64,000 nucleotides of DNA. Source: Halorussus limi (GTDB taxonomy: Archaea > Halobacteriota > Halobacteria > Halobacteriales > Haladaptataceae). Below are positions 1 through 64,000 of this stretch, piece after piece (within the stretch, counting starts at the first letter, position 1; each line of letters opens with the position of its first letter). The notes under the pieces were generated by a model. That model was not told the origin of the DNA, ran no database searches, and saw only the letters and a program-made list of their open reading frames with translations. The stretch is taken from contig NZ_CP096659.1 of assembly GCF_023238205.1 (NCBI RefSeq), positions 620,001 to 684,000 of the forward strand. Reading direction: 5' to 3'. The position numbers and the translations under genes are program-made.

Positions 1-1047
1 GCGGTCGAGTTCGACCCCGACCTCCCGACCGTCTCGCTCATCTCCACGGGGGGTACTATCGCCTCGACGGTGGACTACCGGACCGGCGCGGTGACCGCGC
101 AGTTCGACGCCGAGGACGTGCTCCGGGCGGTCCCGGACCTCGCGGGCCGAGCGAACTACCGCGGGCGCGTCGTCGCCAACATCCTCAGCGAGAACATGAC
201 CCCCGACGTGTGGCGGGACCTCGCGGAGGCCGTCTACGAGGAGATAGAGGCGGGCGCGGACGGCGTGGTCGTGATGCACGGCACCGACACGATGCAGTTC
301 ACCGCGTCGGCGCTGTCGTTCATGCTCGATACGCCCGTTCCGGTCGTCTTCACGGGAAGCCAGCGGTCCGCGGACCGACCCTCCTCGGACAACGTGATGA
401 ACGCGGTCTGCGCCGTCGAGGCCGCCAAGGCCGACGCCGCGGAGGTCATGGTCTGCATGCACGCGACCGAGAGCGACGACGCGTGCGCGCTCCACCGCGG
501 GACCCGCGTCCGGAAGAACCACACCTCGCGCCGGGACGCCTTCGAGACGGTCGGCGCGAAACCCCTCGGAGAAGTCGCGTACGGCGGTGACGAGCCAGAG
601 GTCACGTTCCGGCGCGACCACGCCGAACGCGGCGAGGCGGACCTCGACATCGCGCCCGAACTGGAGTCCGACGTGGAACTGCTGAAGTTCACCCCCGGCA
701 TGGACGAGTCGGCGCTCGACGTGGCCGAGGGCAAGGCGGGCCTCGTCCTCGAAGGCACCGGTCTGGGCCACGTCCACTCCGACTGGACCGACCGCATCGC
801 GGAGTTGGTCGACTCGGGCACTACGGTCGTCATGACCAGCCAGTGCATCGAGGGCCGGGTCTGCGACCGGGTGTACGACACCGGACGGGACCTGCTCGAC
901 GCGGGCGTCGTGGAGGGCGAGGACATGCTCCCCGGCACCGCGAAGGTCAAACTGATGTGGTCGCTGGCCAACGGCGACGACCCCGAGGCGACCGTCAGAG
1001 ACCCCATCGCGGGCGAAATCACCGAGCGGTCGGTCCCGTGGGAGTGA
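1..1047 (+). CDS. gatD: Glu-tRNA(Gln) amidotransferase subunit D, 5' end outside window
   Basis: The frame is open from base 1, so the gene starts upstream of the window. GatD is the asparaginase-like half of archaeal GatDE, which converts Glu-tRNA(Gln) to Gln-tRNA(Gln); GatD releases the ammonia. The visible part opens with the type I asparaginase signature STGGTIAS (visible residues 16-23). The second catalytic motif, MHGTDTM, lies near residue 92. The SQCIEGRVCDRVYDTGRDL stretch near residue 280 is typical of the C-terminal asparaginase subdomain. The N-terminal GatD beta-barrel is missing only because of the window edge. A plain L-asparaginase is the alternative, but the AVEFDPDLPTVSLISTGGT lead-in fits GatD. 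The gene ends one base before the next start, so the two are probably co-transcribed. Confidence 0.92.
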   Translation, partial: AVEFDPDLPTVSLISTGGTIASTVDYRTGAVTAQFDAEDVLRAVPDLAGRANYRGRVVANILSENMTPDVWRDLAEAVYEEIEAGADGVVVMHGTDTMQFTASALSFMLDTPVPVVFTGSQRSADRPSSDNVMNAVCAVEAAKADAAEVMVCMHATESDDACALHRGTRVRKNHTSRRDAFETVGAKPLGEVAYGGDEPEVTFRRDHAERGEADLDIAPELESDVELLKFTPGMDESALDVAEGKAGLVLEGTGLGHVHSDWTDRIAELVDSGTTVVMTSQCIEGRVCDRVYDTGRDLLDAGVVEGEDMLPGTAKVKLMWSLANGDDPEATVRDPIAGEITERSVPWE

Positions 1048-1048
1048 G

Positions 1049-1975
1049 ATGACGGGCGCGACGATTCAACTGCGTGAGGCCCGCCACGAGGACTACGAAC
1101 AGATAGCGGCGTTCACGCGGAACACGTGGCCCGCCCGCGAGGGCGGCGACTACATCCCGGACGTCTACCACGACTGGATAGACGGCGACGACCGCCGGAC
1201 CGTGGTCGCCGACGCGGGCGACGACATCGCCGGCATCGTCCAATGCGTCCTGCTCTCGGACTGGGAATCGTGGGGACAGGGGATGCGGGTCAACCCCGAG
1301 TTCCGCGGACGCGGCGTCGCCAACCGCATGACCGAAGACCTGTTCTCGTGGGCGCGCGAGCAGGGCGCGACCGTGATGCGCAACATGGTGTTCTCGTGGA
1401 ACGTGGCTGGACTCGGCCAGTCGCGCGCGACCGGCTACGACCCCGTCACGGAGTTCCGGTGGGCACACCCCGACCCCGACGCGGACGCCGACCCGGACGC
1501 CGAGGTCACCGCCGAACCCGCGGCGGCGTGGCGGTTCTGGACCGACAGCGAGGCCCGCGACCGCCTCCGGGGACTCGCGCTCGACGACGAGGAGACGTGG
1601 GCGCTCTCGGAACTGACCCGCGGCCACCTCCGGTCCGCGGCCGACGACGACGGCCTGTTCGTCGTGCAGGACGACGGGACCCGGGGCTTCGCCCACCGCG
1701 TCCGGGAGTACGAGCGTCCGGCCGCCGACGCCGACGACGGGGAGGCGACGCCCGAGTCGGAGCAGTGGGCCGAGTACGGCGTCGGCGCGTGGGCCGACGC
1801 CGAGAGCGCGGGCGCGCTGTTCGACGCGATAGCGCGCGACGCCGCCGACCGCGGGGCCGACCGGACTCGGGTGCTGATTCCCGAGACGCCCCGGTTCGTC
1901 AGCGACGCCGCGTTCTGTCGGGTCGAAGTCTCCGACGAACCGGACTTCGTTCTCGGTGCCGACCTGACGGCCTGA
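1049..1975 (+). CDS. GNAT family N-acetyltransferase
   Basis: 308 residues. The N-terminal half carries the acetyl-CoA binding signature of GNAT enzymes, with FRGRGVANRMTEDL around residues 88-101 preceded by a GMRVNPE beta-strand. The second half (about residues 160-308) resembles a degenerate second GNAT lobe, so this may be a tandem-GNAT protein. The substrate cannot be read from the sequence. The ATG lies one base after the gatD stop (TGA-G-ATG), which argues for co-transcription and translational coupling. Very acidic, as expected for a cytoplasmic haloarchaeal protein. Confidence 0.82.
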   Translation: MTGATIQLREARHEDYEQIAAFTRNTWPAREGGDYIPDVYHDWIDGDDRRTVVADAGDDIAGIVQCVLLSDWESWGQGMRVNPEFRGRGVANRMTEDLFSWAREQGATVMRNMVFSWNVAGLGQSRATGYDPVTEFRWAHPDPDADADPDAEVTAEPAAAWRFWTDSEARDRLRGLALDDEETWALSELTRGHLRSAADDDGLFVVQDDGTRGFAHRVREYERPAADADDGEATPESEQWAEYGVGAWADAESAGALFDAIARDAADRGADRTRVLIPETPRFVSDAAFCRVEVSDEPDFVLGADLTA

Positions 1976-1984
1976 GGCGCCGTT

Positions 1985-3187
1985 TCAGTCGTCGGCCGCG
2001 GGTTTCTCGTCAGTGGATTTCTCGTCGGTAGACTGGTCGCTGTCGTCCTCGTGGGTCGGCAGGTTGGCGCCCGACACCGTCACGTCGTCGTCCTCCCAGT
2101 CGAACTCGTCGAGTTCGTCGCTCTGGCGCAGGACGAACGGTCCGGACGCCAGCGTCTGCAGCGTCACCGTCATCGCCCGGAGGACGTACGACGTCAGCAC
2201 GAGGTACGGCGCGAGCGCGATGGTGTAGGAGAACGAGACGAACGCGACCAGCGGCGTGATGTTGTACAGTTCCACCTCGGGGAAGAGGCCGGCGTCGAGC
2301 GCGAGCAGGACGTAGGAGGTGTAGACGATGGTGGGGAGCGAGACGTAGAGCAGGCGGGCCGAGAGTCGGGAGAACTCCCGCTTGTAGTACAGCGACTTGA
2401 AGTACTCCCGGCCGGTGGCGAACACCTTCAGCGTCTCCACGAGGTCGTCGATGGCCTGCTGTTGGTCGTCGCTCAGACAGTGACCGTACTTGCTCTTGAA
2501 TCGCCGAGCGACGTGGAGTTGCCACGAGTAGTCGTAGTTCAGGCCGGCGAGCAGGACCTTGAACGACCCGAAGTTCGCACCCGAGAGGGTTTCGCCTGCG
2601 TGCTCGGCCTCCTTGGAGACCTCCTCGGAGAATATCTTGGACTCCTCTGCGAACTTGTCGCTGTCGCCGTCCTCGGCGATGGCCGCGATGCCCTCGGCCT
2701 GCCGGTCGATGACCTTGAGGATGGTCCGCAGGAACTCGGCCGGTTGGGCCGGACTCACGTTCGACTCGATGAACTCCTCTATCTGGCCCCGGAACCGGAC
2801 CGAGGCGTCGATGCGCTCGCGCTGGGTCTCGATGTCGGTTATCTCCTCGGAGAGGACGATGGAGTTGATGGAGACCACGATGGAGACCAGCAGGATGGAC
2901 CCGCTCAACAGCGCGCTGAACAGCGTCTGGACCGTGTTGGTGTCCTTCAGCAGCGTCCGGAGGTCGAGCGGTCTAATGACCGACCCGCCGAGCAACACGG
3001 TCAGCACGCCCAGCAGCAGCGCCGTCGCGACCCACATGCGTCTGCCCCGGAGGAGTACCCACTGTCTGACCCGCCGGAACGGCGAACTCGGCGGTTCGCG
3101 GTCGCCCGGAATCAAATCGTCGAGCGAGTGCCCGTTCGAGTAATCGTCGAGCGAGTGTCCGTTCGAATCCCCGTTTCCCATTCCCAC
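1985..3187 (-). CDS. Membrane protein of unknown function
   Basis: 400 residues; I do not recognise the family. A hydrophilic N terminus is followed by a membrane segment near residues 50-75 and a second near 85-115 (LLSGSILLVSIVVSINSIV). A long acidic, partly helical region spans about 115-270. Two further hydrophobic segments (about 280-345) precede an acidic Ser/Asp-rich tail. The N terminus contains the octapeptide SNGHSLDD twice, encoded by a 27-base tandem duplication. Convergent with the acetyltransferase gene (9 bases apart), so the two are separate transcription units. A channel or sensor role is possible but not shown. Confidence 0.8.
   Translation of the reverse strand: MGMGNGDSNGHSLDDYSNGHSLDDLIPGDREPPSSPFRRVRQWVLLRGRRMWVATALLLGVLTVLLGGSVIRPLDLRTLLKDTNTVQTLFSALLSGSILLVSIVVSINSIVLSEEITDIETQRERIDASVRFRGQIEEFIESNVSPAQPAEFLRTILKVIDRQAEGIAAIAEDGDSDKFAEESKIFSEEVSKEAEHAGETLSGANFGSFKVLLAGLNYDYSWQLHVARRFKSKYGHCLSDDQQQAIDDLVETLKVFATGREYFKSLYYKREFSRLSARLLYVSLPTIVYTSYVLLALDAGLFPEVELYNITPLVAFVSFSYTIALAPYLVLTSYVLRAMTVTLQTLASGPFVLRQSDELDEFDWEDDDVTVSGANLPTHEDDSDQSTDEKSTDEKPAADD
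3115..3168. repeat. 27-bp tandem duplication inside a gene's 5' end
   Basis: Two adjacent 27-base units (3115-3141 and 3142-3168) start AATCGTCGAGCGAGTG and differ at only a few positions. The length is a multiple of three, so the reading frame is kept and the N terminus of the membrane protein reads SNGHSLDD twice. It looks like a recent in-frame duplication in a disordered region. Confidence 0.85.
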
Positions 3188-3331
3188 CAGGGTACGGTCA
3201 GGCGCGGTTAAGGCCTTCCGGCAGGTCCGTGAGGCGGCCCGTACCGGCGCGCAAGCGGCGTCTGTGAAGAAGGGCGCGAGCAGAAAGCGGTGCGTACCGG
3301 GGCGGGTGGCGGAGGAAGCGAGCGGCGGGCG

Positions 3332-3607
3332 CTATCCGCCGCTGACCGGCGGGAAGAGCGCGAGTTCGTCGCCCGGGTCGAGTTCGGTGTCGAGTCCCGC
3401 CTCGGCGTCGACGTTCGTTCCGTTCCGGAGGACGTTGATGTGGTCGCGCAGGTCGCCCTCGTCGTCGTAGATGCGGTCTTCGAGGCCGGGACGTTCGGCG
3501 ACCAGCGCGGCGAGCGCCGCGCCGACGGTCTCGCCGGGTTCGGTCTCGACCTCGACCTCCTTCCCGCCGGCGATTTCGGCGAGGTCCGCGAACAGCTTCC
3601 ACTCCAT
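3332..3607 (-). CDS. samp1: Small archaeal modifier protein 1 (ubiquitin-like, MoaD fold)
   Basis: 91 residues beginning MEWKLFADLAEIAGG and ending FPPVSGG. Start, length, the central DHINVLRNGTNV block and the C-terminal Gly-Gly match haloarchaeal SAMP1. This beta-grasp protein is adenylated by the E1-like UbaA and joined by its terminal glycine to lysines of targets; it also serves as a sulfur carrier for molybdopterin. The frame runs further upstream, but the conserved family starts at this ATG, and the extension would be Arg/Pro-rich. The upstream gap holds a hairpin and four 13-base repeats (listed separately). Identification rests on close family recognition; MoaD is the same fold and cannot be fully separated by sequence alone. 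Confidence 0.88.
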   Translation of the reverse strand: MEWKLFADLAEIAGGKEVEVETEPGETVGAALAALVAERPGLEDRIYDDEGDLRDHINVLRNGTNVDAEAGLDTELDPGDELALFPPVSGG

Positions 3608-3677
3608 GCCCGCGAGTTGGTCGCGGGCGGCCTTTGTTCCATCGCTCTCGCGGGCCGGGAGCAGGTGTGGCGGGGGA

Positions 3678-3695
3678 GCGCCCCGAAAGGGGCGC
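3678..3695. other. Perfect stem-loop upstream of samp1
   Basis: GCGCCCC (3678-3684), loop GAAA, GGGGCGC (3689-3695): a 7-bp perfect stem with a 4-base loop, about 70 bases before the samp1 start. On the samp1 sense strand the loop reads TTTC. It could be a leader structure. No T-run follows in that direction, so a terminator is less likely. Confidence 0.6.
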
Positions 3696-3700
3696 ACCGA

Positions 3701-3752
3701 GGTAACGAGTCGAGATAGCGAGTCGAGGTGGCGGGTCGAGGTAACGAGTCGA
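3701..3752. repeat. Four 13-bp tandem repeats in the samp1 upstream region
   Basis: Four head-to-tail 13-base units: GGTAACGAGTCGA, GATAGCGAGTCGA, GGTGGCGGGTCGA and GGTAACGAGTCGA. The first and last are identical and all share GNGTCGA. Thirteen is not a multiple of three, so this is not a protein repeat. On the samp1 strand a TATA-like AT stretch lies just upstream (3764-3771), which would place transcription initiation inside or next to the array. Confidence 0.85.
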
Positions 3753-3828
3753 GACAGGTGTAGAAATATATGCCCGCGTCAAAGAAACGCAAATACACGT
3801 TTAAGAAATATATTCCTGTCTCGACGGG
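3753..3828 (-). promoter_or_regulatory. AT-rich stretch: probable 3' end of the TrkA-C operon and samp1 promoter
   Basis: This is a markedly AT-rich stretch in a GC-rich neighbourhood. Read on the minus strand it holds GGAATATATTTCTTAAACG, T-rich and suitable as an archaeal terminator for the upstream gene. Then comes CATATATTTC (3764-3773), a good TATA box about 26 bases ahead of the repeat array. Assignment is by position and composition only. Confidence 0.5.
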
Positions 3829-5043
3829 CTACTCCTGCCGAGGAGCAGTCGTCGAACCGTCCGCGCGGGCGGCAGTCCCGCCGTCGGCGCTCGCCGCGGC
3901 CTCGACCTTCCGGAGGCGGTCGGGCCGGGCGACCACGTAGAGGGTGTCGTCGGGCGCGAGCAGGCGGTCGTCGCCCGGAATCGTCTCGACGCCGTGGGCG
4001 TCGCGGACCGCGACCACCGTCGCGTCGAGACTCCCGACCGGCGCGCCGACCAGCGGACTGTCGGCCGCCAGCGTGACCGCACCGACCGTCTCGTCGGCCG
4101 CCCGGAGGTGCGCGGAGAACTCCCGGTCGGCGCGGGGTTCCGACGGGAGCGTGACCAGTCGGTACTCCGCGTCGAGGTCGAGGTCGGCGGCCGCGTCGGC
4201 GTCGAGCGCCAGCGTGGCGGCGTCGCCGACCGTCGCCCGGAGTTCCGCGGTGGCGACCCGCTCGGGGGGACCGGCGTCGGCGGCCTCGTCCGCCGGGTCG
4301 TCTCCCGACGACTCCCCGCGCCGCCAGACCTGCACGAGGTCGCCCGCGCTCGCGCTGAACGCCGGGTCGGCCCGGACCGCGACGGCGACCGTCCCCGGCG
4401 CGAGCGTCGGGCCGAGACCGACCGCGCGACCGCCCGCCGCGAGGTACTCGACGGTGCCGTCGTCGGCGATTTCCGCGTCCACGTGGCCGACGCCGTAGTC
4501 GTCGCGGAGTCGCGCGACGAGGCGCTCGCGGAGTTCGGCGACCGTCAGCCCTCTGGGGAAGCGCAGCGTCGCCCCGCTCAGCGTATCGACGGTCTCGGCG
4601 TCGAGCGGTTCGTAGCCGTCGATGTCGTCGATTTCCGCCGGGAGTTCGACCGTGACGAACCGGCCGACCGACCGGACGAGTCGGCCCACGTCGCCCTCTC
4701 CGGCCAGCGAGAAGGCGTCGGCGATGACCCGCGACCCCGACCGCGCGCCGACCGCCGCCGCGCCAGCGCCGAGGACGAACGCGGTGACGTTGACCGCCAC
4801 GACGTCCGGCGGCGGCACGGTCTCGCCGGTGCCGAGGAACTGCCGGAGCGCGGTCGTGGTGTTGAGCCACCCGCCGACGACGCCCAGACCGACCAGCACC
4901 GCGAGGCCCTCGGGAATCTCCTCTCGGGCGTACGTCCGGTAGAGCGCCCCGACGCCGGTGGCGACGACGCCCGAGAGGACCGCGAGGCCGACGACGCGCG
5001 CGACCGCCACCGCCGGGCGCTCGACCGCCGCGAGGAGGCTCAT
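3829..5043 (-). CDS. Membrane protein with TrkA-C (RCK_C) domains
   Basis: 404 residues. Three hydrophobic segments lie in the first 100 residues (about 10-30, 45-65, 75-100). The soluble part contains two RCK_C/TrkA-C-like stretches: near 150-230 (GATLRFPRGLTVAELRERL onward) and at the C terminus around 330-395 (PLVGAPVGSLDATVVAVRD, then DDTLYVVARPDRLRKVE). TrkA-C domains bind regulatory ligands and gate potassium transport. The ATG at 5043 overlaps the stop of the upstream gene (ATGA), so the frame's further extension is not used. It forms a pair with a similarly built partner and lies beside a potassium channel gene, suggesting ion homeostasis. No pore motif is visible, so it is not itself an obvious channel. 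Confidence 0.82.
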   Translation of the reverse strand: MSLLAAVERPAVAVARVVGLAVLSGVVATGVGALYRTYAREEIPEGLAVLVGLGVVGGWLNTTTALRQFLGTGETVPPPDVVAVNVTAFVLGAGAAAVGARSGSRVIADAFSLAGEGDVGRLVRSVGRFVTVELPAEIDDIDGYEPLDAETVDTLSGATLRFPRGLTVAELRERLVARLRDDYGVGHVDAEIADDGTVEYLAAGGRAVGLGPTLAPGTVAVAVRADPAFSASAGDLVQVWRRGESSGDDPADEAADAGPPERVATAELRATVGDAATLALDADAAADLDLDAEYRLVTLPSEPRADREFSAHLRAADETVGAVTLAADSPLVGAPVGSLDATVVAVRDAHGVETIPGDDRLLAPDDTLYVVARPDRLRKVEAAASADGGTAARADGSTTAPRQE

Positions 5044-6296
5044 CCGGCCACCTCCGCGAACCGGTCGAGCGCGCCGCGGTCGCCGACGACGTAGAGGAGG
5101 TCGCCGCCCGCGAGACCGGTCGTACCGCGGGGCGCGACCGTCCACTCGCCGCCGCGCCGGAGCGCGAGCAGCGCCACGCCGTGGGTCTCGCGCAGGGCCG
5201 CCGCGCCGAGCGTCGCGCCGTCGAGCGGACCGCCGCTCCCGAGTTCGACCCGCCGGATTCGCTTGCCGTCCCGACGCAGCAGCGAGAGGAGTTCGAACTC
5301 CCGGCGGGTGCCGCGGGCGCGGACCCGAATCTGGGCCGACTCGGTGCCCAGCAGGGTCTCTGCGTCGCGCCGCGGGACCGCGACGGTCACCCGACCGTCG
5401 CCGCCGGTCGCCTGCCCCGCCGACCTGCTCGCGGTCGGGCGGGCGGGCGGGTCGTCAGCGTCGGCGGCCCGTCCGGAGTCCGCCGGCGGTTCGGCCTCCG
5501 ACCCGCCGCCGACCGGCGTCGACCCGTCCGTCCCCGACCGGGCGCTCAGGACCGTGCCGGTCACGTCGCCCTCGGGCGTCGAGAGCGCCACCTCGTCCTT
5601 GCGGGCCAGTCCGGTCGGCACCAGCGCCTCGACCGACACCGCGCGCTGGCCCGCCGGGACCCGCCGCGAGAGCGCGCCGACCGGCGGGGCCGCGCTGACG
5701 GTGGCCCGACCGCGCGAGTCGATGCCGACCGTCACCTCCGCGAGGTCGTAGTCGGTCCGGAGTCGGTCGGCCAGCCGCGTCTCCAGTTCCGAGAGCGGCA
5801 GGTCGGCGGGGAACGTCCACTCGCCGTTCCGAATCGTCGCCCGGAGGTCGTCGGGGAGCGGCGGGTACCCCTCCACGTCGCCGACCTCGCCCGCCGGACG
5901 GACGCGAATCTGGCCGAACCGGCCGACCCGCTCGACGGCGTCGGCCGACAGGCCGCGCTCGCGGAGGCCCCGGAGCGTGAGTCGCCGGGGGAACTCCGCG
6001 CCCATCCGGTCGCCCTGCGCGTGGGCGTAGAGGGTCGCCATCATCACGACCAGCGCCGACACCAGCGCGGTCGGCGAGGTGACGAACTGGGGGTCGAGCA
6101 GGCCGAGGAGGCCGCCCTGAATCCCGGCGATGGCGATGCCGAACACCAGCACACCGAACCCGGGAATCGTGACGCCGGTGAAGTACTTGAACGTGAAGCC
6201 GAGCGACCACGCGACCAGCGCGGGCACGACCGACGCGAGAATCCCGATGTAGAGACCGACGAGGAGGTCGACGAGCAGTGCGGGACCGAGAGCCAT
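5040..6296 (-). CDS. Membrane protein with TrkA-C domain, partner of the downstream gene
   Basis: 418 residues from the ATG at 6296 (MALGPALLVDLLVG). Three or four membrane segments occupy residues 5-110. A soluble region follows, with one TrkA-C-like unit around 120-200 and another at the C terminus (LGAAALRETHGVALLALRRG, then GGDLLYVVGDRGALDRFAEV). Between them (about 270-320) is a Pro/Ala/Asp-rich linker. Domain order matches the neighbouring gene, so the two probably arose by duplication and may form a hetero-oligomer. Their ATGA overlap implies coupled translation. Divergent from the potassium channel at 6422, with a short shared promoter region. Confidence 0.82.
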   Translation of the reverse strand: MALGPALLVDLLVGLYIGILASVVPALVAWSLGFTFKYFTGVTIPGFGVLVFGIAIAGIQGGLLGLLDPQFVTSPTALVSALVVMMATLYAHAQGDRMGAEFPRRLTLRGLRERGLSADAVERVGRFGQIRVRPAGEVGDVEGYPPLPDDLRATIRNGEWTFPADLPLSELETRLADRLRTDYDLAEVTVGIDSRGRATVSAAPPVGALSRRVPAGQRAVSVEALVPTGLARKDEVALSTPEGDVTGTVLSARSGTDGSTPVGGGSEAEPPADSGRAADADDPPARPTASRSAGQATGGDGRVTVAVPRRDAETLLGTESAQIRVRARGTRREFELLSLLRRDGKRIRRVELGSGGPLDGATLGAAALRETHGVALLALRRGGEWTVAPRGTTGLAGGDLLYVVGDRGALDRFAEVAG

Positions 6297-6388
6297 GCGT
6301 ATGCTTTCGGCGAGACACACGACCCCTAAAGAACTACCGACGCGCACGGACGGGTACGTCACTCCGCTCGCGACCGCGGACGACCGAC

Positions 6389-6397
6389 GGTTTATTG
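6389..6397 (+). promoter_or_regulatory. TATA-like box for the potassium channel gene
   Basis: GGTTTATTG is centred about 28 bases before the ATG at 6422. This is the usual distance for a leaderless haloarchaeal transcript and supports the chosen start. Confidence 0.55.
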
Positions 6398-6421
6398 ACG
6401 AAGACGGCGACAGGTACGGGC

Positions 6422-7588
6422 ATGGAGGTGTCGTGGCGGAGACGGGTCGGCGTCCGCGTCACCGTGTCGCTGACGTTCGCGGTCGCGCTGCTGTCGATAG
6501 CCACCGGCGTCTCCAGCATCGGCTTCACCGCGGCCTCGACCCAGAACCTCTTCGGCGGCAGCATTCCCACGTGGGCCCAAGAGACCGCCGGGTTCACCGG
6601 CACGCTGACCGGCTTTCTGATGCTCGCCAGCGCGTTCGGGATGCGCCGGGGTCTCCGGGCCGCGTGGTACTCGTCGATTCTCCTGCTCCCGCTGACCGCG
6701 GTGCAGGGGTTGGTCCAGTCGAGTCCCTACTCCCTGCCGCTGGTGGTCGCCTCGCTCGCGTCGCTTCCGGCTATCCTGCAGAGCCGCCACCGGTTCGACC
6801 GCGAGGCCGACCTGACGACCTCGCAACTGGCGGCGCTCGCGGCGCTCGCGGGCGTGCAGATGTACGGGACCGCGGGAACGTACGCGCTCTCCGACCACTT
6901 CCAGAACGTGAACACGCCGCTGGACGCGTTCTACTACACGCTCGTCACGTCCAGCACCGTCGGGTACGGCGACCTCACGCCGACCACCCAGACCGGTCGG
7001 CTGTTCGGCATGACGGTGGTCGTCCTCGGCACCGCGAGTTTCGCCATCGCGCTCGCCTCGCTGCTCGGACCCGCAATCGAAGCACGCCTCGCCTCGGCAC
7101 TCGGAAGAATGACTGAAGCACAACTCGAACTCCTCGAAAACCACGTTATCGTCCTCGGCTACGGCGACCTGACCGAACCCATCCTGAACGAACTCGACGG
7201 ACACAGCGAGTTCGTGGTCGTCACGCCCGAACCACAGCGCGCGACCGAACTCGGCGACAGGGGGTTCAAGGTCCTCAAGGCCGACCCCAGCGACGAGGAA
7301 CCGCTCCGGCGGGTCGGCATCGACGAGGCCCGCGCGGTCGTCGCCGCGACGAACAACGACGCCGAGGACGCGCTGGCGGTACTGACCGCCCGGCAGTTGA
7401 ACCCCGACGTGCGCATCGTCGCGGCCGCGACCGACCGCGAGAACGTCGACAAACTCCGGCGGGCGGGCGCGGACTCGGTCATCAGTCCGACCACCATCGG
7501 CGGCCACCTGCTGGTGCGCTCGGCGCTCGGGAGCGACGGCATGGAGAGCATCGCCGACCGACTCTCGGGCGAGTCGCCGAAGCAGTGA
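6422..7588 (+). CDS. Potassium channel with RCK (TrkA-N) domain
   Basis: 388 residues. Several hydrophobic segments fill the first 220 residues. A pore loop carries the potassium selectivity filter TVGYGD near residue 180 (SSTVGYGDLTPTTQTGR). After the last membrane helix, a Rossmann-type RCK domain begins with HVIVLGYGDLTEPILNEL near residue 241, including the GxGxxG-like nucleotide-binding turn. This architecture is that of two-helix RCK channels of the MthK/Kch type, with extra N-terminal helices. The start is supported by a TATA-like box about 28 bases upstream. The two TrkA-C proteins encoded divergently could regulate or assemble with it; that is inference. Confidence 0.9.
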   Translation: MEVSWRRRVGVRVTVSLTFAVALLSIATGVSSIGFTAASTQNLFGGSIPTWAQETAGFTGTLTGFLMLASAFGMRRGLRAAWYSSILLLPLTAVQGLVQSSPYSLPLVVASLASLPAILQSRHRFDREADLTTSQLAALAALAGVQMYGTAGTYALSDHFQNVNTPLDAFYYTLVTSSTVGYGDLTPTTQTGRLFGMTVVVLGTASFAIALASLLGPAIEARLASALGRMTEAQLELLENHVIVLGYGDLTEPILNELDGHSEFVVVTPEPQRATELGDRGFKVLKADPSDEEPLRRVGIDEARAVVAATNNDAEDALAVLTARQLNPDVRIVAAATDRENVDKLRRAGADSVISPTTIGGHLLVRSALGSDGMESIADRLSGESPKQ

Positions 7589-7703
7589 GTCCGCGAGGCC
7601 GCGAACACGACCGGTCCGTCGAGGCTCCCGTCTCGACCCCGCCGAGCGGCGGTTCCACGCCGGGTTTCCCAAGGTTATTCAGGCCGGCGCGGAACCCCCA
7701 GAC

Positions 7704-9077
7704 ATGCGGCTCCTCCAGATAGTCGTACCCGTCGGCAAGCGCGACGGCGTCGAGCGAGTGCTGTCGGACAACGAGGTCGACTACTTCCTCACCGACGAGA
7801 CGTCGGGGCGCGACTACGCGGCGCTCGTGTTCGTCCCGGCGGGACCCGAAGACGTGGAGGCCCTTGTGGACGAGCTTCGAGCGATAGGCATCGAGCGGGA
7901 GGGGTACGTGACCGTCGGTAAACTCGAAACGGTGCTGTCCGACCGGTTCGAGCGCCAGCAACACGACGGACCGACCAACGGGAGCGCCGTCGAGGAGACC
8001 GACGGTCGAATTGCACGGGAGGAACTCCGCGCTCGGGCCGCGGCGGTCGCGCCGATAACGCCGAACTACGTCGTCTTCACGGTCGTGAGCGTGATTATCG
8101 CCACGGCCGGTCTGCTGATGAACAGCGCCGCCGTGGTCGTCGGCTCCATGGTTATCGCCCCGCTCATCGGTCCGGCCATAGCTGCGAGCGTCGGGAGTAT
8201 CCTCGACGACGACGACCTCTTCCGGACGAGCGTGAAAGCGCAGTTCGTCGGCCTGCTCATCGCAGTCGCGAGCGCCGCCGCGTTCGCTGGCCTTCTCCGC
8301 GCGACGGTGATGCCCCACGCCGACCTCCACCTCGTCGAGCAGGTCGCCGAACGCATCAATCCGGGCGCACTCGCTCTCGTGGTCGCGCTCGGCGCGGGCG
8401 TGGCAGGTGCGATATCGCTCACGTCCACGACGAGCGTCGCGCTGGTCGGGGTCGCCATCGCCGTCGCCCTCATCCCGCCGGCGGCGACCGTCGGTCTCGG
8501 AATCGCCTACGGCGACCTGACCGCCGCCGTGAGCGCCGGAGTCCTCGTCCTCATCAACGTCCTGTCGATCAACGTCGCGAGCCTCGGGACGCTCTGGTTC
8601 CAGGGCTACCGGCCGGAACACTGGTTCGCCGAGCAGTCGGCCCGGCGAGCGGTCGCTCGGCGCGCGGCCCTGCTCGTCGCCGCCGTCCTCGTACTCTCGT
8701 CGGTGCTCGTCGTCACGACCATCAACGTCTCGGAGAACACGGAATTCGAACGGACTGTCGCCGAGATAACGTCCGAGACGGACGCTCGCGTCCTCTCGAC
8801 CGACGTGTCGTACCGGATGGAGCTCTTCCTCCGCCACCCCACCACGGTGACGGTTCGGACCGTCGGCGGTTCGACGAGGACGGCGGCCGCCCTCCGAGAG
8901 CGAATCCGAACTCGGACGGAGCAGGACGTGACGGTCGTCGTGCTCCGTGAGAACGGGGAGGTCTCGACGGCGCGACCGTCTCGCTCGTCGTCGACGGCCG
9001 AGTTCGCGCGGCCGAACTCGCCGACGGTCACCGCGCCCGGCCTCGACGGCCGCCACCTGACTGCAGGAGTCGCGTAG
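7704..9077 (+). CDS. DUF389 (TIGR00341-type) membrane protein
   Basis: 457 residues. The soluble N-terminal part (1-100) begins MRLLQIVVPVGKRDGVERVL. A core of about six membrane segments follows (residues 115-345), with the family-typical run NSAAVVVGSMVIAPLIGPAI near 135-155. A C-terminal soluble domain starts near 350. Members are widespread in haloarchaea and have no established function. GGTTATTC at 7673-7680 lies about 28 bases before the ATG, consistent with a leaderless transcript. Confidence 0.85.
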   Translation: MRLLQIVVPVGKRDGVERVLSDNEVDYFLTDETSGRDYAALVFVPAGPEDVEALVDELRAIGIEREGYVTVGKLETVLSDRFERQQHDGPTNGSAVEETDGRIAREELRARAAAVAPITPNYVVFTVVSVIIATAGLLMNSAAVVVGSMVIAPLIGPAIAASVGSILDDDDLFRTSVKAQFVGLLIAVASAAAFAGLLRATVMPHADLHLVEQVAERINPGALALVVALGAGVAGAISLTSTTSVALVGVAIAVALIPPAATVGLGIAYGDLTAAVSAGVLVLINVLSINVASLGTLWFQGYRPEHWFAEQSARRAVARRAALLVAAVLVLSSVLVVTTINVSENTEFERTVAEITSETDARVLSTDVSYRMELFLRHPTTVTVRTVGGSTRTAAALRERIRTRTEQDVTVVVLRENGEVSTARPSRSSSTAEFARPNSPTVTAPGLDGRHLTAGVA

Positions 9078-9174
9078 CCCAGCGGGCGGCGGAGCGAACC
9101 GGAGCGCGGTCCGGCGGACGCGACGCGAGTGGGACTATCGCCACGTATTTCCAACTCCGATTCCGGCGTTGGAT

Positions 9175-10215
9175 ATGGTCGCACCGGTACGAGAACACGA
9201 GTCCCAGCACGACGCCATCGCCGACCTCCCCCTCGTCACCCGTTCTGCGCGCGTCACGGAGGTCACCAAGATGGACAGGAACCGGCGGTCGGAGGTCACC
9301 GACGCGGTCACCCGGTGGCTCGAGGAGCGCGGCGTCGCTCCCGAGTACGGTCCGGTCGAGGGCCCCGACGACTGCCGGCGGCTGTCCGCCCGACTCGGCC
9401 GCGACGGCCACCCGGCGCTCGCCCGGCGCATCGCGACGCTCGCGGAGCGGGTCGAGCGACCCGAGCCGATGCTCACCAGCGTTCGATTCCGAACGGAGGA
9501 GGACGTCGATTTCCTCGCCGGCCAGTACGTCGGTCTCCGGTACGGCGGCACGTCGCGGGCGTACTCGTTAGCGAGTGCACCCGCGGAAGACGAACTCGAA
9601 ATCTGCGTCCGGCGCGTTCCGGGCGGGCGACTCTCTCCGCGACTCTGCGAGGAACTGGCCGTCGGCGACGAACTGACGGTACGCGGCCCGTACGGCGAAC
9701 TGGTCCTCCAGGACAACTCCCCGCGGGACATGGTGTTTCTCGCCACCGGAACGGGAGTCGCACCGTTCAAGAGCATGATAGACCACGTCTTCGAGACTGG
9801 CCGCGACGAGCACGCGGGCGAGACACGGGACGTCTGGCTGTTCCTCGGAGCGGCGTGGGAGGACGACCTCCCGTACCGAGAGGCGTTCCGCGAACTCCAC
9901 CGGAAACGGGAGAAATTCCACTTCGTGCCGTGTCTGAGCCGCGAACCCGTCCTCTCGGAGTGGGACGGCGAGACGGACTACGTCCAGCACGCGTTGCTCA
10001 AGCACACCGACTCGGCGGCCGTGACCACCGGGATGGGCGAGCGACTCGAACGTTGGCTTCGGTCGCGTCCGCGGTCCGGCGTCAAGGCCCGTATCGACCC
10101 GGCGAACGCCGAGGTGTACGCGTGCGGTATCAACGCGATGGTTCACGGCCTCGTGGAGGCCGTCGAACGACTCGGCGTTCCGGAGTCCCGAATCGAGTCC
10201 GAAGGGTTCGGATAA
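9175..10215 (+). CDS. FAD/NAD(P)-binding oxidoreductase, ferredoxin-NADP reductase family
   Basis: 346 residues. The FAD-binding signature RAYSLAS (near residue 125) and GRLSPRLCEEL match the RxYS / G-x-x-S pattern of FNR-like flavoproteins. The NAD(P)-binding part has GTGVAPFKSMIDHV near residue 195 and a C-terminal YACGINAMVHG. No ferredoxin [2Fe-2S] motif is present, so it should take electrons from a separate partner. The first 90 residues are an extra domain not seen in minimal FNRs. I prefer the ATG at 9175; a TTG lies two codons upstream. A TATA-like GTATTT lies about 28 bases ahead. Confidence 0.85.
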   Translation: MVAPVREHESQHDAIADLPLVTRSARVTEVTKMDRNRRSEVTDAVTRWLEERGVAPEYGPVEGPDDCRRLSARLGRDGHPALARRIATLAERVERPEPMLTSVRFRTEEDVDFLAGQYVGLRYGGTSRAYSLASAPAEDELEICVRRVPGGRLSPRLCEELAVGDELTVRGPYGELVLQDNSPRDMVFLATGTGVAPFKSMIDHVFETGRDEHAGETRDVWLFLGAAWEDDLPYREAFRELHRKREKFHFVPCLSREPVLSEWDGETDYVQHALLKHTDSAAVTTGMGERLERWLRSRPRSGVKARIDPANAEVYACGINAMVHGLVEAVERLGVPESRIESEGFG

Positions 10216-10379
10216 GCGTACTCCGAGAGGCCGAGTCCGACGTCGCCTGGTGCGTACCGGCCGACCCCGCTTAGGTGCGGTTCCGTCTGGTGATTCCGCC
10301 CGGGTCAGTCGCCCGAGGGCGTCGGCGACGATGGCGCTCGTCGAGAGAACCGCTGGACGAGGGCGGCGATTAGACGACC

Positions 10380-12230
10380 CTACGAGCCACCGCCCGTTCG
10401 CTCCCCCTCGCCGGGGTCGTAGAGCCACACCATGTTGTTCTCGTGGAACTCGCTGTCCTCGCCGACGACGACCCGGCCCTCGCCGGTCACGAGCAGGTTG
10501 TCCGGGTTGGCGATGGCGTTCTCGGGGTCGACCTGTCCCTGCATCGGGGCGGTCCCGAACAGGGCCGCGCCCGAGTCCGGCCCTTCCGCCGCTTGCTCGC
10601 CCTCGTCGTCCTCGCGGGTCGGATTGAACGCGCAGTCCCGACAGACCGTGCTGGCTGAGTCCGGGCGGGCGTCGTAGGGACACCCGCCGCAGATGTTGGC
10701 GTTCGGGCCGCCGGTCACGACCGGTTCCATTCGGCTCACGTCGAAGCTATCGTCGAGTTCCATGCGGTAGACCGCGCCGTAGTCGTTGCCCCGCAACTGG
10801 ATAGTGCCCTCGTCGTCGGCCATCGTCTCGTTGACCTCCGACATCGCGACGTAGAGGTAGTCGCCGGGTTCCGCTCGGCCCGCCTGCGGGAACTTGACGG
10901 TGATGCCCTCCATCTTCCGGAACTCGTCGGTCGCGCCCTTCGCGGCCGCGGCCTTCCGGGATTCGAGGAAGGCGACCCGGTCGTCGTCGGCGTTTCCGTT
11001 CGCCCACTGCTGGACCTGTTTGTCGGTGATGTAGTCGGCGTCTTTGCTCTCGTCCTGTCCGTCGTACTCGGCTATCCACGACTCGATTTCGGCCTCGTCG
11101 CCGTGGGCCAACTCCACCCATTCGAGGTCGAAGGCGACGTTCGCGGGGTCGTTACCCCGACCGGGCTTGGCTCTGGCGGCGTACAGCGTGCCCGACGAGA
11201 GGTCGCCCGCCGAGTCCGCCACGAACTTGAACAGGACCGTCCCGGTCCCGTCGTCGCTCATGTAGGCGGTCTTCCGGTCGGGCATCACCACCGCGTTCTC
11301 GTGGGAGAACCGGCCCATGGCGAACCGCTTTTCGGGCGTCGGGTCGCTCGACTTCGGTTCGGTTATCTCGACGACGTAGCCGTACCGATACGGGTTCCCC
11401 CAGTAGCCGAGATACTCGGCCATCCGGCCGTCGCCGTTGCCGTAGGTCTCCTGCTCGGGGTCGTACCACACGTCGGCGGGCGGTTCGTACTCCTCGGAGG
11501 ACAGCGGCGTGCCCCACGGCGAGACGGTGCCGAAGCAGTTGGTCCACGTCCCCTCGACGGGTCGGAAGTCCACGTTCATCGCGTCGGTGACCTGCCACGC
11601 GGCGGCCCCGGGTCGGCCCCGGCGCTCGACCCGCATCCGGGTCACGAGTCCGGGCGACCGCTCCCAGTTGGTGAACAGGTAGCCCGCCCGGTCGCCGTCG
11701 CGGACGAAGCCGTTGAAGTCGGGCCACATCCCGTCGGTCATCGGTTCGCCCGCCGCGGAGTAGACCACGCCGAACCCGTCGCCGGAGTTGGGAACCCGGT
11801 CGCCGCCGTTCATCAACGGCTGATAGCTCCCGACAGCGGTCCGGACGCGCTCGCTTTCGATTCGACTGTCCGGAACCTGTACGCTCTCGAAGTCCGACGG
11901 CAACTCGTCGATTCTGGCCCCGACGAGCGCGCCCACCGTGCCCTCGTCGTAGGGCAGGACGTTGTCCTCGTCGGGATGCTGGACGTTGAGGAACAGTTCC
12001 CCGTCGGTCGTCAGAAACAGGCCGGTTATCTCCGCGCCGAGGACCGTGGTCGCGAGTCGGTTCAGCGTCGACCCCGACTCGGCGTCGCTCCCGCCGCCGT
12101 CCCGCCCGCTCCCCTCTCCGTCGCTCCCGCCGCCCTCCTGTGCGTTCGCGGCGGCGGTACTCGCCCGACTCCCCAGCGCGAGCGTCGCGAGTATCGCCAC
12201 CGCGTCGCGTCGGTCGTAACCCGTGCGCAT
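10380..12230 (-). CDS. Secreted PhoX-like (DUF839) phosphatase with a CxxC...CxxC insert
   Basis: 616 residues with a probable Tat-type signal near the N terminus (DRRDAVAILATLALGSRAS), then a Gly/Ser/Asp-rich linker. The body matches DUF839/PhoX proteins (calcium-dependent phosphatases with a beta-propeller fold): segments such as TNCFGTVSPWGTPLSSEEYE near 200, RFSHENAVVMPDRKTAYMSDD near 320 and YLYVAMSEVN near 455 are typical. Near residues 530-550 there are two CxxC pairs (CGGC and CRDC) in a short loop, a possible metal site unusual for a secreted enzyme. The C terminus (HENNMVWLYDP) closes the propeller. Likely role: release of phosphate outside the cell; substrate unproven. Confidence 0.82.
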   Translation of the reverse strand: MRTGYDRRDAVAILATLALGSRASTAAANAQEGGGSDGEGSGRDGGGSDAESGSTLNRLATTVLGAEITGLFLTTDGELFLNVQHPDEDNVLPYDEGTVGALVGARIDELPSDFESVQVPDSRIESERVRTAVGSYQPLMNGGDRVPNSGDGFGVVYSAAGEPMTDGMWPDFNGFVRDGDRAGYLFTNWERSPGLVTRMRVERRGRPGAAAWQVTDAMNVDFRPVEGTWTNCFGTVSPWGTPLSSEEYEPPADVWYDPEQETYGNGDGRMAEYLGYWGNPYRYGYVVEITEPKSSDPTPEKRFAMGRFSHENAVVMPDRKTAYMSDDGTGTVLFKFVADSAGDLSSGTLYAARAKPGRGNDPANVAFDLEWVELAHGDEAEIESWIAEYDGQDESKDADYITDKQVQQWANGNADDDRVAFLESRKAAAAKGATDEFRKMEGITVKFPQAGRAEPGDYLYVAMSEVNETMADDEGTIQLRGNDYGAVYRMELDDSFDVSRMEPVVTGGPNANICGGCPYDARPDSASTVCRDCAFNPTREDDEGEQAAEGPDSGAALFGTAPMQGQVDPENAIANPDNLLVTGEGRVVVGEDSEFHENNMVWLYDPGEGERTGGGS

Positions 12231-12366
12231 GAGTAACGCGCACCACGGTCGGCGGGATTAGGCTTTCGGATGAGTGTCGGCGTTCTCACGTAACAACGAA
12301 CGCAGGACAGCTTTGAGACACGATGAGAAGATTATGGGTAAATTCATTGTCAGGTAGGCTTCGCGT

Positions 12367-13872
12367 TCATCCCCGGTGGACGATGGCCACGTCGCAGTCG
12401 AGGTCGTGGATGCGCTCGAACGTCGGCGGCGAGACGAACCGGGAGGCCGCCGACCGGTCGGTGCTCGCGCCCATGATGGTCAGGTCGTAGTAGGCGTCGT
12501 TGGCCCCCAGAAACGACTCGATGGACGACCGCGAGACCCGGGTCTCGAACGACCCCTCGAACGCCTCGACGAGGTTCGCCAGCGTCGTCTCGGCCGCCCG
12601 GCGCTCGTTCTCGCGGTCGATGCAGGTGCAGACGCTGACCCGGCCCGACCTGCCCGCGACCCGGCGGGCGAACTCTATCATGGCGTGGGCGGTGTCGCCC
12701 GCGCGCCGGACCGGCACCAGCACGCGCTTCCAGCGCTCGCGCGACTCGTCGGTCGGGCGGAACGCGATGGCGTCCAAGTTGCTCCGGAACAGGCCCCGGA
12801 CGAACGACGAGAGGCCGCCGTTCTCCTCCTCGTAGGGCGCGACCACGAGGTCGCAGTTGGCCTCGCGCGCGGTCTTCAGGACGGTCCGCGAGCGGTCGGG
12901 TCCCTCGCCGACTACGACCACCTCGCAGGGGACCCCGACCTTGGTCTCGATACGTCTGGCCTCGGCTTCGAGGCGCTGGGCCGACTCGTCGGCGACCTGC
13001 ACCTCCTCGGTCTCCACGTCCTCGGTCGCGGCCAGTTCGGGGTCTACCAGTCGCGTGTCGGCCTCGCCGGTCGGGACGCTCATCGTGCGCTCGGCCGCCT
13101 CGACGGCCGTCTCGTCCACCACGTCGAGCAAGACCACCTTCCCGGCGTCGTGGGCGGCGGCGAGTCGCGCCGCGAACATCGCGGTCGGTCGGTCACCCTC
13201 CGACCCCATCGGAACGAGGACGTGGTCGTCGCCCTTCGTGGACTGATAGAGGTAGCGCGACCGGCGCTCGTAGAACTGCCTGCGCCAGACGTGGAACGCC
13301 GCGGCGACGATGGTGCTGGCGACGAACACCGACCCGACGTACTCGATGAAGAACGACTCGACGGACTCCGGCGCGCCGAACGCCGGCGCGATGAGCGCCA
13401 GCAGGGCCGTCGAGAACGCCGACGGTTCCTCGAAGTCCAGCGCCCACGTCACCCCGCCGGTGAGGAAGATGGCCAGCGCGGCCTCGAACGGCGAGACGAA
13501 CAACCCGCCCGTGCCGAGCGGGTCCCGGAGCATCGTGTGGACGCCGACCCAGACGGCCACGGTTCCGCAGAGCGCGCCGGTCGTGAGTCCGCCGACGAAC
13601 TTCGTCGGCGAGGCGTAGGTCCCCTCCGGGTCGGCGAACAGCGTGTAGGTCCCCGACGCCAGCGGCGGGAAGAGGACGAACGGCAGGACGTCCACCGAGT
13701 TCGAGACGGCGGTCACGAGCGCGATGAGCAGCGGAATCAAAAGCAGGACCGAGAGGTGAATCAGATTCGCGGTGTGTTCTATCCACCGGCGGAACTCCCG
13801 GACTTCCCGGCGCTCGAACCGACGAACGCGCCGGAGCGCGTCGAGATATCGCGCGCGCAGACCGTCCAACAT
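12367..13872 (-). CDS. HPP-family membrane protein fused to tandem UspA domains
   Basis: 501 residues from the ATG at 13872 (a GTG three codons upstream is the alternative). Residues 40-210 hold five or six membrane segments of the HPP family, with LFPPLASGTYTLFADP near 70 as the signature region. After an RRQFYERRSRYLYQSTKG linker come two universal-stress-protein-like domains (about 220-355 and 365-500), the second ending FVSPPTFERIHDLDCDVAIVHRG. HPP proteins have been linked to nitrite transport in some organisms; whether that applies here is unknown. The UspA domains suggest nucleotide- or stress-dependent control. Confidence 0.82.
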   Translation of the reverse strand: MLDGLRARYLDALRRVRRFERREVREFRRWIEHTANLIHLSVLLLIPLLIALVTAVSNSVDVLPFVLFPPLASGTYTLFADPEGTYASPTKFVGGLTTGALCGTVAVWVGVHTMLRDPLGTGGLFVSPFEAALAIFLTGGVTWALDFEEPSAFSTALLALIAPAFGAPESVESFFIEYVGSVFVASTIVAAAFHVWRRQFYERRSRYLYQSTKGDDHVLVPMGSEGDRPTAMFAARLAAAHDAGKVVLLDVVDETAVEAAERTMSVPTGEADTRLVDPELAATEDVETEEVQVADESAQRLEAEARRIETKVGVPCEVVVVGEGPDRSRTVLKTAREANCDLVVAPYEEENGGLSSFVRGLFRSNLDAIAFRPTDESRERWKRVLVPVRRAGDTAHAMIEFARRVAGRSGRVSVCTCIDRENERRAAETTLANLVEAFEGSFETRVSRSSIESFLGANDAYYDLTIMGASTDRSAASRFVSPPTFERIHDLDCDVAIVHRG

Positions 13873-13951
13873 TACCGACACGTCGGCCGCGGGGCCTCAA
13901 ATATCTGTTCGCTCGGACCCCGACCGAGGGCGAGTACGGAGCGGGCGCGTC

Positions 13952-14683
13952 CTACTCGGCGAGGTCCACGACCGCGTCGAGCGTGATTCGAATCGCGCGC
14001 TCGACGTTGTTCTTGGCCTTCTCTGGGAGTTCGTCGTCCTCGGTCTCGCCCTTCTGGGTTCCCTCCACGAGGTTGCCGTCCACGGTGCAGATGGCTCCCG
14101 CACGCATGCCGCGCCGGCGGGTCAGCGAGAAGACCGCCGCGGCCTCCATCTCGACCGAGAGGATGTTGGCCGCCTCCCACTCCTCGACGTACTCGTCGGT
14201 CTCGGCGTAGAAGGCGTCGTCGCTGGCGATGGGACCGACGTGAACGTCCTCGTCGTTCGCCTCGGCCGAATCGACCAGCGCCGAGAGGACGCCGTAGTCG
14301 GGCACCGCGGGGTACTCGACCGACTCGTATCGCTTGCTCGTGCCCTCGTTCTTCGCCGCGCCCGTGGCGACTATCATGTCCCCGATTTCGATGCCCTCCT
14401 GCAGCGCGCCGGTCGTGCCGACCCGAATCACGGTCTCGACGCCGACCTCGTGGAGTTCCTCGACCGCTATCGCGGCGGAGGGACAGCCGATGCCGGTCGA
14501 GCAGATGGTGAGGTCGGTGCCCTCGTAGGTCGCGTTGACGACCTTGTACTCGCGGTTCTCGGCGACGACTTCTGAATCGTCACACAGGTTCGCGATGCGG
14601 TCCACCCGGCCGGGGTCGCCGGGGATGAGCGCGATGTCGTTCAGGTCGCCCTCTTCGACGAGGAGATGGGGCTGTTTCGCCAT
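13952..14683 (-). CDS. Nucleoside phosphorylase (uridine/purine type)
   Basis: 243 residues starting MAKQPHLLVEEGDLNDIALIPGDPGRVDRIA. The GDPGR phosphate-binding motif near residue 23, STGIGCPSAAIAVEEL near 70 and the VEMEAAAVF substrate-binding motif near 180 define the PNP/UDP family I of nucleoside phosphorylases. It cleaves nucleosides with phosphate to give the base and (deoxy)ribose-1-phosphate. The base preference cannot be fixed by reading; haloarchaeal relatives are usually annotated as uridine phosphorylase. The frame extends upstream, but the conserved family starts at this ATG. Confidence 0.88.
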   Translation of the reverse strand: MAKQPHLLVEEGDLNDIALIPGDPGRVDRIANLCDDSEVVAENREYKVVNATYEGTDLTICSTGIGCPSAAIAVEELHEVGVETVIRVGTTGALQEGIEIGDMIVATGAAKNEGTSKRYESVEYPAVPDYGVLSALVDSAEANDEDVHVGPIASDDAFYAETDEYVEEWEAANILSVEMEAAAVFSLTRRRGMRAGAICTVDGNLVEGTQKGETEDDELPEKAKNNVERAIRITLDAVVDLAE

Positions 14684-14751
14684 GCGCGTGGCTTCTGCCG
14701 AGAGGGAGAAAAAGCGTGCGGGTTCGTCGGCGGGACGGGGACGATAGCGTC

Positions 14752-15123
14752 TCAGGCGTATCGGTCGCGAGCGTCCCACTCGGTCCGGATGAGTTCGCCG
14801 ATGCCGTGTTCCATCACTGCTTCGCCGAGCGAGGTGGCGACGTAGTAGGAGTAGAGACCGTCGGCTCCGCGCTCTTTCTCGACCCGGTTGGCCACGACGC
14901 CGACCTCCACGAGCTTGTCGAGGTGGTAGTGGAGTTTGTTCGAAGGCACGTCGAGCGCGTCGGCGAGTTCCTTCGCACTCGTCTCGCCCTCCCGAAGGAG
15001 TTGCGCGACGATGCGATAACGAGTCTCCTCGCTGACCGCTCGCTGCATGGCGAGGTAGTCTTCGAGTTCGAGGATGCTCTCCTCGGGGAGCTTCGGAGGG
15101 TCGTAGCGTTCTGCTTTGGCCAT
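14752..15123 (-). CDS. Winged-helix (ArsR-like) transcription regulator
   Basis: 123 residues. A helix-turn-helix spans about residues 35-75: SEETRYRIVAQLLREG, then SAKELADALDVPSNKLHYHL as recognition region, followed by a wing (VGVVANRVEKERG). This is the usual small haloarchaeal ArsR/HTH_20-like design. The start MAKAERYDPPKLPEES is chosen because the earlier frame is basic and the ATG suits the family length. It is divergent from the gene at 15290; the shared region carries four TATGC-type half sites, so it may control itself and that gene. Confidence 0.85.
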   Translation of the reverse strand: MAKAERYDPPKLPEESILELEDYLAMQRAVSEETRYRIVAQLLREGETSAKELADALDVPSNKLHYHLDKLVEVGVVANRVEKERGADGLYSYYVATSLGEAVMEHGIGELIRTEWDARDRYA

Positions 15124-15169
15124 GGTCGTGCTAGATATGTGGGTGCGGAGTGACAACCTGATGCGTCGG

Positions 15170-15216
15170 GTATGCACTAACTATGCGCTTCATATGCTAG
15201 TAAAGGAGGTGCATAC
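15170..15216. promoter_or_regulatory. Cluster of four TATGC half-sites between divergent genes
   Basis: GTATGCAC (15170-15177) and its exact inverse GTGCATAC (15209-15216) flank CTATGCGC (15181-15188) and CATATGCT (15191-15198). The spacing and symmetry look like operator sites for a dimeric winged-helix protein. The adjacent regulator gene (start 15123) is the obvious candidate; binding is inferred. Confidence 0.55.
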
Positions 15217-15289
15217 TTAGTGCTTGCTGAGTCAATACTCACTGAATACGGCGGGCTTTATATTCTCGCAGCTTTTAGAGACGATACGA

Positions 15290-15823
15290 ATGCGAGACCG
15301 CCTCCTGAACACCCTCGAACCGACCTCCTATAGACGTTTTCTCGTCTACGTAATGGGACCGTACAAGTCCCACATCGGTGAAAACAAGGAGATGTTCGCC
15401 TTCCTCGAAGGCGTGCGCGACGACCTGCGGCGGGAGGGATTCAACGCCTTCCTCGCAACCGACCCGGACATCCCGCTGGACGAGATGGACGCCGGGACCC
15501 AGACCCTCGAATTCGCTCGTGCCAGCAACGTCGTCCTGTTCGTCGTCCCTCACCGCGGCAAAAATCTCGGCGTCGGTATCGAAGTCGGCGCAGTTCTCGA
15601 AGACATGACCGATCGCCAGCGCGAGCGCATCCTCCTCGTTCACGAAGACGGAGTTCGGAGCGCGATGATCGCTGCCGTCGGCGACCGGTGGAACGTAGAC
15701 TTGCGAACGTTCGACGACGAAGACGACTTACTCGAAGAGACGAAGCGGTTCATCGCCGACGTAGTGCGCAAGGAAGACACCGGAGAACTTCCGTTTCCTC
15801 CCGGAGAAAACGCCGATTCCTAA
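15290..15823 (+). CDS. Nucleoside deoxyribosyltransferase-like protein
   Basis: 177 residues. After about 20 residues comes FLVYVMGPYKSHIGENKEMF, and near 85-115 SNVVLFVVPHRGKNLGVGIE. Together these resemble the nucleotide-binding and catalytic Glu (GIEVGAVLED) regions of nucleoside 2-deoxyribosyltransferase/SLOG-like folds. Conserved uncharacterised relatives are common in haloarchaea. The ATG at 15290 is preferred over 15224 because AT-rich boxes (CTTTATATTC at 15257-15266, GCTTTTAG at 15271-15278) lie between them. Divergent from the winged-helix regulator and perhaps controlled by it. Confidence 0.7.
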   Translation: MRDRLLNTLEPTSYRRFLVYVMGPYKSHIGENKEMFAFLEGVRDDLRREGFNAFLATDPDIPLDEMDAGTQTLEFARASNVVLFVVPHRGKNLGVGIEVGAVLEDMTDRQRERILLVHEDGVRSAMIAAVGDRWNVDLRTFDDEDDLLEETKRFIADVVRKEDTGELPFPPGENADS

Positions 15824-16728
15824 AACCGCTCGTCCAGAAACGCCTCGACTTCCTCGAACGACGGCGCGGTCCGCGCGCCCTCCTCCATCGCCGCCAAGGC
15901 CCCGCACGCGTTGGCGAACTCCAGCGCGCGCTCGTAGTCCGCGTTCGGACCGAGGACGCCGCCCTCGCGCAACAGCACCGCGAGGAATCCGGCGGCGAAG
16001 GCGTCGCCCGCGCCCGTGGTGTCCACGACTTCGGCGTCGAACCCCGGATGGTCGAACGAGGCGGCCGGGGTGTCGACCTGCGCGCCGTCTTCGCCGTGCT
16101 TGATGACGACCACGCGGCCGTGGAGTTCCGAGGAGGGGTGTTCGAGGTCGCTGTCGAGCAGCGCCCGTGCCTCGCGGTCGTTGAGGAAGACGACGTCGGA
16201 GTAGGCCAGCGCCTCGGCGAAATCCCGTTCGGCGAGGCGTCTCCCCGGGTCGAAACTCACGCTGACCCCGGCGTCGGTCGCGGTCCGGGCGAGCGCCGCG
16301 GCGGTGTCGGGTCGCTGGCTCGTGAGGTGGAGGTGGTCCGCGTCAGAGACGAACTCGGGGTCCACGTCGCCGGGCGTGACGGCCTCGTTGGCGCCCTCGT
16401 TGCCCAGCACCATCACCTCGCCGTCGTCGTCCACGATGAGATACTTCGTGGTCGTCTCGCGGGCCTCGACCTCCAGCAGGTGCGAGCAGTCCACCCCGGC
16501 GTTCCGCAACCCCCGGCGGACGAACTCGCCGGTCTCGTCGTCGCCGACGCTCCCGACGAGTCCGGCGTCGAACTCCATGCCAGCCAGCGCGACAGCGACG
16601 TTGGCGGCGCTCCCGCCGCCCGACCGACGCTGAGAGTCGATGCGGGCCTCGCCGTCGGGGTTCGGGAGGGCGTCGACCCGCAGCGTCACGTCCCAGTTGA
16701 CGTGGCCGGCGGTGACTACCTCGACCAT
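15820..16728 (-). CDS. PfkB-family carbohydrate/nucleoside kinase
   Basis: 302 residues. The N terminus (VVTAGHVNWDVTLRVDALP) and the RRSGGGSAANVAVALAGM block near 37-54 match PfkB signature 1. DTTGAGDAFAAGFLAVLL near residue 248 is signature 2 with the catalytic Asp of GAGD. The family phosphorylates sugars or nucleosides with ATP; ribokinase, fructokinase and ribonucleoside kinase cannot be told apart by eye. The 3' end overlaps the convergent gene at 15823 by four bases. With the nearby nucleoside phosphorylase it may serve nucleoside salvage, but this is only proximity. Confidence 0.87.
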   Translation of the reverse strand: MVEVVTAGHVNWDVTLRVDALPNPDGEARIDSQRRSGGGSAANVAVALAGMEFDAGLVGSVGDDETGEFVRRGLRNAGVDCSHLLEVEARETTTKYLIVDDDGEVMVLGNEGANEAVTPGDVDPEFVSDADHLHLTSQRPDTAAALARTATDAGVSVSFDPGRRLAERDFAEALAYSDVVFLNDREARALLDSDLEHPSSELHGRVVVIKHGEDGAQVDTPAASFDHPGFDAEVVDTTGAGDAFAAGFLAVLLREGGVLGPNADYERALEFANACGALAAMEEGARTAPSFEEVEAFLDERF

Positions 16729-16921
16729 GGCTGGCGACTGTAGCGGCGATTTGCGAACGACATACCGCCACGGTATGCACCCGCCCGTCAAAACGCTGGT
16801 GGGTTCTATAGGTCGGAGCGATTGAGAACGACCGTCGGCGCGACTTCGTCGGCGCGACTCCGCAACGACACGCGAATTCGCGACGCTGCGTCGATGTCGC
16901 GGGACTTCCGGGACCCCGCGC

Positions 16922-17728
16922 TCACCCAGTCACCACGAACAGAATCAGGTTGTGCGCGCCCGGACCGAGACCGACCGCACCGACCGCGCCGAGGAGCAGG
17001 AATCCCTCGCGGGGGTCCTCGCGGACGAAGTCCGCGAACAGAATTACCACGGCCTCCGCGATGACGAGTTTCACGAGGACGAACAGCCACCCGACGCCGA
17101 ACGTCTCGGCGGTCGGGAGCGATGCCGCCACGTCGAGGACCGCCCGCGAGACCGGAGTCCGCTCGCCGAACCCGAGCAGGTCTACGCCCACCGCGGTCGA
17201 GACCGCGTCGAGCGAGTGGCCGAACAGCGCCAGCGCGCCGGTCGCGCCGGTCGCCGCGGTCACGCCCGGACGCGACCATCTTGTCGCGGCCCAGAGCGCC
17301 CCGGCGAACAGGAGCGCCAGCAGGAGGCCGACCAGCGGCCAGAACAGGCGGAGTCCGTTCTCGGCACCCCGAGCGAGCGCGTAGGCGACGACCCCGCTCG
17401 CGGCCAGCACCCCGACCGCGACCACCGGACGCTCGGGGTCCGCGGTCGCGTGAATCCCGGCGAGCCAGACCAGTCCGGCGACGACGAAGGTAGAGAGGTA
17501 GACTGAGGGCGTGCCCAGCAGCGGCGCGACCGCTTCGGGCACCCACTCGAGGACGAACAGCGCGTGGAGGCTCGACCCGACGACGACCCACGGCGCGAGC
17601 GCGAGGACGATGCGGTCGGAGACGTGCGGGTCCGACCGGGCGAGCGCCCCGCCGACCAGCGCCACCGCCGCGAGCAGACCGACGAGGTACGGGAGCGGCG
17701 GGAGCGCGAACCCCTCTGGAAGCACCAT
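16922..17728 (-). CDS. DUF63 membrane protein
   Basis: 268 residues starting MVLPEGFALPPLPYLVGLL, the typical beginning of archaeal DUF63 proteins. Seven or eight hydrophobic segments cover nearly the whole length. APWVVVGSSLHALFVLEWVP near 50 and FGHSLDAVSTAVGVDLLGFGER near 175 are conserved-looking blocks. Function is not established. The frame extends further upstream, but that part overlaps the divergent lipoprotein region and is Val/Arg-rich noise. Confidence 0.83.
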   Translation of the reverse strand: MVLPEGFALPPLPYLVGLLAAVALVGGALARSDPHVSDRIVLALAPWVVVGSSLHALFVLEWVPEAVAPLLGTPSVYLSTFVVAGLVWLAGIHATADPERPVVAVGVLAASGVVAYALARGAENGLRLFWPLVGLLLALLFAGALWAATRWSRPGVTAATGATGALALFGHSLDAVSTAVGVDLLGFGERTPVSRAVLDVAASLPTAETFGVGWLFVLVKLVIAEAVVILFADFVREDPREGFLLLGAVGAVGLGPGAHNLILFVVTG

Positions 17729-17825
17729 GCCCGATACGGCGGAGTGGGAGGCCGAAAGGCTTGCGATACGCGCTACCGCCTGATTCGACAGAAGACACTT
17801 ATCGGAATCGGGTAAACCGCCGCAC

Positions 17826-18812
17826 ATGCGACGACGCGCCCTCCTCGCCTGCTCCGGGACCGCGCTCGCCGGTCTCGCGGGGTGTCTCTCCGGGTCGTCC
17901 GGGGAACCGACGACCGACGCCGACGAGAACCGGACGACCGATGCGACGACCGAAACGACCAACGGAACCGCACGGACCACGAGCGAGACGACCGACGAGA
18001 CCACGGCGACGGCCAGCGTCTCGGTCGCGCTCGACGCGCTCCAACCCGCGCTCGTGACGATGAACTCGCCCGACTCTATCGCCGCCCATCCGACCGACGG
18101 GCAGTACCTCTTCCTCGACGCGACGACCGAGGACGGCGCGCCGCCGGCCCGCGAGGAGTTCTCGTTCCGGTTCGCCGGCAGCGAGTACGCGCCGGTCTCG
18201 ATGGACTGGCCGCTCCGGGCGTGGCGAGTCCGAAGCGGACAGACCGAGGCCTACGACGCGGCTTCCGGCCGGGGACTGCTCTTGTTCGAACTCCCGGCGT
18301 CGGCCGGCGCGGCCGACGGGACTACCGGAACCGGTGCGACTGATACGGCTAACGGGACCGACGCGACTGCCTCGACCGACGCGGCCGACGCCGCTCTGAC
18401 GTGGCCGGGCGGAGAGTGGCGTCCCGACTCGCGCGTCCGGCGGCGACTCGCCGCGCCCGACCCGTCGTTCTCGGTCTCGGTGGAGATTCCCGAGAAGGTC
18501 TCCGTCTCTGACTCGCCGACGATTAGGGCCACCGCGGAGAACGAGAGCGACGTGCCGGGACGGTTCGTCGCCGCACTGAACCGCGCCGGGCCGGCCGTCG
18601 CCCACACGCCCGTCCAACGAATCTCGATTCTCGTCCCCGCAGGAGAATCGAGGGAGTGGGAGTTCACCGACGCGTCCATCATGGCCGACGAGGCGGACGA
18701 GTACGCCGGCGACGACGGCCCGGACATGACGTACTACTTCAGCTGGGCCGACGGGAGCGCGAGCCGAGACGTTCGGTACGTTCAGGACGCTCGCACGACC
18801 GACACCGCATAG
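17826..18812 (+). CDS. Secreted lipoprotein, unknown function
   Basis: 328 residues. The N terminus MRRRALLACSGTALAGLAGC ends in a lipobox (LAGC), so it should be exported and lipid-anchored. A Thr/Asp/Glu-rich low-complexity stretch follows (about 22-65), as often seen between the anchor and domain of haloarchaeal lipoproteins. The rest contains an Ig-like-looking beta-rich segment near 210-300 (VEIPEKVSVSDSPTIRATAENES). I do not recognise the family. The last 31 bases overlap the convergent downstream gene. Confidence 0.8.
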   Translation: MRRRALLACSGTALAGLAGCLSGSSGEPTTDADENRTTDATTETTNGTARTTSETTDETTATASVSVALDALQPALVTMNSPDSIAAHPTDGQYLFLDATTEDGAPPAREEFSFRFAGSEYAPVSMDWPLRAWRVRSGQTEAYDAASGRGLLLFELPASAGAADGTTGTGATDTANGTDATASTDAADAALTWPGGEWRPDSRVRRRLAAPDPSFSVSVEIPEKVSVSDSPTIRATAENESDVPGRFVAALNRAGPAVAHTPVQRISILVPAGESREWEFTDASIMADEADEYAGDDGPDMTYYFSWADGSASRDVRYVQDARTTDTA

Positions 18813-19345
18813 TGGGTCGCGTCGCTCGGTACGTCGACCTCCAGTTCGATCTGTCCCTCGGTGCCCGCTTCCAAGTCGAACGCCGGACCGCGGACCGACT
18901 CCAGTTCCTCGCCGTCCCCGTCGTAGAACCCGACGACGGGGACTACCTCGGCGTCGTCGCCGCTGTTGGCCACCGTGGCCGTCAGCGTCACCTCGCCGAC
19001 CGGGAGGACGCCGTCGGCCTCGGGTTCCTCGTGCTGGCGGACGCCCGAGTCCACGACCGCGAGGTTCGGGTCGGTCTGGTCGAGCGACTCCCGGTAGATG
19101 TGGAGTCGGTTCCGAGCGGACCGGACCGCGCGAGTCGCCTCCTCGTCGTCCAGCAGTTCCTCGACCCGGAGCAGTTGGTTGTCTATCTCGTCCACGACGC
19201 CTTCCCGGTCGGCCCGGTCGCGTTCGCCGAAGGCGTCGAGGCGGTCGCGCACCGTCTCGAAGTCGTCGCTCACGTCGGCGTCGGCCTCGTCTTGTGCGCG
19301 CCGCAAGTCGTCTCTGATGTCGATAATCGGCGGTATCGAAGCCAC
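18782..19345 (-). CDS. Haloarchaeal protein of unknown function with coiled-coil and beta domain
   Basis: 187 residues from a GTG start at 19345 (reading M/VASIPPIIDIRDDLRRAQDEAD); a GTG at 19408 is an alternative but adds an Arg-rich tail. Residues 5-95 are strongly helical and charged (coiled-coil-like). Residues 110-187 look like an immunoglobulin-like or CARDB-type beta domain (GEVTLTATVANSGDDAEVVP). No signal peptide is visible with this start. Convergent with the lipoprotein gene, which it overlaps by 31 bases. Function unknown. Confidence 0.7.
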   Translation of the reverse strand: MASIPPIIDIRDDLRRAQDEADADVSDDFETVRDRLDAFGERDRADREGVVDEIDNQLLRVEELLDDEEATRAVRSARNRLHIYRESLDQTDPNLAVVDSGVRQHEEPEADGVLPVGEVTLTATVANSGDDAEVVPVVGFYDGDGEELESVRGPAFDLEAGTEGQIELEVDVPSDATHYAVSVVRAS

Positions 19346-19463
19346 GGTCTCCCCTCCCCGGAACTGCGGGCGCGACCGGGAAGTGTTCTCCGGCCGACGA
19401 CCGGGCACCGCTCAGCCGTTCGGCTTATCCTGTTCTACGCCCAACTAGATTCGGGGAGAAATC

Positions 19464-19871
19464 ATGAGCGAAAGCACAACTACGAACGGCGACAGCAACG
19501 CGAGCGGCTACATCTCGGCGGCGACGGCCATCATCGGCGCGTGGATAGTCGTCTCGGCGTTTCTGTACGCACCGCCGGCGGCCAACTTCTGGAACGACAT
19601 CATCGTCGGTGCCGCAATCGGTATCATCGCGGGCTACAACGCCGTCAAGGCCGACGACAGGGAAGGTATCAACACCGGCGGGGCATCGCTGGTCGCGTTG
19701 CTCGGCCTCTGGATGGTCATCGCACCGTTCATCTTCGAGACGGTCTTCGAGGGCGCGTTCTGGAGCGACGTGGTCAGCGGCGCGCTGGTCGCCATCCTCG
19801 CGGGCTACAACGCGTATCAGTCCCGCGGGACCGAGCGACGGACCCGTACTGCCGAGCCCGAGACCCGGTAA
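19464..19871 (+). CDS. SPW repeat membrane protein
   Basis: 135 residues with four hydrophobic helices arranged as two similar halves: GAWIVVSAFLYAPPAANFWNDIIVGAAIGIIAGYNA, and later LGLWMVIAPFIFETVFEGAFWSDVVSGALVAILAGYNAY. Each half ends in the same AGYNA box, the hallmark of the internally repeated SPW family. Integral membrane protein of unknown role. CTTATCC about 37 bases upstream could be its promoter. Confidence 0.85.
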   Translation: MSESTTTNGDSNASGYISAATAIIGAWIVVSAFLYAPPAANFWNDIIVGAAIGIIAGYNAVKADDREGINTGGASLVALLGLWMVIAPFIFETVFEGAFWSDVVSGALVAILAGYNAYQSRGTERRTRTAEPETR

Positions 19872-20721
19872 TCGTTCGACGTTTTTGCGGAACGTCAGTC
19901 AGACACCGTTTTGGCCGGAAGCACCGCTCACAGCGGTAGCTACAGCAGTTAGGTCCCGGAAATCATATCGCAATATGAGATTTATACGGTCCCTACTATC
20001 GTCGCTGGAACGGGTGTCGGCGGTCGTCGCGCCATTTTCCGTTCGACCGTCGGGCCATCGTTTCCGAGCAGGTCCGGACATCGCTGTAAAAACGAAACAA
20101 AACCGGCCGGGAAGTCGGCGAGACGAATCGAACAGTTTCCACCTCACGTACGCCCGGCTAACGACGAACATCGACTACGGTTACCCCGGACGACGCGGAG
20201 TCCGGAGGACGGTGGAGAACCGTCGCGGGCGACAACTGGAACAATTCGGTGTTTTCCGTAGCGCCTCCCCGAAGTTCGGCTTTGAAATGGTCCGGGTCGA
20301 GACGGCAGTCCGACCTGCGGTCGCCGCGACGGCCGTCGGACGCCGTCGCCGAGTTCGAGCGTCCGGCGACCGGAAGACACCGGCGCGCGAGAACTGGAAG
20401 CGTCGACCTACCCGTAAAGCCACTCCACTGCGGCGGTCGGTCGAACGGCATCCCGTGGTTGCGAACCCCCGAATGAGAGCGATGCGACTCCGGACGGACT
20501 CATCAGGAAGAATTAAACTCATACAAGCTATATAGAATCCTCGTCTCGGTGCGACGCTGCGTCGGCGAGCGGAACGTACCGTCTCGACACAGTAGGGTCG
20601 CCGTTCGGAGTCACGGAGTCCATCAGCGGTTTGGAGTCCACCGGTGGATTCGAGTCGCTATCGCGCAATCGCAAATCGATAAAACGGAGAAACTAGCAAC
20701 TTCGTCCGCGCTCGCGCCGGC
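19872..20721. other. Gene-poor intergenic region of 850 bases
   Basis: No convincing gene. The longest open frame here is Arg-rich and basic, unlike the acidic proteins around it, so I treat it as noise or a remnant. Composition is visibly lower in GC. Features seen: a short palindrome CATAT-CGCA-ATATG (19964-19977) directly before a TATA-like GATTTATAC (19979-19987), a palindromic CTATATAG (20528-20535), and AATTAAACTC near 20511. A small RNA or a decayed gene is possible; the sequence alone does not decide. Confidence 0.6.
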
Positions 20722-21117
20722 CTAATCCAGTAGTCGGCGGAGTCCGTCGAGGAGCCCTCGACTCTCGCCGTCCGCCGCGTCGTCGCCGACGCGAACGGTC
20801 TCGGGCTTTCCGGCCCGCCCCAGACCGACGGCCCGCTCGACCAGACCCTCCGGGTCGGACACCGCGGTTCCGACCGGGGCGACGACGGTGGGGAGGTCGG
20901 CGAAGCGGTCGGTGTCGACTCGCACGTCGGCCGCGACGATGGCGGCGTCGGCCCGCGCGAGGTCGTCTTCCCCGATTTCGTTCTCGGTGCCCATCGCGCC
21001 GTGGACCTCGACTTCGAGGTCGTGTCCCGCGTCGGTCGCGGCCCGAGTCAGCGACTCCGCGCCCATCTGACTGTGGGCGATGCCGGTCGGGCACGCGGTG
21101 ACGGCGACGAGTCTCAT
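20722..21117 (-). CDS. ptfB: Fructose PTS component IIB
   Basis: 131 residues. VTACPTGIAHSQMGAESL at residues 7-24 is the EIIB-fructose signature; Cys9 is the phosphorylated residue and passes phosphate to the incoming sugar at IIC. The start overlaps the EI stop (ATGA), so translation is coupled. It is the last gene of the PTS group. The order IIC-IIA-HPr-EI-IIB is the same as in the fructose PTS known from Haloferax volcanii. The C terminus after residue 105 is variable and Asp/Gly-rich. Confidence 0.92.
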   Translation of the reverse strand: MRLVAVTACPTGIAHSQMGAESLTRAATDAGHDLEVEVHGAMGTENEIGEDDLARADAAIVAADVRVDTDRFADLPTVVAPVGTAVSDPEGLVERAVGLGRAGKPETVRVGDDAADGESRGLLDGLRRLLD

Positions 21118-22745
21118 GGGCCCTCGTTGAGCAGCGAATCCACTTCACTCTTCGTACTCGCCGCGGTCGCGCGCTCGGCGAGGGTCGCGGCCGCGGGCAG
21201 GTCGACGCCGTCGAGTCGCCGCTTCAGCGCGGGCACCGCGTCGGGCGCGACGCTCAACTCGGTCACGCCGAGTCCGACCAACAGCGCGGCGAACTCGGGG
21301 TCCGCCGCCGCTTCGCCGCAGCACCGCACGGGGACTCCCGCGTCGGCCGCCGCGGTGACCGCCCGGTCGATGGCGCGGACCACGGCCGGTTGCGCGACCG
21401 ACGGGTCGGCGTCGCGCGTCGTCCCGAGGACGTGTCGCGAGAGGTCGTTCGTGCCGAGCGAGAGCGAGGCGACCCGCGACGCGAGTTCGGGGGCGAGTTC
21501 GACGGCGGCGGGGGTCTCGACCATCGCACCCAGCGCGGGTCGCTCGTGGGGAACGCCGGCGGCCTTGAGTTCGTCGGTCGCTGCGTCGAGGTGGTCGCGC
21601 ACCGCCGTCACCTCCTCGACCCGGGTCACGTGCGGGAGGACCACGGTGAGGTCGCCCGCGCCGCGGGCCGCGGCCCGGCAGAGCGCCCGGAGTTGCTCGC
21701 GGTGGCGGTCCGGGGCCGCGAGCGACCCCGCGACGCCGCGAGGAGCGGTCCCGTCCGCTCCGGGGAGCGGCTTGTCGCCCCCGAAGTCGAACGTGCGTAT
21801 CGCGACCTCGCCGTCGGGAAATCGGTCGAGCGCCGCGGCGTACGCCTCGGTCTGGGCGTCCTCGTCGGGGACGCCGTCCGACCGGAGCGCGAGGAACTCG
21901 CTCCGGAACAGGCCGACGCCGTCGGCCCCGCGCTCCCGAGCGGTCGCCGCCTCCCGCGCCGACCCGACGTTCGCCGTCACCGCGAGCGGCGTCCCCGACG
22001 CCGCGCGGACCGCGTCCGGAGCGGCCGCCTCGGTCGCGCTCGCGTCGTCGGGCCGCGGGTCGAGCGTGACGCGGCCGGCGGCGGCGTTCACGCCGACGCG
22101 AGCGCCCCGCTCGACCGCCTTCAGCGCGTCGCCGACGCCGACCACGGCCGGGACGCCGCGCGACCGGAGGATTATCGCGGCGTGGCCGGTCCGACTCCCC
22201 GCGACGGTCGCGACGCCGGCGACCCCGGCGGCCGCAAGGCGGACCGCTCGTCCGGGGTCGAGTCGCTCGGCCAGCACCACGGCGTCCGCCGGCAGGTCCT
22301 CGCCCGAGCGCCGGGGTTCGCCGCGGAGCGCCCGGAGGAGTCGCCCCCGGAGGTCGCGCAGGTCGTCGGCGCGGGCGGCGGTCTTGCCGCCGGTCTCCTC
22401 GAAGGCCTCTATCCAGTCTTCGAGCGCGCGCGCGACCGCCCGCTCGGCCGGGTCGCCGTCCGCGAGGGCGTCCTCGACGCGCTCCTCGAACGCCGGGTCG
22501 AAGAGGAACGTCTCGTGGGTCGCCAGCACGTCCTCGGCGGCTTTCCCCACCGCCTCGGCCGCCCGGTCGCGCTCCTCGCGGAGTTCCTCGACGGTCCGAG
22601 CGCGCGCGCTCTCGAAGCGGTCGCGCTCCGCGTCGGGCGAGCGGTCGGTCGGGCCGGCGTCCGGCGTCTCGTCGGGTCCCGCCAGCCACACCGCGGGTCC
22701 GGTCGCCGCGCCCGTCCCGACGCCGACGCCGTCGAGGTCGGTCAC
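21114..22745 (-). CDS. ptsI: PTS enzyme I (phosphoenolpyruvate-protein phosphotransferase)
   Basis: 543 residues, close to usual EI length. The active-site region reads GSRTGHAAIILRSRGVPAVVGVG near residue 182-205, with the phospho-histidine in GHA. The PEP-binding C-terminal domain shows FRSEFLALRSDGVPDE near 280 and IRTFDFGGDKPLPG near 315. Near the end is VPVRCCGEAAADPEFAALLVGLGV, with the catalytic cysteine. It starts phosphate transfer from PEP to HPr. ATGA overlaps at both ends (with ptsH and ptfB) indicate a tightly coupled operon. Confidence 0.93.
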   Translation of the reverse strand: MTDLDGVGVGTGAATGPAVWLAGPDETPDAGPTDRSPDAERDRFESARARTVEELREERDRAAEAVGKAAEDVLATHETFLFDPAFEERVEDALADGDPAERAVARALEDWIEAFEETGGKTAARADDLRDLRGRLLRALRGEPRRSGEDLPADAVVLAERLDPGRAVRLAAAGVAGVATVAGSRTGHAAIILRSRGVPAVVGVGDALKAVERGARVGVNAAAGRVTLDPRPDDASATEAAAPDAVRAASGTPLAVTANVGSAREAATARERGADGVGLFRSEFLALRSDGVPDEDAQTEAYAAALDRFPDGEVAIRTFDFGGDKPLPGADGTAPRGVAGSLAAPDRHREQLRALCRAAARGAGDLTVVLPHVTRVEEVTAVRDHLDAATDELKAAGVPHERPALGAMVETPAAVELAPELASRVASLSLGTNDLSRHVLGTTRDADPSVAQPAVVRAIDRAVTAAADAGVPVRCCGEAAADPEFAALLVGLGVTELSVAPDAVPALKRRLDGVDLPAAATLAERATAASTKSEVDSLLNEGP

Positions 22746-23005
22746 GGGTCGGCCTCCCCGACCAGTACGTCGACGACCGCCTCGACCGCGGGGTCGGCGT
22801 CGTCGCCCCGCGCCCGCACGACCACCGATTCGCCGGACTCGACCCCGAGGGCAGTGAGTTCCAGCGGACTGGCGGCACGCGCGGTCTCGCCGTCGTACTC
22901 GACCGCGACGTCGGCGTCGAAGTCGGCGGCGGCGTCGGCGACCGCCCGCGCCGGTCTGGCGTGGAGTCCGGTCTCGCGCGCGACCGTGACGCGGCGCTCG
23001 GTCAC
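22742..23005 (-). CDS. ptsH: PTS phosphocarrier protein HPr
   Basis: 87 residues from a GTG start that overlaps the IIA stop (GTGA). The motif ETGLHARPA carries the phosphorylated His15. The Ser region ARAASPLELTALGVESGES (about 43-61) matches the HPr regulatory-serine segment in position (Ser46). The frame is open far upstream, but the conserved start is unambiguous. It carries phosphate from EI to IIA. Confidence 0.93.
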   Translation of the reverse strand: MTERRVTVARETGLHARPARAVADAAADFDADVAVEYDGETARAASPLELTALGVESGESVVVRARGDDADPAVEAVVDVLVGEADP

Positions 23006-23457
23006 GCGACCGCCTCCCGAATCGCGTCCACGACGGTCCGTTCCGAGTCGGCCTCGGCGAGTCGCGTCCGGAACGCCGGGTCGGCGAGCGACCGCGAGAG
23101 TCGACTCAGCACTTCGAGGTGGTCCTCGTCGGCGTCTTCGGGCGCGAGCAGACAGAACAGCAGCGTCGCGGGGTCGCCGTCGGGCGCATCGAAGTCCACG
23201 CCGCGGTCCGACCGCGCGAACGCGACGGTCGGGGCGGTGACCGCGTCGGTCCGCGCGTGCGGGACGGCGACGCCGTTTCCGAGTCCCGTCGGCGTCGACG
23301 CTTCTCGCTCCAACAGCGCGTCGCGCGCCGCCGACCGGTCGGTCACTCGTCCGGCGTCGACCGCGAGGTCGAGTAAGAAGTCGATGCAGGCCCGGCGCTC
23401 GGCGGGCGGTTCGTCGAGCGTGACGAGCGCGGGAGCGACGAAATCCTCGGATGGCAT
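23002..23457 (-). CDS. ptfA: Fructose PTS component IIA
   Basis: 151 residues of the mannitol/fructose IIA type. GLGNGVAVPHART at residues 58-70 contains the phosphorylated His67. It accepts phosphate from HPr and passes it to IIB. It lies 5 bases after the IIC gene and overlaps ptsH by 4 bases. Confidence 0.92.
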   Translation of the reverse strand: MPSEDFVAPALVTLDEPPAERRACIDFLLDLAVDAGRVTDRSAARDALLEREASTPTGLGNGVAVPHARTDAVTAPTVAFARSDRGVDFDAPDGDPATLLFCLLAPEDADEDHLEVLSRLSRSLADPAFRTRLAEADSERTVVDAIREAVA

Positions 23458-23462
23458 GTCGG

Positions 23463-24578
23463 TTACTCGCCCTGCGGAGTCCGCGGTGTATCAATCTTGG
23501 GTCGTCGAACCGTCTCGGTCGCGGCGGTGGTCGCCGCGCCGAGCGCGATGCACCCGAGGAATGCCAGCGGGTCGTTCGCCAGCGGGACGACGAGGAGACC
23601 GCCGTGGGGCGCCGGCATGGTGACGCCGAGCGCCATCGACGCGGCCCCGCCGACCGCGCCGCCGGCGACGCACGAGGGCGAGGACCGACCGGCGGTCCCG
23701 GTGGTGTAGGCGAGCGCGCCCTCGGTGACGAACGACAGTCCCGCGATGGTCGCCGCCCTCGTCTGGCCGGCGTCCACGTCGGAGTACCGACTCGGCGCGA
23801 GGAGGTGAGAGGCCGCGAGACCCAGCGGCGGGACCATTCCCGCGACCATGACCGCGGCCATCGGTCGGAAGAGGAGTTCCGGGAGGAGACCGACCGCGAA
23901 GACGTACGCGACCTTGTTGACGGGGCCGCCGAGGTCGAGCGCCATCATCGCGCCGAGGGTGCCGCCGACGAGGACGAGTACGGGCAGCGACGCCCCGCGG
24001 AGGAGCAACTCCACGTGGTTCATCGTCAGCGCGAGCGGAATGCCGAATGTCAGCACGACCGGCGCGAGGAGCGCGGTGACGCCGACCGGGACGACGAGGA
24101 CCGGAAGTAGCGGCCGTATCGCCGCCGGCGCGTCCCACTCCGCGGCCTGCCGCGTCACCACCCCGGCGAGAAGACCGACGACCAGCGCACCGAGATACCC
24201 CGCCTGCGCGTCGCCGGTGTTCACGCCCAACAGCGTCCCGGTCGTCTGGACGAGGCGGGGGTCCTGAATCATGGCCGTGAGCGCGAACCCGGGCGCGAGG
24301 CCCGGCCGGTCGGCCACGGCGTACGCGACGAACCCGCCGAGGACGGGGACCATCGCGTTGAGCGCTATCGACCCGACGGTCACGGCGTACCACGGGAGCG
24401 TCCCGAGGTCGCCCCCGATGGTCGTCGACTGACCGAGAGTGTAGCCGACGGCCTGAAAGACGCCGGCTATCGTGACGAACGGAATCATGTAGGTGACGCC
24501 CGTCATCAGGTCGGCCCTGACGGACCGAAGCGTCCCCCGCTTCCCGACCGGTCCCTCGTCCATGCTACTGTCCCTCAC
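23463..24578 (-). CDS. ptfC: Fructose PTS permease component IIC
   Basis: 371 residues with eight to ten membrane segments. Typical fructose-IIC blocks: MTGVTYMIPFVTIAGVFQAVG near 25-45, LGGPVNKVAYVFA near 218, FVTEGALAYTTG near 275 and MPAPHGGLLVVPLANDPL near 318. It transports fructose while IIB phosphorylates it to fructose-1-phosphate. I choose the GTG at 24578 because a TATA-like TCAAAAAC (24600-24607, minus strand) lies about 26 bases ahead, as for a leaderless start; the ATG at 24563 is the alternative. Separated from pfkB by 59 bases with its own promoter. Confidence 0.9.
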   Translation of the reverse strand: MRDSSMDEGPVGKRGTLRSVRADLMTGVTYMIPFVTIAGVFQAVGYTLGQSTTIGGDLGTLPWYAVTVGSIALNAMVPVLGGFVAYAVADRPGLAPGFALTAMIQDPRLVQTTGTLLGVNTGDAQAGYLGALVVGLLAGVVTRQAAEWDAPAAIRPLLPVLVVPVGVTALLAPVVLTFGIPLALTMNHVELLLRGASLPVLVLVGGTLGAMMALDLGGPVNKVAYVFAVGLLPELLFRPMAAVMVAGMVPPLGLAASHLLAPSRYSDVDAGQTRAATIAGLSFVTEGALAYTTGTAGRSSPSCVAGGAVGGAASMALGVTMPAPHGGLLVVPLANDPLAFLGCIALGAATTAATETVRRPKIDTPRTPQGE

Positions 24579-24599
24579 ATTCGAGTGAACGTTGAAAGC

Positions 24600-24607
24600 G
24601 TTTTTGA
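24600..24607 (-). promoter_or_regulatory. TATA-like box for the PTS genes
   Basis: TCAAAAAC on the minus strand sits about 26 bases before the GTG of the IIC gene, suggesting that IIC and the four genes after it can be transcribed separately from the glpR-pfkB pair. Confidence 0.45.
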
Positions 24608-24637
24608 ATTCGCTCGTTTCCGTTCGGTCGTACGCGG

Positions 24638-25546
24638 TCAGAGCGACCGGAGCGGGTTCGAGCGGGCCTCCTCGGCCACCGACGACAGCGACGGCACGGT
24701 GGTCCCCGGCGCTTCCACCACGCGGGAGGCCACCTCGACGCCGTACCGGAGCGTCTGGCCCGGCGACAGTCCGTCCTCGGTCGCCTTCAGCACGCCCGCG
24801 AGGAGCGCGTCGCCCGCGCCCGCCGTGTCGACCACGTCGGAGTCGGGGGCCTCCACGTACAACTCGTCGTCCTCGGTCACCAGAATCGCGCCGTCGGGAC
24901 CGAGCGAGGCCACCACGCGCCGGAAGCCGTCCGCCCGGAGTTGGCGGGCCGCCGCGAGGCAGTCCTCGACAGTCTCGGTCGGCATCCCCGTCGCGGTCGC
25001 GAGTTCGGTGCGATTGGGCTTACAGCACGCGTAAGGGACTTCGAGGCGGTCGAGCAGTCCGCCTCCGACGTCCACGACGGTGTCCCACTCGCCCGCGTCC
25101 GCGATTCGGTCGATGGTCGCGGGACCGAGTCCGGGCGGGAGGCTCCCCGCGACGACCACCACCTCGGGGTCGTAGTCCGCTATCTTCTCGAGGACGGCCC
25201 GCTCGCTCCGGCGCTTCACGGGGTGGCCCGACTGGTTTATCTTGTACTCGCCGTCTTCGGAGAGTATCGTCGTGTTGAGTCGGGTACACCCCGACATCTC
25301 CACGAAGTCGTGGGGCACCTTCGTCCGGGAGAGTTGGCGCTCCACGAACTCGCCGAAGAGTCCGCCGAGGAGGCCGCTCGTCACGGTCTCGACGTCCAAG
25401 GCGTCGAGGTACTTCGAGACGTTGATGCCCTTTCCCCCGGCGTCGTACTGGTCGAGGGTCGTCCGGTTCACCTCGTCGGCTTCCAGCGGGCCGTCGAGTT
25501 TGATGGTGTGGTCGACGGCGGGGTTCAGCGTGACCGTCAGTATCAT
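24638..25546 (-). CDS. pfkB: 1-phosphofructokinase (PfkB family)
   Basis: 302 residues beginning MILTVTLNPAVDHTIKLDGP, the standard opening of 1-phosphofructokinase. GGKGINVSKYLDALD near 38-52 and DTAGAGDALLAGVLKATED near 242-260 are the two PfkB signatures. It converts the fructose-1-phosphate made by the PTS to fructose-1,6-bisphosphate. The ATG overlaps the glpR stop (ATGA), so the two are co-translated. Gene order glpR-pfkB-PTS matches the characterised fructose locus of Haloferax volcanii. Confidence 0.92.
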   Translation of the reverse strand: MILTVTLNPAVDHTIKLDGPLEADEVNRTTLDQYDAGGKGINVSKYLDALDVETVTSGLLGGLFGEFVERQLSRTKVPHDFVEMSGCTRLNTTILSEDGEYKINQSGHPVKRRSERAVLEKIADYDPEVVVVAGSLPPGLGPATIDRIADAGEWDTVVDVGGGLLDRLEVPYACCKPNRTELATATGMPTETVEDCLAAARQLRADGFRRVVASLGPDGAILVTEDDELYVEAPDSDVVDTAGAGDALLAGVLKATEDGLSPGQTLRYGVEVASRVVEAPGTTVPSLSSVAEEARSNPLRSL

Positions 25547-26310
25547 TCGCGTACCCCGTCGACCACGTCCACCGACGCCGCGTCGAACGCCTCGCGCATC
25601 TCCCCGTCGAGTTCGGCGTCGGTGATGACTAAGTCGACCGTCTCGATGTCGGCGAACTGGACGAAGCTCTTGCGCCCGAACTTCGTCTCGTCGGCCACCA
25701 GCACGACGCGCTGGGACTTCTCGCACATCAACTGCTTCATCCGGGCCTCGGCCTCGTTGGGCGTCGTGAGACCGGCGTCGGGGTCGACGGCGTTCGTCCC
25801 GAGGAACACCTGGTCGAAGTTCGTCCGCTCCAGAAACGACTCGCCGGTCGGTCCCACGAGCGCCCGGGTCTGCTGGCGGAGCGTCCCGCCGGTCAGTTTC
25901 ACGTCGCGGCCGTTGTCGGCGAACTCCAGCGCGAGCATGGGCGAGTTCGTCGCCGCGATGAATCCCACGTCGCCGGGCGCCTGCTTGGCGACCTCCATCG
26001 TCGTCGTCCCCGAGTCGAAAAAGACCACTTGGTCGTCGTGGAACTCCCGGCGCGCGCGCGAGGCGATGGCGCGCTTGGCGTCCAGATTCTGGACGCCGCG
26101 CTGACTGTAGGACTGCTCGCTGGCGACGGTCCTGACCGGGAGCGCGCCACCGTGCGACCGCTCGACGAGACCCTCGTCTTCGAGGTCGCGGAGGTCCCGC
26201 CGGATGGTCGCCTTCGACACGTCGAGCATCTCGGCGAGTTCGGAGACGGAACAGCCGTCTCGCTCGGTCACGGTGTCGCGTATCTCTCGTTTGCGTTCGG
26301 CTGGAAGCAT
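25543..26310 (-). CDS. glpR: DeoR/GlpR-type repressor
   Basis: 255 residues. The N-terminal helix-turn-helix is clear: MLPAERKREIRDTVTERDG, then SVSELAEMLDVSKATIRRDLRDLEDEGLVERSHGG at about 21-55. The C-terminal DeoR sensor domain binds phosphorylated sugars (VVFFDSGTTTMEVAK near 95, VFLGTNAVDPDAGLTTPNEAEARMKQ near 165). In Haloferax volcanii the orthologue represses fructose and glucose kinases in glycerol medium; a similar role fits here. Direct repeats GTGTTCG upstream may be its own operator. Confidence 0.92.
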   Translation of the reverse strand: MLPAERKREIRDTVTERDGCSVSELAEMLDVSKATIRRDLRDLEDEGLVERSHGGALPVRTVASEQSYSQRGVQNLDAKRAIASRARREFHDDQVVFFDSGTTTMEVAKQAPGDVGFIAATNSPMLALEFADNGRDVKLTGGTLRQQTRALVGPTGESFLERTNFDQVFLGTNAVDPDAGLTTPNEAEARMKQLMCEKSQRVVLVADETKFGRKSFVQFADIETVDLVITDAELDGEMREAFDAASVDVVDGVRE

Positions 26311-26318
26311 GCGTGGGC

Positions 26319-26346
26319 GTGTTCGCTATCCGCGTGGAGGTGTTCG
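26319..26346. promoter_or_regulatory. Direct repeats GTGTTCG upstream of glpR
   Basis: GTGTTCG occurs at 26319-26325 and 26340-26346, 21 bases apart (about two helical turns), between the glpR start and an AT-rich box (CTTTTTGTTTTCG, 26352-26364). A repressor or activator site is plausible. Not proven. Confidence 0.35.
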
Positions 26347-26378
26347 GGACCCTTTTTGTTTTCGCTCGGTCGCGTCGG

Positions 26379-26560
26379 TCACTCGACCAGCAGGACGAAC
26401 GCGAACGAGACGACGCCGCCGATTCCGGCGACGGTCGCGCCGCCGTAGACGCCCAGCGCGTAGTTCGCCGCGGCGATGGCGGTCAGGACCCCGCCGAGCG
26501 CCGACAGCACCGCGGTGGTCGCGCTCACGTTTTCGAGGGCCGCGCTCACGTTCCCGAGGG

Positions 26561-26564
<4 letters not shown>
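26379..26564 (-). CDS. Small two-helix membrane protein at the end of the ABC operon
   Basis: 61 residues from a GTG that overlaps the stop of the ABC ATPase gene (GTGA). Two hydrophobic helices: TTAVLSALGGVLTAIAAANY (about 16-36) and GGATVAGIGGVVSFAFVLLV (about 41-60). It is the last gene of the sugar ABC transporter cluster, facing no other promoter. The coupling and clean membrane pattern argue that it is real. No family recognised; a transporter accessory role is a guess. Confidence 0.6.
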
Positions 26565-27695
<1,131 letters not shown>

Positions 27696-27703
<8 letters not shown>

Positions 27704-27740
27704 CGATACCACCGTCGTCCGCCATGTGTTCCGAAATCAT
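27696..27740 (-). other. Bridging mini-ORF between permease and ATPase genes
   Basis: ATG at 27740 overlaps the permease stop (ATGA). The frame reads MISEHMADDGGIDG and stops at 27696, eight bases into the ATPase gene (ATGGCTGA). It may carry ribosomes from one gene to the next. No homology is expected at this length. Confidence 0.4.
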
Positions 27741-28657
27741 TCTTTGACAGCTCCTTGAGTCAGTCCGCTGACGATGTACCGCTGGAAGAACAGGCCGAAC
27801 AGGATGCCCGGCAGGGCCGCTATCATCCCGCCGGCCGCGAGGTGCGCCCAGTCCACGAAGTCGTCGGCGACGAACAGGCTCACCGCGATGGGGAGCGTCT
27901 GGGCCTGTTCGGACGAGGTGAGGACGAGCGCGAAGACGAACTCGTTCCACGAGAAGATGAACGCCAGAATCGCCGTCGCGGCGATGCCCGGCTTGGCGAC
28001 GGGGAGGATGATTTTCACGAACCCCTCCCACGTCGAACAGCCGTCGACCTTGGCCTGTTCGTCTAAGCTCTCGGGCACGCCGTCGAAGTAGTTCTTCATT
28101 ATCCACACCGCGAACGGCAGGTTGAAGAACGTGTACGTCAGGATGAGCGCGATTCTGGTGTCGTAGAGGCTTCCCGTGATGCCGCCGATGAGCGGCGGCT
28201 GAGACATTATCTGGAAGAACGGGACGATGAGCGCGATGGGCGGAATCATGCGCGCCGCGATGATGCTAAGCAGCAGCGCCTTGTTGCCCATGAAGTCGTA
28301 GCGCGAGAACGTGTAGCCCGACAGCGTCCCGAGCGTCACCACGATGACCGTGGTGGTGCTGGCCACTATCAGGCTGTTGAGCGTGTACATCTCGAACGGT
28401 CGGTTGTTGAAGATGTCCACGTAGTTCTGAATCGTCGCGTCGTGCGGGAAGAACGTTATCGGGAGCGAGAGAACGTCCGAGGTGGGTTTGAAGCTCGTGA
28501 TGAGGATGTAGTAGATGGGGAACCACACCACGAAGACGTACAACCCGAGCAGACCGTACGACACCAGTCGCTCGCGCACCACGCTCGGCCACTCGTTGTC
28601 CGTGTCGAGGCCGAGACTGTCCGTCAATCGGCCGAATCGAGACGTTTCGGTACTCAT
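27737..28657 (-). CDS. Sugar ABC transporter permease (MalG type)
   Basis: 306 residues with six membrane segments. The inner loop EAA-like motif reads ESLDEQAKVDGCSTWEGFVKIILPVAKPGI at about 200-230, the contact site for the ATPase. Its ATG overlaps the stop of the other permease (ATGA). Belongs to the MalG/UgpE group of carbohydrate uptake transporters. Confidence 0.9.
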   Translation of the reverse strand: MSTETSRFGRLTDSLGLDTDNEWPSVVRERLVSYGLLGLYVFVVWFPIYYILITSFKPTSDVLSLPITFFPHDATIQNYVDIFNNRPFEMYTLNSLIVASTTTVIVVTLGTLSGYTFSRYDFMGNKALLLSIIAARMIPPIALIVPFFQIMSQPPLIGGITGSLYDTRIALILTYTFFNLPFAVWIMKNYFDGVPESLDEQAKVDGCSTWEGFVKIILPVAKPGIAATAILAFIFSWNEFVFALVLTSSEQAQTLPIAVSLFVADDFVDWAHLAAGGMIAALPGILFGLFFQRYIVSGLTQGAVKE

Positions 28658-29577
28658 GATTCGTAGGGGGTTTCGCCGAATATCTTGTACAGCACGGCCA
28701 CGATGCCGAACGTGACCGCCAGCATCACGACGCCGAGCGCCGCGCCTTCACCGGGCTTGTTGAACACCTGTGCCGTGCGGTAGAGCCACGACGCCCAGAC
28801 TTCGGTCTCCGTGCCCGGTCCGCCCTGAGTCATGACCCAGACGAGGTCGAGGGCGCGGATGTCGAAGATGATGCGGATGGTGAGCGCGACGAGGATGGAG
28901 GGTTTGAGGAACGGATACGTGACGTTCCAAAAGCGCGACCATCGGCTCGCGCCGTCGACCTCCGCGGCGTCGTACAACTGCTCGGGCACGTTCTGGAGGC
29001 CGGCGAGCAGGATGATGATGATGAACGGGGTGAACACCCAGACGTCCGCGATTATCAGCGCCATCATCGCCAGCGTCCCGTCCGACAGGAACGCAATCTT
29101 GTTGCCGATGAGACCGGTCTGCATCAGGACGCCGTTGATGGCTCCGTACTGGGCCTGAAACATCCAGCGCCACATCAGCCCGCTCATCACGTACGGCAGA
29201 ATCCACGGCACGATGACCGCCGTGCGAAGCCAGCCGCGACCCTTCAGGTCCTTGTTCAACAGGAGCGCGACGCCCAGTCCGAGCAGGAACGAGATGGAGA
29301 CGCTGAACCCCACGTAGACGATGGTATGCCACGTGAACGAAACGAAGTTGGGGTTCAGAAGCGACCCGCCGTCGCCCAGCAGGAGCCGTCGGAAGTTCCG
29401 GAGTCCGACGAACTCCTTGGCGCCCGTGATGGGGTTCGTGAAGAACAGACTCGACCACAGGAGCTTCGCCGTCGGATAGACGATGATGCCGGCTATCCAC
29501 AGTAGCGTCGGCCCGACCGTGAGCGGGACGAACAGCTTGTCCAGCCGTCGTCGTAGGGAGTGTTGTGATTCAGTCAT
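28654..29577 (-). CDS. Sugar ABC transporter permease (MalF type)
   Basis: 307 residues from the ATG at 29577. Six or seven membrane segments; the EAA-type loop reads EQLYDAAEVDGASRWSRFWNVTYPFLKPSI near 200-230. It forms the transport channel with the downstream permease. The upstream gap to the binding-protein gene is spanned by a mini-ORF that ends on this start codon (ATGA). Confidence 0.9.
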   Translation of the reverse strand: MTESQHSLRRRLDKLFVPLTVGPTLLWIAGIIVYPTAKLLWSSLFFTNPITGAKEFVGLRNFRRLLLGDGGSLLNPNFVSFTWHTIVYVGFSVSISFLLGLGVALLLNKDLKGRGWLRTAVIVPWILPYVMSGLMWRWMFQAQYGAINGVLMQTGLIGNKIAFLSDGTLAMMALIIADVWVFTPFIIIILLAGLQNVPEQLYDAAEVDGASRWSRFWNVTYPFLKPSILVALTIRIIFDIRALDLVWVMTQGGPGTETEVWASWLYRTAQVFNKPGEGAALGVVMLAVTFGIVAVLYKIFGETPYES

Positions 29578-29612
29578 CGTGTCGTATGAGGAAAACGGGT
29601 GGACGCGTTCAC
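29574..29612 (-). other. Bridging mini-ORF between binding-protein and permease genes
   Basis: A GTG at 29612 overlaps the TGA of the binding-protein gene (GTGA). The frame (M/V)NASTRFPHTTR runs 12 codons and its TGA overlaps the permease ATG (ATGA). Both ends are thus coupled by 4-base overlaps. Confidence 0.45.
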
Positions 29613-30946
29613 AGGACGCCGATGTCCTGGTAGAGTCCGACGATGTTGTCGCGTGCCGTCTTGAGCGCCTTCTCGGGGTCCTTGTCGCCGAGCAGCGCCG
29701 GGGTGATCTGGTTCGAGAGGAAGTTGTCAACCTGCGGCTGAGCGAGGTAGGTCTCGCTCTTGGCGTTTTCGAGGTTGAACTTCATGTCCTCGACGAGGTC
29801 GGCGGGGTACTTCTCCTTCACTTCGGAGGACTCGTACACCTCGGGAACCACCGACGGGTTGCCCTCGACGAGCATGTCCGTCTTGGACGACTCGGTCGTG
29901 GACATGAACTTCGCGAACTTCTTGGCGGCCTTCTTGCGCTTCGAGAACGCCGACACCGCGACGCCGTTCGCGTCTTGGAACGTGGCGCGCGAGGACGGAC
30001 CCTTCGGGGGCTTGGCGCTCCCGAGGCGGCTCTCGTCCCAGCCCTCGGACCCCAGCACGCGGGAACCGAGCGGCGTCCACGACTCGACGGTGGCGAGGTT
30101 CCCGGCGATGAACGTGTCGCCGACGCCGCCCTCGCCCATGCTGGAGGTCCCGTCGGGGATGAGACCCTGCTCGCGCAGCGGGAGGAGGAAGTCGTTGAAC
30201 ACCTTCTTGCCGGTCTCGACGAACGTCGGCTTGTTGCTGTCGTCGAACAGCTGGCTCCCCGCCTGATAGAGGAACTGCTTGAACATGAACACGTCCTTGT
30301 TCGCCCACGTGAACCCGAACGCCGACCGGTTGCCCGAGCCGAGGTCCGAACCCATCTTCAGGACGTCGTCCCACGTGTCCGGCGGCGCGTCGTAGCCCGC
30401 CTGAGACAGCACTTTCTTGTCGTAGAGGTAGGTGCCCCACTTGCCGAGTTGGGGAGCCATGTACGTCTTGCCGTCGAAGGTGACGAGGCTCCGGAGGCTC
30501 TCGGGGAACTTGTTCATGTGAGCGTCCGGGAGGCCGAGCGGTTCGATCCAGCCCGCGTTCACGAAGTCGGCGAGCCACCACGTCGGCCCGTTGAACGCGT
30601 CTATCTGGCTGCTCTGGTTGCGCCAGTTGGTCGTGAGGCTCGTCTTGAGGTTGCTCCACGGGACCTCGTTGACTTCGACCTTGATGCCGGTCTCGTCCTG
30701 GAACCGCTGGATGTTCTTCTTGGTCCCGGGGTCGGAACTCAGTCCGCCGGAATTGTAGAACACGATTTTGTCGGCCATCTCGCCACCGGACATGGTGGTG
30801 CCGACGGTCGTGCCGCCGGAGCCGTCGGTCGTCGTCGCGTTCGAGTCGTTGTTGCCGCTACAGCCCGCGAGCGCGGCGACGCCGGTCGCACCGGCGGCGG
30901 TGATGAAGCGTCGTCTCGTCCGTGAACGGTTGTCTTCCATGGACAT
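29609..30946 (-). CDS. Extracellular solute-binding lipoprotein of the sugar ABC transporter
   Basis: 445 residues. The N terminus has a twin-arginine signal (RTRRRFITAAGATGVAALAGC) ending in a lipobox, so it is folded inside, exported by Tat and lipid-anchored. A Thr/Gly-rich linker follows. The body matches family 1 solute-binding proteins: IQRFQDETGIKVEVNEVPW near 80, NGPTWWLADFVNAGWIEPL near 125 and AFSKRKKAAKKFAKFMST near 330. First gene of the transporter cluster. A TATA-like box, TAACTTAAAATTT (30966-30978), is about 26 bases upstream and favours the ATG at 30946 over 30940. Confidence 0.92.
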   Translation of the reverse strand: MSMEDNRSRTRRRFITAAGATGVAALAGCSGNNDSNATTTDGSGGTTVGTTMSGGEMADKIVFYNSGGLSSDPGTKKNIQRFQDETGIKVEVNEVPWSNLKTSLTTNWRNQSSQIDAFNGPTWWLADFVNAGWIEPLGLPDAHMNKFPESLRSLVTFDGKTYMAPQLGKWGTYLYDKKVLSQAGYDAPPDTWDDVLKMGSDLGSGNRSAFGFTWANKDVFMFKQFLYQAGSQLFDDSNKPTFVETGKKVFNDFLLPLREQGLIPDGTSSMGEGGVGDTFIAGNLATVESWTPLGSRVLGSEGWDESRLGSAKPPKGPSSRATFQDANGVAVSAFSKRKKAAKKFAKFMSTTESSKTDMLVEGNPSVVPEVYESSEVKEKYPADLVEDMKFNLENAKSETYLAQPQVDNFLSNQITPALLGDKDPEKALKTARDNIVGLYQDIGVL

Positions 30947-30965
30947 TCATAAACATACCCAGTGG

Positions 30966-30978
30966 TAACTTAAAATTT
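30966..30978 (-). promoter_or_regulatory. Promoter box of the sugar ABC operon
   Basis: An AT-rich TATA-like stretch (AAATTTTAAGTTA on the minus strand) centred about 26 bases before the first gene. It is the clearest promoter of the sugar block. Confidence 0.6.
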
Positions 30979-31204
30979 CCGCAAAAGCAGTCATCTTCAG
31001 TCAGTATCAATCACCCAAGGGTTCGGAGTTGACCGGATACGCGGACGAATCCGCGGAGAGTCCGGGAGAGTCGACGGTGCTCGGGAGAAACAAACAGAAA
31101 CGAACATCGGACGAGAGCAAGACCAAACGGTCGCGCCCCGAGGACGACCGGCGCATCGTGCGCGAACGGTCGGGTTTTTCCGCTCCGCCAGCGAACGCCC
31201 GCGC

Positions 31205-31813
31205 ATGTCCGACGACGCTCCATCGACCGACGACGACGCTCCACCGACCGACGACGACCCGGCAGACCCCCTCGCGTGGGAGACGCTCGACTCGGCGGTG
31301 GCGTACTCCTGTCCCGGGTTCGACGTGCGAAACGAGGCGGTCCGCCTCCCCGACGGCACCGAGACAGAGTTCGACTACCTCGACGAGTCCCCGAGCGTCG
31401 TCGTCCTCCCGTTCACGCCCGACGGCGACGTGGTCGTCATCGAGGAGTGGCGACAGGCCGTCCGGCGAGTGAACCGAAGCCTCCCGGTCGGCGGGATGGA
31501 ACCGGAAGACGAGGACCGCGCGGCCGCGGCCCGCCGGGAACTCCGGGAAGAGACCGGCCACGAGGCCGACCGCGTGGAGTTCCTGACCAGCGTCGAACCC
31601 GCGAACGGCATCGCCAACGCGCTGCTCCACTTCTTCGTGGCCCGCGGGTGTACGCCGACCGCCGAACAGGAACTCGACCACAACGAGTCGATTCGGGTCG
31701 ATACCACGACCGTCGAGGAGTTGCGCGAACATATCGCCGAGCGCGAAACGCGGGACGGTCGGACCACGCTCGGGTTGCTGTACTACGAGGCGTTCGGAAC
31801 CGCGGAGGAGTAG
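31205..31813 (+). CDS. NUDIX hydrolase
   Basis: 202 residues. The Nudix box GGMEPEDEDRAAAARRELREETGHE is complete at about residues 97-121, with the REXXEE metal-binding core. It resembles ADP-sugar pyrophosphatase-type Nudix enzymes (VVVLPFTPDGDVVVIEEWRQ before the box, VEPANGIANALLHFFVARG after). The first 20 residues are an acidic Asp/Thr-rich tail. GTTTTTCC at about 31173 lies roughly 28 bases before the ATG. Substrate not determined. Confidence 0.88.
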   Translation: MSDDAPSTDDDAPPTDDDPADPLAWETLDSAVAYSCPGFDVRNEAVRLPDGTETEFDYLDESPSVVVLPFTPDGDVVVIEEWRQAVRRVNRSLPVGGMEPEDEDRAAAARRELREETGHEADRVEFLTSVEPANGIANALLHFFVARGCTPTAEQELDHNESIRVDTTTVEELREHIAERETRDGRTTLGLLYYEAFGTAEE

Positions 31814-31829
31814 CGGCTGTTTCGGGGCG

Positions 31830-32744
31830 TTACTCGGACTCCGACTTCGGAGTCTCCCTCGGGACCGCACTCCCGGTGGCGGCGGAACGACTCGACTCCC
31901 GGCGCCGAATCGCCGGCGTCAGGTCGGTGTCGAGCGCCCAGTAGCGATAGACCAACGCCGCTCCGAAGTAGACGACCGCGATACCGAACAGAAACGCGCC
32001 GAGCGCGCTCCCCGACCAATCCATCCAATCGACGACGAGCGGCCACGTGTCGCCGAGTCCGTGCAGGAAACCCACGAAGTAGAGGTTCCGCGTGGTCTCG
32101 TAGAGCACCCCGAACGCGACTCCCGAGGCCGCGCTCAGCGCCACGGCCGAGAGAGTTCCTCGCACGGACGCGCCGGCAACCAGCGCGCTCGGAACGTGTC
32201 CGAGGCCGAACACGAGGCTCGCGGTCAGGATTCCGAGTGCGACGCGAGTCCGGGTGTCGTCGCCGAGTAGCGCGACGACTTTCGTCTGGAAGTATCCCCG
32301 CATCGCGAACTCCTCGACCATCCCGACGGCGAGGAAGAAAAAGAGCAGCGTCGTCACTCGCGGTGCCGGAAGACCCGCGACGAGAACGGGCGTGGTCTCC
32401 CGGAGGAGGCCGAGACCCCACGGGTTACCGGTAACCGCGGCCGCTCCGACGCCGAGGAGGTTCAGCGCCACCCACACGCCGCCGAAGGCGACGACTGCCG
32501 GAGGGAGGTGGCGCGACGACAGTCCGAGGTCGGCGATTTCGACGTCCTCCCGCCGGAGTGCGACCAGAGCGATTCCCGCCAGTACGACGAACACGGAGAC
32601 CCGGAACGCAAGCGTGACCGGACCCGACGCGTCGGACACGGCCCGCTTTACCGGCATCGCTCCCGTCAGGACTAGCGCGAACGCGACGACGAACCCGATA
32701 GCCGTCCGCGCTCCCCCGCGGAAGGTGAGCGTTCGACTCGGCAT
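31830..32744 (-). CDS. CPBP family intramembrane metalloprotease
   Basis: 304 residues, about eight membrane segments. The first CPBP motif EEFAMRGYF (EExxxR) lies near 150-160. Following blocks [13 protein letters not shown] and [15 protein letters not shown] supply the conserved histidines. Family members are Rce1-like proteases, several linked to peptide maturation. The start at 32744 is preferred because CGTATATGAG (32769-32778, minus strand) is about 29 bases ahead; an ATG at 32759 is the alternative. Convergent with the Nudix gene. Confidence 0.85.
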
Positions 32745-32895
32745 ACCGGTACGTATCATTCATGACTCATATACGTTGTTCGACCTGTGTCGGCGAAGCG
32801 TCCGAGCGGAAGTGGAACGTCCGTGGAAAAACCGGTCGCTCCGAAACCGGAGGAGAACGCAATCCTTACCCCCGCTGTCCGGCTATCCCACCGCA

Positions 32896-34371
32896 ATGAC
32901 CAGAGACCACTTCGAGATACGCGACCAAGACGGACTCGGTCGCATCGGGGAACTGGACGTCCCCCGCGCGGGCGTCACCGTCGAGACGCCGGCGCTCCTG
33001 CCCGTCATCAACCCCCACGTTCGGACCGTCGAGCCCTCCCGACTCGAATCCGAGTTCGGCGCGGAGATTCTCATCACGAACTCCTACATCTTCTACGGGA
33101 GCGACGACTACCGCGAGGCGGCGCTGGACCGGGGCCTCCACGACGTGCTCGACTTCGACGGGGCCATCATGACCGACTCGGGGTCGTTCCAGTTGGCCGA
33201 GTACGGCGAAATCGACGTGACAACGCCCGAAATCCTTCAATTCCAGCACGAGGTGGGGAGCGACATCGGGACGCCAGTGGACATCCCGACGCCGCCGGAC
33301 GTGCCCCGCGAGCAGGCCGAAGACGAGTTGGCGACCACCCAAGAGCGCCTCGAAGTCGCCGAAGGGGTCGAGGTCGGCGAGATGCTCGTCAACGCGCCCG
33401 TGCAGGGTTCGACCTACCCCGACCTGCGGGAGGCGGCGGGTCGCCACGCCGAGGCCTCCGACTTGGACGTGTTCCCGGTCGGTGCCGTGGTCCCCCTGAT
33501 GAACGACTACCGATACGCCGAGATGGTGGACGTGGTCGCCGGAGCGAAGCGCGGCCTCGGCGCGGACGCGCCGGTCCACCTCTTCGGCGCGGGCCACCCG
33601 ATGATGTTCGCGCTGGCGGTCGCGATGGGGTGCGACCTGTTCGACTCGGCGGCGTACGCTCTCTACGCCCGCGACGACCGCTACCTGACGGTCCGGGGCA
33701 CCGAACAACTCGACGACCTCGACTACTTCCCCTGCTCGTGTCCGGTCTGCGCCGACCACACCCCGGCGGAACTGCGGCGCCTCGACGACCGCGAGCGCGA
33801 GGAACTGCTGGCCGAACACAACCTCCACGTCACGTTCCGCGAGATTCGGACCGTCAAGCAGGCCCTGCGGTCGGGGAACCTGCTCGAACTGGTCGAGACC
33901 CGCGCCCGCGCCCACCCCGCGATGCTCGACGGCTACCGGGCGCTGGTCTCCCACGCCGAGCAACTGGAGCGCGAGGACTCGGTGTCGAAAGGAGCCTTCT
34001 TCTACCTCTCGGGCGAGAGCGCCCGGCGGCCCGAGGTCGTCCGCCATCAGGACCGACTGGAACGGCTGAGTCTCGACGCCGGCGACCGGGTCCTGCTCAC
34101 GGAGGGCGGGCCGAGCGACCGCTACGACGAGTCGTGGCGGGTCGTCGCCCCGTTCGGGCCGTTCCCCCGTCACCTCTCGGAGACCTACCCGCTGACCGCG
34201 GAGGTTCCCGAGCGCATGGACGCCGAGGGCTACCGGTCGGCCGCCGAGGGCGTCGCCCGCCTCGCGGCGTCGAACCCCGAGACGGAGTTCACGCTGGCCC
34301 ACCACGACTGGCCCGAGAGCGCGCTGGCGCTGGTGCCCGAGGGCGTGGACGTGGCGGACCTCGCGGAGTGA
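32896..34371 (+). CDS. tgtA: Archaeosine tRNA-guanine transglycosylase
   Basis: 491 residues. It exchanges guanine at tRNA position 15 for preQ0, the first tRNA step to archaeosine. Signature regions: [21 protein letters not shown] near 30-50, [11 protein letters not shown] near 60, and [20 protein letters not shown] near 93-112 with the catalytic Asp. A zinc cluster reads [12 protein letters not shown] near 277. The C terminus carries an ArcTGT C1/C2-like part but no PUA-length extension, which fits the split architecture where ArcS is a separate protein. The start follows AATCCTTACC at a leaderless distance. arcS is 0.9 kb downstream. Confidence 0.94.
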
Positions 34372-34511
34372 ACATCGGACTCCATTTTCCCGTACACTTC
34401 ACGTCGGGTGAATAGCGTCTTCGGCGCGAGCGGACCGAATCGCCACGCGGTCCCGTCACTGGCAAGCAATCGGCTACAAGCACTATCCGTGCGTTCGTGG
34501 TACGCCATCGC

Positions 34512-35207
34512 ATGAGCACCATCGCGCAACTGGCGATTCCGGCCGAGGAGTTCGCGCTCCGGGAGACGCTCCCGCGCGTCCCCGACGTGGCGGTCGAGGC
34601 CGAGCGCGTCGTCGCTCACGACGAGGGGCGGGTGATGCCGTTCGTGTGGGCCGCGGGCGAGGACTTGGACGCGTTCGAGGACGCGCTCGCCGACGACCCG
34701 TCGGTCGAGAACGAGCGGCGACTCACCGACCTGCCGGACGGCCGGTTCTACCAGATGGAGTGGGTCGAGTCGGTCGAGGTCCTGCTCCACTCGATGACCG
34801 AACACGGGGCCGCGGTGCTGAAGGCCCGCGGCCGCGACGACCGGTGGCACCTCCGCATCCTGTTCTCGGACAGGGCGGCGGTCTCCCAGACCCACGAGTT
34901 CTGTCGGGAGCGCGAACTCCGGGCCGACGTCGAGCAGATACACGAACTCGAAGGCCGGGACGACGGTGGCGGCCGGCACGGCCTGACGGCCGAACAGTAC
35001 GAGGCGGTCACGACCGCGCTCGAAACCGGCTACTACGAGGTGCCCCGCGGGGCCTCCGCGCGCGACCTCGCCGAGCGACTCGACATCTCCCATCAGGCGC
35101 TCTCGGAGCGACTTCGCCGCGGCCACGGCAACCTCGTCGCCAACGCGCTGACCGTGGACGCGGTCCACGGCGATGAGACCGGTGAGAACGACCCCGACGG
35201 GGAGTAG
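34512..35207 (+). CDS. HTH-10 (bacterio-opsin activator type) regulator
   Basis: 231 residues. The C-terminal HTH-10 domain is clear: LTAEQYEAVTTALETGYYEVPRGASARDLAERLDISHQALSERLRRGH at about 155-205. It is preceded by the usual Bat-type sensor-like region (about 10-150). No PAS/GAF motif is obvious, so the signal is unknown. It stands between tgtA and arcS on the same strand; whether it regulates them is not shown. Confidence 0.87.
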   Translation: MSTIAQLAIPAEEFALRETLPRVPDVAVEAERVVAHDEGRVMPFVWAAGEDLDAFEDALADDPSVENERRLTDLPDGRFYQMEWVESVEVLLHSMTEHGAAVLKARGRDDRWHLRILFSDRAAVSQTHEFCRERELRADVEQIHELEGRDDGGGRHGLTAEQYEAVTTALETGYYEVPRGASARDLAERLDISHQALSERLRRGHGNLVANALTVDAVHGDETGENDPDGE

Positions 35208-35252
35208 GTCCGTCTCGCAAGATAGTTGCCCCTCGGCCCCCGAACCGGAGGT

Positions 35253-37004
35253 ATGACCGACTACTTCGAGGTCCACGAGCGCGACGGCCCGGCGCGAATC
35301 GCCGAGTTGCGCCTCGCGGACCCCGTGACGACGCCCGCCATCGCGGACGACTTTCTCGCGGACGCCGGAAGCCTCTGGACCGCCGACCGGGAGGTTCCGG
35401 AGGGGAGCGACGACGAACTCACGATTCTGCCCCACCGCGGGTTCCCGAGCGGAACCGACGAGGAGGTTATGGACTCGTTCGCGGTCGAGTACCCCGACGT
35501 GGACTACCCGAGCGCCGCAGTGGTCGCGCCGGAGACCGCCGACGACTACGGCGCGGACGCCTACGTCGTCTCGGGCGCGCAGGGGTTCGTCGGCCACGGT
35601 GCCGGGTTCAGAGAGGCTATCGTCGAGACCCGCGAGTCCGTCCCGGCCGACAGCGCGCTCTACCTGCCCGGCGTCGCCACGCCGGCGAACGTCGCCACGC
35701 TGGTCTACGCTGGCGTTGATTTGGTGGACGCCGACCGCGCGGTGGTCGCGGGCACGCAGGGCGAGTACCTGACCAGCGAGGGACGCCACTTCCTCGAGGA
35801 CCTCTCGGAACTCCCCTGCGCCTGCCCGGCCTGTCAGAAACCGGTCTCGGAGTTCACGCGCGAGGACTGCGCCGCCCACAACGAGAACGCCCTCCGGGCC
35901 GAACTCGGAATCGTCCGCGAGCGCATCCGGGCGGGCCGACTCCGCGACTACATCGAGGGACAGGCCCGCCACGACCAGTGGCTGACCGCGGCGTTCCGGG
36001 AGTTCGACCAGCAGTGGTCGTACCTCGAACAGCGCACGCCGCTCATCCGGGACACCGAACTCTCGGCGGCGACTGAGGACACCCTCCAGCGCGTCGAAAT
36101 CAAGCGGTTCGCCGACCGGGTGACGACCCGCTACGAGAGTCGGTTCGACAACCCGCTGGTGCTGGTGCCCTGCTCGGCCGCCAAGCCCTACAGCGAGTCC
36201 CAGAGCCACGGCCAGTTCCACGACGCCATCCAGTTCCGGGGCCACACGGTGTCGATGACCTCGCCCATCGGCGTCGTCCCGCAGGAACTCGAACTGACCT
36301 ACCCCGCCCAGCACTACGACTCGGTGGTGACGGGCCGGTGGTCCGAGGACGAGAAGCAGTTCGTCGCCGAAGTCCTGCGGCGCTACTTGGAGCGAAACGA
36401 CTACCCCCGCGTCATCGCCCACGTCCCGCCGGAAGGGTATCGGGACGTGTGCGAGCGAGTCGAGGCGGAACTCGGCATGGACTTCGAGTACACCGTCTCC
36501 GACCACCCCACGACGACCGAATCGCTGGGCAACCTGATGCGGACGCTCGACGGCGAACTCAAGTACGGCAAGCGCGAGCGCCAGCACAACACGGTCCGGG
36601 CCATCGCCGACTACCAGTTCGGGGCGGGCGCGGGCGACGCCCTGTTCGACGAGATTCGGACCGAGGCCCGCTATCCGAAGCTCCGGGTCCACGACTCCGA
36701 GGGCGAGCAGTTGGCCGCGATGGTGCCCCAGTACGGCGTCCTGTCGTTTACCCTCGCGGGCGCTCGCCGGTGGGTCGAGTCGGACGCCCCGACCAAGCGC
36801 GTCGAAATCGACAGTTTCGCGCCCCACGGGAGCGTCCTCGCGCCGGGCGTCGTGGACGCCGACGACGACGTGCGCGTCGGCGACGAGGTAGTAATCGAGG
36901 GACCGAAGGCGTTCGCAATCGGCCGCGCCGAGATGTCCGGCCCGGAGATGGCCGAGAGCACGCGCGGTATCGCCACCACCGTCCGGCACGTCGAGGAGAA
37001 GTAG
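35253..37004 (+). CDS. arcS: Archaeosine synthase alpha subunit
   Basis: 583 residues starting MTDYFEVHERDGPARIAELRL. It shows the TGT-like N-terminal domain lacking the transglycosylase active site (LYLPGVATPANVATLVYAGVD near 140), a CACPACQ metal-type cluster near 190, and a core domain LVLVPCSAAKPYSESQSHGQF near 305-325. The C-terminal PUA RNA-binding domain (about 505-583) ends in IGRAEMSGPEMAESTRGIA. ArcS adds lysine to preQ0 in tRNA; in organisms with RaSEA, that radical SAM partner then releases glycine to leave archaeosine. RaSEA is encoded at 47248. Confidence 0.92.
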   Translation: MTDYFEVHERDGPARIAELRLADPVTTPAIADDFLADAGSLWTADREVPEGSDDELTILPHRGFPSGTDEEVMDSFAVEYPDVDYPSAAVVAPETADDYGADAYVVSGAQGFVGHGAGFREAIVETRESVPADSALYLPGVATPANVATLVYAGVDLVDADRAVVAGTQGEYLTSEGRHFLEDLSELPCACPACQKPVSEFTREDCAAHNENALRAELGIVRERIRAGRLRDYIEGQARHDQWLTAAFREFDQQWSYLEQRTPLIRDTELSAATEDTLQRVEIKRFADRVTTRYESRFDNPLVLVPCSAAKPYSESQSHGQFHDAIQFRGHTVSMTSPIGVVPQELELTYPAQHYDSVVTGRWSEDEKQFVAEVLRRYLERNDYPRVIAHVPPEGYRDVCERVEAELGMDFEYTVSDHPTTTESLGNLMRTLDGELKYGKRERQHNTVRAIADYQFGAGAGDALFDEIRTEARYPKLRVHDSEGEQLAAMVPQYGVLSFTLAGARRWVESDAPTKRVEIDSFAPHGSVLAPGVVDADDDVRVGDEVVIEGPKAFAIGRAEMSGPEMAESTRGIATTVRHVEEK

Positions 37005-37155
37005 GCGAGACCTGTCCGAGACCGGTCGCCCGGACGGCGTTTCGAACGCCCAGAGAGACGGTTCGTACACCGACAGTTCGGTACGATTTTCACTCGCTTG
37101 CGGATAAATTCTCGCGCGTATCCGCTACATACGCCCGCTTACCGACTCAATAATC

Positions 37156-38019
37156 ATGGTGGTCGGCGGCGTACCGGAGACCGATATGGCGACACCGCAA
37201 CTGGAGTTCGAGACCGACGTGGCGAGTCGCATCTACCGGTACGTCGAACGCCACGGGTCGGCCACCCGCGAGGAGGTCCGCGACGAGGTCCGAGTCGAGG
37301 AGACCGACGGGGCCAAGCCGCCGCGGTCGGGGACCGAGTCGGCGGCCCGACTCTCGGTCGCGGAGTCGAACGAGTACATCGACGACCTGCTCGACTCGGG
37401 TCCGCTGACCGAGCGAGACGGTCGACTCTACGTCTCGCCCGACGTGGAGTCAGAGACCCACGAGACCGACGAGTTCGAGTACGTGATTCGGCCCGCCGAC
37501 GAGGACGACCGCGAGGCGATCGCCGACCGAATCCGAGCGGTGGCCGACGAGGGAGCCATCGTCGTGGACGAGAGCGTCGCCGACGCCATAGAGCGGGACG
37601 GCGCGCTGATTCGACTCAACGAGCGCGAGTCGCGGATGTTCTTCGTGGCCGAGACGCGACCCGAGGGCGGGTCGGAGGACGCCGGCGGACGGTCCGAGAA
37701 CGGCGAAATCGTCGGCTGGGTCCACGTTCAGGGGTTCGAACTTCCGGCCCGGAGCCACACCGCCGAACTCACGGTCGGGGTCACGCCCGAGTACCGCGAG
37801 CGGGGCATCGGCGGGACGCTCCTCGAACGCGGCATCGCGTGGGCCGCCGAGCAGGACTGCATCAAGGTGTATCAGAGCCTCCCGGCGACCAACGAGGCGG
37901 CCCTCGACATGCTCGACGAACACGGCTGGGAGCGCGAGGCGACCCGCGACGACCACTACGAGGTCGAGGGCAAACTCGTGGACGAGGTCCAGATGGCGAA
38001 GCGACTCGACGCCGAGTAG
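37156..38019 (+). CDS. GNAT acetyltransferase with N-terminal helix-turn-helix-like part
   Basis: 287 residues. The C-terminal half is a GNAT domain: AELTVGVTPEYRERGIGGTLLERGIAWAAEQ near 195-225 with the R-x-x-G-x-G/A acetyl-CoA loop, then LPATNEAALDMLDEHGW. The first 95 residues look like a winged-helix (SRIYRYVERHGSATREEVRDEV) interrupted by a charged loop. TACATAC (37127-37133) sits about 27 bases before the ATG at 37156; an internal ATG at 37186 (MATPQLEFE) is the alternative. Substrate unknown. Confidence 0.8.
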   Translation: MVVGGVPETDMATPQLEFETDVASRIYRYVERHGSATREEVRDEVRVEETDGAKPPRSGTESAARLSVAESNEYIDDLLDSGPLTERDGRLYVSPDVESETHETDEFEYVIRPADEDDREAIADRIRAVADEGAIVVDESVADAIERDGALIRLNERESRMFFVAETRPEGGSEDAGGRSENGEIVGWVHVQGFELPARSHTAELTVGVTPEYRERGIGGTLLERGIAWAAEQDCIKVYQSLPATNEAALDMLDEHGWEREATRDDHYEVEGKLVDEVQMAKRLDAE

Positions 38020-38036
38020 CGCGACCGGGCGGCGGG

Positions 38037-39248
38037 CTACCGCTCGGCGAAGACGCCGAGGACGAGACCCGCGAAGACGAGCGCTCCGGCGAGCGCGCTC
38101 GTCCGACCCGCGAGAACGGCGGGCGGTGAGTCCGCGAGCGCGCCGCCCAGTTCCGCCAGCAGGCCGACCGCGAGGAGCGCGACCGACGCGAGCGCCGACC
38201 GGTCCGAGGCGCCCGGAAAGCGCCCGACCGTCGGCGGGTAGAACTGGTAGGTCGCGCCGACGACGGTGAGCCCCAGAAAGCCGAGGACGTTGAGTCGGAG
38301 GTGGACCGCTGTCAGCGCCGGAGAGGCCGCGAGACTAGCGAACGCGAAGCCGAGACCGAGCGAGACGCCGCAGACGCCCGCCGCGGCCCCCGAGAGGACG
38401 GCGTAGAAGCCGACCCGGCGGCGCTCCGAGCGCGCGAACAGGAGCGCGTAGGCCAGCGCGAACCCGACCACGGCGAGCGCTTCGAGGGCGGCCCCGGCGC
38501 GAAAGAGCGGTTCCCGGTAGAGACCCGCGGCGAGGACCGCGGGACCGACCGCGCCCGCGGCGAGGACGACGCCGACCAGCGGTCGGGGCGGCGAGGCGAC
38601 CAGAAAGCGGGGGAAGAGCCGAAACCCGACCGCGAATATCAGGAGCGCCGCGACGCCCGCCGCGAGCAGGTGGGCGGTCCGGGCCGCGGCCAGCGTCTCG
38701 AAGCCGGGGAGTCCGAGATAGCTCGCGAGCGTGGCGTAGCTTCCGACGGCGAGGTACGCGAGGACGACCGGAACGAAGGCGTTGGCGAGGCGGTCGACCC
38801 CGCGGCGGTGGGCGTTGGCGCCGCCGGTGCCGGTCTCGCGGCCGGTCGGGTTGTCGCGAACGGTCCACGCGAGCGCGGCGACGAAGACCGTCACGCCCGC
38901 GCTCCACGAGAGTGCGCCGAGCGTGCCGGCGAGTTCCGGGACGCCGGCGAGGGGCGCGGCCGCGAGACCCATCGCGCCGAGGACGGTCAGCGGGAAGTGG
39001 ACCGCTGGCGCGCGAACGGGCGCGAGCGACCGGTCGAAGTACGACGGGACCAGCGAGTAGGCCTTCCCGAAGACGGCGTGGAGGACGAACCCGTAGACGG
39101 CGAGGACGACCCGGGTCCGGCGCGGGACGGCGACGGCGCTCGCGGCCCCGAGACCGTCGGCGAGCGCACCGACCTGCCACGCGACGAGGAAGACGGCGCT
39201 CGCGGCGACGAACCGCCGCGACCACCGCGTGACGACGCCCGCACCCAT
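38037..39248 (-). CDS. Polytopic membrane protein, NnrS / heme-copper oxidase-like
   Basis: 403 residues, about 12 hydrophobic segments, the size of NnrS. Histidines sit in otherwise hydrophobic helices: FVLHAVFGKAYSLVPSYF near 53-70, ARTAHLLAAG near 190 and TAVHLRLNVLGFLGLTVVGATYQFYPP near 315-341. These resemble heme-binding helices of NnrS and cytochrome oxidase subunit I fragments. The ATG is one base after the stop of the Cys-Cys-ending ubiquitin-fold gene, so they form an operon. NnrS proteins are tied to nitrogen-oxide stress in bacteria; the role here is inferred and uncertain. Confidence 0.65.
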   Translation of the reverse strand: MGAGVVTRWSRRFVAASAVFLVAWQVGALADGLGAASAVAVPRRTRVVLAVYGFVLHAVFGKAYSLVPSYFDRSLAPVRAPAVHFPLTVLGAMGLAAAPLAGVPELAGTLGALSWSAGVTVFVAALAWTVRDNPTGRETGTGGANAHRRGVDRLANAFVPVVLAYLAVGSYATLASYLGLPGFETLAAARTAHLLAAGVAALLIFAVGFRLFPRFLVASPPRPLVGVVLAAGAVGPAVLAAGLYREPLFRAGAALEALAVVGFALAYALLFARSERRRVGFYAVLSGAAAGVCGVSLGLGFAFASLAASPALTAVHLRLNVLGFLGLTVVGATYQFYPPTVGRFPGASDRSALASVALLAVGLLAELGGALADSPPAVLAGRTSALAGALVFAGLVLGVFAER

Positions 39249-39249
39249 G

Positions 39250-39714
39250 TCAGCAACAGAAGATGAACGGGTAGAGCAGGCCGACTCGGTCGCCGTCTCG
39301 CAGGCGAGTGTCGAGTCCGGCGAGGTGTTCGTTGAACTGGCCGTCGACCAGCACGCGGGCGTAGGTCCGAGTCTGCTCGCCCTCGGGGTTCTTGCGCCAC
39401 GTGCCGGGCAGGTCCTCGGGCGGGTCGGCCCACCCGCGGGTGGTCGCCTCGTCCTCCGTCTCGGCGAGGAGCAGGTCCTTCACGTCGTACTCGGCGAAGA
39501 AGGCGTCGAGGAACGCCCGGAGCGTGGCCCCCTCGAAGGTGTACTCCAGTCTCGACTCCCCGATAGCGGTTCTGACGTGGCCGGTACATCGGACCTCGAC
39601 CGTGGTCTCGCGTTCGTCGGGAGTCGCGGCGGTAGTCTCGCGTTCGTCGGTGGTCTGCTCCGCGGGTTCGTTCCCCTCGCCGGTCGTCTCGGCGGTCCGT
39701 GCGTCGCTCTGCAT
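39250..39714 (-). CDS. MoaD/ThiS-like beta-grasp protein ending in Cys-Cys
   Basis: 154 residues from the ATG at 39714, with a TATA-like box (GAGTTATTCCG, minus strand) about 28 bases upstream. A Thr/Glu-rich N-terminal stretch (1-40) precedes a ubiquitin-fold region: RLEYTFEGATLRAFLDAFFAEYDV near 57-80, RTYARVLVDGQFNEHLAG near 118-135, and LRDGDRVGLLYPFIFCC at the end. The order of strands matches MoaD/ThiS, but the usual terminal Gly-Gly is replaced by Cys-Cys. It cannot be activated in the normal way. Direct coupling to the NnrS-like membrane protein suggests a joint function, perhaps metal- or sulfur-related. Confidence 0.72.
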   Translation of the reverse strand: MQSDARTAETTGEGNEPAEQTTDERETTAATPDERETTVEVRCTGHVRTAIGESRLEYTFEGATLRAFLDAFFAEYDVKDLLLAETEDEATTRGWADPPEDLPGTWRKNPEGEQTRTYARVLVDGQFNEHLAGLDTRLRDGDRVGLLYPFIFCC

Positions 39715-39737
39715 GGGCGAGACTACGCGCTCTGGCG

Positions 39738-39765
39738 CGGAATAACTCGGTACGAACATGTTCGT
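39738..39765 (-). promoter_or_regulatory. Promoter with a 14-bp palindromic operator
   Basis: TATA-like AGTTATTCC (39739-39747, minus strand) lies about 28 bases before the ubiquitin-fold gene start. Immediately upstream is the perfect palindrome ACGAACATGTTCGT (39752-39765). A second inverted repeat, GAATCTAT (39783-39790) / ATAGATTC (39825-39832), lies further up. The layout suggests a dimeric regulator acting on this operon. Confidence 0.6.
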
Positions 39766-39961
39766 TCGACTCGGCGGGTGAAGAATCTATAGCTGTCTCT
39801 AAGCCGTATTTAGGCACCGGAAACATAGATTCATAGTTCCCTGCGACGCGTGTACCGCGCCCGCTGCACGACCGACACCGAGTGCGCCGACCACCGAACC
39901 ACGCCCGACAAGACCTCTCACCGACCGTAGCTATTTCAGCCGCGAAGGCAAAAGCCCGGAC

Positions 39962-40342
39962 ATGGACGAGATTTCGCTGACAGTTCCCGACGCCATCACC
40001 GAGTCGCTCCCCGCCGACGGCGAGGACGCCGCCCGCGACATGCATCGAGCGGTCGAAGGGTGGGAGAAGCGGCTCAACCGGGTCGTCGCCGAGGAGGACG
40101 ACGAGGCCGCCGCCGGCGCGGTCGTGGACGCGCTCGAACGCTTCGAGGACCGGTGGGAGCAGTACGACGACTTCGTGGCCGAACTCCGGGCGTGGGGTCA
40201 GTCGCCCATCTACGCGATGGCGTGGCGCGACCTGATGGGGTCGCTGATGCGACAGCTCTACGATCACGAGGACCTCGGCGAGCGCATCGACCGCGAGCGC
40301 CACGCGCGCCTCGTGAGCGACGGCATCCGGCCGGGACGATAG
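39962..40342 (+). CDS. Small conserved-looking protein of unknown function
   Basis: 126 residues, acidic and helical throughout, starting MDEISLTVPDAITESLPADGED. A Trp/Arg-rich segment WGQSPIYAMAWRDLMGSLMRQL lies near 80-101. No signal or membrane segment. First of a run of five plus-strand genes (to 41940) including a SAMP3-like protein. I do not recognise the family. Confidence 0.7.
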   Translation: MDEISLTVPDAITESLPADGEDAARDMHRAVEGWEKRLNRVVAEEDDEAAAGAVVDALERFEDRWEQYDDFVAELRAWGQSPIYAMAWRDLMGSLMRQLYDHEDLGERIDRERHARLVSDGIRPGR

Positions 40343-40346
40343 AACG

Positions 40347-40871
40347 GTGAACGACGCCATGACCGACGACGACGCCGACGCGCTCGCTCGCGTCCGACGG
40401 GCGAAAGCCCGCCAACACAGCGACCGCTGGCTCGACGGCGGCGCGGTCGCGGCCGGTGCGGTCCTCGCGCTCGCTCCGCAGGTCGCCCCCGCGTTCGCGT
40501 TCGCCGTGGGCGTCCCCGACGCCGTCGTGACCGCGTTCGCGGCGGCGACGCTACTGGCGGTTCCGCTCGGCGCGTCCGTCGCGGGGTATCTCGGCGGAGC
40601 GGGCCGGGACTCCGGCGCGCGCCACGGCGCCGCGGCGGTGGCCGCCGCGACGCTCGGCGCGGACGCCACCGCGCTCCTGCTCGCACCCGACGCGGTGGCG
40701 GCGGTCCTCGGAGACGTCTCGGTTCCGCTCGCGCTGGTCGGGACCACGGCGGCCGGGGCGGCCCTCGGCACGCTCGCCGGCTCGGTCGGCGGTCGGCGTC
40801 GGAAGCGCGACCGCGCGACCCCTCGCGGGGGCGACCCGGGCGAGAGCGGTCGCGGGAGGCGCGACGCATGA
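40347..40871 (+). CDS. Small membrane protein, unknown function
   Basis: 174 residues from a GTG at 40347, five bases after the previous stop; an ATG at 40359 is the alternative. Four Ala-rich hydrophobic segments lie between residues 30 and 145, arranged as two hairpins. The C terminus is basic and Gly/Arg-rich (RRRKRDRATPRGGDPGES), which is unusual in this proteome. Its TGA is overlapped by the ATG of a short frame leading to the SAMP3-like gene. Function unknown. Confidence 0.65.
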   Translation: MNDAMTDDDADALARVRRAKARQHSDRWLDGGAVAAGAVLALAPQVAPAFAFAVGVPDAVVTAFAAATLLAVPLGASVAGYLGGAGRDSGARHGAAAVAAATLGADATALLLAPDAVAAVLGDVSVPLALVGTTAAGAALGTLAGSVGGRRRKRDRATPRGGDPGESGRGRRDA

Positions 40872-40903
40872 GTATTTATGCTCGCGGGGTCCCAAGACGG
40901 TGA
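40868..40903 (+). other. Bridging mini-ORF before the SAMP3-like gene
   Basis: The ATG at 40868 overlaps the previous stop (ATGA). The frame MSIYARGVPRR ends with TGA at 40901-40903, one base before the GTG of the SAMP3-like gene. The same stretch contains the TATA-like GTATTTATG (40872-40880), so an independent leaderless start at 40905 is a competing reading. Confidence 0.35.
40872..40880 (+). promoter_or_regulatory. TATA-like box for the SAMP3-like gene
   Basis: GTATTTATG lies about 29 bases before the GTG at 40905, a fitting distance for a leaderless transcript. This is why I prefer GTG 40905 over the in-frame ATG at 40878. Confidence 0.5.
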
Positions 40904-40904
40904 C

Positions 40905-41240
40905 GTGACTCTCGAACTTCGCTTCTTCGCCAACTTCCGGGAGGCGGTCGGTCAGAAGACCGTCGAGCGCGAGTACCCCGACGGCACCACCGTCGGCGAG
41001 GTTCTCGCGGACCTGACAGACGAGTACGGTCTCGACGTGTTCGAGGACGGCGACCTCCGGCCCCAGTTGTCCATCATGAAGAACGGCACGGACGTGGTCC
41101 ACATCGACGGCGCGGACACGCCGCTCGCCGACGGCGACACGCTGAGCGTCTTCCCGCCGGTCGCGGGCGGTGCGGGCGAGTCAGGGCGCGCGCCGGACGC
41201 GGACCGCGGCCGAAACCGCACGCCGGACGCAGGACGATAG
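40905..41240 (+). CDS. samp3: SAMP3-like / MoaD ubiquitin-fold protein with a C-terminal tail
   Basis: 111 residues from GTG 40905. LELRFFANFREAVGQKT at the start, PQLSIMKNGTDVVHID in the middle and LSVFPPVAGG near residue 89 match SAMP3. In known SAMP3 the chain ends at that Gly-Gly, which is adenylated by UbaA. Here 22 more residues follow (encoded 41172-41237), rich in Arg, Asp and Gly, and end at a TAG touching the next ATG. It would need trimming to work as a modifier, or serve another role. Family assignment is good; orthology to SAMP3 is likely but not certain. Confidence 0.75.
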   Translation: MTLELRFFANFREAVGQKTVEREYPDGTTVGEVLADLTDEYGLDVFEDGDLRPQLSIMKNGTDVVHIDGADTPLADGDTLSVFPPVAGGAGESGRAPDADRGRNRTPDAGR

Positions 41241-41510
41241 ATGCGCGTCGAGAAGTCCTATCGGGGCATCTCCGAGCGACTCGCTCGGCGGTACCTCTCG
41301 AACCTCGGCGGCGAGATAGCCGGCGGCGACCCGGAGGGCGACGGCGACGTGTTCGCCGACGAGTGGCGGGCCAGCGTCTCCTCGGAGAAGGTGAGCGTCG
41401 GTCCGTCCGTGACGCTGACCGAGGTCACGGTCGTCTTCGAGGGCGACGAAGACGCGCTCGACGGACTCGTCGAGAAGTTCTCCCAGAAGGCGATGCGGGC
41501 GGGCGGATGA
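41241..41510 (+). CDS. Small protein ending Gly-Gly, resembling the MoaD-associated DUF1952 type
   Basis: 89 residues starting MRVEKSYRGISERLARRYLSNLGGEI. The ATG follows the SAMP3-like stop with no gap (TAGATG). The chain ends MRAGG. The layout of beta strands (VSVGPSVTLTEVTVVFEGDEDALDGLVEKF near 50-82) recalls the domain found C-terminal to MoaD in some bacteria (DUF1952), here as a separate gene. Whether its Gly-Gly is used for conjugation is unknown. Its TGA overlaps the ATG of another mini-ORF. Confidence 0.68.
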   Translation: MRVEKSYRGISERLARRYLSNLGGEIAGGDPEGDGDVFADEWRASVSSEKVSVGPSVTLTEVTVVFEGDEDALDGLVEKFSQKAMRAGG

Positions 41511-41551
41511 CCCCGGCGGAAGACGGGTCCGGCGACCGACCGCGACCATGA
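41507..41551 (+). other. Bridging mini-ORF with 4-base overlaps at both ends
   Basis: ATG at 41507 overlaps the preceding TGA (ATGA). The frame MTPAEDGSGDRPRP runs 14 codons and its TGA overlaps the ATG of the next gene at 41548 (ATGA). Together with similar cases it suggests a ribosome relay. Confidence 0.45.
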
Positions 41552-41940
41552 CAGCCGACAATCCCATCGAAGGGCAGGTGTTGGTCCTCACGGCCGCGAA
41601 GGCCAGCGTGGGCGGCGAGCGCGTGCCCGACCTCGTCGCCGAGGCCCGCCGGGCGGTCGAACCCCGGGCCGACGAACTCCGCCGCCGGTACGAACGGGTC
41701 CACGCCGACGACGTGCGCCAGATTTTCCTCGCGCCCGACGGGTTCTGGGACGAGGTGGGCGACGAGCGCGGGTGGTCGCGCCGGGCCGCCGAGGCGGTCG
41801 CGCGCGCTCACGCCGAGCAACTCCTCCGGGTCGGCAAGCGCGAGGACCGCCGCGAGGAGTTCGAGACCGCTTTAGAGGTGCGCGAGGCGGTCGTCATCAG
41901 TAATACCGAAGGCGAGTCGGGAGACGACGGGGGCGACTGA
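41548..41940 (+). CDS. Small acidic protein of unknown function
   Basis: 130 residues starting MTADNPIEGQVLVLTAAKASVGGERVP. Helical and highly charged in the middle (VAEARRAVEPRADELRRRYERV), with VRQIFLAPDGFWDEVGDERGW near 53-73 as the most distinctive block. Acidic tail. No signal or membrane segment. Last of the plus-strand run containing the SAMP3-like gene. Family not recognised. Confidence 0.68.
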   Translation: MTADNPIEGQVLVLTAAKASVGGERVPDLVAEARRAVEPRADELRRRYERVHADDVRQIFLAPDGFWDEVGDERGWSRRAAEAVARAHAEQLLRVGKREDRREEFETALEVREAVVISNTEGESGDDGGD

Positions 41941-41999
41941 CGCGGGGCGCCCGAGCGAACGGCGCGGCGCGCTATCGACGCCGCTCGCGAGGGTCGCGC

Positions 42000-43325
42000 T
42001 CAGTCGCCGACCGGAGTTTCCGCCGCGTCCTCGGTCCCGGCCGCGTCGTCGCTCTCGGGCGTCTCGGCGTCGGCGCTCTCCGATTCGTCGGCGTCGTCGG
42101 CGTCCGCTATCGCCTCGAATCCGCGTTCCAAGTCCGCGACGAGGTCCTTCGGGTGTTCGACGCCCACCGAGACCCGGAGCAGCGTGTCGGTGATGCCGAG
42201 GTCCGCGCGCTCGTCGGCCGGGAGCGGCGAGTGGGTCATGCTCGCCGGGTGTTCTATCAGACTCTCGACCCCGCCCAGACTCACGGCGAGGGTGAACTCC
42301 TCCAGCGCCGCGACGAACCGCTCTACGTCCGCCAACTCGCCGTCTATCTGGAAGGAGAGGACGCCGCCGTGGCCGTCCATCTGGTCGTCGGCGAGGTCGT
42401 GCTGGGGGTGGCTCTCCAGACCGGGGTAGTGGACCGCCGAGACCGCCTCGTGGGCGTCGAGGTAGGCCGCGACCTCCGCGGCGTTGGTTTCGTGCTGGCG
42501 CATGCGGAGCGGGAGGGTCTTCAGGCCGCGCAGGACCATGTAGGCGTCGAACGGCGCCATCACGTTGCCCATTCCGACCTGCTGGAGGAAGCCGATTTCC
42601 CGAGCGTACTCGTCGTTCGAGAGGACGGCCACGCCGCCCAGAGAGTCGCTGTGGCCGTTGATGTACTTCGTGGTGCTGTGGACCACCACGTCCGCGCCGA
42701 GTTCCAGCGGACGCTGGAAGTACGGTCCCATGAAGGTGTTGTCCACCCCGAGCAGCGCGTCGCACTCGTCCGCAATTTCGGCCATCTCCTCGATGTCACA
42801 GAGCCTGAGAAGCGGGTTCGTCGGCGTCTCCATCCAGAGCAGGGCGGTCTCGTCGGTCGCGGCGGCCCGGACCGCCTCGGGGTCGGTCGCGTCCACGAAA
42901 TCGACGGCGACGTTCAACTTGTCGCGGAACAGTTCCTTCAGCATCGTGTTGGTCCCGCCGTAGAGGTCCTCGAAGGCGACGACGTGGTCGCCGGGTTCGA
43001 CAACGGCCATTACGGTCGAGACGATGGCGCTGGTGCCCGACGCGAACGCCATCGCGTGGTCGCCGCCCTCCAGCGCCGCGACCCGCTTCTCGACGGCGTG
43101 GCGAGTCGGATTCGAGAGGCGGGTGTAGAGGAACTCGTCGGCGTCGGGGTCCAAATCTTCGAGCGCGGTGTCCATGTCGATGCCCTCGACCGCGTAGGTC
43201 GAAGCGAGGTGAATCGGCGAGGTCACGTCGCCCATCCCGCCCGAGAGGTCGGGTTCCTCGCCGTAGGTCACCGAGAGCGTCTCGAACCGCCTGTCGTCGG
43301 CCTCAGTCGATTTTTCGGAGGACAT
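42000..43325 (-). CDS. Cystathionine gamma-synthase/lyase-type PLP enzyme
   Basis: 441 residues from the ATG at 43325. Cys/Met metabolism PLP family: FLYTRLSNPTRHAVEKRVAALEGG near 68-91 and ASGTSAIVSTVMAVVEPGDHVV near 95-116. VDNTFMGPYFQRPLELGADVVVHSTTKYINGHSD near 194-227 includes the PLP-binding Lys. C-terminal SLGGVESLIEHPASMTH is typical. It handles homoserine-derived or sulfur amino acid substrates; synthase, lyase or methionine-gamma-lyase activity cannot be separated by eye. An unusually long acidic tail (about 405-441) is a haloarchaeal addition. Confidence 0.88.
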   Translation of the reverse strand: MSSEKSTEADDRRFETLSVTYGEEPDLSGGMGDVTSPIHLASTYAVEGIDMDTALEDLDPDADEFLYTRLSNPTRHAVEKRVAALEGGDHAMAFASGTSAIVSTVMAVVEPGDHVVAFEDLYGGTNTMLKELFRDKLNVAVDFVDATDPEAVRAAATDETALLWMETPTNPLLRLCDIEEMAEIADECDALLGVDNTFMGPYFQRPLELGADVVVHSTTKYINGHSDSLGGVAVLSNDEYAREIGFLQQVGMGNVMAPFDAYMVLRGLKTLPLRMRQHETNAAEVAAYLDAHEAVSAVHYPGLESHPQHDLADDQMDGHGGVLSFQIDGELADVERFVAALEEFTLAVSLGGVESLIEHPASMTHSPLPADERADLGITDTLLRVSVGVEHPKDLVADLERGFEAIADADDADESESADAETPESDDAAGTEDAAETPVGD

Positions 43326-43560
43326 ACACAACTATCGGACCTCCGACGCAGAGCCACATCATTGCTTCGACCGTATAATGCGCCGAAAGAATGTATCTAC
43401 ACGAAAAATAACCGGTGCGAATACCGGCAGAAATTGCTGCGCTCGCGGCGGAAATTTCATCGGCGTGCAAGACCGGACGGAACGGATTCCGGCCGCGGCG
43501 CGACGGTGCGCGTTCGCGTCGGCGCGCGCCGGAGTGACGCAGCGCCCGCGACGGAGTCGG

Positions 43561-44103
43561 TCAGTGCGCCTTCGCGTATACGTTCTCGGTGCGGGTGGTC
43601 CCGTCGAGTTGGGTCTCTGCCTCGTCGGTCTTCTCGAAACCGTGGGACTCGTAGAAGGCGTTGCCCATCTCGTTGTCGGCCAGCACCATCGCCTGCACCC
43701 GCTCTGCGCCCATCTCGGTGAGTCGGTCCTCCATGGCCTCCAACAGGGCGGTCCCGATGCCCTCGTGCCAGCGGTCGGGGTGGACGTAGAGTCGCAGGAT
43801 GTCGCCCTCGCCGTCGTCGGTCGCTCCGTGCGCGAACCCGACGATTTCGCCGACTCGCGGTTCGCTCCGCTCTCCGCTGGCGTCTTCCGAGGCGCTCTGG
43901 GCCTCGCTCTCGTCGGTCGCCACCAGACACACCTGCTCGTCGTCGCCGACGATTCGGGTCATCGTCTCGTCGGCGTACCACGCCGCGACGGCGTCCTCCA
44001 CGACGGATTCGGGCACCGCGTCGGCGTACGCGCTCCGCCACGATTCGCGGGCGACCGACCGGATAGTCGGGATGTCGTTCTCGGTGGCCTCTCGAATTTC
44101 CAT
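43561..44103 (-). CDS. GNAT family N-acetyltransferase
   Basis: 180 residues starting MEIREATENDIPTIRSVARESW. The acetyl-CoA loop reads LYVHPDRWHEGIGTALLEAMEDRL near 104-127 and is followed by VLADNEMGNAFYESHGFEKTDE, as in RimI/spermidine-type GNATs. An acidic Ser/Glu-rich insert lies near 65-88. Substrate unknown. Confidence 0.85.
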   Translation of the reverse strand: MEIREATENDIPTIRSVARESWRSAYADAVPESVVEDAVAAWYADETMTRIVGDDEQVCLVATDESEAQSASEDASGERSEPRVGEIVGFAHGATDDGEGDILRLYVHPDRWHEGIGTALLEAMEDRLTEMGAERVQAMVLADNEMGNAFYESHGFEKTDEAETQLDGTTRTENVYAKAH

Positions 44104-44204
44104 GGTCGGTGTTAGCGCAGAACGCGGTTAGCCGTGACGGTCGGGTTCACCGGCCGTCGTGGCTGAACGAGAAGAGGAAAGCCGTGCGACAGGAGAGAGG
44201 GCGT

Positions 44205-46136
44205 TCAGTCGTCGCCCGAGACCGCCGCACCGCCGCCGCTCACGCCGGTTCCCGGACCGACGTCGATGCCGAGTTCGTCGAGTTTCTCGTCGGGCACGAC
44301 GCCGTCCTCCCATCCGCGGACCTCGTAGTACTCGTCTTTGAGTTGGTCGAGTTCCACGAGTTGGCCCTCGGAACCGCCCTCTCCCGGAATCGCCTTGGGG
44401 TCGCCCTCGACGAAGCGGGCGGGCAGGTCGTCGTCGCTCCCGTCGAAGCCGACGAGGTTGTTGTAGTAGCGTTCGAGGTTGTAGATGCGCTCGCCGGCCT
44501 CCATGAGTTCCTCCTCGGAGAAGTCCAGTCCCGTCATGCCGTTGAACTGGAGGACGTACTCCTCGATTCCCTCCGCGAAGGCGTTGAACTTGCAGATGTC
44601 GAACGAGTCGCTGATGGCGTGGAGGTCTTGGAAGGTGGCGCAGAGTTCGCCCTTCCCCTCGGGTTCGCTCGGGTCGACCTTGGTCGGGATGCCCAGAATC
44701 TCGGCCGAGGGCGTGTACCCCCGGAGGTGGCAGGCCCCGCGGTTCGAGGTGGCGTAGCCGATGGCCATCCCCTTCATCGCCCGCGGGTCGTAGGCCGCCA
44801 TCGTCTGGCCCTTCACGTCCAGCGACATGTCGGGGTCGCCGAGTTCCTCGGCGGCGCGCATCGCGCCCTCCGCCAGCAGGTCCGCGAGGTCGTCTTCGCG
44901 GTTGGCGACGCGCTCTATCATCTCTATCATTGTGTCGGCGTCGCCCCAGTCGAGGCCCTCGTCGAGGTGGCCCTCCTCGCTGGCCTCCATCGCCATCGCC
45001 ATCGTGTTGCCCATGTCGATGGTGTCCACCCCGAGGTCGTTGCACCGGTCTATCATCATCGCGACCTTGTCGCGGTCGTCGTTCATCGAGTTCGGGCCGA
45101 GCGCCCACGCCGACTCGTACTCGTAGGACTCCATCCGGACGTTGTGGTCCTCGCCCTTGTGGTGGACCTGCACCTCGACCTCCTTCTTGCACGCGACCGG
45201 GCAGGAGTGGCAGGTCGGTTCGTCCACGAGGATGTTCTCCCGGACGTTCTCGCCGGAGACGTTCTCGGCGTCGATGTTGGGTTCCGAGTCGTCGGCCTCC
45301 GCCTCGCTGTGGGTGCTGGTGTGCTGGGCGTTGCGAGTCGGCAGGCCGTCCATCTCCTCTGTCAGGTTCATCAGGACGTTGGTGCCGTACATCGAGAGAC
45401 CGCCCTCGTTCGGCGCGGTCACGTCCGACTCCTGAATCACCTGCATCGCCTGCTTGTGGCCCTCCTGGAAGGTCTCCTTGTCTGCGGGCTTGGGCATCTT
45501 GGTCGAGGACTTGACGACGACGGCCTTGAGGTTCTTTGACCCCATCACTGCGCCGGTGCCGCCCCGTCCCGAGGCCCTGTCGTCCTCGTTCATGATGCAG
45601 GCGTACCGGACCTGGTTCTCGCCGCCGGGGCCGATGGCCATCACCGAGAGGTTCTTGCCGACCTCGCCGTCGACCTCGTCGCCGAGTTCCTCGATGGTGT
45701 CGTGGACGCCCCAACCCCAGACGTGGGAGGCGTCACGCAACTCGACCTCGCCGTCCTCCACGACGGCGTAGACCGGGTCTTCGGCCTCGCCCTCGAACAG
45801 CAGGCCGTCGAACCCGGCCCACTTGAGTCGCGCGCCCGACCATCCGCCGTGGTGGGAGTCGGTGACGGTGTTCGTGAGCGGCGACTTGGTGCACACCGCG
45901 ATGCGCCCGCTCATCACGGTCTGAGTCCCCGTCAGCGGGCCGTTCATGAACGCCAGCAGGTTGTCGGGACCGAGTGGGTCCACGTCCGGCCCTTGGTCGA
46001 AGACGTACTTCGCGCCGAGTCCGCGCGCGCCGATGTACTTCCGGGCATCCTCGTCGTCGATGCCCTCGTAGTCTACCGCTTCGTCGCTCAGGTCGATTCG
46101 GGCGACGTGGTCTTGGTATCCGCCGAGGTCAGTCAT
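44205..46136 (-). CDS. aor: Tungsten-type aldehyde ferredoxin oxidoreductase
   Basis: 643 residues, the usual AOR length. It oxidises aldehydes to acids and passes electrons to ferredoxin, using a tungsten (or molybdenum) bis-pterin and a [4Fe-4S] cluster. Evidence: YIGARGLGAKYVF near 32-44; cluster cysteines CHSCPVAC near 307-314, with a fourth candidate in SDSFDICKFNAF near 515. The pterin-binding region reads YDPRAMKGMAIGYATSNRGACHLRGY near 451-476. The last 20 residues are Gly/Ser-rich. TATA-like CCTAATAC (46157-46164 region, minus strand) supports a leaderless start. MoaD-type genes nearby could supply pterin sulfur, by inference. Substrate unknown. Confidence 0.92.
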   Translation of the reverse strand: MTDLGGYQDHVARIDLSDEAVDYEGIDDEDARKYIGARGLGAKYVFDQGPDVDPLGPDNLLAFMNGPLTGTQTVMSGRIAVCTKSPLTNTVTDSHHGGWSGARLKWAGFDGLLFEGEAEDPVYAVVEDGEVELRDASHVWGWGVHDTIEELGDEVDGEVGKNLSVMAIGPGGENQVRYACIMNEDDRASGRGGTGAVMGSKNLKAVVVKSSTKMPKPADKETFQEGHKQAMQVIQESDVTAPNEGGLSMYGTNVLMNLTEEMDGLPTRNAQHTSTHSEAEADDSEPNIDAENVSGENVRENILVDEPTCHSCPVACKKEVEVQVHHKGEDHNVRMESYEYESAWALGPNSMNDDRDKVAMMIDRCNDLGVDTIDMGNTMAMAMEASEEGHLDEGLDWGDADTMIEMIERVANREDDLADLLAEGAMRAAEELGDPDMSLDVKGQTMAAYDPRAMKGMAIGYATSNRGACHLRGYTPSAEILGIPTKVDPSEPEGKGELCATFQDLHAISDSFDICKFNAFAEGIEEYVLQFNGMTGLDFSEEELMEAGERIYNLERYYNNLVGFDGSDDDLPARFVEGDPKAIPGEGGSEGQLVELDQLKDEYYEVRGWEDGVVPDEKLDELGIDVGPGTGVSGGGAAVSGDD

Positions 46137-46191
46137 AGTAACGGTCTATCATTGTATTAGGCCGCAAGCGTGTTAGTGATTGCCTCGGGGA

Positions 46192-46211
46192 CGTAACCAA
46201 ATATGGTTACG
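46192..46211. promoter_or_regulatory. 20-bp inverted repeat upstream of the aldehyde oxidoreductase gene
   Basis: CGTAACCA-AATA-TGGTTACG: perfect 8-bp arms with a 4-base spacer, 56 bases before the AOR start and about 30 bases above its TATA-like box. It also spans the stop codon of the small frame at 46207. Either an activator site for AOR or a terminator hairpin for the small gene. Confidence 0.55.
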
Positions 46212-46320
46212 AAAGCCGCCCCGACGGCTCGTCGGACTCGTCGTCCGAGCGCAGACGCCGGTACAGTTCGAGAACCGTCTCGACGAGCGAGAGGACAATT
46301 TCGAGTATTGCACCGAGCAC
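46207..46320 (-). CDS. Possible 37-residue small protein upstream of AOR
   Basis: A GTG at 46320 starts a frame reading VLGAILEIVLSLVETVLELY, then RRLRSDDESDEPSGRLS: an amphipathic or hydrophobic helix followed by a charged tail. TTAAATT on the minus strand (46344-46350) is centred 26-27 bases upstream, exactly right for a leaderless gene. No homology can be judged at this length. It lies in tandem with AOR on the same strand. Confidence 0.4.
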   Translation of the reverse strand: MLGAILEIVLSLVETVLELYRRLRSDDESDEPSGRLS

Positions 46321-46444
46321 GTGGTGTAGGTACGACGAGTGGGAATTTAAGCGGCGATGTCGGTCACGGGGTCGGAGTCCGAACCGGTACGCAACGACTC
46401 GCCGACCGGTGGTTTTTAGCGCGATACGTCGCAACTCTCCGCCG

Positions 46445-46876
46445 ATGGAACTGGACGCGCTCCGTCCGCCGCGCTGGCTCCGCTGGCTCGCGGTCGCAGT
46501 CGTGGCTGGCGGCATCTTCTACGCCTCGGTCCTCGACTCGCCGTCGTCGGGACTCCCGTCGCTCGGTCCGCTCGGCGTGTTCGGCATCGACAAGTGGCTC
46601 CACGCGTTCGCCTACGCGGCGCTCGCCGGGGCGCTCGCGGCCGCGCTCGCTCCCGGCCGCACGCCCGCGGTCGTGGCCGCGCTCGCAGCCCTGCTCTCGG
46701 TCGGGTACGGCGTCGGCATCGAGTTCGTGCAGGCACCGCTCGCGCAGCGACACTTCTCGGTCGCGGACATGGTCGCCGACGGGGCCGGGGCGTTCGTCGC
46801 GGTCCTCGCCTGGCGGCTCTGCGTCGGGTTCGTGGGTCGGAGGTCTTCGGAGAGGGCGGAAGAACGAGAGGTGTAG
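46445..46876 (+). CDS. VanZ-like membrane protein
   Basis: 143 residues with four membrane segments. GIDKWLHAFAYAALAGALAAAL near 48-70 and GYGVGIEFVQAPLAQRHFSVADMVADGAGA near 88-117 are the characteristic VanZ-like blocks (KxxHxxxY; E..Q....R..s..D...N.xG). GTTTTTAG (46411-46418) is about 30 bases before the ATG. Function in archaea unknown. Confidence 0.82.
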   Translation: MELDALRPPRWLRWLAVAVVAGGIFYASVLDSPSSGLPSLGPLGVFGIDKWLHAFAYAALAGALAAALAPGRTPAVVAALAALLSVGYGVGIEFVQAPLAQRHFSVADMVADGAGAFVAVLAWRLCVGFVGRRSSERAEEREV

Positions 46877-47247
46877 CTGTCCGTTCTCCCGGCGATTCTC
46901 GGTCGTTTGATTCTCGGTTCGGCTTGGATTCTCGGTTTGTGCTTGTTCCGACGTGCGCGAGCAACGCGCGCGAGACGAAAGTAACCAGTTTCTGGTTGCT
47001 CTCGTAGTCAAGAGTCGCTACTCCCGACTCCGATGAGCAACTGCACCGCAACCGCACAGCACCACGACAGCCTCGGACCTCCCCAGCCTCCTGCGTTGCT
47101 CGGCCTGCGGCCTGCGCTACTCGTCCCTCACGCGCATCGGCGCGACACGAGAGTCGCGCCGGGGCGTGCCGGGACCGACGAACTACTCACTGAACTCGGA
47201 TTTCGGACCCGAAGCCGATTTACGCGCCCGAACGCTACCCACGCCCA
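46877..47247. other. 371-base intergenic region with short repeats
   Basis: No gene seen. GATTCTCGGT occurs three times (46894-46903, 46909-46918, 46927-46936). The stretch about 47040-47165 (ACCACGACAGCC...CTGCGTTGCTCGGCCTGCGGCCTGCG) has the look of dispersed non-coding haloarchaeal sequence, but I cannot confirm this. GATTTACGC (47217-47225) is a TATA-like box for the radical SAM gene. Confidence 0.55.
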
Positions 47248-48333
47248 ATGAGTAAGCCGACGCCCGACGTGTACGAGCAGGGGCGGGGAATGGACGCCCA
47301 CAACAAGGTGATGCGCGAGATTCGCGCCGAGAAGGACGAGACCTACGACCCCCACGAACCCACGCGGGTCTGGATAGACGAGGACCGCACGCCCGGCGGC
47401 GTCTACCAGAGCCTCACCATCATCCTCAACACCGGCGGGTGTCGGTGGGCGCGCGCCGGCGGGTGTACGATGTGCGGCTACGTCGCCGAGTCCGTCGAGG
47501 GCGGGTCGGTCGCCCACGAGGCGCTGATGGACCAGATTCAGGTCTGTCTCGACCACGAGCGGGAGCAAATCGAGGCGGATGAGGCCGACGGCGAGTCGGG
47601 CCTCATCAAAATCTACACCTCCGGGTCGTTCCTCGACGAGCGTGAAGTCGGCGCGGAGACCCGCCGAGCCATCGCCGAGACGTTTTCGGACCGCGAGCGC
47701 ATCGTGGTCGAGAGCCTGCCCGACTTCGTGGAGCAGGAGAAAATCGAGGACTTTACCGAGCAGGGGCTGAACACCGACGTCGCCATCGGACTGGAGACCG
47801 CGACCGACCGCGTGCGCCACGACTGCGTGAACAAGTACTTCGACTTCGAGAACTACATCGAGGCCAGCGAGGAGGCCGAGGCCGCCGGGGCCGGAATCAA
47901 GGCCTACCTCCTGATGAAGCCGCCGTTCCTCTCGGAGTCCGAGGCCATCGAGGACATGAAGTCCTCCGTGCGCCGGTGCGCCGAGTACGCCCACACCGTC
48001 TCCATGAACCCGACCAACGTCCAGCGATACACCATGGTCGACCAGTTGTACTTCCGGGACGGCTACCGGCCGCCGTGGCTCTGGTCGGTCGCCGAGGTGC
48101 TGGAGGACACCGCGGACGCCGACGCCATCGTGGTCTCGGACCCCGTCGGCCACGGGTCGGACCGCGGCCCGCACAACTGCGGGGAGTGCGACGACCGAGT
48201 CCAGAAGGCCATCAAGGACTTCGACATCCGGCAGGACCCGAGCGTCTTCGAGGAAGTGTCCTGCGAGTGCGAGGCGACGTGGGAAGCGGTCGTGGAGCGC
48301 GAGAAGAGCTTCAGCCTGCCGCTCGCGCGGTAA
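47248..48333 (+). CDS. raSEA: Archaeosine synthase beta subunit, radical SAM enzyme RaSEA
   Basis: 361 residues. The radical SAM cluster appears as GGCRWARAGGCTMCGYVAE near 62-80, i.e. C-x7-C-x2-C rather than the common CxxxCxxC, which is the RaSEA/Elp3-like arrangement. IKIYTSGSFLDE near 118, VESLPDFVEQEKIEDF near 153 and DVAIGLETATDRVRHDCVNKYFDF near 180 follow the family pattern. C-terminal CGECDD and CECEA cysteines are also conserved-looking. It completes archaeosine by acting on the lysine-preQ0 adduct made by ArcS. Encoded 10 kb from arcS and 13 kb from tgtA. Confidence 0.9.
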   Translation: MSKPTPDVYEQGRGMDAHNKVMREIRAEKDETYDPHEPTRVWIDEDRTPGGVYQSLTIILNTGGCRWARAGGCTMCGYVAESVEGGSVAHEALMDQIQVCLDHEREQIEADEADGESGLIKIYTSGSFLDEREVGAETRRAIAETFSDRERIVVESLPDFVEQEKIEDFTEQGLNTDVAIGLETATDRVRHDCVNKYFDFENYIEASEEAEAAGAGIKAYLLMKPPFLSESEAIEDMKSSVRRCAEYAHTVSMNPTNVQRYTMVDQLYFRDGYRPPWLWSVAEVLEDTADADAIVVSDPVGHGSDRGPHNCGECDDRVQKAIKDFDIRQDPSVFEEVSCECEATWEAVVEREKSFSLPLAR

Positions 48334-48405
48334 GTCGGTCACTCGGTTCCGTCTCGACTACTTCTCCGCGACCCCTCCCGGCGTTTCGAACGACACCGAT
48401 AGCTA

Positions 48406-48942
48406 TCAGCGACCGCCGCAACCCTCGCTAGTGCTGATGCTCGCCGACTCGATTCGGTCCGCGCGAATCGCCACGTCCGTGGCCGACTCGTTGCAGTCGA
48501 ACCGGGACTCCGGAACCTCGACGATTTTCTCTCGGTCCCCGAGGCCGACCGTAATCGCGTAGTCGCCGCTCTCGCGCAGGTCGATAGCGAGATTCGCGCC
48601 GGCATCGAGGGCGTAGCGCTTCGAGAACCACGGCTCGGCGTCGGCCCCGCCGGCGATGCCGACCGTCACCTCCCGACTCCGCTCGGTCGCGTTCCAGACC
48701 CAGACCTGATGGTGGTCGCTCCCTCGCCCGACCGCGAGCGTCGCGACCGTCGCGTCGGCCGAGAGGTCGGTGATGGCCGCCGGAACGCCCCTGTCGGGCG
48801 GGTCGGACTCCTCGCGCACGTCCGGGGGTCCACCCGCGAACGGCACCGACGAGAGGCATCCCGAGACCGACGCGGCGAGCGCCGACCCGCCGAACGCGAG
48901 GAGGCGGCGTCTGGTGAGACTCGACCTAAGGTCCCGACCCAT
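48406..48942 (-). CDS. Tat-type lipoprotein, paralogue of the next gene
   Basis: 178 residues. MGRDLRSSLTRRRLLAFGGS is a twin-arginine signal, ending in a lipobox (VSGC). The secreted part has a cupredoxin-like or Ig-like look (HHQVWVWNATERSREVTVGI near 77-96) and two cysteines near the end (RFDCNES and SEGCGG). The second paralogue ends two bases upstream, so both are co-transcribed. Function unknown. Confidence 0.8.
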   Translation of the reverse strand: MGRDLRSSLTRRRLLAFGGSALAASVSGCLSSVPFAGGPPDVREESDPPDRGVPAAITDLSADATVATLAVGRGSDHHQVWVWNATERSREVTVGIAGGADAEPWFSKRYALDAGANLAIDLRESGDYAITVGLGDREKIVEVPESRFDCNESATDVAIRADRIESASISTSEGCGGR

Positions 48943-48944
48943 CG

Positions 48945-49574
48945 CTACGTCCCTCCGGGCGTGGTCGTGCAGGCCATCGAGGTCGAGACCGTCCCGGCCT
49001 CGATGCCGTCGAGTCGCACCTGCACGTCGGTCCCGGTGGCGTTGCACCGGAACCGGTCGGGTTCGACGGTGACGGTCTTTTCGTAGTCGCCCTCGCGGAC
49101 GGTCACGTCGTAGGTGCGCCGCTCGCGGAAGACGACCGCGAGCGGTGCCCCGGCGGGGAACTCGGTCTCGACGCGGTAGAGTTCCGTACCCCCGGTCGCG
49201 ACCGTGACCTCGACGGTGGCGGGGTCCCCGGTCAGGTTCCATACCCAGACGTGGGGCGTCTCGTAGTGGTTGCCCGGCGAGTCAGGTCGCTCTCCGACGA
49301 CGAACGCCCGAAACGGTTCGTAGGTGTCGGACTCGATGGTCGGCGAGCGCGGAACGCCCCGGTCGGCGACCGCGGCCGGTTCGACCGCCTCGACGGTCGG
49401 CGGAGCAGAGTCGGTCGTCCCGGTTCCGTTCGGCGGTTCCGTCTCGGCGGTCGTCCCGGTCTCGGGCCCGGGAGTCGTCCCGCCGGACGACTTGCCGCCG
49501 GAGCCGAGACACCCGGCGACGCCGAGGGATGTCCCGGCCGCGAAGGTCCGCAGCAGCGCGCGTCTGGAGGGCAT
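48945..49574 (-). CDS. Lipoprotein, paralogue of the downstream gene
   Basis: 209 residues from the ATG at 49574. MPSRRALLRTFAAGTSLGVAGC is an Arg-Arg signal with lipobox. A Gly/Thr/Pro-rich linker (about 25-65) precedes a domain similar to the downstream gene: PHVWVWNLTGDPATVEVTVA near 118, RTYDVTVREGDYEKTVTVEPDRFRCNATGTDVQVRLDGIE near 158, and a final STSMAC. The shared VWVWN and RF-x-CN-x-T/S motifs show a tandem duplication. Function unknown. Confidence 0.8.
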   Translation of the reverse strand: MPSRRALLRTFAAGTSLGVAGCLGSGGKSSGGTTPGPETGTTAETEPPNGTGTTDSAPPTVEAVEPAAVADRGVPRSPTIESDTYEPFRAFVVGERPDSPGNHYETPHVWVWNLTGDPATVEVTVATGGTELYRVETEFPAGAPLAVVFRERRTYDVTVREGDYEKTVTVEPDRFRCNATGTDVQVRLDGIEAGTVSTSMACTTTPGGT

Positions 49575-49874
49575 GGCCGGGAGATGGTCGTCGCCCGACA
49601 AGTGTCTTCTGCGTCGCCTTCGGGCCGTGCGGCCGCCGGACCCGACGAGCGCCCGGTCGCGGACAGGTCGACCGAGAAACTCCGGAACCGCCAGCGGGCG
49701 GCCGGAAACGGCCGGTTCAATCGCGGTTGCGAGCGTCTAAGCCGACCCTACTCGCCGGATACTCGCCGGATAACAAAGTCCTCGCTCGCCTTGCGTGGTC
49801 GTGGGGGTGGCACACTGGGGCGACGCCCGGCGACCGGGGAGTTCGCCGGAGTCGTCGTCCGGTGTGTCGGACAC
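49575..49874. other. 300-base intergenic region
   Basis: No gene seen. Contains an 11-bp tandem repeat ACTCGCCGGAT (49750-49760 and 49761-49771) running into AACAAAG; TCGCCGGATAACAAAG (49763-49778) recurs before the arylsulfotransferase gene (52504-52519). Confidence 0.5.
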
Positions 49875-50000
49875 ATGTCCGAGGGATGGGGCGACTACGA
49901 AACTATCTTCTGTTCGAACGGCTGGATCGAGATTCGGAACAGCGACGAGACCCACGACCAGTGGATAGCCAGCGATACGCCGGTGTCCATCGAACGATGA
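49875..50000 (+). CDS. Very small acidic protein, 41 residues
   Basis: MSEGWGDYETIFCSNGWIEI then RNSDETHDQWIASDTPVSIER. The composition (acidic, Trp-rich, with a WIASD box) resembles short conserved haloarchaeal proteins I have seen without function. Its TGA overlaps the ATG of the next small gene (ATGA), which supports both being translated. Confidence 0.6.
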   Translation: MSEGWGDYETIFCSNGWIEIRNSDETHDQWIASDTPVSIER

Positions 50001-50170
50001 CGGTCGGAACTGGTCCGGTCGCGGCCGGAATCGACCCGCTGGCGGTCGCCGCGGGACCGGTCTCGGCGTGGTCGGTCGCGGCCGTCGTCGGCTGGCTCGT
50101 CGTGGTGGTTCTCGTCTGGTTGCTGTTCTTCGCTTACGGCCGAGGGAAGCGCCAGACCCCGCGGCCCTGA
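49997..50170 (+). CDS. Small single-helix membrane protein, 57 residues
   Basis: ATG overlaps the stop of the preceding 41-residue gene. One strong membrane helix: SAWSVAAVVGWLVVVVLVWL (about 23-42), then a basic tail GRGKRQTPRP. Probably co-expressed with the 41-residue protein; function unknown. Confidence 0.58.
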   Translation: MTVGTGPVAAGIDPLAVAAGPVSAWSVAAVVGWLVVVVLVWLLFFAYGRGKRQTPRP

Positions 50171-50202
50171 GCGGTCCGCGGCCGCGATTCGCGATTCGTT
50201 TC

Positions 50203-50880
50203 TCAGGCCTCGAAACCGCGCAGGATGCCCTGTCCGTCGGTGCCGCCGATGTCGGGGAGCGAGATGCGCTCGGGGTGGGGCATCAGCACCGCCACGTTCT
50301 CGGACTCGCCGAGGACGCCGGCGACGTTCCCCTTCGACCCGTTCGGGTTGGCCTCGTCGGTGACGTCGCCCGCCTCGTCGCAGTACCGGAAGAGGACGCG
50401 GTTCTCGTCGTTCAGTTCCGCGAGGTGGTCGTCGGGCACCTCGAAGCGGCCCTCGCCGTGGGCGATGGGTAACTCCACGACTTCGCCCTCGTCGTACCGG
50501 GCGGTCCACGGCGTGTCGGCGTTCTCGACCCGGACGTGGACGCGCTCGCACTGGAACCGCGCGGAGGCGTTGGTCGTGAACGCGCCGGGGGTGAGCCGCG
50601 ACTCCGAGCCGATTTGGGCGCCGTTGCAGACGCCGAGGACCGGCGTGCCGGAGGCGGCCGCCTCCCGAACCTCGGCCATGATTGGGCTGTTGGCCGCGAT
50701 TGCGCCCGCCCGGAGGTAGTCGCCGTAGGAGAACCCGCCGGGGAGCATGACGCCGGAGGGGTCCTCGGGCAGGCCGTCCTCGTGCCAGACGAGTTCGGCG
50801 TCGATGTCGAGGTGCGAGAGCGCGCGCCGGGCGTCCCTGTCGCAGTTGCTGCCGCCGAATTGGACGATAGCGACGGTCAC
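50203..50880 (-). CDS. purQ: Phosphoribosylformylglycinamidine synthase, glutaminase subunit
   Basis: 225 residues from a GTG (M/VTVAIVQFGGSNCDRDARRAL). Class I glutamine amidotransferase with the nucleophile in GTPVLGVCNGAQIGSE near 78-93 and the catalytic His in LMPHPERIS near 202-210. With PurS and PurL it makes FGAM in purine synthesis. The GTG overlaps the end of a 20-codon mini-ORF that begins on the purS stop. Confidence 0.93.
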   Translation of the reverse strand: MTVAIVQFGGSNCDRDARRALSHLDIDAELVWHEDGLPEDPSGVMLPGGFSYGDYLRAGAIAANSPIMAEVREAAASGTPVLGVCNGAQIGSESRLTPGAFTTNASARFQCERVHVRVENADTPWTARYDEGEVVELPIAHGEGRFEVPDDHLAELNDENRVLFRYCDEAGDVTDEANPNGSKGNVAGVLGESENVAVLMPHPERISLPDIGGTDGQGILRGFEA

Positions 50881-50939
50881 GCGGACCACCTCTCGCGGCG
50901 TTCGCAGACGGTCGGTGTCGTCGAGATAGCGACGGTCAT
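50877..50939 (-). other. Bridging mini-ORF between purS and purQ
   Basis: ATG at 50939 overlaps the purS stop (ATGA). The frame MTVAISTTPTVCERRERWSA stops on the purQ start (GTGA). Its first five codons repeat the first five of purQ because a 14-base sequence (GATAGCGACGGTCA) occurs at 50866-50879 and again at 50925-50938. It may be a duplicated purQ start or a coupling device. Confidence 0.5.
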
Positions 50940-51190
50940 GCTCGGGGTTCGACCTCGACCTCGTAGTCGTGGATGGTCGGGTTCGCCAGCAGTCGCTCGG
51001 CCATCTCGTCGGCGCGCTCGGCGGCCGAGTCCGGCGACTCGGCGTCCAAGTCGAGTTCGAACCGGTCGGCCGACCGCAAGTGGTCCAACTCGAAGCCTAG
51101 TCGTTCCAGCGCCCGCTTGGTCGTCTCTGCCTCGGGGTCGAGGACGCCCTCCTTCAGGCGGACCGTGACCGTGGCGGTGTAGGCAGTCAT
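50936..51190 (-). CDS. purS: Phosphoribosylformylglycinamidine synthase subunit PurS
   Basis: 84 residues. TATVTVRLKEGVLDPEAETTKRALERLGF is the PurS signature. PurS bridges PurQ and PurL in the FGAM synthase complex. CTTTTGA (51213-51219 region, minus strand) lies about 26 bases before the ATG at 51190, supporting it over an in-frame ATG at 51211. Co-transcribed with purQ. Confidence 0.92.
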   Translation of the reverse strand: MTAYTATVTVRLKEGVLDPEAETTKRALERLGFELDHLRSADRFELDLDAESPDSAAERADEMAERLLANPTIHDYEVEVEPRA

Positions 51191-51322
51191 CGGGTCGAGA
51201 TGGTCGTTCATGCTCAAAAGCCCTTTCGGAATCCACGGTCGTTTCACGAACGTGCATACATGCGGGAATCTTGCGCCGAAGCGTCCCCTTTTTACGGTTA
51301 AGTCCCGTCAATACCTGCATCT

Positions 51323-51349
51323 ATGTCCCCCGAGCAGGTGGTACGATGA
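51323..51349 (+). other. Eight-codon leader ORF overlapping the purU start
   Basis: MSPEQVVR followed by TGA, which overlaps the purU ATG (ATGA). CTTTTTACGG (51288-51297) is a TATA-like box some 30 bases ahead of the leader ATG, so the transcript could begin at the leader. Confidence 0.4.
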
Positions 51350-52374
51350 CCCGGAGCGAACTGACCGAAATCACCGTCGTCGGCGACGACGATACCGGAC
51401 TCGTCGCCCGCGTCACGACCCTGCTGTTCGAGCGCGGAATCAACATCGAGGACCTCGATCAGGCGGTCCGCGACGACCTCTTCCGCATGACGATGCACGT
51501 CGATGCCACCGGCATGGAGGGGACCCGCGAGGGCCTCCGCGCGGACCTCGACGACCTCAGCGACGACCTCGGCGTGGACGTGCGGGTCCGGTTCCCCGAC
51601 GACCGCGAGACCAAGCGCATGGCGGTGCTGGTCACGAAGGAGAGCCACTGCCTCGAACGACTCTGCGAAGTCGCGGCCGAGGACGAACTCGACGCCGAGA
51701 TTTCGGTCGTCATCGGCAACCACCCCGACCTCCAACCGGTCGCCACCGAGTACGGCATCCCGTTCCACGACATCGGCGACGCGGAGGGGAACGCCGACGA
51801 GGACCGACTGCTCGACTTGCTGGGAGAGTACGACATCGACCTCGTGGTGCTGGCCCGCTACATGCGCATCCTCGGGCCGAACGTCGTCTTCCGGTACGAG
51901 GGCCGCATCATCAACGTCCACCCCAGCCTCCTGCCCGCGTTCCCCGGCGCGAAGGCCTACCGGCAGGCAAAGGAGGCGGGCGTCCGCATCGCAGGTGTGA
52001 CCGCCCACTACGTGACGACCGACCTCGACCAAGGCCCCATCGTCGCCCAGCGGGCGTTCAACGTCCCGGACGGCGCGAGCGTCGACACGCTCAAGGAGCG
52101 TGGCCAACCCCTCGAAGCCGACGTTCTGCTGGAGGCGGTCCGACTCCACCTCGCCGACGACGTGACGGTCCACCGCGGCCGTACCGAACTCCGGGACGAC
52201 GCCCGCGAAGTGGCGACGGGCGAACTCGGCGAGGCGGACGCGACTGAGGCGACCGGGGAGGCGGCGAGCGGCGCGGCCTACCAACTCGGGATGCCCCCCG
52301 AACTCGACCGCGCGACCCCGGACGAACCCACCGACGAGCGACTCGTCGCACCCCCGAAGACCGGCGACGACTGA
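51346..52374 (+). CDS. purU: Formyltetrahydrofolate deformylase
   Basis: 342 residues. An N-terminal ACT domain (LTEITVVGDDDTGLVARVTTLLFERGINIEDLDQ, about 6-40) is followed by a formyltransferase-fold domain: MAVLVTKESHCLERL near 88, VVIGNHPDLQPVATEYGIPFH near 123, then ARYMRILGPNVVFRYEGRIINVHPSLLPAFPGAKAY near 167-203 and GVTAHYVTTDLDQGPI near 217. It hydrolyses 10-formyl-THF to formate and THF, supplying formate for purine synthesis. A C-terminal acidic extension (about 275-342) is extra to the bacterial enzyme. The start overlaps the stop of an 8-codon leader ORF. Confidence 0.9.
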   Translation: MTRSELTEITVVGDDDTGLVARVTTLLFERGINIEDLDQAVRDDLFRMTMHVDATGMEGTREGLRADLDDLSDDLGVDVRVRFPDDRETKRMAVLVTKESHCLERLCEVAAEDELDAEISVVIGNHPDLQPVATEYGIPFHDIGDAEGNADEDRLLDLLGEYDIDLVVLARYMRILGPNVVFRYEGRIINVHPSLLPAFPGAKAYRQAKEAGVRIAGVTAHYVTTDLDQGPIVAQRAFNVPDGASVDTLKERGQPLEADVLLEAVRLHLADDVTVHRGRTELRDDAREVATGELGEADATEATGEAASGAAYQLGMPPELDRATPDEPTDERLVAPPKTGDD

Positions 52375-52544
52375 GGACAGACCGAGAGCGCGGCGAGGGA
52401 AGGCTGGCGGCAGAACGCGGGCCGAAAGCCGGACCGAAATCCGTTCGACACGATTACCTCTTTCGATTCGACGGCCGGTAACGCCGCGATGGCCCGAGTT
52501 TAGTCGCCGGATAACAAAGACGGTCTACCACTAACCGCGAGTCA

Positions 52545-53948
52545 ATGCGTTTTCGGGACGCCGTTAGGGTGTTGTTCGTCGGTATCGTCGTCGCGTCGGC
52601 GTTCGTGGTCGCCTCGGGCTACCTCTCTGCGGAAGCCTCGTCGTCGTCCGCGGCCGGACGGCCGACGTTCGACGCGGCCCCTCGCGACGGAATCACCGTG
52701 GTCGCCACCGACTCGAACACGTGGATGGGCAAGGCCGGCGACGGGCCGCGAGCGCGGGCCGAACTCGTCGCGTTCGCGCCCAACGGGAGCGTGATGTACT
52801 ACAACGACACGCACACCCGGTACTGGGACGTGGACCCCGTGAAAGGCGAGGAGACGACCGTCGAGTACGTCGCGGCCGACCACCTCAACGCCTCGGAGTG
52901 TCACGCGACGACGGCCTGCACGCGGAACGTGGTCGAGCGCGTCAACCTCACGACCGGCGAGACGACCCGAATCTACGGGCGAATCACGCCGGGCAAGCAC
53001 TCGACGCGGTGGCACGACGCCGACCGACTCGACGAGGACAGTCTGGTCATCGCCGACATCGCGCAGGACCGGGTCTACGTCGTCAACACGACGAGCGGTC
53101 TCGTGGAGTGGTCGTGGGACGCCCAGCAGAACTACGCGCTGTCGAGCGGCGGGCCGTACCCCGAGGACTGGACGCACCTCAACGACGTGGAGGTGCTGGC
53201 CGACGGCACCATCATGGCCAGCCTCCGGAATCAGGACCAAGTGGTGTTCCTCGACCGCCAGACCGGTCTCATCGAGAATCGGACGCTCGGGGGCGAGGAC
53301 AAACACGGCATCATCTACGAACAGCACAATCCCGACTACATCAACGCCTCGAACGGCGGTCCCGCGGTTCTCATCGGCGACTCGGAGAACAACCGCGTCG
53401 TGGAATACCAGCGGAAAAACGGCGAGTGGACCCGGTCGTGGACGTGGCAGGACGCCCGGATGCAGTGGCCCCGCGACGCCGACCGCCTGCCGAACGGCCA
53501 CACGCTCGTCACCGACTCGAACGGCAACCGCGTCTTCGAGTTGAACCAGCAGGGAGAGGTCGTCTGGAGCGTGGACGTGGCGTTCCCCTACGAGTCCGAG
53601 CGCCTGAACACCGGCGACGAGAGCACCGGCGGTCCCTCGGCGACGAAGGCGAACCTCGGGTCGGAGTCGGGCGGCGGTGCGGGCGAAGGCGGAGCGGACG
53701 GGCAGGTCACGTCCGACAGGGACCAACCGGGTCCGCTGGAGCGGGCGTGGGCGGTCGTCAGAGACTTGCTCCCCGGACGGACCGCCAACGGCCTGATGTA
53801 CGTCACGCCCATCTGGATGGGCGGCCCGGAGGTGCTGGCGCTCGCGGCGCTGGTGCTGACGCTGCTGGTCTGGGTGGTCTGTGAGGCCTACTGGTCGTCG
53901 TGGCGCGCGTCGGTCCACAACCCGGTGTCGATTTCCCGGCGGGAGTAG
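52545..53948 (+). CDS. Arylsulfotransferase (ASST)-like membrane-anchored beta-propeller protein
   Basis: 467 residues. One membrane segment at each end (about 8-28 and 428-455) places the middle outside the cell. Propeller repeats are visible: HSTRWHDADRLDEDSLVIADIAQDRVYVV near 152, WTHLNDVEVLADGTIMASLRNQDQVVFLD near 208, MQWPRDADRLPNGHTLVTDSNGNRVFELN near 306, with KHGIIYEQHNP near 255. Each has the His/Asn and Arg positions common to ASST. Sulfate transfer is family knowledge; the true substrate, perhaps surface glycans, is unknown. Several N-x-S/T sites could be glycosylated. Confidence 0.82.
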   Translation: MRFRDAVRVLFVGIVVASAFVVASGYLSAEASSSSAAGRPTFDAAPRDGITVVATDSNTWMGKAGDGPRARAELVAFAPNGSVMYYNDTHTRYWDVDPVKGEETTVEYVAADHLNASECHATTACTRNVVERVNLTTGETTRIYGRITPGKHSTRWHDADRLDEDSLVIADIAQDRVYVVNTTSGLVEWSWDAQQNYALSSGGPYPEDWTHLNDVEVLADGTIMASLRNQDQVVFLDRQTGLIENRTLGGEDKHGIIYEQHNPDYINASNGGPAVLIGDSENNRVVEYQRKNGEWTRSWTWQDARMQWPRDADRLPNGHTLVTDSNGNRVFELNQQGEVVWSVDVAFPYESERLNTGDESTGGPSATKANLGSESGGGAGEGGADGQVTSDRDQPGPLERAWAVVRDLLPGRTANGLMYVTPIWMGGPEVLALAALVLTLLVWVVCEAYWSSWRASVHNPVSISRRE

Positions 53949-54014
53949 TCGGGCGCGAGTCCTGTTTTCGAGTCTTCGCACGCGCGAGGCGAAAGCCGAG
54001 ACGAACTGGCGCTT

Positions 54015-55040
54015 TCAGAGGTTCCGAACGACCGAGACCGCGTCTTCGAGCGAGGGCGCGTCGAACAGTTCCCGGCCGACGTAGGCGTTCGTGCCCGCGG
54101 CGTAGAGGTCGCGGGCCGCCTCCACGACGTCGGCGTCGAGCGGTTCGGGAGACTCCTCGCAGAGCGACTTCCAGTCGGCGACGCCCCGCTCTTTCGCCTC
54201 GCGCTTGGCCGCCTCGACCGCCTCGACCCACTCGGACTGGGTGCGCTTGTGGTACTGGCGGACGAACTCCTTGCTGACCTGCTGGCCGTGGAACGCGAAG
54301 CGGTTCTCGTCGAAGGTGCCGACCACGTCGGCGACCCGGACCTCGCCGTCGAAGTAGCAGCACTCGATTTTGCCGTCCTCGTGGACTAACTCGGCCTCGG
54401 CGGCTCGTTCGGTCACGACCCGATTCACTTCGCGGGCGACGGACTCGAGTTCCGCCACGTCGGCGAGTCCGGCGATGCGGTCGGCCTCGCGCCGCGAGAG
54501 GTAGCGGTCGCCCTCCTCGTACTTCGTGGAGAACTCCACGATGGGTTCCTCCAGTTGGACGACGCCCTCGGGCCACTCCGCGAAGTCCAGACCGTGGTCG
54601 GCGGGGTCGGTTCGCCGCCGGAGACTCGACCCCACGGGGACGCTGTTCCGGAAGACGACTTCGAGCGGAATCAGGAAGTTGCCGCCCGCGGCCTCGTGGT
54701 AGGCGTCGTAGTCGTAGTCCCGGCCCTCGTGGGGCAGGTCGGGCACCTGCGTCAGGTCGATGGCCATCTCGGTCGGCGGGTCGTCGGCCTCGGCGAGCGG
54801 AACGACTTCGCCGGTGTCGGGGTCCACCACGCCCCGGTAGTGAGTCGGCACGCCCTCGTCTTCGAGCGTCTCGAAGTTGAACGCGCCCATCGAGCAGAGA
54901 CTCGCGCCCTTGTCGGGAATCTCGTCGGGCATCTTCCCCCAGTCGAACACCGAGTAGTCGTCGGTGAAGACGAACGACCCGCGCCCGAGCGTGGTCGCGG
55001 TCGGTTCTCGCTCGACGCGGAACTCCTTGACGCTCGTCAC
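54015..55040 (-). CDS. purC: SAICAR synthetase
   Basis: 341 residues from a GTG at 55040, giving the haloarchaeal start [52 protein letters not shown] near 20-49 is the typical N-terminal block; [14 protein letters not shown] near 128 and [25 protein letters not shown] near 227-251 follow the family. It joins CAIR and aspartate in purine synthesis. The GTG overlaps the TGA of a 19-codon upstream ORF (GTGA). A GTG three codons earlier is possible. Confidence 0.9.
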
Positions 55041-55096
55041 CGTAACCACCTCGATACCGTGCCGACGCCCGCGTACGCCCCGTCGCTGTCGGTCAT
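55037..55096 (-). other. 19-codon leader ORF overlapping the purC start
   Basis: [19 protein letters not shown] from an ATG at 55096, with the TGA overlapping the purC GTG (GTGA). The peptide is unremarkable. A weak box (CTTAG, minus strand, near 55122) lies about 26 bases ahead. Possibly a translational relay for the non-ATG purC start. Confidence 0.42.
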
Positions 55097-55345
55097 GTGC
55101 GAGGGGTCGCCGCCGTCGGACTAAGGCGTTTCCATTCCCGTGCGCACTTTCCGACGGTTGTCTGCCCGAAATGTGCACCTTCGCGCATTGACGAGACGAG
55201 CGCGTCGCGGTGGCTTCGCAGGCCAGTGCGATTTCGAGACGGTCTTCGTCCCGGCGGCGTCGTTCGTCGCTCCGTAATCCGGGCCGACGCCGACACTCTG
55301 CCGTAACCCGTCAGTTTTTACCGCTCCCAACCGTCGTAGCGGGTG
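55097..55345. other. Intergenic region between purC and cofH
   Basis: Shared upstream region of divergent genes; no other gene seen. TCAGTTTTTA (55311-55320) is a clear TATA-like box for cofH, about 28 bases before its ATG. Confidence 0.5.
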
Positions 55346-56737
55346 ATGGAAGACGCGGCCCGGACGAACGTCCCGCGAGGAGAGTTCGACTTCGAGTGCG
55401 TGCCCGAGACCGACCGGTCGTTCGAGACGGCGCTGGCGAAGGCCCGCGACGGCGAGCGCCTGACGGTCGCCGACGGCGTCGAACTCATGACCACGGGGAC
55501 CGACCGCGAAGGCATCGACCTCGCGCGCAAAGAGCGCGTGCTGGAGGCCGCCGACCGCCGCCGGGCCGAGGTGGTCGGCGACGAAGTCACCTTCGTGGCC
55601 AACCTGAACAACAACGTCACGACCGCGTGCAACACCGGATGTCTGTTCTGCAACTTCAAGAACACCGCCCAGAACTTCGAGGCCGACAGCGAGGCGGACC
55701 ACGGCGGGTTCACCAAGACGCCCGCCGAGTCCCGAGAGGTGGTCGAGTCGGCGCTCGAGACGGGAATCTACGAGGTCACGTCTGTCAGCGGCCTCCATCC
55801 CGGTCTCGCGCTGGACGACGAACACTTAGAGATACTCGACGCGAGCGACCGCGGCGACCTGAACTACAAGCCCCCGGCGGCCTACGAGACCGACCCCGGC
55901 ACCTACGTCGAGCAGATGGAGGCCATGAACGTCGGCGACGTTCACCTCCACTCGATGACGCCCGAGGAAGCTTACCACGCCCGGCGGGGCACCGACTGGT
56001 CCTACGAGGAGGTGTACGGTCGTCTCAAAGAGGCCGGACTCGACAGCGTGCCCGGCACCGCGGCCGAGATTCTGGTGGACGAGGTCCGGGGCGTCATCTG
56101 CCCCGGCAAAATCGGGAGCGACGAGTGGGTCGAGGCGATGGAGGCCGCCGCCGCGGTCGGTCTCGACACGACCGCGACCATCATGTACGGCCACGTCGAG
56201 AACGAGGCCCACCGCGTGATGCACCTGAAGCGAATCCGGGACCTGCAGGACCGGACGGACAACATCACGGAGTTCGTTCCCCTGTCCTTCGTCCACCCGA
56301 ACACGCCGCTCGCGGAGCGCGGGATGGTCGAGTCGGGCGCGACGACCCACGAGGACGAACTGATGATAGCGGTCTCCAGACTCTTCCTCGACAATATCGA
56401 GAACATCCAGTCGTCGTGGGTCAAGTACGGCGACGAGCAGGGCCTGAAGATGCTCTCGTGCGGCGCGAACGACTTCATGGGCACCATCCTCAGCGAGGAA
56501 ATCACGAAGCGCGCGGGCGGGACGTTCGGCGAGTTCCGGTCGTTCGAGACGTACGTCGAGATGATAACCGCCATCGGCCGGACGCCCGTCGAGCGCTCGA
56601 CCGACTACCGCCAGACGCGGGAGATAGACCCCGCGGACCCGCCGTTCGGGCCGGAACTGGGTCCGGCCGCCGACGGGACGCCGCTGGTCCCCGAGTCCGA
56701 GCGGAGCGCCGCGGCCGAGACGGTCGCCGACGACTGA
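55346..56737 (+). CDS. cofH: FO synthase subunit 2
   Basis: 463 residues. The radical SAM motif is CNTGCLFCNF (CxxxCxxC) near 90-99, after EVTFVANLNNNVTTA. VTSVSGLHPGLALDDEHLEILD near 143, GTAAEILVDEVRGVICPGKI near 236 and TTATIMYGHVENEAHRVMHLKRI near 273 are CofH-like. CofH and CofG make FO, the deazaflavin chromophore of coenzyme F420, from tyrosine and a ribityl-uracil. A GTG directly before the ATG is possible. Its own TATA-like box lies about 28 bases upstream. cofG and cofC follow within 4 kb. Confidence 0.92.
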   Translation: MEDAARTNVPRGEFDFECVPETDRSFETALAKARDGERLTVADGVELMTTGTDREGIDLARKERVLEAADRRRAEVVGDEVTFVANLNNNVTTACNTGCLFCNFKNTAQNFEADSEADHGGFTKTPAESREVVESALETGIYEVTSVSGLHPGLALDDEHLEILDASDRGDLNYKPPAAYETDPGTYVEQMEAMNVGDVHLHSMTPEEAYHARRGTDWSYEEVYGRLKEAGLDSVPGTAAEILVDEVRGVICPGKIGSDEWVEAMEAAAAVGLDTTATIMYGHVENEAHRVMHLKRIRDLQDRTDNITEFVPLSFVHPNTPLAERGMVESGATTHEDELMIAVSRLFLDNIENIQSSWVKYGDEQGLKMLSCGANDFMGTILSEEITKRAGGTFGEFRSFETYVEMITAIGRTPVERSTDYRQTREIDPADPPFGPELGPAADGTPLVPESERSAAAETVADD

Positions 56738-56762
56738 GCGGGTCGAGCGAGGCACACGACGC

Positions 56763-57320
56763 ATGATGAACACCACCCACACCGCGATGGGGGTCACGCT
56801 GGCGGCCCCGCTCGCGGTCGTCGCGCCAGAACTCGCGCCCGCGGCCGCGCTGGCCGGAGTCGCGGGCGGCGTCTTTCCGGACCTCGACCTGCTCTCCGGT
56901 CAGCACCGCCAGACGCTCCACTTCCCGGTCTACTACTCGGCGGCGGCGCTCGTCTCCGGCGCGGCGGCACTCGTCGCCCCGACCGTCGGGACGGTCGCGG
57001 TCGCGTTCTTCCTGCTCTCGGCCGCGCTCCACTGCGTGACCGACGCCGCCGGCGGCGGTCTCGAACTCCGGCCGTGGGAGGCCACCGACGACCGGGGCGT
57101 CTACGTCCACCCCGCGAATCGGTGGGTCGCCCCGCGGCGCTGGATTCGCTACGACGGTGCGCCCGAGGACCTCGTGTTGACGGCGGTGTTCTCGCTGCCG
57201 GGCCTGCTGCTGTTCGACGGCGCAGTTCGCGCCCTCACGGTCGTCGGACTGGTCGTGGCGGTGGTGTACGTCGCGGTCCGCAAGCAGTTGCCGGAGCTAG
57301 AGACGCGGTTTCTGCGGTGA
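56763..57320 (+). CDS. YdjM/DUF457-type membrane metal-dependent hydrolase-like protein
   Basis: 185 residues. The N-terminal MMNTTHTAMGVTLAAPLAVV, GGVFPDLDLLSGQHRQTLHFPVYYS near 40-64 and FFLLSAALHCVTDAAGGGLELRPWE near 83-107 give the His/Asp motifs (H, PDxD, HR..HF, H...D..G) of the family, amid four or five membrane segments. The activity is not established. It lies 25 bases after cofH on the same strand and may be co-transcribed. Confidence 0.8.
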   Translation: MMNTTHTAMGVTLAAPLAVVAPELAPAAALAGVAGGVFPDLDLLSGQHRQTLHFPVYYSAAALVSGAAALVAPTVGTVAVAFFLLSAALHCVTDAAGGGLELRPWEATDDRGVYVHPANRWVAPRRWIRYDGAPEDLVLTAVFSLPGLLLFDGAVRALTVVGLVVAVVYVAVRKQLPELETRFLR

Positions 57321-57355
57321 GTCGGCTACTTCATCAAAACTGAAGGCAGCGGTAG

Positions 57356-57877
57356 TTATCGTAGGAGGCCACACAGCAACTGGCCCAGCAGACCCTTCGA
57401 CGGGTCACACGACACTCGCACTTGGATTCGGTTAGTCTCGACAATGAGACCGAGGACGTTGAGCGTTATCGGGCCGAGGTCGAGGAAGATAAGCGTCTGT
57501 TGCTGCATCGCAGCGGCTCCGCCGCCCCCGAATGCGGCACCCGAGTTCACCGGTTCGACGGAGATAGGCACTCCCGAGAAGGATTCCTCGAACTTCTCGA
57601 CGCCTTTTTCGCCTCGGTACTTTCCGGAGACGGTCCCGCTCGCGGTCCCCGCTTCCTCGTCTACGCTATCGAGCGATACCTTGAGCGCCCCAACTCCCTC
57701 ACCACCGTCGAGGGTGTACTCGTTCGGATTGTACGTAATCGGGTTCTTGTTCCCCGACTGTTGGGCTGCAGCAGACCCGGAAACCGCCGCCAGCCCGGAC
57801 GCCGCAAGGCCTGTCGCGCCAATTGTTTTGAGAACTCTCCGTCGGTTCGTGGTGTTTGGTTCGTTTTCGTCTGTCAT
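57356..57877 (-). CDS. Tat-secreted protein of a small haloarchaeal family
   Basis: 173 residues from the ATG at 57877 (alternative 57886). TTNRRRVLKTIGATGLAASG is a twin-arginine signal, and SGSAAAQQ suggests a cleavage site. A beta-rich region with Glu/Gly follows. The C terminus (LIFLDLGPITLNVLGLIVET, then a Cys and GLLGQLLCGLLR) carries a pattern (LGP-x-x-LNVLGL ... LLG-x-LLC) that I have seen at the end of several secreted haloarchaeal proteins. The two cysteines may bridge. Function unknown. Confidence 0.72.
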   Translation of the reverse strand: MTDENEPNTTNRRRVLKTIGATGLAASGLAAVSGSAAAQQSGNKNPITYNPNEYTLDGGEGVGALKVSLDSVDEEAGTASGTVSGKYRGEKGVEKFEESFSGVPISVEPVNSGAAFGGGGAAAMQQQTLIFLDLGPITLNVLGLIVETNRIQVRVSCDPSKGLLGQLLCGLLR

Positions 57878-58230
57878 AGATTCCATCGCGAGGTCTCCCT
57901 CCCGTCCGGTATTGATACCGATTTCGCGCCCGACACGCACGTCATGGGGAGAACCTCACCTCGAAGTCCGCATCGCCTACGGGGATAAACACCGAAAGCT
58001 CTCCCGATTACTACGTTTCGGGAATTAGACGGTTTACCGCTAGCCGTTCCGAGTAATGCGCCTGAGCTTTACCGCCGAGTGCGTTCGTTAGGGTGGTTCT
58101 ACCGGTTTCTAAGCGCTGACTATTTCTGAAAAAGAGCGCAGGTAACCGTTCTGCGCCGCGACACTACGAGTGTACTATTTCGAACCGTTTCACGCGTAGT
58201 CAGAGTATGCACTGCACAAGGCCAGTAAGC
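57878..58230. other. 353-base intergenic region, lower GC
   Basis: No gene seen. More AT than its surroundings (e.g. TATTTCTGAAAAAGAGCG near 58120). Probably holds the promoter of the secreted protein and the terminator of cofG. No clear repeat. Confidence 0.5.
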
Positions 58231-59355
58231 TTAACTGAACAGGGTTTCGCGGTATCGCTCGCCCGCCTCGTCGTCGGCCGCCATCGCTCGCTGAATCGTC
58301 TCCGAGACCCACTCGTTGCCGTCGGCCTCGCCGCCGAACTCCTCGGGAAGGTAACGCCGGTAGACCGGCAGGCGCTCGTGCAGGGGCACCCCGGCCTCGT
58401 CGGCGATGTCCTCCAACTCCCGCAGCGCGGGCCACTCGTACTCGGGATTGATGTGGTCGTCGGTGACCGGCGAGACGCCGCCGAGGTCGTCGACGCCGCA
58501 GTCCAGCAGGTCGCGGGTCGGCGAGAGGTTGGGCGGGACCTGCACCGACACCTCGTCGGGGAGGCAGTCGCGGGCCATCGCCACGACCCGGCGCATCGTC
58601 TCGACGGAGGGGCGTTCGTAGTTCGACCGCTCGTTCGGGACGACGTTCTGGACGATGACCTCTTGGACGTGGCCGTACCGCTCGTGGAGTTCGCGGACGG
58701 CCAGTAGGCTCTCGGCCCGGTCGCGCCACTCCTCGCCGATGCCGACGAGCAGGCCCGTCGTGAACGGAACCCCCAACTCGCCGGCGGTCCGGATGGTGTT
58801 GAGGCGCTGGCCGGGGTTCTTCACGCGGGGTCCGGCGTGGGCGCCCACGTCGGCGGTGGTTTCGAGCATCACGCCCATCGAGGCGTTCACGTCCGCGACC
58901 GTCTCCATCTGCTCGCGGGTCTGGTCGCCGGGGTTGCTGTGAGGCAGGAGACCCTCCTCCAGCGCGATTTCGCAGACCTCGCGCAGGTAGGCGTGAATCG
59001 AGTCGTGGCCCCACTCGTCGAGTTGGGCGTGAATCCGGTCGTAGCGGTCGTCGGGGTCGTCGCCGAAGGTGAACAGCGCCTCCGTGCATCCGGCGTCGGC
59101 CCCGGTCCGGACGATGTCCCGGACTTCCTCGGGCGAGAGCAGGGAGGCCTCGCCCGGCGGGTCGAAGTAGGTGCAGTAGGTGCAGGTGTACCGGCACGCG
59201 GTCGTGAGCGGGACGAAGACGTTCTTGGCGAAGGTGAGTTCGTCCGCGGGTTCGACGTCGTCGGGACCGACGTCGAGCAGTCGCCGGACTTCGGTCTCGT
59301 CGAAGGTGATGTCGACGTCGTACTCGTCGGCCCCCGGAATCTCGGCACCAGCCAT
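58231..59355 (-). CDS. cofG: FO synthase subunit 1
   Basis: 374 residues from the ATG at 59355 (MAGAEIPGADEYDVDITFDE). Radical SAM motif CRYTCTYCTYF near 52-62 (CxxxCxxC). CTEALFTFGDDPDDRYDRI near 90, GLLPHSNPGDQTREQME near 132 and GVMLETTADVGAHAGPRVKNPGQRL near 155-179 match CofG. It works with CofH to form FO for F420. GCGTTTTCC (minus strand, about 59379-59387) gives a TATA-like box at the right distance. An in-frame GTG at 59469 overlaps the cofC stop but would add a basic extension. Confidence 0.91.
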   Translation of the reverse strand: MAGAEIPGADEYDVDITFDETEVRRLLDVGPDDVEPADELTFAKNVFVPLTTACRYTCTYCTYFDPPGEASLLSPEEVRDIVRTGADAGCTEALFTFGDDPDDRYDRIHAQLDEWGHDSIHAYLREVCEIALEEGLLPHSNPGDQTREQMETVADVNASMGVMLETTADVGAHAGPRVKNPGQRLNTIRTAGELGVPFTTGLLVGIGEEWRDRAESLLAVRELHERYGHVQEVIVQNVVPNERSNYERPSVETMRRVVAMARDCLPDEVSVQVPPNLSPTRDLLDCGVDDLGGVSPVTDDHINPEYEWPALRELEDIADEAGVPLHERLPVYRRYLPEEFGGEADGNEWVSETIQRAMAADDEAGERYRETLFS

Positions 59356-59465
59356 CGGTATGGATTCTCGCTTCGCCGGGAAAACGCTTGTTCTCTCGGT
59401 AACGTCGTCCCGCCGGGCGCGTCGACGGCCGTCCGCGGCGTGCGCGAGCGGTCGGGCGTCAGCCC

Positions 59466-60152
59466 TCACGACCGAGAAGCAAAACCGGCGTCGCGCTCGA
59501 CCGTCGTCCGGCCCGCGTCGTCCGCGAGGCCGAACCCGGCGCGTCGGAGCCACGACCGGGCGCGACTCGCCTCGCGAGGGTCAGCACCGGAAGAACTGTC
59601 TCGGCCGCCGCGGGGCGCGCTCCCGCCGTGAATCAGCACCTCCGCCAAATCAGCGCGCTCGTCCACGTCGGTCGCCAGTCGGTGCGAGTCCACGGCCTCG
59701 ACGCCGGCGCCGACCGCCCGCGCCGCGTCGAGGTGGTCCAGATACGAGGTGCCGTGGTAGTCCGCCCGGAACTCCGGGTGGCGCGCGACGACGGCGTTGG
59801 TCCCGCCGCCGCGACCCGGCGCGAGGACCACGTCGCCGTCGGTGTCGAACAGGGCCGCGAGCGCGCCGGGCGTCGCCAGCGCGAGGTCGGCCATCACCAC
59901 CGTGACCGGTTCGTCGGTCTCGGCGAGGACGGCGTTGACCGCCTCGGTCAGCGGCCGCGGGTCCACGGTGACGGGCGCGTCCGCCTCGACGGGCGCTGTG
60001 GCGAGAATCTCGGGGTCGCGGCCGATCGCGCGGACCGCCGCCAGCACGTCGGCCAGCATCGCCTCGGCGAACGCCGTCCGCTCGTCGGACGACAGCGTGT
60101 CGGCTAACCGGGTCTTGGGCTCCTCGGCGGCGTACGGGACCACGACTCGCAT
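59466..60152 (-). CDS. cofC: 2-phospho-L-lactate guanylyltransferase
   Basis: 228 residues. MRVVVPYAAEEPKTRLADTL is the nucleotidyltransferase start, with the K-T-R-L phosphate site. VTVVMADLALATPGALAALF near 83-102 and DVVLAPGRGGGTNAVVARHP near 107-126 are the CofC signature. It activates the lactyl group that is joined to FO in F420 synthesis. Upstream of cofG on the same strand. The residues after about 195 are a poorly conserved Arg/Ser-rich tail. Confidence 0.9.
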   Translation of the reverse strand: MRVVVPYAAEEPKTRLADTLSSDERTAFAEAMLADVLAAVRAIGRDPEILATAPVEADAPVTVDPRPLTEAVNAVLAETDEPVTVVMADLALATPGALAALFDTDGDVVLAPGRGGGTNAVVARHPEFRADYHGTSYLDHLDAARAVGAGVEAVDSHRLATDVDERADLAEVLIHGGSAPRGGRDSSSGADPREASRARSWLRRAGFGLADDAGRTTVERDAGFASRS

Positions 60153-60254
60153 GCTCGCTTTCCAACTCGCGCGTCCTGCCTTAAGAGGCTACGGAATGGC
60201 GGTGGTCGGGGTCGGTGGCGGCCGAGCGTCGTCGGTGGGAAAGCGTCGCTGTCG

Positions 60255-60363
60255 GCCGAGCGGCGGAAGAGCCGCCGCTCGGCAATCTCCATATTTCTGA
60301 AAGAAATACACACGTTTCTTCGAGAAACGCGTAAATGGTTCCGGTGACGGTCGTCCGTCACCG
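60255..60363. repeat. Row of four perfect stem-loops
   Basis: Four hairpins stand in series. First, 60255-60266 with 60272-60283 (12-bp stem GCCGAGCGGCGG, loop AAGAG). Second, 60292-60298 with 60302-60308 (TATTTCT, loop GAA). Third, 60313-60319 with 60323-60329 (CGTTTCT, loop TCG). Fourth, 60342-60350 with 60355-60363 (CGGTGACGG, loop TCGT). The two middle ones share a TTTCT...AGAAA core. They fill much of the gap between the secreted protein gene and cofC. Structured RNA, terminators or a regulatory element are possible. Confidence 0.7.
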
Positions 60364-60420
60364 ACGATTCCCCTTCACCCCGTCGCGCGAACGCGAAAAC
60401 GGTCCGAAAGCGAAGCCGCG

Positions 60421-61209
60421 TCAGCGAAGTTTGTCGTAGTCGTCCTGCTGGTTCGAGCGGTACCACAGCGCGCCGCCCACCACGACGACCAGCGCGAGCA
60501 GTCCCGCGCCGCCGTAGAGCAGCATCTGGGTCTGCTGGCTCGACTGCTGGGAGTTCTTGGCCTTCTTCTTGGCCTCGCTGGCGAGGTCCACCGCGTTGCC
60601 GAAGTTCTCGGCGTCGAACGCCGAGACGGCGTTGTCGAGCGTGTCCTCCGCGCCGGAGACGCTCGCGCCGGAGTTCTTGGCCGAGTCGATGGCGCTCTGG
60701 GCCGAGTCGATGGCGTCGCGGGCCTCTTGGCTCTCCTCGGTGTACGGTCGGAACGTCCACTTGTCGATGGAGTCGCTACTGCCGCCCTCGCGGAACTGGT
60801 TCAGTTCGGCCAGCGTCAGTTTCTGAGCGGGGTCGTAGCTGTAGTTCTCGACTTCGGGAACGGTCCCCTTAACGACGACCTTCACCTCGAAGGCGTCGCT
60901 CTTCTTCAGCGAGTGGTTGAACGACTGACCGTCGTAGGACTTCTGGTCGATTTTCGACCCGCCCTGGTCGAACAGTTGGACGGTCCACGTCACGTCGGTC
61001 AGTTCGGTCTTTCCGTTCAGCGTCCACGTGTCGTACTCGCTGAACGGCTTCGTGATGGTGAACGTCGACTGTACGTCTTCGCCGACCTGCTTCTCGTCGG
61101 GCGCGCCGCTGGCGGACGCCGACATCGCCGCGGCGGGACCGACCGCCGAGACGACCAGCGTCGTGGCGAGCAACAGCGTGAGTAGTTTAGAACAGTGGTT
61201 CGAGTTCAT
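60421..61209 (-). CDS. Secreted or membrane-anchored protein following CetZ
   Basis: 262 residues. An N-terminal signal (LLTLLLATTLVVSAVGPAAA) precedes a beta-rich part (about 45-140) with TITKPFSEYDTWTLNGKTELTDV. A helical, Ala/Ser-rich segment (EARDAIDSAQSAIDSAKNSG near 165) follows. Then come a membrane helix (MLLYGGAGLLALVVVVGGALWY, about 228-250) and a short charged tail, so most of it lies outside. The ATG overlaps the cetZ end by 23 bases, showing coupling. It may link the cell surface to CetZ, by inference only. Confidence 0.8.
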   Translation of the reverse strand: MNSNHCSKLLTLLLATTLVVSAVGPAAAMSASASGAPDEKQVGEDVQSTFTITKPFSEYDTWTLNGKTELTDVTWTVQLFDQGGSKIDQKSYDGQSFNHSLKKSDAFEVKVVVKGTVPEVENYSYDPAQKLTLAELNQFREGGSSDSIDKWTFRPYTEESQEARDAIDSAQSAIDSAKNSGASVSGAEDTLDNAVSAFDAENFGNAVDLASEAKKKAKNSQQSSQQTQMLLYGGAGLLALVVVVGGALWYRSNQQDDYDKLR

Positions 61210-62368
61210 CGTCGTCGTCCTCCACGAGTTCTTCCAAGTTCTCTTCGCTCTCCTCCTGAATCTCGTCGATGTTGTCCTGGGCCTCGATGGCGACCTCCTG
61301 TAGCTCCTTGATTCGCGGGACGTTGTTCACGCCCGACAGGAGGACGACGCTGGCGACGTACTGGGAGTCGGCGACGGGGTAGTCGCCGCCCCGGACCTCC
61401 ATCGACCCGGTCTGCTCTTCGAGCCACTTCCGACCGCGCTCTATTCCCTTCCGGTTGAGGTGCTGAGGCGGGCCGCTCAGGACGAGCAGCGCGCGCTCGG
61501 TGCCCTCGATTTCGCACGGGAGGGTGAGTCGCCCGAGCGCCGCTTTCCGGACGAGACTGGTGATGCGGTTGGTGGTGTTGGCGGTGTCGGTCTGGTTGTT
61601 CTCCTCGCCGCCCGTGAACCGCGAGAGCAGTCCGCTCGACGACTGCTCGTTCTCGACTTCCTCGGCCGCGTAGCCGATGGTCGAGACGCCGCCGCCGGCG
61701 AGCGTGTTGATAATCTCGCTGGAGTCCACGACGCTCTCGGCGACTTCGTCGTCGCCGCTGACCTCACCGGCACCGAACAGGATGCCGAACCGCCGCACGA
61801 TCTCCTCGTTTATCTCGGCGTAACCGCCCTCGATGGACTCGCCGGACTGTCGCCACGCGTCGTTGTCGAACACCATCAGGTTGTCCACTTCGCGGACGAA
61901 CGTCTGGAACGACCGCGCGGCGTTGAGCGTGTAGATGCCCCCTTCGTCGCCGCCGGGCAGGATACCGAGACCGTACACCGGTTCGGTGTAGATGCGCTTG
62001 AGGTGCTTGGCCAGCACCGGGGCGCCCCCGGAACCGGTGCCACCACCCATCCCCGCGACGATGAGGAACGCGTCGACTTCGTGGACGGGGATGTTGTCGA
62101 TAGCCCCCTGAACTTCGTCGATGTCCTCCTCGGCGATTTCCGCGCCAAGTTCGTTGTCTGCTCCGACGCCGTGACCTTTCACTCGGGATTGACCAATCAG
62201 GACACGATTGTCCTGGGGAACCTCGTTGAGTCCCATCAGGTCGGCCTTCGCGGAATTAACCGCGACTGCCGACCGGACGATGTCGCTTCCAGTTCGCTGG
62301 TCGTATTCCAGGAACTTGTCCACGATTTTCCCACCGGCCTGCCCGAAACCAATCATTGCAAGCTTCAT
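61187..62368 (-). CDS. cetZ: CetZ tubulin-family protein
   Basis: 393 residues. The GTP-binding tubulin signature AGMGGGTGSGGAP near 105-117 is intact. The N terminus MKLAMIGFGQAGGKIVDKF and the T3/T5-type blocks (GGDEGGIYTLNAARSFQTFV near 141) follow CetZ rather than FtsZ. It forms filaments that control cell shape in haloarchaea. The acidic C terminus (ENLEELVEDDDDELEPLF) is typical. Length and sequence are closest to CetZ1. Upstream DNA holds nested inverted repeats. Confidence 0.92.
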   Translation of the reverse strand: MKLAMIGFGQAGGKIVDKFLEYDQRTGSDIVRSAVAVNSAKADLMGLNEVPQDNRVLIGQSRVKGHGVGADNELGAEIAEEDIDEVQGAIDNIPVHEVDAFLIVAGMGGGTGSGGAPVLAKHLKRIYTEPVYGLGILPGGDEGGIYTLNAARSFQTFVREVDNLMVFDNDAWRQSGESIEGGYAEINEEIVRRFGILFGAGEVSGDDEVAESVVDSSEIINTLAGGGVSTIGYAAEEVENEQSSSGLLSRFTGGEENNQTDTANTTNRITSLVRKAALGRLTLPCEIEGTERALLVLSGPPQHLNRKGIERGRKWLEEQTGSMEVRGGDYPVADSQYVASVVLLSGVNNVPRIKELQEVAIEAQDNIDEIQEESEENLEELVEDDDDELEPLF

Positions 62369-62442
62369 TTTCCGGACCGTACTCCGTTGGGAGAAACACA
62401 GCCACGAAGGGGTGATAATCCTTTTGGTCCGTTCCACGACCA

Positions 62443-62494
62443 CCGGAAATGGCGTATTACGCCTAATCACCCGACGATAACCGGACATTTCCGG
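62443..62494. promoter_or_regulatory. Nested inverted repeats upstream of cetZ
   Basis: CCGGAAAT (62443-62450) is inverted as ATTTCCGG (62487-62494), enclosing the palindrome GGCGTATTACGCC (62451-62463). They sit 75-126 bases before the cetZ start. A regulator site or cruciform is possible. Confidence 0.5.
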
Positions 62495-62579
62495 GTGTGA
62501 AGGACCACCACCAGCTGGCGGACATGTCCTTTTAAGTTTATTGCCGAGCAGACGTATTTGATAACTGGACGGTCGAAAC

Positions 62580-62612
62580 GCGTCTGACTGGCGTCTGACT
62601 GGCGTCAGACGG
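62580..62612. repeat. Short direct and inverted repeats after the epimerase gene
   Basis: GCGTCTGACTG occurs twice in tandem (62580-62590, 62591-62601). GTCTGAC-TGGC-GTCAGAC (62593-62610) forms a hairpin. Lies 26 bases beyond the stop of the epimerase-like gene, so it may end that transcript. Confidence 0.55.
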
Positions 62613-62637
62613 CGATTCGCGTGAGCGCCCGGCGAGG

Positions 62638-63522
62638 CTACCGATTCGAGACGCCGAGATAGGCCCCGAGCGTCGTCAAATCGCCGGTCTCGACGCCGAA
62701 CGCGTCGATGTCGTTGTCCGAGACCGTGTTGTCGAACTTCAGGGAGCGATACTGGTCGCTCCCGAACGGGACGAACGGAATCGAGTCGGCCGCGGTCAGG
62801 CCGATGCGCGCGAGCGACATCGGAAGCGGGAGGACCGTGACCGACTTCCCCTCCGCACGGTAGGCGAGGCGAGTCACGTCGGCCAGCGTCAGCACCTCCG
62901 GGCCGCCGATTTCGTAGGTCTCGCCGTCGTGGGTCTCCTCGACGCACGCGGCGAGCATCGGCGCGATGTCACCGACCCAAATCGGCTGAAAGCGCGTGCG
63001 GCCGCCGCCGGGCAGTGCCGTGACGTACGGCGTCGTCAGGACCTTCGTGAACGAGACGAACTCCCCGCCCTCGCCGAAGACGACCGACGGCCGGACGATA
63101 GTGGTCGCCAACGCGGCGTCCTCGACGACTTGCTCGGCCTGTCCCTTCGAGCGCAGGTACTCGGTCGGTGCGGTCGGGTCGGCGTCGAGCGCGCTCATCT
63201 GGACGATTTTCCGAACGTCGTGGTCCTCGGCCGCCTCTACGACGTTCTGCGTACCTCCGAGGTGGACTTTCATGTGAGAAGTTCCCCCGGAGGGTTTGAA
63301 CAGCGGCGAGAGCGCGACGAGGTTGACGACCGCGTCCTGTCCCTCGAACGCGCCCTCGATAGAGTCGTAGGCCGTCACGTCGCCGCGGACGCGTTCGACG
63401 CTCGCCGGAAGGTCGGCCTCGTCGGGGTCGCGCGCCAACACGGTCACGTCGTGGTCGTCGTCCAGTTCGCGCACGAGATTCGTTCCGATGAACCCGGTTC
63501 CGCCCGCTACGAGAATGTTCAT
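62638..63522 (-). CDS. NAD(P)-binding epimerase-like protein (NDUFA9 type)
   Basis: 294 residues. MNILVAGGTGFIGTNLVREL opens the Rossmann fold with GGTGFIG. VVNLVALSPLFKPSGG near 65-80 and LRSKGQAEQVVEDAALATTIVRPSVVFGEGGEF near 123-155 fit the atypical SDR group related to complex I subunit NDUFA9. The Y-x3-K catalytic pair is altered to LRSKGQAE, as often in this subgroup, so it may bind NAD(P)H without epimerase activity. Divergent from tmk. Confidence 0.86.
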   Translation of the reverse strand: MNILVAGGTGFIGTNLVRELDDDHDVTVLARDPDEADLPASVERVRGDVTAYDSIEGAFEGQDAVVNLVALSPLFKPSGGTSHMKVHLGGTQNVVEAAEDHDVRKIVQMSALDADPTAPTEYLRSKGQAEQVVEDAALATTIVRPSVVFGEGGEFVSFTKVLTTPYVTALPGGGRTRFQPIWVGDIAPMLAACVEETHDGETYEIGGPEVLTLADVTRLAYRAEGKSVTVLPLPMSLARIGLTAADSIPFVPFGSDQYRSLKFDNTVSDNDIDAFGVETGDLTTLGAYLGVSNR

Positions 63523-63673
63523 GTCCGAGATAAGTACCGTCGGAAAGTAAAACTAACTGCCGCAGGCCGCGTCTCGGAACTCTTGTAGACTGCGCCCCGA
63601 ACTCTCGCGAACTCCGTCTCGGGACTCCCGCGGAGCGTCGGCGGCGCGGCGTTGACAGGACCGACCCGCAGGT

Positions 63674-63680
63674 CTTTATA
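63674..63680 (+). promoter_or_regulatory. TATA-like box for tmk
   Basis: CTTTATA centred about 27 bases before the ATG at 63704; a clear leaderless promoter. Confidence 0.65.
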
Positions 63681-63703
63681 CCGAGCCGAGACCACCTCCG
63701 AGT

Positions 63704-64000
63704 ATGCTCATCACGCTGGAGGGTCTCGACGGGAGCGGCAAGACGACCGTCTGGGAGGTCCTGAGCGAGGAGTTCCCCGAGTTCGTCTTCACCCGCGAAC
63801 CGACCGACTCGTGGTACGGCGACGCGGTGAACCGCTCGATTTCGGACGACGACGCCGACTCGCTGGCCGAACTCTTCCTCTACACCGCAGACCACGCCGC
63901 CCACCTCTCGGAGACGGTCCGACCCGCGCTCGAAGACGGGAAGGTGGTCGTCTCCGACCGCTACTCCGACTCGCGGTACGCCTATCAGGCGGTCAGCATC
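63704..64000 (+). CDS. tmk: Thymidylate kinase, 3' end outside window
   Basis: The first 99 residues are visible. [20 protein letters not shown] holds the P-loop [27 protein letters not shown] near 29-46 carries the REP motif, and [15 protein letters not shown] near 82-96 the DRY motif. It makes dTDP from dTMP. The gene runs off the window edge. Divergent from the epimerase-like gene with its own TATA-like box. Confidence 0.92.

Follow-up and report, generated by a model that had tools for sequence, protein, structure and literature searches.

Two helically phased dyads behind a secreted-protein gene of Halorussus limi probably form a protein-binding array of a Halorussus intergenic family

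The window analyzed here is a 64,000-nucleotide stretch of the Halorussus limi genome (contig NZ_CP096659.1, positions 620,001 to 684,000). Toward its end, a 268-bp gap between two minus-strand genes, extending from the stop codon of a gene for a secreted protein at 60421 to the start of cofC at 60152, holds four stem-loops (Table 1). The secreted protein matched no Pfam family at E 0.001; its gene is present in all 18 Halorussus genomes, with relatives at 75-87% identity in H. salinisoli, H. aquaticus, and H. ruber. The candidate promoter of cofC, CATTCCGTAGCCTCTTAAGG, is near-identical in many Halorussus species, and the remaining gap is hardly alignable. In three of the 18 genomes (G001, G011, and G017), no cofC start was recognized behind the secreted gene, and in some of them a different gene seems to come next.

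Table 1. Features of the gap between the secreted-protein gene and cofC, with coordinates in the window.
Feature	Position	Strand	Basis	Remark
cofC	59466..60152	-	Pfam CofC, E 3.8e-38	Downstream in sense direction
Likely cofC promoter, sense CATTCCGTAGCCTCTTAAGG	60179..60200	-	Conservation; putative promoter role	About 95 bp or more from the array
GC-rich hairpin, 12-bp stem, loop 5	60255-60266/60272-60283		Perfect inverted repeat	Adjoins the array
Array unit 1, dyad TATTTCT-GAA-AGAAATA, center 60300	60292-60298/60302-60308		Perfect 7-bp inverted repeat, loop 3	Unit-model score 27.0
Array unit 2, dyad CGTTTCT-TCG-AGAAACG, center 60321	60313-60319/60323-60329		Perfect 7-bp inverted repeat, loop 3	Unit-model score 16.5
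GC-rich hairpin, 9-bp stem, loop 4	60342-60350/60355-60363		Perfect inverted repeat	Other side of the array
Secreted/membrane-anchored protein gene, 262 aa	60421..61209	-	ORF	Upstream in sense direction, beside CetZ-like gene

The first-pass annotation of this DNA, made from the letters alone, had described four mismatch-free stem-loops of 12, 7, 7, and 9 bp with loops of 3-5 bases within 109 bases, located outside any gene between the secreted gene and cofC, with a TTTCT...AGAAA core shared by the two middle stems. All of these features were found as described, and so was the claim that such a row is unlike random DNA borne out. The perfect stems total 35 bp per 109 bases, which is the maximum of the window; 12 order-2 Markov simulations of the window gave at best 22 bp, and no other independent cluster exceeded 21 bp in the 864 kb of this genome that were surveyed (the window and 40 further stretches). 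The four-stem cluster is the densest across the 864 kb examined. The four stems do not, however, form one series as had been supposed: the two AT-rich dyads in the middle and the two GC-rich hairpins on the outside behave differently in relatives.

Both middle stems are AT-rich dyads of one form, TTTCTNNNAGAAA, and their centers lie exactly 21 bp apart, a distance of two DNA turns, with half-sites alternating at about half of it. A model describing one unit only, built from 29 pairs, is characterized by the consensus RTTKCT-NNN-AGMAAY with the core CT-NNN-AG. In this unit, the C at -3 and the G at +3 are conserved to the same degree (0.92) as the A/T positions, and the T/G and A/C choices of the two half-sites are mutually independent. 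Distances between unit matches were counted on stretches not selected for sites, comprising 400 kb of G002, 200 kb each of G007 and G015, and 800 kb of the H. limi genome. The most frequent distance in all four genomes was 21 bp, with 19, 6, 6, and 4 pairs, respectively, against no more than 2 pairs at any of 49 unrelated distances and 0 to 4 pairs at distances of 20 and 22; the training pairs had themselves been picked at 21 bp and included the pair of the window, at least one of them falls within a counted H. limi stretch, and independence is lost for a few of the pairs counted. G002 also has peaks at 42 and 63, and profiles reveal additional in-phase units on both sides of the arrays. Within the window, the pair centered at 60300 and 60321 is the sole one at 21 bp, and none was counted at the other distances from 13 to 70.

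The single dyad occurs six times in the H. limi genome and its reversed pattern once. Looking for the motif in other haloarchaeal genomes, as the first-pass annotation had proposed, proved informative: of 293 genomes of the order, only 4, each of them Halorussus, contain a dyad pair with an 8-base gap and up to 2 mismatches, and none contains its reversed control. When the gap was left free between 2 and 30, the 18 genomes of the genus gave 17 matches (control 0), 11 of which have a gap of 8 and three a gap of 29 (8 + 21), with the rest at 9, 23, and 25. Relaxed pairs numbered 46 in G002, 20 in G015, 19 in G007, and 7 in H. limi, against 2, 2, 1, and 2 in the respective controls; most Halorussus species have 0 to 3, and ten genomes of the family outside the genus total 9 versus 20 in the control. 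By these pattern counts, the array family is confined to one branch of Halorussus. In a species tree of 17 of the 18 genomes (G014, with a split protein, was omitted), the six array-rich species fall within one fork of nine (support 85/90) and do not form one clade. The idea that array-bearing species are a single clade was abandoned, as their distribution takes 4 changes on the tree, a number as low in 102 of 500 shuffles. The family is small in H. limi itself, where two of the seven relaxed pairs represent one array inside a coding gene. The triple array at 2670633 of this genome was set aside; the coding gene that holds it has counterparts in G002 and G005, such a triple of array-like units is found within a gene in three species, and protein constraint is its best explanation.

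At the locus itself, the gap behind the secreted gene was scored in 18 genomes against 300 shuffles each, with 420 bases taken in the three genomes in which no cofC was found downstream. An in-phase array scores above every one of the 300 shuffles in six of the 18 (H. limi, G002, G005, G008, G010, and G015). The signal in G007 is weak (P 0.037), and the other 11 genomes scored show no significant array. Counted from the start of the 12-bp hairpin, units at -65, -44, and -23 share one register in H. limi, G010, and G008. The -44 unit is the sole one that is strong in all three genomes (scores of 16.5, 16.6, and 12.2, in that order); the corresponding scores are 27.0, 9.1, and -16.0 at -23, and -14.5, 5.2, and 4.3 at -65.

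The outer GC-rich stems are ordinary intergenic hairpins, separate from the array. In the locus alignment, which is weak, comprises five sequences, and lets the array register slip, of the 12 pairs in the larger hairpin, 11 persist in G010, 10 in G008, and 8 in G002, and the hairpin is absent in G005; the 9-bp hairpin is mostly broken, with 4 to 6 of 9 pairs in G010, G005, and G008, and a gapped 7 of 9 in G002. One outer hairpin is common to one relative and partly to another, and the other is the lineage's own. Stems of at least 12 bp number three in 800 kb of the H. limi genome outside the window. We also considered GC-rich hairpins as a part of the arrays. Of 59 G002 arrays, 22 have a hairpin with a stem of at least 9 bp within 90 bp, compared with 37 of 242 intergenic pieces of that genome (taken from regions of at least 200 bp, some perhaps containing arrays) and 37 of 577 pieces from genes, but the association is suggestive only, because G002 is unusually hairpin-rich everywhere, and the candidate was dropped. 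In 800 kb, G002 carries 134 perfect GC-rich hairpins with stems of at least 12 bp and up to 22 bp, 68 of them in predicted genes and 66 between genes; several share a GCGCAG-NN-CTGCGC core that is also present in G007 and G015.

For the row as a whole, the first-pass annotation had named three possibilities: a structured small RNA, a 3' processing element, and a folded DNA site. A small RNA or processed 3' UTR built from all four stems would agree with the very stable predicted fold of the stem region (-56.5 kcal/mol as single-stranded RNA, z -8.3 against shuffles) and with a four-stem row unique in 864 kb. However, the window has no Rfam match at the gathering threshold, and stem number, order, and sequence vary between species. 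A 256-base query of the whole stretch, searched in 59 genomes (H. limi and 58 relatives), found no second copy in its own genome, where only itself matched; a repeated copy was likewise rejected for the relatives, since the eight genomes with matches (H. limi and seven congeners) match mostly at the gene edges flanking the stretch, with an extension further in for G010. Dyads that acted as RNA hairpins should show a change in one arm answered by a change in its partner, and this is not so in 170 units of the genus. Their arms pair slightly less often than chance (0.542 versus 0.571 in shuffles), and compensation occurs in 34 of 63 double changes where 42 would be expected, so that the covariation analysis that had been suggested speaks against RNA. 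An alternative register of the units (92 cases) showed no arm compensation either, and at the locus, in the weak alignment of five sequences, the arms of the two middle stems are mostly broken in relatives and not compensated. One conserved four-stem RNA was rejected in view of conservation, covariation, and the missing Rfam match, and a structured small RNA or processed 3' UTR in general is highly improbable; the 3' processing element is not supported by the same results. Exact helical phasing without covariation argues instead for protein sites on DNA. Of the folded DNA site, the DNA part stands, in the form of tandem protein sites 21 bp apart, for which the DNA need not fold.

The placement of the arrays relative to genes was examined in a set of 83 from the sequence analyzed, in which part of the G002, G007, and G015 stretches had been chosen because they had sites. 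The majority, 77, lie between predicted genes with both neighbors known, five lie in genes, and one at the end of a stretch; about 80% of the G002 sequence is called coding by the simple codon-usage script employed, which reproduced the genes of the window, some with later starts. By orientation, the 77 intergenic arrays comprise 46 in tandem, 15 in convergent, and 16 in divergent regions, shares close to those of 492 G002 intergenic regions (277, 85, and 130, respectively). The array family is mostly intergenic and without an evident functional theme; a regulon was considered and not retained, as the genes adjoining divergent arrays looked unrelated when judged by their first residues only.

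These data bear on a further explanation, namely, that the array terminates transcription of the secreted gene or serves as its 3'-end element, with U-rich tracts and hairpins that end or stabilize the transcript and a palindrome that serves both strands. Among the tandem-region arrays, 32 of 46 are closer to the preceding stop codon, all 15 convergent-region arrays lie within 118 bp of a stop, and the spacers lean toward T in the sense strand (26 T-rich and 14 A-rich of 44, P 0.08). Haloarchaeal terminators likewise have T-rich tracts and hairpins behind genes, and T-tracts act as terminators in Haloferax, where a hairpin could also do so in part, according to the available part of that report (PMC7237163). 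Termination, however, does not need a strict 21-bp phase, and an intrinsic terminator would be confined to gene 3' ends, whereas the 16 divergent arrays have no gene end beside them and their share is little below that of divergent regions overall. Fixed phasing, divergent occurrence, and genus restriction set the arrays apart from the terminators described there, and a separate T-rich stretch directly follows the stop codon of the secreted gene, in several relatives as well. The bias within tandem regions may come from promoter avoidance and not from a pull toward gene ends. Neither a small RNA nor a terminator finds support at this locus, the latter being unlikely; some arrays may have a terminator role, which would leave the phasing and the divergent sites unexplained.

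Comparison with known systems relies on sources available in part. Archaeal Lrp regulators are described as binding a 13-bp palindromic site (FL11 co-crystal) and clusters of imperfect sites with two- or three-turn spacing as cooperative dimers (PMC2995911, in the portion available). The Halorussus arrays resemble them in that the unit is a palindrome of about 13-15 bp and the units are aligned, with the peak at 21 bp and, in G002, at 42 and 63; unlike the Lrp/AsnC clusters described there, they lie away from promoters, and their protein is only predicted. The consensus differs from TATCA-N4-TGATA, the motif given for the haloarchaeal Lrp-type regulator CsmR in the accessible text (PMC13286277). 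SegB sites, in the part of the account at hand (PMC12284271), are 13-bp palindromes scattered over an archaeal chromosome beside functionally varied genes, and the Halorussus arrays are similarly short palindromes dispersed next to varied genes. Identity with SegB sites was nevertheless rejected, since their core is AGA-S-TCT and they lie mostly in genes, in contrast to the CT-NNN-AG core, the 77 of 83 intergenic positions, and the 21-bp tandem arrangement found here.

Histone-like or bend-driven wrapping offers another reading, in which the alternation of half-sites at about 10.5 bp is a phased A-tract pattern and not a set of regulator sites. Such alternation of A- and T-rich steps is common to the Halorussus arrays and to the HpyA-bound regions of Halobacterium, for which a 10.4-bp AA/TT/TA periodicity is reported and, in the part of that study available, no motif was found (PMC10128011). 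The arrays differ from those regions in having a defined dyad with fixed C and G, which a bend preference would not need, and in being limited to one branch of a genus. Wrapping of this kind is a weaker rival and seems very unlikely to account for the arrays.

The most convincing explanation, which we consider likely, is that the two middle dyads are a cooperative DNA-binding array for a predicted dimeric protein and one member of the Halorussus intergenic array family. A dimeric DNA-binding protein probably docks on each dyad, and dimers on adjacent units would touch across two helical turns and cooperate. By analogy, the Lrp/AsnC family is the best guess for the protein type, because its sites combine a 13-bp palindrome, clustering, and two- or three-turn spacing, as far as the available part of the Lrp report shows. 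The array of the window follows the stop codon of the secreted gene at a distance of about 90-130 bp and is well removed, on the upstream side, from the cofC promoter. With this placement, a role as a boundary, a local chromatin site, or a regulatory site acting at long range is more likely than one as an on/off operator on that promoter.

Haloarchaeal chromosomes are thought not to be histone-packed in the usual way. To our knowledge, few site-specific organizing proteins of these chromosomes have been described. We infer, tentatively and as a possibility clearly short of likely, that the Halorussus branch carries genome-wide phased docking sites which, with their predicted cooperative protein, would mark gene boundaries or organize the chromosome as a site-specific chromatin or insulator layer. 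The richest species would have perhaps some two hundred arrays, a figure extrapolated from G002, in which 400 kb of unselected sequence contain 16 intergenic arrays. Searches of the open PubMed Central literature turned up nothing on such arrays or such an insulator layer in haloarchaea. For the window, a plausible RNA reading is corrected to a DNA reading. For the genus, a phased family of sites with a sharp consensus provides both bait for an organizing protein and a map of its expected positions, and the wide differences in copy number between Halorussus species make gain and loss of the system directly open to study.
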